Source: Flavobacterium psychrophilum (GTDB taxonomy: Bacteria; Bacteroidota; Bacteroidia; Flavobacteriales; Flavobacteriaceae). From it: a DNA stretch of 21,759 nt. How positions within the stretch are numbered: the first letter of the stretch is position 1; every line of letters begins with the position of its first letter. The stretch is from contig DZAU01000040.1 in assembly GCA_022729635.1 (NCBI GenBank), positions 1 through 21,759 on the forward strand. Reading direction: 5' to 3'. The notes beneath the pieces were generated by a model. It made no database searches and was not told where the DNA came from. It was given only the letters and a program-made list of their open reading frames with translations. A program made the translations under genes and the position numbers. Shown piece after piece: positions 1 through 21,759 of this stretch.

Positions 1-30
1 TTCAAATTCAATTTCAAATTTGATAAAAAT

Positions 31-105
31 TAGTGACAATTGGTGACAATTGGTGACAATTGGTGACAATTGGTGACAATTGGTGACAATTGGTGACAAT
101 TGGTG
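31..105. repeat. 10-bp tandem repeat array
   Basis: The unit tggtgacaat occurs six times perfectly in a row (41-100). A one-mismatch copy (tagtgacaat) precedes it and a half copy (tggtg) follows. There are no spacers, so this is a minisatellite-like array, not CRISPR. The 10-bp period is about one DNA helical turn, and each junction makes the palindromic hexamer caattg. Function unknown. It lies in noncoding DNA beyond the 3' end of the C45-hydrolase gene. Confidence 0.95.
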
Positions 106-131
106 TAACCTGCCTGCCGGCAGGCAGGTTA
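106..131. repeat. GC-rich perfect palindrome
   Basis: A perfect 26-bp palindrome, with half-arm taacctgcctgcc followed immediately by its reverse complement. It directly abuts the end of the tandem array. It is far more GC-rich than its surroundings. With no loop sequence it could extrude as a cruciform or fold in RNA as a long stem. It may be a dispersed repeat of the genome, but that cannot be judged from one copy. Confidence 0.93.
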
Positions 132-150
132 GTGGCTAACTTTTTTTTTC
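128..150 (+). terminator. possible intrinsic terminator (plus strand)
   Basis: The hairpin gttag-tgg-ctaac (128-140) is followed by a run of nine T (141-149). The shape fits a plus-strand terminator, possibly helped by the stronger palindrome just before it. No plus-strand gene is visible to its left inside the window, so the gene it would serve is unknown. The stem is only 5 bp. Confidence 0.4.
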
Positions 151-172
151 TTTTTTAAAAGCGAACGCCCTA

Positions 173-1411
173 CTAAAGTTGTTTGTTAAATTCTTTAGAA
201 TAAATTTCTTTGATATAAGTATCCAACCAATTGTAAAATTCTTTCACTTCTTTTTTGTTGATATCCTTATCTTTAGCCCATTTCACATTTAAAGCATTTG
301 CTTTTTTGTAGATTTCAGGCTCGTATTTAGCAATTATTTGTCTAATTCCTGTCCCTTTATTGTTTGCCAAAGCATTTACATTGATGTAATGTTTGTCTTT
401 TTCGCCCCAACGGACATTAACAATTTGTTCATTTTTAAGACTCAATGCTGCATTACAAAGTGGAGAATCTTTAAGTTCTTCATTATAAGTTGTAATAACT
501 GGTAGCGTTGTGCCATCAGCAACCCATGTTGGAACCATGATAGAGGCTAAAGGAAATCCAAGATCAGACCACATAGTTGCTAGATTTGGGTTTTCACCAG
601 GTTTTACACCTTCAACGACTACTGATGATGAAGAACCAGTGCGAGGAATATAGTCTAAAAAGTGTGCGTATTGAGGATGATTTGGCTCTAGATTTCCATA
701 TTTTTCGAATAAATTTTCTTTGATTAACGAGTGACCAAGTCCTTTAGCAACAACCTGTTCAATAAATTGAGGGGTTAATCCAACCGTTCCAGCTTGACTA
801 AAAAACAAATCATTTGCCGTATTGTAACGCACATAACCGCTTCCTCCACCCATGACTCCGGTAAAAGAATAATTTGTTCGAATAACATATCCATAAGGAG
901 CTATTTTAGGGTCATTAACATCAATTTTTACAAATCCATCATGATTAGTTTCATAATATGCAGCTCCACCTTCGGCATCAATTACACCAAAATTAGCTTC
1001 TAAGCCTGTGGGTTTTGGCAAAGCATTCAGGTAAGCTTCGAAATCGGCTAGTGTTTTGCAACTTGCAAGAGCTTCTTTTATCACTTTTCCCTCGAGTCCG
1101 GTTAGTTTTTCCTTTCTACCAACATTCAGGTTATACGAAGCTGAATTCATGATTGCAAATCCCATCGAGTTAGTACCAATCCAAACGCTTTTGCCTTTGG
1201 TATCTTTAGAATTTACTAATCCAATGTAGGGATATTTTCCGTCATTAAAATATTTTAAGGAATTAGTAAGAGCATCAGTATCGCGGTTTTTCCAAAGCAT
1301 TGGTCGTCCGTTTTTAGTGTATTTTCCCGAGATTACGGCAGTGGTACAAGCACTTGAATCCCATATAAAAACACTTTGTAATAGGATTAAAATTAAAAGA
1401 ATTTTTTTCAT
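173..1411 (-). CDS. secreted C45-type Ntn-hydrolase / acyltransferase-like protein
   Basis: A 412-residue protein with a hydrophobic signal segment (about residues 1-21) ending in DSSA, followed by Cys22 in ACTTAVISG. An N-terminal Cys exposed by processing is the nucleophile in the Ntn-hydrolase superfamily (penicillin acylase V, choloylglycine hydrolase, and peptidase family C45 acyl-CoA:6-APA acyltransferase). The downstream NRDTD and GTNSMGFAIMNSAS segments fit that fold. Family knowledge suggests cleavage or transfer of an amide-linked acyl group outside the cytoplasm; the substrate cannot be read from the sequence. The gene starts 40 bp after the glutaminase stop on the same strand, so the two are probably co-transcribed. 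The Cys could be mistaken for a lipobox Cys, but the preceding SSA lacks the usual Leu. The family call is fairly secure, the exact activity is not. Confidence 0.75.
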   Translation of the reverse strand: MKKILLILILLQSVFIWDSSACTTAVISGKYTKNGRPMLWKNRDTDALTNSLKYFNDGKYPYIGLVNSKDTKGKSVWIGTNSMGFAIMNSASYNLNVGRKEKLTGLEGKVIKEALASCKTLADFEAYLNALPKPTGLEANFGVIDAEGGAAYYETNHDGFVKIDVNDPKIAPYGYVIRTNYSFTGVMGGGSGYVRYNTANDLFFSQAGTVGLTPQFIEQVVAKGLGHSLIKENLFEKYGNLEPNHPQYAHFLDYIPRTGSSSSVVVEGVKPGENPNLATMWSDLGFPLASIMVPTWVADGTTLPVITTYNEELKDSPLCNAALSLKNEQIVNVRWGEKDKHYINVNALANNKGTGIRQIIAKYEPEIYKKANALNVKWAKDKDINKKEVKEFYNWLDTYIKEIYSKEFNKQL

Positions 1412-1451
1412 GTATTGATAGTTTTATAGTTAATATTGATAATTTATTTAG

Positions 1452-2366
1452 TTAAAAAATGGAGGATGTAGTATCGCTGGTTAACTTTTCCAAAAACAAC
1501 ATTCCTTTTACAGAATTTCCTTTTTTGTTGAGTTTCGGACTCCAAACCACTACGGTATATTGATGAGGATGTATGGCTACAATACCACCACCTACACCAC
1601 TTTTGCCTGGCAAACCTACTTTAAAAGAAAACTCGCCAGCTTCGTCATAAAATCCACAGGTTTGCATAATAGCATTGATACGTTTCGTTTTGCTTATATC
1701 TAAAATACGCTCTTGAGAATTGGGGATTTCTCCGTTATTGGCAAAAATCATAAAGGTTTGGGTCAATTCTTTACAAGTCATTTCTATGCTGCAGATATGA
1801 AAATATAAATCCAAAACTTCATTAATGTTGTTATGAATATTTTTAAAAGATTTAATTAAATTGAATATTGCAAAATTTACATAGCCGTTTTCGGCTTCGG
1901 ATGCTGCAATGTGTTCGTTGTATTGAATATTTTGGTCTTGAGCCAAATGCCGAATATATTCTAAAAAAATTGTTTTTGGATTGTCAAACAAATCAATCAT
2001 AATATCACACATCACGATAGCTCCGGCATTTATTAACGGGTTACGCGGAACACCCTGTTCTTGTTCTAATTGCATCAGCGAGTTGAAAGCCGTTCCCGAT
2101 GGTTCGTATCCCATTCTTTCCCACAAAAGTTCCCCTTTTTCTTTAAAAACTAAACTTAATAAAAGCACTTTTGAAATACTTTGAATGGAAAATTTTTCAT
2201 CATAATCTCCGACACCACATCCTGTATGTTGAATAGGTCGTAAATAAACCCCGAATTTATCCGGATTTACTTTTGCTAATTCTGGAATATAGGAAGCTGG
2301 CTCACCCTTGTCGGTAATTTGGAGCACTTCTTGATATATTTTTTCTAACGTTTGTAAGTAATTCAT
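1452..2366 (-). CDS. glsA: glutaminase A (serine-dependent, beta-lactamase fold)
   Basis: A 304-residue cytoplasmic protein of normal length for the family, which hydrolyses L-glutamine to glutamate and ammonia. The serine-hydrolase S-x-x-K motif is visible in QSISK (Ser63, Lys66). The family-typical segments NPLINAGAI (about residue 110) and GLPGKSGVGGGI (about 252-263) are both present. There is no signal peptide. The protein is full length with no frameshift. A single-copy promoter could not be firmly placed upstream; the nearest -7-like element (gaattttg on the minus strand, 2384-2391) has no convincing -33 partner. The gene is followed closely by the secreted Ntn-hydrolase gene, so both may act on amide nitrogen, but that link is only inferred from position. 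Confidence 0.93.
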   Translation of the reverse strand: MNYLQTLEKIYQEVLQITDKGEPASYIPELAKVNPDKFGVYLRPIQHTGCGVGDYDEKFSIQSISKVLLLSLVFKEKGELLWERMGYEPSGTAFNSLMQLEQEQGVPRNPLINAGAIVMCDIMIDLFDNPKTIFLEYIRHLAQDQNIQYNEHIAASEAENGYVNFAIFNLIKSFKNIHNNINEVLDLYFHICSIEMTCKELTQTFMIFANNGEIPNSQERILDISKTKRINAIMQTCGFYDEAGEFSFKVGLPGKSGVGGGIVAIHPHQYTVVVWSPKLNKKGNSVKGMLFLEKLTSDTTSSIF

Positions 2367-2846
2367 TAAATAGTAGGTAACATCAAAATTCGTTTTACAT
2401 TTATAAGAGCTTTTTTTATGGGTTTGTACTATTGTAATTATTTATTTTTAATTGAAAGTTTTATACGAAAAAAATAAAAGAACAGCTGGCACAACATAAA
2501 TACGCATGTTGAGCTTTTGTCAATTAGGTTGTTTGCTTCATTTTGACAGGGATGCTTGTAAAAACAAACACGATGAAAATAATCCAAAAAAGAATGAAAT
2601 TAAAAAAGAATAAAAACGTATAGGATGGAAGCAGGGAAGTGAAGATTTATAAGTAGTTGCTCTCCAATTTTTTATTTACAAAAAAAACCTAGCAAAAAAA
2701 TTACCAGGTTTATAATATCATTTTCTTTGAAATCTAACACCTACCAAAATGTTATGAAAATAATATTTCACTCAAAAATTAAATAAATCAAAATACAAAT
2801 AACCAAACTCATTTTTAACACTTACTATTTTATTTTTGAATTTTCT
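2367..2846. other. intergenic region, 480 bp
   Basis: No convincing gene on either strand. It holds a minus-strand terminator at 2680-2711 serving the hexosaminidase gene. A weaker hairpin caacat...atgttg at about 2494-2513 would lie in the glutaminase leader if transcription starts upstream of it. The remainder is AT-rich leader or promoter DNA for the glutaminase gene. A 16-codon ATG frame near 2572 is too short and basic to support. Confidence 0.7.
2680..2711 (-). terminator. intrinsic terminator after the hexosaminidase gene
   Basis: Read on the minus strand, aaacctggt (2711-2703) pairs with gctaggttt (2693-2685), a 9-bp stem with two G-T wobbles and a 9-nt loop. It is followed by a T-run. 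It lies about 135 nt past the GH20 stop codon, so it would end the nagB-GH20 transcript. Confidence 0.6.
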
Positions 2847-4880
2847 TTATGCTGAAATTAATTTTTTCAGGCTGTTATATACTGCCAATTCCACATCGGC
2901 ATGTTTTTTTGAATTGCATTGTTCTAATAAATCATTTAGTACTGCTGGATTTACATCTTGTTTTTTGTCAATGATTAGTAACAGTTGTTGTGACAAATCG
3001 CTTAAACTTTTGGACAATGGCAATAGGGGTTGAATAAGCGGAGCATTAGAACTTAATTTAATCAGTTTTGCATTGGTATTTATCCATTTTTTTAAAAAAT
3101 CAGTTACCAAAATCTGATTTTCTAAGTTTTTATTATCTAGATAGCGAGATACTGCCGCATCAAAATCTAATGCGTCAACAGCATCTGGTGTACAAGCATC
3201 AGCAAACAATGTCAATGGCGAAAAAGTTTGATATTCGGTGCCACCGCTGTTTCTTGAATATATTTTTAGAGGTTCACAAATGTTAGATAAATCCTCTAAA
3301 GCACTGTTTTTTTGATTGTTGCTAATATGTCGCAACAGGACATCTTTATTTCTGAGATGCGTGATTCCTAGTTCTTCTAATTGGAACGAAATTGTATTCA
3401 TTCTTTTGCGCAAACTGCTTAAATCTGTGATGGTTTCGTTTGACCATAATCTTTCGGCGATGGCGGCTGTTCTTGGCCAAATTCTGGAGTCAATTGTTGA
3501 TGGCGTCACTAGTTCGCTCCACATTGTTGCTTCACCACCCAAAATTCGAGCTTTTTCTTCGTTGGAAAGAGTTGTGTTTTTTGGCATTGGATCATTCAAA
3601 TAATAACTTTCTACTCCAAGCATTAAATCTATATAAAACCCATTGGACAAAACAGTTTTGTAGCCATTTTTTACTGCATTTGTTAATGATTGTCCTGCCG
3701 GAATGCCTTCGTTTGTTCCTTTCCAGGAATGAATTATGGCTTCTTTTGACATGTTTTTTGTCATTATTTCTTCCCAACCCATTAATGTTTTGTTATGTTT
3801 TTTTAACATTGGAACTAATTGCATGGTGAAATACGTTTGCAATTCGTGATTAGTGCCGAGATTGTTTTTCTTTTTGAATTCTTGAATTTTAGGATTCGAA
3901 TCCCAATCTTTGCCTTCGTTTTCATCACCACCAATATGAAAATAATTTCCCGAAAACAGCGGGCAAACTTCATCAAAAATTTCACTCAACAGTTGATATG
4001 TTTTTGGATTTGAAGGATCTAATGTTGGCGTAAAAATCCCTGAATTTCTTTCGACAGAATAGGCGGTTTCATCAAAATTTAATTTGCTTCCCACTTCAGG
4101 ATAAGCAGTAAGTATTGCCGAAGCATGACCCGGAACGTCTATTTCCGGAACAACGATTATCCCTCTTTCATCAGCATATTTTACTATGTTTTTAATTTCT
4201 TCCTGAGTATAATAATCTCCATCCGAAGCCAATTGATGTAATTTTGGATGTTTTTTCATTTCTATTCTCCAGCCTTGATCGTCTGACAAATGCCAATGAA
4301 AAACATTCATTTTCATTGCTGCCATAGCATCGAGATTTCTTTTGACAACGTCAATCGGCTGAAAATGTCTGGCTGCGTCAATCATCAATCCTCTCCATTT
4401 GAACCTAGGAAAATCCGAAATCGTAGCCGTTGGAAAATAATAAGAATTACTGGTATTTTGTAGCAACTGTAATAGGGTTTCCAAGGCGTGAATTGCTCCT
4501 AAATCAGAAGTTGCATTTATCGTTATTTTGTCAGATTTAATCTCCAGTTGATAGCTTTCATCTTCGTTGATTCCTGTTTTTCCGTTTCGGATACAATTTA
4601 TTTGTAATGGTGCTGAAGGAAATTCATTGATTTTGGTCACAAAACCTTGTTCAAAAAACAGTCCCGTTCTTCCGTCTAATCTTCGCAAAAACTGGGTAGC
4701 TCTGGCAAAAATTCGAGGGTTTGGATTTCCGGTAATATTCACTTTAAAATTTTTGTTTAAAACAAAATTCCCATCTGTTAAATCGATGTTTTGTGGCCAA
4801 GGCATTAGATTTAACGCATCAGTTTTTACTTGAGCGTTGGCTAAAATGCTTGATAGTAATAAGATGAAAATGTATTTCAT
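2847..4880 (-). CDS. beta-N-acetylhexosaminidase, glycoside hydrolase family 20
   Basis: A 677-residue exported enzyme that removes terminal beta-GlcNAc or GalNAc from oligosaccharides. A type I signal peptide ends at ANA-Q (about residue 16). The N-terminal GH20b-like domain covers about 20-155 and the TIM barrel about 160-510. The catalytic Asp-Glu pair of substrate-assisted GH20 catalysis is in HIGGDE (Asp319, Glu320). Other family landmarks are RGLMIDAARHF (163-173), HWHLSDDQGWR (196-205), VPEIDVPGH (244-252), and the pocket tryptophans in GWEE (Trp369) and ATMWSE (Trp454). About 160 residues after the barrel form a helical-looking extension not recognised here. The gene starts 23 nt after the nagB-fusion stop, so the two are one transcription unit. 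Since it is exported, probably to the periplasm, its product GlcNAc needs an inner-membrane transporter encoded elsewhere. Confidence 0.95.
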   Translation of the reverse strand: MKYIFILLLSSILANAQVKTDALNLMPWPQNIDLTDGNFVLNKNFKVNITGNPNPRIFARATQFLRRLDGRTGLFFEQGFVTKINEFPSAPLQINCIRNGKTGINEDESYQLEIKSDKITINATSDLGAIHALETLLQLLQNTSNSYYFPTATISDFPRFKWRGLMIDAARHFQPIDVVKRNLDAMAAMKMNVFHWHLSDDQGWRIEMKKHPKLHQLASDGDYYTQEEIKNIVKYADERGIIVVPEIDVPGHASAILTAYPEVGSKLNFDETAYSVERNSGIFTPTLDPSNPKTYQLLSEIFDEVCPLFSGNYFHIGGDENEGKDWDSNPKIQEFKKKNNLGTNHELQTYFTMQLVPMLKKHNKTLMGWEEIMTKNMSKEAIIHSWKGTNEGIPAGQSLTNAVKNGYKTVLSNGFYIDLMLGVESYYLNDPMPKNTTLSNEEKARILGGEATMWSELVTPSTIDSRIWPRTAAIAERLWSNETITDLSSLRKRMNTISFQLEELGITHLRNKDVLLRHISNNQKNSALEDLSNICEPLKIYSRNSGGTEYQTFSPLTLFADACTPDAVDALDFDAAVSRYLDNKNLENQILVTDFLKKWINTNAKLIKLSSNAPLIQPLLPLSKSLSDLSQQLLLIIDKKQDVNPAVLNDLLEQCNSKKHADVELAVYNSLKKLISA

Positions 4881-4903
4881 TAACGTATCTTTTTGATTGG
4901 TTT

Positions 4904-6841
4904 TTAATAATCAAAGCGTTTAAAAGCTTCAATGGCTTCATATTCGGCAAGACCTAAATCATCATACAGTTTTGCCGTATTTTTGTTCCTGTCTTCGGCT
5001 CTTACCCAGAATTCTCTGGAGTCATTTCCTTGAAACATTACCCTGTCTTTTTGCGATTGATGGTATAAAATAGCGTGTCTTTTAATCGTTACTTCGTCCG
5101 GGCTCAAAGGAACTGCCATATCAATTTCGTGCAAATCCCATTCGTGCCAAGCACCTCGGTACAACCACAACCAGCAATCGTCCATATACGTATTTGGTTT
5201 TAGCTTTTTCAAAGCAGCAAAAATCGCATTTAAGCATACTTCGTGGGTTCCGTGTGGATCCGCAAGATCACCAGCAGCAAAAATTTGATGCGGTTTTATT
5301 TTGGCAATAATGTCAGCTACAATATTGATGTCTTCTTCGCCAATGGGTTTTTTCTTTACTTGTCCCGTTTCATAAAAAGGCAAGTCTAAGAAATGGGTGT
5401 TTTCATCTTTCAATCCAATGTATCTCACGGCAGCGAATGATTCTCGTCGCCGGATAAGACCTTTTAATTTTCGAACTTCGATGGAATCAACTTCATTTTC
5501 TGATTTATTATTAAGGAAATCTATTGCAGATTGAAAATTAATTTTACTATTGTCGTTACCAACAAAATCATTGCATACTTCGGCAAACTTGAGTGCTTCA
5601 TCATCTGTAACAGCAATGTTTCCAGAGGTTTGATAGACTACGTGAACATCGTGACCTTGTTTGATTAATTTAGAAAAAGTACCTCCCATTGAAATCACGT
5701 CATCATCTGGATGCGGACTAAAAAGGATTACTCTTTTCTTAGCAGGATTGGCTCTTTCGGGTCTATGACTGTCATCGGTGTTGGGTTTTCCTCCTGGCCA
5801 ACCTGTAATAGTATGTTGCAAAACGTTGAACATATTGATGTTTAAATCATAAGCGGAACCTCCCGAAGCCAGAAGATCTGACATTCCGTTGTTGTTGTAA
5901 TCCCTGTCGGTGAGTTTAAGTATGGCTTGATTTGTTTTTTGGCAAAGCCAAACAATGGCTTTACTTTTTAATTCGGGTGTCCAGATACATTCGCCAACCA
6001 ACCAAGGGGTTTTATATCGTGTCAATTCTGAAGCGGCAGACTGGTCTAAAACGAAGGTAGCATTGGGGTGATTTTGTAAAAATGTGGCAGGAACTTCAGA
6101 GCTAATTTCACCTTGAATGGTTCTTTTTATGATGTCGGCTTTGTTTTGACCCCAAGCCATTAAAACGATTCTTTTCGAACGAAGAATTGTCGAAACCCCC
6201 ATTGTAATTGCTCTTTTGGGAACACTGTCAATTCCGTTAAAATCAAAGGAAGCATCAACTCTGGTGATATGATCCAAAGTTATAATTCGGGTTCCTGAAT
6301 TGATGTGAGAACCAGGTTCATTAAACCCAACGTGACCAGTTCGACCAATTCCCAATAATTGAAAATCAAGCCCGCCAGCATTTTTAATGTTCATTTCATA
6401 ATCGATGCAATATTGATTCAAATCTTCAAAAGCCACCGTTCCATCAGGAATATGGATGTTTTCTGGATTGATGTCGATGTGATTGAAAAGATGCTGATGC
6501 ATAAAATGAAAATAGCTTTGATTGTTTTCGTTCGTCATTGGATAATATTCATCCAAATTGAAAGTGATTACATTGCTAAAACTAAGTCCTTTTTCTTTGT
6601 GCATTCGAACCAATTCTTCATACACTTTTATTGGTGATGAACCTGTTGCCAAACCCAAAACACAAGGATTGTTTTTTGCTTGTTTTAAAATTATTAAATT
6701 GGCTATTTCACGAGCAACAATAATTGATGCTTCGGCTGAATTTTTGAAAATTTCGTTGTGGATTTTCTCAAATCGGGTTTCTTCGAATTTGCCGGGACTT
6801 TTATAGCTAATATCAGGTTTGATTTCTAGAACGGTTTTCAT
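4904..6841 (-). CDS. nagB: glucosamine-6-phosphate deaminase fused to a PIG-L/LmbE deacetylase domain
   Basis: A 645-residue two-domain cytoplasmic protein, more than twice the length of ordinary NagB (about 260 residues). Residues about 25-290 are the NagB domain, which converts glucosamine-6-phosphate to fructose-6-phosphate and ammonia. It shows the sugar-phosphate loop LATGSSP (64-70), the catalytic FNLDEYY (Asp97), and GIGRTGHVGFNEP (His170, Glu175). At the position of E. coli Asp141 it has Thr168. Residues about 365-600 are a PIG-L/LmbE domain with both zinc motifs intact: HPDDD (His377, Asp380) and PHGTHE (His530, His533). PIG-L enzymes remove N-acetyl groups from GlcNAc-type sugars, so the protein may combine deacetylation and deamination (inference). 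This fusion is known from other Bacteroidota. It is separated from susD by a strong terminator hairpin and followed 23 nt later by the GH20 gene. Confidence 0.92.
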   Translation of the reverse strand: MKTVLEIKPDISYKSPGKFEETRFEKIHNEIFKNSAEASIIVAREIANLIILKQAKNNPCVLGLATGSSPIKVYEELVRMHKEKGLSFSNVITFNLDEYYPMTNENNQSYFHFMHQHLFNHIDINPENIHIPDGTVAFEDLNQYCIDYEMNIKNAGGLDFQLLGIGRTGHVGFNEPGSHINSGTRIITLDHITRVDASFDFNGIDSVPKRAITMGVSTILRSKRIVLMAWGQNKADIIKRTIQGEISSEVPATFLQNHPNATFVLDQSAASELTRYKTPWLVGECIWTPELKSKAIVWLCQKTNQAILKLTDRDYNNNGMSDLLASGGSAYDLNINMFNVLQHTITGWPGGKPNTDDSHRPERANPAKKRVILFSPHPDDDVISMGGTFSKLIKQGHDVHVVYQTSGNIAVTDDEALKFAEVCNDFVGNDNSKINFQSAIDFLNNKSENEVDSIEVRKLKGLIRRRESFAAVRYIGLKDENTHFLDLPFYETGQVKKKPIGEEDINIVADIIAKIKPHQIFAAGDLADPHGTHEVCLNAIFAALKKLKPNTYMDDCWLWLYRGAWHEWDLHEIDMAVPLSPDEVTIKRHAILYHQSQKDRVMFQGNDSREFWVRAEDRNKNTAKLYDDLGLAEYEAIEAFKRFDY

Positions 6842-6879
6842 TTTTTTTGTTTTAATAATATTTTGAAGAATCGAATTTT

Positions 6880-6917
6880 TTAAAAAATGGTATAAGTAAC
6901 GAATTACTTATACCATT
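6880..6917 (-). terminator. strong intrinsic terminator between susD and nagB (UUCG loop)
   Basis: A perfect 14-bp stem (arms 6886-6899 and 6904-6917). On the minus strand the loop reads TTCG, the very stable UUCG tetraloop, and it is followed by T6. It begins 27 nt after the susD stop codon. It should end most susCD transcripts while allowing limited read-through into nagB and the hexosaminidase gene, because no clear promoter is visible in the 40 nt left before nagB. Confidence 0.85.
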
Positions 6918-6943
6918 AAAATTAACTAATTCAAATTTGCTTT

Positions 6944-8524
6944 TTAGAAATTAGGTCCGGTAGTATCCCACCAAAGTCTAGTTCCACCATTGTCTGGCCC
7001 TCCAAGTTTAGCAACTCCTGTGGCAACACCTCCAGGGTTTCCGTCTTTTTCAGACTGAACAAAATTTACTCTTCGAACTCCTAAAGAAGAACTTATTAAT
7101 CCTCCGCTAGTATTTTTAAGTGCAGGCAATAACTTTGGATAACCAGTTCTTCTATATTCAGACCATGCTTCTTGTCCTTCTGGGAAACCGGCAATCCATT
7201 TTTGGGTAATGATTTTTTGAAGTTTTACTTCATTAGAAGCTGCACCATCCCAAGCTACAGTAACATTGTTTAATGCGGCTGAATTATTTACAGGAAAATT
7301 AGGATCTACATACGCTTTTGCTATTTTTACATTATCTGCAATATAAGTAGTAGCTCCAGCAACGGCGTGCTGATCAAACGAATTGCTGATTCCAGACTCA
7401 TATAAACTTTGTGCTGTTCCGCCCATGTTCCAACCTCTCAATGCACCTTCGGCTCTTAAGAAATAGACTTCGGCAGCAGTCATGAAAACAATATCTTTCG
7501 AACGAACTATTTTTCCGATAGCTGAAAAGTCAGAATGATCTGATTTTGCGGCAATTTCTATTCCTGTACGAACGCCTTTGTATTCTCCTGAAAATTGTTT
7601 TGAAGTGTCAAAAAACACAGCTAATCTTGGGTCGTTATAACCGCCCATTATTGATTCCATATCGGCAGACATTCTGACGTCTTCCCAAGCGCCACTAATA
7701 GTTGCAATAGGATTTGTATAAGTAGGAGAAACTACTTTGAATAAATCTGCATTTGTGGTTATAACTCCTAATGGATGGCTAATTGCTTTTTCAGCCTGAG
7801 TTTTTGCCAATGCCGGATCAATTTTAACGATGCGCATTGCCAATCTTAGTCGCAAGGAGTTTGCAAATTTTACCCATTTTGAATAATCACCGTTGTATGA
7901 CGAAATATCAGTTCCAATAAAAGTTGAAACTTCATTTGCATTGACTCTGGTTGTTAAATCAGCAACAGCTAAATCTAATTCCTGAAACATTAAATTATAT
8001 ACTTCTTCTTGAGAATCATATTCAATTACAGGATCTGTTGTCCCAAATTTTGAATACACACAAGGGCCATAAGTGTCAGTAATTCTATGCATAGCTTCTA
8101 CTTTTAGAATCAAAGACAAAGCATAAAACTGATTGTATTTTCCTTTTGCTCTTTGTTCAATTTTTAATGCATTTGCCATTACATCACCGTAACCTGCACC
8201 CCAGGCAAAACCATTCCAACCATCAACTAAGTCATAAGTTGTATTGTTAGTTCCTCCTCTAAATGGAGTTGGTGTTGACATATATCCTGACCAAATATCA
8301 CCTTGTAATCCTTGTTGTACTTGGTATCTCCATTCTGGATTAAGAACCAAAACATTATTGAACATTGGTGTAAATAAAGATTTTATATTATTAAAATCTT
8401 GCTCTAAAAGCACATCTGTCGCTCCGTAAGGATTGGTATTGATGCTCTCGAAATCTCCTGTACAACTTACTGCTGCGAATAAGGAGATACATATAGCGGA
8501 TGTTTTTATTTTATTTAATATCAT
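6944..8524 (-). CDS. SusD/RagB-family outer-membrane lipoprotein
   Basis: A 526-residue surface lipoprotein. The signal peptide ends in the lipobox AAVSC (Cys21), the lipidation site. The sequence resembles the SusD-like_2 branch: an early ESINTNPYG segment, helical TPR-like regions, and a late QKWIAGFPEGQEAWSEYRRTGYP block that is characteristic of SusD proteins. SusD proteins bind oligosaccharide at the cell surface and act as the lid of the SusC channel. The gene starts 10 nt after the susC stop, the standard arrangement. The hexosaminidase and NagB downstream suggest a GlcNAc-containing ligand (inference). The protein is full length. Confidence 0.95.
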   Translation of the reverse strand: MILNKIKTSAICISLFAAVSCTGDFESINTNPYGATDVLLEQDFNNIKSLFTPMFNNVLVLNPEWRYQVQQGLQGDIWSGYMSTPTPFRGGTNNTTYDLVDGWNGFAWGAGYGDVMANALKIEQRAKGKYNQFYALSLILKVEAMHRITDTYGPCVYSKFGTTDPVIEYDSQEEVYNLMFQELDLAVADLTTRVNANEVSTFIGTDISSYNGDYSKWVKFANSLRLRLAMRIVKIDPALAKTQAEKAISHPLGVITTNADLFKVVSPTYTNPIATISGAWEDVRMSADMESIMGGYNDPRLAVFFDTSKQFSGEYKGVRTGIEIAAKSDHSDFSAIGKIVRSKDIVFMTAAEVYFLRAEGALRGWNMGGTAQSLYESGISNSFDQHAVAGATTYIADNVKIAKAYVDPNFPVNNSAALNNVTVAWDGAASNEVKLQKIITQKWIAGFPEGQEAWSEYRRTGYPKLLPALKNTSGGLISSSLGVRRVNFVQSEKDGNPGGVATGVAKLGGPDNGGTRLWWDTTGPNF

Positions 8525-8534
8525 GATTTTTTTA

Positions 8535-11500
8535 TTAGAAAGTTACATTTAAATTAAGACCGATACTTTTGGTTGACGGCATTCCATAAACATCAACACC
8601 TTGCAAACCTTCTCCTGTGCTCAATGAAATATTTGGATCAAAAGGGGCATCTTTATAAATAAAGAATAAGTTTCTGGCAATTACTGATAAACTAGCCGAT
8701 TGTAAGAAAGGTAGCTTTTTAGTATCAAAATTATATCCTACAGAAAGTTCTCTTAAACTTACATTTGTGGCATCGTAAACATATTCGCCAGTTGCGCCAG
8801 CTCTACCACCAACTTGTTTGTAATAACTATCGGCTGGATATTTTCCTGAGTATGCAGTTCCATCAGGATATACAGCATTTATGGCTACACCACCTGCATT
8901 TCTCGCATCTCCTGTTGTTTTCGAAACTCCAAATTCATCATTTGTAGCTTCAGTTAAACTCATAACTTCACCACCAACACGGGCATCAATAAGCACATTA
9001 GCAAAGAAACTACCATATTTGAATGTGTTTCCAAAACCTAACATATAGTCTGGATTTGCATTTCCTACTACTTCAAATCCTGTTTTTTGGATTGTACCAT
9101 CAGCATTCAACATCACTCTGCCTTGAGCATCTCTTTTGATATTTACTCCTTCGATTTGTCCAAAAGCTTGTCCTTCAATCAATGAATATCTGTAGTTGTT
9201 TACTCCTGGGTCAGTTAAGATAACTCTTCCTCCCAGTTCAGCAGGAATTTCGCTAACTGTATTTTTGTTATGCGAATAGTTTATAGTTGCATCCCAAGTA
9301 AATTTATCAGTTTTGATAATTTTGCCTGTTAATACAATTTCAAGTCCTTGGTTTTTGATACTTGCTGCATTGAAGCCATAGTTTAAGTAACCATAAGGAT
9401 TTGTTGCCGGCGCGGGAACCTGAATGTATTGATTTTTGGTTTCTGAATTGTAGTATGAAATTTCAAATCCAAGTTTGTTGTCAAACATTTTCCACTCAGT
9501 TCCAATTTCAAATTCTGATTTTAATTCTGGTTTTAATGATTCACCTGGTCTTGGTCCAACGGTTGGAGGAATGATTTGACCACCAACGATTGTTGAGGTT
9601 GGTGAAGTTACAAAAGAAGAAATGTCGTTACCCACTTGCGCATAAGAAGCACGCACTTTACCATAATTAATCCAATCTGGCATTTTGGTCATCTCACTAA
9701 TAAGTCCCGTTACACCAACTGATGGGTAAAAGAAAGATAGTTTGTCTGTGTTTACAAGTGTAGAAGACCAGTCGTTTCTTCCTGTTATATCGAGATATAA
9801 ATAGTTTTTATACCCTAAAGTGGCTGCTGCAAAAACAGATTGAACTTCTTTTTGTGAGCCTAAACTTTGAAAATTTCCAGCATTGTTAACAAAATTTCCT
9901 AAAGTAAACCAGTTTGCATACACTAAACCTGAACTTATTCCTGAATCTAAAGTAGTAGCATCATTACCCATAGATTTAGTAAAACTTGCTCCAATATTAG
10001 CAGTTAAACTTAAATCTTCATTAATAGTAGTATTAATATTAGCTAGAAAGTCGCCATAATTTTGAGTGCTTAAACTGTTAATATTAATGTATCTACCGTT
10101 TACGTGTGATAATGTACCTTGTGTAGAAGCATAGATTTTTTTATCGAAACTGCTTTCAATACGGTTGTAGTTATATCTTGAAACAAGACTTAACCAATTA
10201 TTTACTTTATAATCTAATGCAAAAGATCCAGTTAAAAAGTGGTTTTTATCTGTAGAAGCATTTCTATTGATAGCCCAATACGGGTTTTGCATAATATCTC
10301 TATTAGTCATCCAGTTTTGAACCATCATATTTCTAACTGGATCAAAAATTTCAAAATTGGAGGCATAATAGTCAAAATCATTCCCTCTTGGCATTAGATA
10401 AACACCAGTCAAGGCATTGAAATAGTAACCACTTACCGGTTTATTGTTGATAGATTGTGAAACATAATTTGCATTTGCAGAAACGGTTAATTTATCATCT
10501 AAAAACTTTCCGGATTGACGAATTCCAAAATTATTTTTATTTAAATCATTTCCTTCAATTATTCCTGAAGAAGTGGTATTTGCATAAGATAAGCTGGTTG
10601 AAGATTTTTCTGTTCCGGTTGAAAATGACAAAGAAGTAATTTGAGTATTTCCTGTTTTGAAAAAATCTTCTACGTGATCATTAGAAGCACCTTTTGCTCC
10701 CCAAGTTTCATCACCTCCGGCAACTGCAACATATTCGTTTTGGAATTCTGGCAAAAATGCAGCCGATTCAAAAGTAGTTGTTGAAGTAACTTTTAGGTTA
10801 GAAACTCCTTCTTTTGATTTTTTTGAAGTAAGCAAGATTACTCCATTTGCACCTTGGCTACCATATAAAGCAGCAGCAGAAGCACCTTTAAGAACGGTCA
10901 TTCCTTCGTAATCATCAGGATTTAAAAGAGCCACAGCATCTCCGCCGTCTCTGTTTCCTCCATTTATATCACCAAAAGTAAGATTGGGTTGCCCAGAAGA
11001 AATATTAAATAATGGAACACCATCGATTACATATAATGGTTGATTATTCGTTACAGAAGAATTTCCTCTTATTACGACTTTAGTAGAACCTCCAGTTCCA
11101 CCGGCACTTTTTGTAACGGCAACACCTGCAATTTTACCTGCAATAGTATTGATAACATTCGCATCTTTCACTCTGGTAAGATCTTCGCCTTTTAATTCTT
11201 GTGCAGCATAAGTCAAAGATTTTCTAGTTTTCTTGATGCCAAGTGAAGTAACCACAACTTCAGTAAGAGTAGTTGAAGAGGCTTCTTTCAATTGTACTTT
11301 AATAGTGGTTTCATCACCCACTACTACATTTTGGGTCTCTAATCCCACGTAAGAGATTACTAAGGTTTTTCCTTTTTCTACTGGAATCGAAAAATTACCA
11401 TCAATATCGGTGGTAGTTCCTTTTGTTTCACCTTGCACATTAATGTTTGCCATTGGTAACGGTAAACCATTTGCATCGCTCACATTACCTTTGACGGTTG

Positions 11501-11564
11501 CTACTTGAGCAAGGGAAACTTGCGTAGTAAAAACAATCATAAAGATTAAAATAATTTGTTTCAT
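8535..11564 (-). CDS. SusC/RagA-family TonB-dependent outer-membrane transporter
   Basis: A 1009-residue protein that imports oligosaccharide across the outer membrane using TonB energy. The signal peptide ends at SLAQ (about residue 20). A carboxypeptidase-regulatory-like domain follows (about 22-95), then the TonB box TEVVVTSLG (101-109), the plug domain with the SusC hallmark LYVIDGVPL (177-185), and the beta-barrel, ending in the terminal Phe of LNLNVTF. It is the first gene of the amino-sugar locus and lies divergent from the LytS/LytTR pair. Its upstream region carries a LytTR-like direct repeat and a poor -33 box, consistent with activator-dependent expression. The N-terminal domain arrangement is that of an ordinary SusC, with no anti-sigma signalling extension, which fits control by a two-component system instead. 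Confidence 0.97.
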
Positions 11565-11591
11565 TTTTAATTGTATTTGTTAGTTATGATG

Positions 11592-11621
11592 TAAATTTAT
11601 CGGTATGAGTATTCTAAAAAA
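11592..11621 (-). promoter_or_regulatory. candidate susC promoter
   Basis: The minus-strand box TAAATTTA (11592-11599) matches the Bacteroidota -7 consensus TAnnTTTG at 7 of 8 positions. The -33 position, about 19 nt upstream (around 11619-11621), holds only T's instead of TTG. A start about 20 nt before the ATG is implied. The weak -33 fits a promoter needing an activator. Confidence 0.45.
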
Positions 11622-11631
11622 AATAAATTAT

Positions 11632-11661
11632 ACCAACAGCTAAAAAATTTAAACCAACGAC
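11632..11661 (-). promoter_or_regulatory. LytTR-type direct-repeat binding site upstream of susC
   Basis: On the minus strand two 9-mers, gtcGTTGGT (11661-11653) and gctGTTGGT (11640-11632), lie in direct orientation separated by exactly 12 bp. LytTR-family regulators (AgrA, VirR, ComE) bind pairs of imperfect 9-bp repeats with a GTT core and a 12-bp spacer, so they contact one DNA face two turns apart. The site ends about 10 bp upstream of the candidate -33 element, the expected place for an activator. The LytTR regulator encoded at 12878-13579 is the obvious candidate protein. Confidence 0.6.
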
Positions 11662-11687
11662 ATAATTTAATCAATAATGTGTATTTC

Positions 11688-11699
11688 GAAAACGTTTTC
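11688..11699. promoter_or_regulatory. CG-centred palindromic operator candidate
   Basis: GAAAACGTTTTC is a perfect 12-bp palindrome with a central CG, the form typical of LacI-family operators. It sits in the divergent control region, 124 nt upstream of susC and near the -33 region of a plus-strand -7-like box. No LacI-type gene is in the window. In AT-rich DNA an A-tract/T-tract palindrome can also arise by chance. Confidence 0.4.
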
Positions 11700-11716
11700 T
11701 TGTTTTTATTTTAAGC

Positions 11717-11724
11717 TATTTTTG
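11717..11724 (+). promoter_or_regulatory. candidate -7 element for the LytS/LytTR operon
   Basis: TATTTTTG is an exact match to the Bacteroidota -7 consensus TAnnTTTG, on the strand of the kinase gene and about 115 nt before it. The -33 is weak: T-rich at the right distance, and a TTG occurs at 11700-11702 but is closer than usual. The GAAAACGTTTTC palindrome overlaps the -33 zone. Confidence 0.35.
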
Positions 11725-11838
11725 ATTATTTTCACATTTTTATTCAAAAAAAGCGATTTTTAGTATCAAATTGATTAAAGTTGCAAAGGTTTATTTCGAG
11801 GTTTTAACAATGGATAGCCCTAATTATTTCAATAAAAA

Positions 11839-12888
11839 GTGAGTAAAGTAAAAGAAATGAAATTCGACATTAAACTTCAAAATCATTTTTGGTTTTGGGG
11901 CGTTTATTTTTTATTGAACTTTCTGCGTTGGGGAGCTTATTTTAATGATTATGAATATTCCTTTAAATCGAACCTAATAGAATTTACGCTTCATATTCCT
12001 TTAGTTTATTTTAATTTGTTCGTTCTTGTGCCTCGATATGTCTTGAACTCAAAGTATTACAAATATGCTTTCGGGCTGTTGTTGAGTTTAATGGCGGTTT
12101 ATTTATTGAAAACAGGAATGACGTATTTTATCATTTCAGAGAACATTTGGCCAGAAGCCAATAGAGAATACAAACCTTTCGAAATCAATCACATTGTGGC
12201 GGTTTGCATTGGCGAATTATACGTTTTGGCGATGGCTTCATCAGTTTATTTAACATTGACTTGGTTAAAAGAAAGAGATCGAAACAGAGCTTTGAGAGAA
12301 GAACAATTTAAAATCAAATTAAAATACCTGAAAAACCAAATTCAGCCGCACTTCTTTTTCAATACTTTGAATAATTTGTACGCTTTGTCACTTGAATCTT
12401 CAGACAAAGTTCCCGATGTGATTATAAAATTGTCAAAATTGATGGAATATGTTTTGTACGACATCGAAGGAACTAAATTTGTCCCCTTAATCAAAGAAAT
12501 TGACTATATCCAAAATTACATTGAAATTGAAAAACTCCGTTTTGAAAACGTGGAGGTTACCATAAATATAGAATCGAATATTGATGAAGTTAAAGTTCCA
12601 CCTTTATTGTTTATTTCGCTATTGGAAAACGCCTTTAAACACGGCGGTTATAACAACAACAGGCTTAAAATCAAGATAAATTGTAAAATCATTGATGACT
12701 TCTTACGCTTTGAAATCATAAATAATTTTGTACTTTCACAAAATATTAATACCCAAAAAGGCATTGGTTTAACCAATACCAAGAAGAGGCTGAAATTAAT
12801 TTTCAAAAACAATTATTCATTAGAACATCAAGTGAAATTCAACTATTACATCATCCGTCTGCAAATACCTATATATAATGAAGATTAA
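11839..12888 (+). CDS. LytS-type sensor histidine kinase (His_kinase family)
   Basis: A 349-residue inner-membrane kinase. About four transmembrane helices fill residues 15-145, with no recognisable periplasmic sensor domain, followed by a short coiled linker (145-163). The HisKA-like dimer region has LKNQIQPHFFFNTLNNL with the phospho-accepting His171. The ATPase part has the N box LLENAFKHGG (261-270) and the G box GIGLTNTKKRL (308-318). This layout defines the LytS/YehU-like His_kinase group that pairs with LytTR regulators. The start used is GTG at 11839; an in-frame ATG at 11857 (MKFDIKLQNHF) is an equally good or better start. The 3' end overlaps the regulator gene by 11 nt, so the pair is co-translated. 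It lies divergent from susC, suggesting it senses amino-sugar import state (inference). Confidence 0.93.
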   Translation: MSKVKEMKFDIKLQNHFWFWGVYFLLNFLRWGAYFNDYEYSFKSNLIEFTLHIPLVYFNLFVLVPRYVLNSKYYKYAFGLLLSLMAVYLLKTGMTYFIISENIWPEANREYKPFEINHIVAVCIGELYVLAMASSVYLTLTWLKERDRNRALREEQFKIKLKYLKNQIQPHFFFNTLNNLYALSLESSDKVPDVIIKLSKLMEYVLYDIEGTKFVPLIKEIDYIQNYIEIEKLRFENVEVTINIESNIDEVKVPPLLFISLLENAFKHGGYNNNRLKIKINCKIIDDFLRFEIINNFVLSQNINTQKGIGLTNTKKRLKLIFKNNYSLEHQVKFNYYIIRLQIPIYNED

Positions 12889-13579
12889 ATGCGTTTTGGT
12901 TGACGATGAACCTTTGGCTATAAAAGTCTTGCTAAATTATTTTGCTAATTTTCCTGATTTTGAAGTTGTTGGAACTTTTAATAACTCATTGGAAGCATTA
13001 GATTTTATCAATAATAATGCTGTCGATACGGTATTTTTGGACATAAATATGCCAATGATGACGGGTTTTGAGTTGATTAGTTTGATGGAGAATAAACCTA
13101 AAGTAATTATTACTACTGCCTTCAGAGAATTTGCCGCCGAAAGTTACGACCTCGAAGTTTTAGATTATTTGGTAAAACCCATTCCGTTACCGCGATTTAT
13201 AAAGTGCATCAATAAAATTACAGCCGAATTCAGTCTAAAAAACAATATCAAAATCGAACCAGTTCGAGTAGATTCACATATTTTTATCAAAGTCGATAAA
13301 AAAATGGTAAAAATAAATATTGACGAAATCCTCTTTATCGAAGGAATGAAAGAATATATCAAAGTGGTCACCGTCGATAAAACCTATATTACCCATAAAT
13401 CCTTGACTTCATTGTCCGAAGAATTGCCCTTAGATTGTTTCATCCGAATCCATAAATCCTACACCATAGCTATTGATAAAGTGAAATTTATCGAAGGAAA
13501 CAGAATTCAAATACTTTCCTTTACCATCCCAATTGGTCGAAATTACAGCAAAGATGTAAAGAGCAGAATTTTAGAATAA
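12878..13579 (+). CDS. LytTR-family response regulator
   Basis: A 233-residue regulator. The receiver domain (1-120) has the acidic pair Asp9/Asp10, phospho-acceptor Asp55 in FLDINMP, Thr80 and the conserved Lys100 in LVKPIPLP. The LytTR DNA-binding domain (about 132-233) shows FIEGMKEYIKV, ITHKSLTSL, FIRIHKSYTI and the terminal IPIGRNYS motif. It is phosphorylated by the kinase whose gene overlaps its start, and presumably binds the 9-12-9 repeat upstream of susC (inference from site geometry). The only candidate LytTR-type site seen in the window is that one. Full length, no anomalies. Confidence 0.95.
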   Translation: MKIKCVLVDDEPLAIKVLLNYFANFPDFEVVGTFNNSLEALDFINNNAVDTVFLDINMPMMTGFELISLMENKPKVIITTAFREFAAESYDLEVLDYLVKPIPLPRFIKCINKITAEFSLKNNIKIEPVRVDSHIFIKVDKKMVKINIDEILFIEGMKEYIKVVTVDKTYITHKSLTSLSEELPLDCFIRIHKSYTIAIDKVKFIEGNRIQILSFTIPIGRNYSKDVKSRILE

Positions 13580-13676
13580 CTGCTTTTCCTGATATGATTT
13601 ATAAAAGACAAGCCGTTTAAGTTGGGGTTAAAAGAGTATTAATTTTGGCTTACAAAAAAGAGTGGATATGTAAATA

Positions 13677-13853
13677 ATGAAAGAAGACGGACAACTAAAT
13701 TATGTTGGAAATGCTGCAGAAAACTTGAATATGATGAAAAAAATAGCTTTAGGGATGCTAATAAATGAAAAAACATATAAAAAAAGCAAGAAACGAAAAA
13801 TGAAAAAAGCCTTATTAGACGAGGAATACAGAGAGTTATTGCTTAAAATTTAA
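13677..13853 (+). pseudogene. remnant of ISAs1-family transposase (C-terminal end)
   Basis: A 58-codon frame beginning MKEDGQLNYVGNAAENLNMM and ending at TAA. The pattern ED-x-x-(4)-GNAAENL, then (M/I)KKIALGML, a K-rich SKKRKMKKALLD segment and EYRELLLKI matches the last 55-60 residues of ISAs1/H-repeat transposases as I recall them, where the conserved form is ED..RIR.GNAAENL..IRRIALNLL. The rest of the transposase (about 300 residues, including most of the DDE catalytic domain) is absent, and an in-frame stop precedes the first codon, so this is a dead scar. An AAAAGCG...GCCCT element follows the stop at once and may be the old terminal repeat. Confidence 0.75.
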
Positions 13854-13922
13854 AAGCGTTTGCCCTGAGAAGTAGATAATAAAAATAAGGAGTTGAAAGA
13901 ATAAGTTTATAAGACAAAAATT

Positions 13923-13950
13923 AAGGGTGCATTTTGCATCCTTTTTTATT
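13923..13950 (+). terminator. intrinsic terminator (plus strand)
   Basis: A 9-bp stem aagggtgca / tgcatcctt with one G-T wobble and a TTT loop, running into T6. It is the first good terminator downstream of the LytTR regulator gene, about 345 nt past its stop, and also closes the transposase remnant. Confidence 0.75.
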
Positions 13951-13957
13951 CTTTTTT

Positions 13958-14162
13958 ATTGATAAGATTGATAACCAAATTTCAGCAAAAACAGTTAATG
14001 TTTTTTTATTCAAAAATAATCAAGCCAAAACGATATAAACTAACGTAAAAGAGTAAATAAGTTCTGTTAGTTTGCACCTTATTAACCAAATAAATCCGTT
14101 TTTTATAAATCCATAAAATAAAAAAATGTTTACTTCATTTTTTACTTATCAATCTTATCAAT
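13958..14162. repeat. 17-bp perfect inverted repeats bounding 205 bp
   Basis: attgataagattgataa (13958-13974) recurs as its exact reverse complement at 14146-14162. Each arm is itself two direct copies of ATTGATAA separated by one G, giving four copies of the octamer in two opposed pairs. The enclosed 171 bp contain no gene. The layout could be a short non-autonomous transposable element (MITE) or paired protein-binding sites. No clear target-site duplication was seen next to the arms. Confidence 0.85.
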
Positions 14163-14209
14163 TCAGAATAGAGTAAACAGAAGTAAAGAAGTGTTGCTAA
14201 TATTGTGTT

Positions 14210-17200
14210 TTAAATATTATTATTTTCAAGAATATGTTTAAAATGTTTCTCGTTTTTATAAACTTGTGCTAATAAGCTTGGCAAAATCACCAACAACAAA
14301 GGCATTGCAATTAGAAATCCACCAATTACGGCAATGGCTAAAGGTTGGTGCAATTCTGAACCAGTTCCTATTCCAATTGCTAATGGTAAAAGTGCTATAA
14401 TTGCCCCTAAAGCCGTCATTAATTTGGGTCGTAATCGTGTTGAAATAGAATAAATTATAGATTGATTTACATTTCTTGTCAGTTTGAAAGTTTCTCTAAA
14501 TTGAAGGAATGTAAAAATCGCATTTTCGGCAATGATGCCCACAATCATAATAATTCCTGTATAACTTCCAACGTTTAGTGGTGTTCTTGTCATAAAAAGT
14601 AAAATATAACTTCCTGAAATTCCTAAAACTGAAATTAAAAGTATGACCGATGCAATTCTGAAATCTCGAAAAAGAAATAAAATTACACCAAAAACCAATA
14701 ATGAAGAAGCAATTAAAATCAGTAGTAATTCCCTAAAAGATTGTTGTTGGTCTTTATAAGCTCCAGCATATTCAATATAATAGCCGCTTGGCAAATGAAC
14801 ATCTTGGGTAACTTTGGTTTGAATTTCTTTCATTACGCTTCCCAAATCTCGGTTGTCCAATCGTCCAGTTACAACACTCATCATTTGTAGATTTTCACGT
14901 TCAATTTCGGCAACGCCTTTTTGAACTGAAATAGTAACCAAACTCGAAATAGGAATGGATTGTCCGTTGGGCAAAAATATTTTGAGTTGTTTAATGTCTT
15001 CCAAACTTCGTTTCTGACCGTTGGCATAAATCAATCTGATAGGTGTTAGCTTTTCATTTTCTAATAAACTGCCTACTACATTACCTTCCAAAGCAGTTTG
15101 CATTTGAAATTGTAAATCGGTTGGTGTAATCCCATATTGTGCCAATTGAGAGTAATTAGGTTGAATATTAATTGCTGGTCCAGCCAAAACAATGCCATCA
15201 AAAACATCGGCAGTTCCTTTTACTTTTTCAACAATGGCACTAACTTCTTTGGCTATTTTTTGTAATTCTACTTGATTATTTCCATAGACTTTTACTTCAA
15301 TAGGAGAAACAGAACTCATTAAATCACCCAACATATCACCAATAACTTGACCAAAATCAATTCGCAAAGCGGGCTGTGTAGCTTCTACCTTGGCACGAAT
15401 TTCGTCAATTACATCGTTACTAGTTTTACTTCTTTCTTTTTTTAATTGTATTAAATAATCTCCACGATTGGGCTCGGTTATAAAAAAACCCATTTGAGTT
15501 CCAGTTCTTCTACTATATGCTTCAACTTCGGGAATTTTTATAATTATTTTTTCGACTTCGTTCAACATTCTATCCGTTTCTTCAAGTGAAGTTCCTGGTG
15601 GACTTTCATAATCTAAAATAATGCTTCCTTCGTCCATTTCAGGTAAAAAACCAGTTTCTAAATTGGGTAAAATAATAAAAATAGACAGCACTAAAACAAC
15701 GCAAAAGGCAATACTAATAATAGGTTTCCCAATAAAATAACCAACCCAATTTTGGGTTTTTACTTCGTGAATTTCATTTATTTCTTGTTTTTCAGAGTTA
15801 GTCCTTTCTTCTTTAGATAGCAACAAATAGACCACTGGAAGCAACAACCAAGTAACAAAAAACGAACAAACCAAAGTAATAATCATTGTATCTGTAAGCA
15901 CTTTAAAATAAGAACCCGCAACGCCACTCATCAAAATAAAAGGAATGAAAATCACAATTGTACTGATGGAAGAACCAACCATTGCAGGAAATAAATAATG
16001 AATTGCTTTTTGCAAAAGCGTAACTGTTGGCTCGTCAGGATGTTCTTCGTGTGTGCGATGAATTTGTTCTACAACTACAATCGCATCATCAATAATTAAT
16101 CCCAATGCCGCTGCAATGGCACCCAAAGTCATAATATTGAAAGTATTTCCTGTGAGGTACAAAACGATCAACGTCAATCCTAATGTTACTGGAATGATGA
16201 TTAATATTGTAGCACTGGCTTTCGCCGATTTCAAAAATAAAATAGCAACAATTATGGCTAATAATAATCCGATTAATAAACTATCTGTAACACTTTTTAC
16301 TGCATCATTTACAAAATTTGCCTGCTCATAAAATGGTTTTATAGTAATATCTTTTGGAAGTATTTTTTTTAAATCCTGCAACTTTACATTCATTGCATCA
16401 GAAAGCGAAATCAAGTTAGAATTGGGTTGTTTAATAACTGCGATTAGAATACTTTCTTTACCGTTAGCATTAACTTTTATGTATTCTTTTGCTTCTTTAA
16501 TTTCGACAGTAGCAATATCTTTTAGGGTTACAATTCCTTTTCCGTTATTGCTAATTACTAGGTTTTCGAGTTCATCTTTTTTATCAACTTGTGCATCGGT
16601 AATTGTTAAATATAAATACCGATAATCCGCTAAATAACCATTAGATTTGATAAAATTGGTTTGGCTTAAAACTTGCGAAATAGCATTTGGAGTAATTCCA
16701 AGGGCAGTCATTTTATTAAAATCTAACGCCAACCAATATTCTTTTTCTTTTCCTCCAATAATCCGAATTTCGGAAACGCCATCAATTTGAGAAAGAAATG
16801 GCTTGATGATATAATTGGCTATTTTTTTGAGTTCAATGGCAGATTTCCCTTCGCAATCAATCGCATAACCAATAACTGGAAGAATAGAAGGGTTCATTTT
16901 CTCGACCGTAATTTGAGTATCTGGCGGAAGATTATTTTTAATTTGATTAATTTGCTCTTCGATGCGAGTTTTACTCAAATCAATATCGGATTTCCAATCC
17001 ATAAAAGCCGAAATTTCACAACTTCCACGACTGGTTGTACTGCGGACAGTTTTTAAGTCTTGTACTTTTTTAATGGCATTTTCCAACGGCTTGGTTACCG
17101 TAATCATCATTTTGTCGATGGGTTGTTGTCCTGCATCGGCAATGATTTTTATTTTTGGAAACGTAATTTCGGGAAACAAACTCGTTTGCATTTTTGAATA

Positions 17201-17278
17201 CGCAAAAAATCCTCCCAAAATAATTAGGAAAATAACGGCACTTAAACCATTTTTATGTTTTACAAAAAAGTTGTTCAT
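14210..17278 (-). CDS. RND-family efflux pump permease
   Basis: A 1022-residue inner-membrane, proton-driven export pump of the AcrB/MexB type. It has one N-terminal helix (about 11-30), a first periplasmic loop (about 31-330), six helices (about 333-545 including the loop to helix 7), a second periplasmic loop (about 570-860) and five final helices. The proton-relay Asp pair is present in LGLIIDDAIVVVE (Asp397, Asp398), the signature of drug-type (HAE1) pumps rather than of the heavy-metal CzcA type. The start codon overlaps the adaptor gene stop by 1 nt. It is the last gene of the operon. Substrate is not readable from sequence; the PAP2 phosphatase and EamA genes upstream hint at envelope lipids or hydrophobic compounds. 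Confidence 0.93.
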   Translation of the reverse strand: MNNFFVKHKNGLSAVIFLIILGGFFAYSKMQTSLFPEITFPKIKIIADAGQQPIDKMMITVTKPLENAIKKVQDLKTVRSTTSRGSCEISAFMDWKSDIDLSKTRIEEQINQIKNNLPPDTQITVEKMNPSILPVIGYAIDCEGKSAIELKKIANYIIKPFLSQIDGVSEIRIIGGKEKEYWLALDFNKMTALGITPNAISQVLSQTNFIKSNGYLADYRYLYLTITDAQVDKKDELENLVISNNGKGIVTLKDIATVEIKEAKEYIKVNANGKESILIAVIKQPNSNLISLSDAMNVKLQDLKKILPKDITIKPFYEQANFVNDAVKSVTDSLLIGLLLAIIVAILFLKSAKASATILIIIPVTLGLTLIVLYLTGNTFNIMTLGAIAAALGLIIDDAIVVVEQIHRTHEEHPDEPTVTLLQKAIHYLFPAMVGSSISTIVIFIPFILMSGVAGSYFKVLTDTMIITLVCSFFVTWLLLPVVYLLLSKEERTNSEKQEINEIHEVKTQNWVGYFIGKPIISIAFCVVLVLSIFIILPNLETGFLPEMDEGSIILDYESPPGTSLEETDRMLNEVEKIIIKIPEVEAYSRRTGTQMGFFITEPNRGDYLIQLKKERSKTSNDVIDEIRAKVEATQPALRIDFGQVIGDMLGDLMSSVSPIEVKVYGNNQVELQKIAKEVSAIVEKVKGTADVFDGIVLAGPAINIQPNYSQLAQYGITPTDLQFQMQTALEGNVVGSLLENEKLTPIRLIYANGQKRSLEDIKQLKIFLPNGQSIPISSLVTISVQKGVAEIERENLQMMSVVTGRLDNRDLGSVMKEIQTKVTQDVHLPSGYYIEYAGAYKDQQQSFRELLLILIASSLLVFGVILFLFRDFRIASVILLISVLGISGSYILLFMTRTPLNVGSYTGIIMIVGIIAENAIFTFLQFRETFKLTRNVNQSIIYSISTRLRPKLMTALGAIIALLPLAIGIGTGSELHQPLAIAVIGGFLIAMPLLLVILPSLLAQVYKNEKHFKHILENNNI

Positions 17279-18198
17279 TACAATTCCTTTTTAATCACTT
17301 TTACTTTAATGGTATCTGCTACTCCATAATTTCCAGTAAGCAAAATTTTATCTTCACGAGTTAAAACGGGTGATAAGATCTCAATTCTATCTTCGGTTTG
17401 AATTCCTTTTTGTATTGGAATTTTAACTGCTGTATTGGAGTTTATCATTTTCATAATCCAAAAGTCAGTTTCGGTTTCATCACTCAAAACGGCTGATTTT
17501 GGCAATGAAACAGTCTTGGAATTAGAAGATTTATAAATCCGAACCTTTACAATTAAATTCTCTGGAATATCTTGTTTGCCGTTTATTTTCAAAACCACAT
17601 TTTGCGTTTGTGAAGTGGCGTCAACAGTTGGTGAAAATTTTTGAACTCTTGCAATTCTCGATGTACCATCAGGTAAAGTAGCAGTCAATTGTTGGCCAAT
17701 TGAAACGTAACTTTTCAATTCATAAGGCAAGCTCAAAATAATTGCAAAACTTTCAGCATCGTTAATAGTAACTAAAACGTCACCATCTTGAACATAATCA
17801 CCTTGTTGTACATTGACCATAGTTACAATTCCACTTGTATTAGAACGTACCCTTATGGCACTGCCAAAATTTAAAGTTGGATCTATTTTATTGATGGTGT
17901 TTCCTAAGACTTTGGCTTCTCTGGTTTTAATAGAAAACAACTCCTTTCCGTTAGTTACAAAATCATTAGTTGCTACATTAACCGAATTCAAATAACCTGT
18001 TGCATTAGATTTGACAGTATTTTTAACCAGATAAAATGCTGTTGCATTAAGATCAATATAACTTGCAATTCCTGAGGTGTCAATTGTAGTTAAAGTTACA
18101 GGAACACTTGCATCAATAGGTTTTTCGGTAACTGTAGAATCTTTACAAGAAATAAAAAAGAGAGTGATTATAATAAAAATATAAATTGATTTTTTCAT
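17278..18198 (-). CDS. RND efflux periplasmic adaptor lipoprotein (HlyD-like)
   Basis: A 306-residue membrane-fusion protein linking the RND pump to the TolC-like channel. The lipoprotein signal is FFISC with Cys18 as the lipidation site. Two lipoyl half-motifs are visible: VKSNATGYLNSVNVATNDFVTNGKELFSI (about 62-90 in several strands) and VRSNTSGIVTMVNVQQGDYVQDGDVLVTI (about 117-145). They lie only about 30 residues apart, so the usual long alpha-hairpin is nearly absent. Beta-barrel and membrane-proximal regions follow (about 150-300). It is shorter than typical adaptors (about 350-400 residues) for that reason. It overlaps the pump gene by 1 nt and follows the small membrane protein by 14 nt. 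Confidence 0.88.
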   Translation of the reverse strand: MKKSIYIFIIITLFFISCKDSTVTEKPIDASVPVTLTTIDTSGIASYIDLNATAFYLVKNTVKSNATGYLNSVNVATNDFVTNGKELFSIKTREAKVLGNTINKIDPTLNFGSAIRVRSNTSGIVTMVNVQQGDYVQDGDVLVTINDAESFAIILSLPYELKSYVSIGQQLTATLPDGTSRIARVQKFSPTVDATSQTQNVVLKINGKQDIPENLIVKVRIYKSSNSKTVSLPKSAVLSDETETDFWIMKMINSNTAVKIPIQKGIQTEDRIEILSPVLTREDKILLTGNYGVADTIKVKVIKKEL

Positions 18199-18212
18199 TG
18201 ATTTATTTTTAT

Positions 18213-18527
18213 TTAAGATACTAATTTAACAGGCCAAAACATAATTAAAAAAAACAATACTATTCCTAGAATACCAAGCAAAGCAATTAAAAAAAAGTAA
18301 TTAGCTATTTTTTCAATTCTCATTTCTTTTTTTTCATTCATTGTTTTTATTGATACAAAAGATAAAACAGAAGAAATTGTTAATAATAAAGCAATTATTG
18401 ATGTAAATTCATCAACTAAACTATTTTCAGATTTATTGCTCATATGCAAAGAGATTAATATAAATAAACAAAACCCAAGTAAATTTGAAGAAGTGCCTAA
18501 AATATGTTGGGATGTATTGTTTGCCAT
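18213..18527 (-). CDS. small membrane protein of the RND operon
   Basis: A 104-residue protein with three predicted membrane segments: about 14-28, 40-60 and 76-98. A short charged loop KTMNEKKEMRIEKIAN joins the last two. There is no signal peptide or known motif, and I do not recognise a named family. It sits between the TolC-like and adaptor genes, 37 nt after one and 14 nt before the other, so it is translated with the efflux system. It might be an accessory subunit of the pump, comparable in position but not in sequence with small RND-associated proteins. Function unknown. Confidence 0.8.
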   Translation of the reverse strand: MANNTSQHILGTSSNLLGFCLFILISLHMSNKSENSLVDEFTSIIALLLTISSVLSFVSIKTMNEKKEMRIEKIANYFFLIALLGILGIVLFFLIMFWPVKLVS

Positions 18528-18564
18528 TTTTTTTTAATTTTTTAATATTTTTTTATTAGCTTAT

Positions 18565-19818
18565 TTAATCATTAGAACTCCAATAATTAATTTCGTTTAT
18601 AAGTTGGAGTTTGTTTATTTTATTTTGCGAAATGCTATTGTTGATAGTTATTACATTTCCGATTGCAATAACAAAATCAGTAATTTGAGCGTCGCCAGAC
18701 AATAATAATTTTTTATCCGCTTCGATAAGAGCATCGGCAATTTGAAGTTGCGATTGCAGTTGTTTTTCGGTTTCTATAGTTTGTTTCAATTTCTGGTTGA
18801 GCATCAATAATTGCTGGGCATATTGCTTGTTGAAATTCTTTTTGTATGCCAAATTGGTAGCCAGTGCCGTTTGGTTTTTTTGATGTTGTAACAATTTTTG
18901 ATTACCATCATAAATAGGAATTGACAATCCTAAGCCAACACTAACTCCAATGTTTTTATACCCTTGATAAGTAAAACTCGATAAATATCCTGCATCAGCG
19001 AGTAATGATAAAGAGGGTTTGTAGTTGTTGTCGATTAACTTATTTTGATTTTTTATTTTTAAGCTATCTACTTCAAATTGTTTTAGAAAAACAATTTTAT
19101 CGTTATTTCGAATATTCTTCAAAACAATATCTGGATTTTTTAATTTAACGAAAGTCGTATCTGTTTCTCCTGATAAATAATTGAGTAAGCTTAAATCATT
19201 TTGATATTGTTGTTTGAGCAATAAAACTTGTAATTCTTGTTGTTTGACAGTCGAAATAAAGAGTAAATAATCGGTTTGTTTGTATATTGAATTTTGAGTT
19301 AACTTTTTCAAAACAACAGCTCCATTTTTTAAAAGGCTTATCATTTTTTGATTGTAATCCATTTGTTCTAAACTTCCTGATGCAGTTATGTATTGAGAAA
19401 CTATGGCTTTATTCAAATCTTTTAAGGCAATAGTTTTATTCAAAAGCAATCCATCTTTCATTAATTTGAATGTTTCAGCTTGCGAATTGACGATGCTTTT
19501 TCTAATAATTTTTTGATTTACACCTATCAAACCCGAAACCGTTTGCCCATTGGTTATAGCAGTATCATATCCATAACCATTTATAGTTGGAGCATAATTA
19601 GCATTAAGGTTTACTGCAATTTGGGGCTTATAATTGGCTCGATTAATCAAACTATCTAAAGCATTTGATTTAATTTGATTGGACAAATCTTTCAATAAGG
19701 GTGAATTGATTTGTGCCTTTTCTTTATAAAATTGTAAGTCTTTTTCTTGCGAAAAAGAAGACAAACTACACAAAAAAAGTAAAACGAAAAAAGTGCTTTT
19801 CATTATTTTTAAATCCAT
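18565..19818 (-). CDS. TolC-family outer-membrane efflux protein
   Basis: A 417-residue outer-membrane channel protein. The signal peptide is best read from the second methionine (MKSTFFVLLFLCSLSSFSQ, start near 19803), with cleavage before EKDLQ. The first ATG at 19816-19818 lies 1 nt after the EamA stop and would add five residues. The protein shows the typical coiled helical content (INSPLLKDLSNQIKSN, QLQIADALIEADKKLL) and a repeat-like GYLSSFTYQGYKNIGVSVGLGLSIPIYDG strand region that marks the beta-barrel in OEP proteins. It completes the RND tripartite system with the adaptor and pump further down the same operon. Confidence 0.88.
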   Translation of the reverse strand: MDLKIMKSTFFVLLFLCSLSSFSQEKDLQFYKEKAQINSPLLKDLSNQIKSNALDSLINRANYKPQIAVNLNANYAPTINGYGYDTAITNGQTVSGLIGVNQKIIRKSIVNSQAETFKLMKDGLLLNKTIALKDLNKAIVSQYITASGSLEQMDYNQKMISLLKNGAVVLKKLTQNSIYKQTDYLLFISTVKQQELQVLLLKQQYQNDLSLLNYLSGETDTTFVKLKNPDIVLKNIRNNDKIVFLKQFEVDSLKIKNQNKLIDNNYKPSLSLLADAGYLSSFTYQGYKNIGVSVGLGLSIPIYDGNQKLLQHQKNQTALATNLAYKKNFNKQYAQQLLMLNQKLKQTIETEKQLQSQLQIADALIEADKKLLLSGDAQITDFVIAIGNVITINNSISQNKINKLQLINEINYWSSND

Positions 19819-19819
19819 T

Positions 19820-20242
19820 TTATTTCAATGTCAAAACTAATATTCCTCCAATAATCATCAATCCACCAACAGCAATTTTCCAAGTAAATTCTTCATTAAG
19901 GAAGAAAAAGGAAAGCGCAAGAGTGATAATGATACTTCCTTTATCTATTAATGCAATTTCAGAAACATTGCCTATTTTCATTGCTCTGTAATAGAATATC
20001 CAAGAAATTGTGGTTGTAAATCCCGAAACTCCAAGTAATAAGACATCTCTTTTTGTGAGGTTTCCAAAATCTTTGGTATTGTTGAATACTAAAATATTAA
20101 GCCAAATTAATAAAAACACAAACGAAGTTCGTACAGCTAAACCAGTATCCGATGCTACATTTTTTAAACCTGCCTTTGCAATTACTGATGTTAAACCTGC
20201 GAAAATCATTGATATAATTGCGAAAATTTGATACTGTTTCAT
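19820..20242 (-). CDS. EamA/DMT-family small membrane transporter
   Basis: A 140-residue protein with four to five membrane segments matching one EamA domain, e.g. AGLTSVIAKAGLKNVASDTGLAVR at the start and SEIALIDKGSIIITLALSFFFLNEEFTWK, then GGLMIIGGILVLTLK at the end. Such single-domain proteins (about 140 residues) are a normal subgroup that works as dimers, so it is not truncated. Family members export small metabolites or, in the ArnE/F branch, lipid-linked sugars. It overlaps the PAP2 gene by 4 nt and is 1 nt from the TolC gene, so it is translationally coupled on both sides. Confidence 0.88.
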   Translation of the reverse strand: MKQYQIFAIISMIFAGLTSVIAKAGLKNVASDTGLAVRTSFVFLLIWLNILVFNNTKDFGNLTKRDVLLLGVSGFTTTISWIFYYRAMKIGNVSEIALIDKGSIIITLALSFFFLNEEFTWKIAVGGLMIIGGILVLTLK

Positions 20243-20811
20243 CGGTATTGTTTAAAAGTTTTAAATTTTAAAAGAATAAATCGTATTAAAAAACCATAAA
20301 TAATACCCAAAAACATTGCTACAATTACGTCTGACGGATAATGGACACCATTGTAAATTCTACTATATGCCACCAATATTGCCCAAAAAGCTAATACAAT
20401 TTTTAACCAATTGTATTTTGATGGCAAAAGCAAAATAAGAAATGTTGCTAATCCAAAAGCGTTTGCTGAATGGGAAGAAATAAAACCATATTGGCCACCA
20501 GGTCCTGCTTGGCTTAAATGTATTAAATTTTGTAAAGAAGGTTCGTGGGATGGTCTTAATCTTTTAACAATATTTTTTATAAGATGTGATGCTGTTTGAT
20601 CACATATCGTTATTAGTAAACCAATTGCTAGAAGCACATAAATACTTTTCTTTTTGAATTCTCTAATAATGATAAATACAATAAACAGATAAAAAGGCAA
20701 CCAAAATAATTTATCGCTTGCCCAATACATAATTGAGTCAAAAAATGAGTTGTGTTTTCCGTTTAAATAGAGAAATAAATGAGTATCTAAATTTTTAATT
20801 TTTTCAATCAT
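20239..20811 (-). CDS. PAP2-family membrane phosphatase
   Basis: A 190-residue membrane protein of the type 2 phosphatidic-acid phosphatase family, with five to six membrane segments. All three catalytic motifs are present: KX6RP (Lys79 to Pro87, KNIVKRLRP), the SSHS form of PSGH (Ser112-His114), and SRX5HX3D (Ser150, Arg151, His157, Asp161). Family members remove phosphate from lipid phosphates, including undecaprenyl diphosphate (PgpB/BacA-like roles) and lipid A. Substrate is undecided here. It is the first full gene of the six-gene operon and overlaps the EamA gene by 4 nt, so the pair may act on the same lipid-linked compound (inference). Confidence 0.93.
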   Translation of the reverse strand: MIEKIKNLDTHLFLYLNGKHNSFFDSIMYWASDKLFWLPFYLFIVFIIIREFKKKSIYVLLAIGLLITICDQTASHLIKNIVKRLRPSHEPSLQNLIHLSQAGPGGQYGFISSHSANAFGLATFLILLLPSKYNWLKIVLAFWAILVAYSRIYNGVHYPSDVIVAMFLGIIYGFLIRFILLKFKTFKQYR

Positions 20812-20821
20812 ATAATTTTTT

Positions 20822-20884
20822 TTAGTCTATTTCTTCACTTAAAAATTTTCCTGTTACTTCAAAAACTAATTCTTTTTCCGTCAT
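20822..20884 (-). CDS. possible 20-codon ORF upstream of PAP2
   Basis: An ATG frame of 20 codons, MTEKELVFEVTGKFLSEEID, ends 10 nt before the PAP2 start codon. Its composition is protein-like (charged and hydrophobic residues alternating) rather than the low-complexity Lys/Asn/Ile of random AT-rich sequence. It may be a leader peptide or the tail of a decayed gene; an in-frame stop lies three codons upstream. No known family. Translation is unproven. Confidence 0.25.
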   Translation of the reverse strand: MTEKELVFEVTGKFLSEEID

Positions 20885-20919
20885 TTGAATTTCTTATTTA
20901 ATAACATTCCCTTTTTTAA

Positions 20920-21123
20920 TTATTTTTTCGCGACGGTGGATAAATAGAGTTGATTATTAGTCTTGTTTAGTTCAATTCTTCGTGCACCCTTTTGGGGTTT
21001 AATCGTTTTCTGATCCGAAAAAATATTCTCGTTCGCTTCCTTTACAATGATTGTTCCATCTCCATTTGAACTATAAGCATTCACGGTAAGCAGTACAAGA
21101 ATGAAACAAAGGATGTTTTTCAT
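20920..21123 (-). CDS. small secreted hypothetical protein
   Basis: A 67-residue protein with a signal peptide (MKNILCFILVLLTVNAYS, cleavage near residue 18). The mature part of about 49 residues is polar and basic (DQKTIKPQKGARRIELNK) with no cysteine after the signal and no known motif. It is 69 nt after the glycosyltransferase stop and 35 nt before the 20-codon frame. It may be a periplasmic peptide; similar short exported proteins are common and uncharacterised in flavobacteria. Function unknown. Confidence 0.6.
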   Translation of the reverse strand: MKNILCFILVLLTVNAYSSNGDGTIIVKEANENIFSDQKTIKPQKGARRIELNKTNNQLYLSTVAKK

Positions 21124-21192
21124 TGGATAAATTTATACAAAAAAAATATTTTTCACTCTCTTTTACCAATGTTGCATTAAAATTAAGTCAAA

Positions 21193-21759
21193 TTATATAT
21201 TATAAGTGATCAATTTATGATTAAGAATACCATTTAACACTTTGATTATTTCATCATTATTACTATCATTAGTATTTATTCCAATACTTCGATTATTATA
21301 CGGGCTATACTTTTTTAAATCAGAAACTGAAAATAATCCCAATGTAGGTGTGAATACTGAACTTGAAAGATGCATAATTCCACTATCGGCACCTATAAAT
21401 AATTGGGTATTTGCAATTAAAGATCCTATTTGACGAACATCTTTACTATAAAATGTAGGGGCTTTGAATGCAATTTGTGAAACATTTTCAATAGGTAAAA
21501 CTTCAATAATATTGTAATTTGGATATTCCGTTTTTAATCGCTCATAAAAATTTTCCCACCACAACCCTGAATTACATTTATCTCCAGTTGCAAAAGTAAA
21601 CAAGCATATTGTCTTTTTCTCTTTACTTATAAGGCTGTTTAATATTTTTTTGCCCTCAGCAATTTCAAAAGGACTTAATTTGAGGTTTAATGATGCAATT
21701 GGTGAGTCATTTTTTTCGAATCCTAATTGAGTTAAATAGCTACGGAAATTATAGACTGG
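21193..21759 (-). CDS. glycosyltransferase family 9 (heptosyltransferase-like), 5' end outside window
   Basis: The frame is open to the right-hand edge of the window, so 188 C-terminal residues are visible and the start is missing. The initiation-like TTG at 21603 is internal: upstream codons continue in frame with sensible sequence (YNFRSYLTQLGFEKND, then ISKEKKTICLFTFATGD). The GT9 signature is in IGADSGIMHLSSSVFTPTLGLF, where the DSG and His residues mark the nucleotide-sugar site of LPS heptosyltransferases (D-T-G-x-x-H in the classic form). The family transfers heptose or related sugars onto lipopolysaccharide core in the cytoplasm. It is on the same strand as the small secreted gene, 69 nt before it. 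Confidence 0.88.
   Translation of the reverse strand, partial: PVYNFRSYLTQLGFEKNDSPIASLNLKLSPFEIAEGKKILNSLISKEKKTICLFTFATGDKCNSGLWWENFYERLKTEYPNYNIIEVLPIENVSQIAFKAPTFYSKDVRQIGSLIANTQLFIGADSGIMHLSSSVFTPTLGLFSVSDLKKYSPYNNRSIGINTNDSNNDEIIKVLNGILNHKLITYNI

Follow-up and report, generated by a model that had tools for sequence, protein, structure and literature searches.

A rigidly spaced direct repeat before a flavobacterial susC operon as the probable binding site of the LytTR response regulator CusR

Introduction

Through which DNA element does a two-component system next to a SusCD locus reach the transporter genes? The question is raised by a contig of Flavobacterium psychrophilum (DZAU01000040.1, assembly GCA_022729635.1), of which a stretch of 21,759 nucleotides was analysed as a whole (hereafter, the window) and in which a susC gene is divergent from the genes of a LytS-type kinase and a LytTR response regulator, with a short direct repeat between them. 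In F. johnsoniae, deletion of the orthologous cusS-cusR pair leads to the loss of both growth on chitin and ChiA, and both are brought back by plasmid-borne cusS-cusR; CusS/CusR is the only regulator in the chitin locus of that species, and the pair was predicted by the authors to be the trigger of locus transcription (Larsbrink 2016, PMC5127042, cited here and below from the part of the text available). The preliminary description of the window had presented two-component control of a SusCD locus as a surprise, a claim that has to be trimmed, since the genetic proof dates from 2016 (PMC5127042). The available text of that paper gives no binding site for the regulator, and open-licence papers, as far as their text was accessible, brought up none in which a LytTR site had been mapped at a SusCD locus.

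Genes of the window

The genes on which the argument depends are the following:

2847..4880, minus strand: GH20 hexosaminidase
4904..6841, minus strand: nagB-like glucosamine-6-phosphate deaminase fused to a PIG-L domain
6944..8524, minus strand: susD
8535..11564, minus strand: susC, SusC/RagA outer-membrane transporter, presumed first gene of the target operon
11839..12888, plus strand: cusS ortholog, LytS-type histidine kinase (PF06580)
12878..13579, plus strand: cusR ortholog, LytTR response regulator, 86% identical to the F. johnsoniae CI04 regulator

The susC, susD, NagB-PIG-L and GH20 genes share one direction, and cusS/cusR are divergent from susC. A Pfam search covered 15 window proteins (one without a match), the other eight listed open reading frames overlapping larger genes. 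The cusR product matches Response_reg (PF00072) and LytTR (PF04397), each at 1.2e-18 and above the curated cut-off, and is thus a LytTR response regulator, while its partner carries the His_kinase domain (PF06580), so that the repeat does adjoin a LytS/LytTR pair, as had been proposed. The kinase is 80% identical to that of CI04 and the pair keeps the same neighbours (susC, susD, nagB, gh20), which identifies the two proteins as CusS/CusR orthologs. When the regulator was compared with the PDB, only the receiver part was matched among the matches listed (60 of 86). CusS/CusR is the sole regulator among the 15 proteins searched; this set, to which the search was confined within the genome, contains neither a hybrid kinase with an AraC-type HTH, the mark of an HTCS-controlled PUL, nor a GH18 protein.

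Two further gene groups flank these. Beyond cusR, at 14210-19818 on the minus strand, an RND permease (PF00873), an HlyD-type adaptor and an outer-membrane efflux protein (PF02321) occupy the usual position of an MFS sugar transporter. Downstream of the GH20 gene, at 173-2366 on the minus strand, a glutaminase (PF04960) and a C45-like hydrolase (match below the cut-off) are possibly a separate nitrogen-salvage unit.

The repeat and its core promoter

The elements upstream of susC, all on the minus strand, are as follows, with the -7 box consensus as given in the available part of PMC6847099:

11592..11599, minus strand: -7 box TAAATTTA (consensus TAnnTTTG)
11616..11623, minus strand: T-run at the position expected for a -33 element, putatively in that role
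11627..11637, minus strand: proximal half-site GTTGGTATAAT, first G at about -50 from the predicted transcription start
11630-11638, minus strand: proximal 9-mer TGTTGGTAT, half of the 9-12-9 repeat
11648..11658, minus strand: distal half-site GTTGGTTTAAA, first G at about -71 from the predicted transcription start
11651-11659, minus strand: distal 9-mer CGTTGGTTT, half of the 9-12-9 repeat
11671..11678, minus strand: ATTATTGA element, 20 bp before the distal half-site
11687..11699, minus strand: conserved palindrome GAAAACGTTTTCG, upstream of the repeats

The layout reads GTTGGTTTAAA-N10-GTTGGTATAAT with a period of 21 bp, followed by the -7 box 59 nt on and then by susC; written as 9-mers it is CGTTGGTTT-N12-TGTTGGTAT, that is 9-12-9 with the same period, and the GTTGGT repeat first described upstream of susC is confirmed at these positions. 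It resembles the AgrA/ComE-type LytTR direct-repeat sites and has the GTT-N-purine core of the AgrA consensus in common with them. The half-sites are placed near -71 and -50 because the distance from the -7 box to the transcription start is usually 4-5 nt (PMC6847099).

Two direct 9-mers about 12 bp apart near the -35/-33 region are what defines a LytTR direct-repeat site (PMC6193735, available part), and in LRS operons such repeats show a strong bias to 10 bp upstream of -35 (PMC6193735). The 9-12-9 geometry claimed for the repeat is present, but it does not single out a LytTR protein: predicted HTCS sites are also direct repeats, with an average of 21 bp between sites (PMC3878776, available part), so that geometry alone is not diagnostic. 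The repeat might thus be a real activator site of a different regulator (an HTCS, a SusR-like protein or another LytTR protein encoded elsewhere), with CusSR acting upstream of it. For a SusR-like protein the spacing does not agree, the predicted SusR sites being 67 or 77 bp apart (PMC3878776).

The promoter had also been credited with a poor -33 box. A T-run does lie at that position, but it is uninformative, the -33 motif being indistinct across F. johnsoniae promoters generally (PMC6847099). A better sign is the final base of the -7 box, which is A in 75/75 aligned upstream regions, where G is otherwise nearly invariant; judged from the sequence, this suggests a weak core promoter.

The exact GTTGGT-N15-GTTGGT pattern has a single occurrence in the whole window. 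When the window was simulated 300 times with a first-order Markov model, an exact GTTGGT pair at period 21 never appeared; if every period between 12 and 40 was allowed, exact pairs had a mean of 0.04 per simulation (100 Markov simulations). With up to two mismatches the window has three matches against a shuffled mean of 1.24, a number reached by 14 of 100 shuffles and thus not unusual, so that only the exact match stands out.

Conservation in loci with a close cusR

Reference genomes were scanned with an alignment of the regulator, and the best 80 of 178 loci, together with the window, gave 81 sequences, in 76 of which the susC-cusS pair was scorable. The two-half-site pattern (16 fixed bases) lies divergent from cusS in 77/81 (69 exact, eight with one mismatch). 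Copies with three mismatches, again with the -7 box at 59 nt, are present in L001 and L002; as L006 and L019 fall at contig ends, 79 sequences are assessable. Loss of the repeats from orthologous loci was one outcome that the preliminary description had named as refuting its proposal; what was found is that the repeat is kept in 79/79 of the assessable sequences, all of which have a close cusR ortholog and come from the best 80 of 178 loci plus the window. A chance repeat in AT-rich DNA, for which the short words and the low GC content of the region could speak, is refuted by this conservation and by the absence of the pair from all 300 simulations, and its probability is negligible. Two contigs carry labels of other taxa, Lentimicrobium (L001) and a Polaribacter MAG (L004), whose regulators share 95% and 91% identity with the window regulator; both are likely mis-binned Flavobacterium.

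An ungapped alignment was made of 75 rows, that is the 76 scorable sequences less L065, whose best-scoring match lies elsewhere (it has a one-mismatch site). The GTT and GT of the distal GTTNGT are invariant in 75/75 rows; at the fourth base both half-sites vary freely (G27/T36/C12 and G20/T53/C2), and elsewhere the proximal GTTNGT core departs in four cells of the alignment. The -7 box starts exactly 59 nt past the first half-site G in 75/75 rows.

Spacing is equally fixed when half-sites are counted wherever they occur in the 81 sequences: same-strand pairs 8-60 bp apart have a period of 21 in 116/116 cases, and half-site-to-box distances peak at 59 nt (190 instances) and, for the proximal half-site, at 38 nt (123), all other offsets having a mean of 0.9 and a maximum of 23. 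What emerges is a searchable promoter module of two GTTNGTWTAA half-sites 21 bp apart with a -7 box 59 nt on, which predicts targets in other genomes.

The module before other genes

Besides the divergent promoter, the 81 sequences contain 51 further minus-strand matches with at most two mismatches. Among these, 43 precede a second susC (its reading frame is complete in 10 cases; in the other 33 it runs off the end of the locus but matches susC), seven precede nagB and one (L001) looks like chance. In L002, L009 and L064 neither susC nor susD was found in the locus, and there it is nagB that the site precedes. In 70 loci one strong half-site with a box at 59 nt lies 58-76 nt after cusR, and the gene behind this half-module is an MFS transporter (Pfam, L005 and L021 only); deletion of the F. 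johnsoniae counterpart prevents growth on chitin, GlcNAc and glucose (PMC5127042). An exact module with its box is also found unlinked to cusR, on a different contig or at least 2 Mb away, before the gene of a related small protein in G354, G358, G396, G408 and G409 (loci L137, L145, L182, L183 and L184); in L182 and L183 two more genes follow, which in L183 encode a TonB-dependent receptor and a DUF4249 protein (Pfam).

These positions bear on the direction in which the site works. It lies between divergent genes, and autoregulation is common among LytTR regulatory systems (PMC6193735), so that CusR could bind to autoregulate cusS/cusR, or to repress, the susC side being incidental. Yet both half-sites, like the -7 box, point towards susC and keep a fixed position relative to it, the same module recurs before the second susC, nagB and the unlinked operon with none facing cusS, and ChiA is lost, not gained, on cusSR deletion (PMC5127042), all of which makes repression or autoregulation very improbable.

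Specificity and co-occurrence with cusR

In the whole genome of F. johnsoniae CI04 there are two exact two-half-site matches, both in the chitin locus. One half-site with the box gives five matches, three of them in the chitin locus, against one for the reversed control; the two outside (C1, C11) are both within predicted reading frames, as are the one-mismatch matches L088 and L089. The two-mismatch pattern, tried for distant targets, gives no excess (19 against 22 in the control), and no such target is claimed.

That genome encodes 21 LytTR proteins, which provides candidates for a different regulator. However, within about 1.5 kb to either side of the remaining 20 LytTR genes neither the two-half-site pattern nor the half-site with box is present, and a generic AgrA-like pair ([ACT]GTTN[AG][TG] twice) occurs there twice at period 21 and 0-4 times at other periods; there is no excess at period 21, hence the repeat is not a general feature of LytTR genes. 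In L232, L243 and L255 a second LytS/LytTR-like pair is divergent from the gene of a 326-329 aa protein, with GTTSGTATAAA-type repeats of 20-bp period. This is possibly another LytTR regulon, and its near-identical half-sites are a point in favour of a different regulator.

Across genomes the site tracks the presence of cusR, which argues in the opposite direction. Among 150 Flavobacterium genomes, a close cusR (at least 75% identity) is full-length in 44 and a contig-edge fragment in G347, which has no exact match. An exact match is present in 40/44 genomes with the full-length gene, in each case at most 7 kb from cusR, versus 5/105 without it, and the reversed-pattern control matches in 3/150. 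The four cusR genomes that deviate have inexact copies (L177-L180) with two (G346), one (G361), three (G417) and one (G447) mismatches, each with the box at 59 nt, the three-mismatch copy (L179) being at the threshold where chance matches appear. In 299 genomes of the family, a close cusR is found in three, all with the motif (3/3), versus 11/296 others with an exact match and no box. Exact matches were examined for a box at 13 places, namely in the 11 cusR-free family genomes, at L123 (in a cusR-free Flavobacterium genome) and at L125, where a cusR-holding genome has another match; the cusR-free G303, G329, G349 and G434 of the genus sample are outside these 13. None of the 13 has a -7 box at 59 nt, and 10/13 lie in open frames of at least 146 codons. 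In a class-level sample the regulator occurs in 4/295 genomes at E up to 1e-70.

More distant genera

Twenty genomes of the family have a regulator 50-56% identical, of which 16 were examined, L286 being dropped since no kinase was found and L291, L292 and L294 for having no divergent gene. In 10/16 loci a half-site and a -7 box stand exactly 38 nt apart on the target strand, against 0 on the opposite strand, with a looser half-site core (GTYNRTHTA); the facing gene is susC-like in nine of these loci and nagB in one (L282). The arrangement is missing at 38 nt in L280, L281, L283, L288, L290 and L297. A loose half-site score had a mean of 14.56 at period 21 versus 13.4-14.5 elsewhere, a slight difference that was dropped as evidence. 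Because the half-site and box pattern was framed after some of the distant sequences and the loose scores had been seen, it is supporting rather than an independent test. Taken with the 79/79 conservation and the co-occurrence with cusR, the geometry in these 10 loci supports the two-component control of susC advanced in the preliminary description.

Further elements upstream of the repeat

At the place of the ATTATTGA element, the 75 aligned rows have ATTATTGA (37), AATGTTGA (28), ATTGTTGA (8) or ATTATAGA (2). The palindrome GAAAACGTTTTCG, which we take to be LacI-operator-like, is conserved in position without genome-wide enrichment: in four genomes it has 7, 6, 4 and 2 exact matches where its reversed control has 4, 6, 6 and 7, and it was rejected as a genome-wide operator. 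AACGTTTTCG, one mismatch being allowed, is near 73/77 divergent sites and 43/43 second-susC sites, and near 0/7 internal nagB sites and 0/25 two-mismatch sites on the cusR strand. In view of the two additional conserved elements, CusR may act with other factors.

The chiA gene of F. johnsoniae CI04

The two exact sites of CI04 precede the susC genes of two series, one extending as far as chiB (GH18) and the second as far as nagB and GH20. Behind GH20, with the same orientation, lies chiA (GH18, truncated where the contig ends); the module was not found in the spacer of about 480 bp before it, the best match having five mismatches. Between the two genes (L185, 1875-2352) a strong hairpin-like inverted repeat is seen by eye. 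Since ChiA is lost in the cusSR mutant and chiA has no module, its expression would come from read-through from the cusC-I site or by another, or indirect, CusR route. That a CusSR-dependent gene lacks its own module counts against the simplest reading of the repeat as a CusR site, lowers our confidence in it and favours a different regulator. With CusS/CusR as the sole regulator both among the 15 window proteins and in the F. johnsoniae locus (PMC5127042), and with the site following cusR across genomes, a different regulator is nonetheless unlikely.

Discussion

CusR, the LytTR response regulator encoded next to the repeat, very probably binds there; it is proposed as the binder because of adjacency, co-occurrence of the site with cusR and the published mutant. 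That the site is a functional-looking activator site of ordinary LytTR design, for a regulator already known genetically, is well supported; the direct binding of CusR, its dependence on phosphorylation, its role as an activator and not a repressor, the operon and the identity of the inducing sugar are what we infer from this. Phosphorylated CusR (the phosphorylation being presumed) would occupy the two half-sites as a pair of monomers, on the same side of the helix and two turns apart, directly upstream of a sigma-A core promoter that may be weakened at position -5, and would recruit RNA polymerase for transcription of susC-susD-nagB-GH20 when chitin-derived sugars are present.

The best reading, of moderate novelty, is that the repeat is the missing cis element of a known regulator. 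A likely DNA target is thereby supplied for a protein that chitin breakdown has been known to require since 2016, and it becomes possible to test directly whether a SusCD locus is under classical two-component control. A wider proposal is tentative, with rather less than an even chance of holding: a family-wide, rigidly spaced LytTR regulon for amino sugars, with composite susC promoters that involve a second regulator and, in some species, unlinked TonB-receptor/DUF4249 operons. If it holds, such a Flavobacteriaceae regulon would add a further way of controlling SusCD to the HTCS, SusR and ECF/anti-sigma systems, and the GAAAACGTTTTCG palindrome and ATTATTGA would bring in a second regulator, chitin-sugar and another signal being integrated at one promoter.

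Comparison with known systems

With the ChiUL of F. johnsoniae the window shares an orthologous regulator pair divergent from susC, and nagB and GH20 in the same gene series; it differs in having one SusCD pair and an efflux set instead of the MFS transporter. With LytTR direct-repeat sites (AgrA/ComE; LRS operons, PMC6193735) it shares 9-12-9 repeats just upstream of -35/-33, whereas its half-site is longer (GTTNGTWTAA), its -7 box, at 59 nt, is of the Bacteroidetes type and its target is nutrient uptake. As in the HTCS sites of Bacteroides PULs (PMC3878776), direct repeats of about 21 bp lie upstream of a PUL operon, but the regulator of the window is a separate LytS kinase and LytTR regulator and not a hybrid AraC-type protein.
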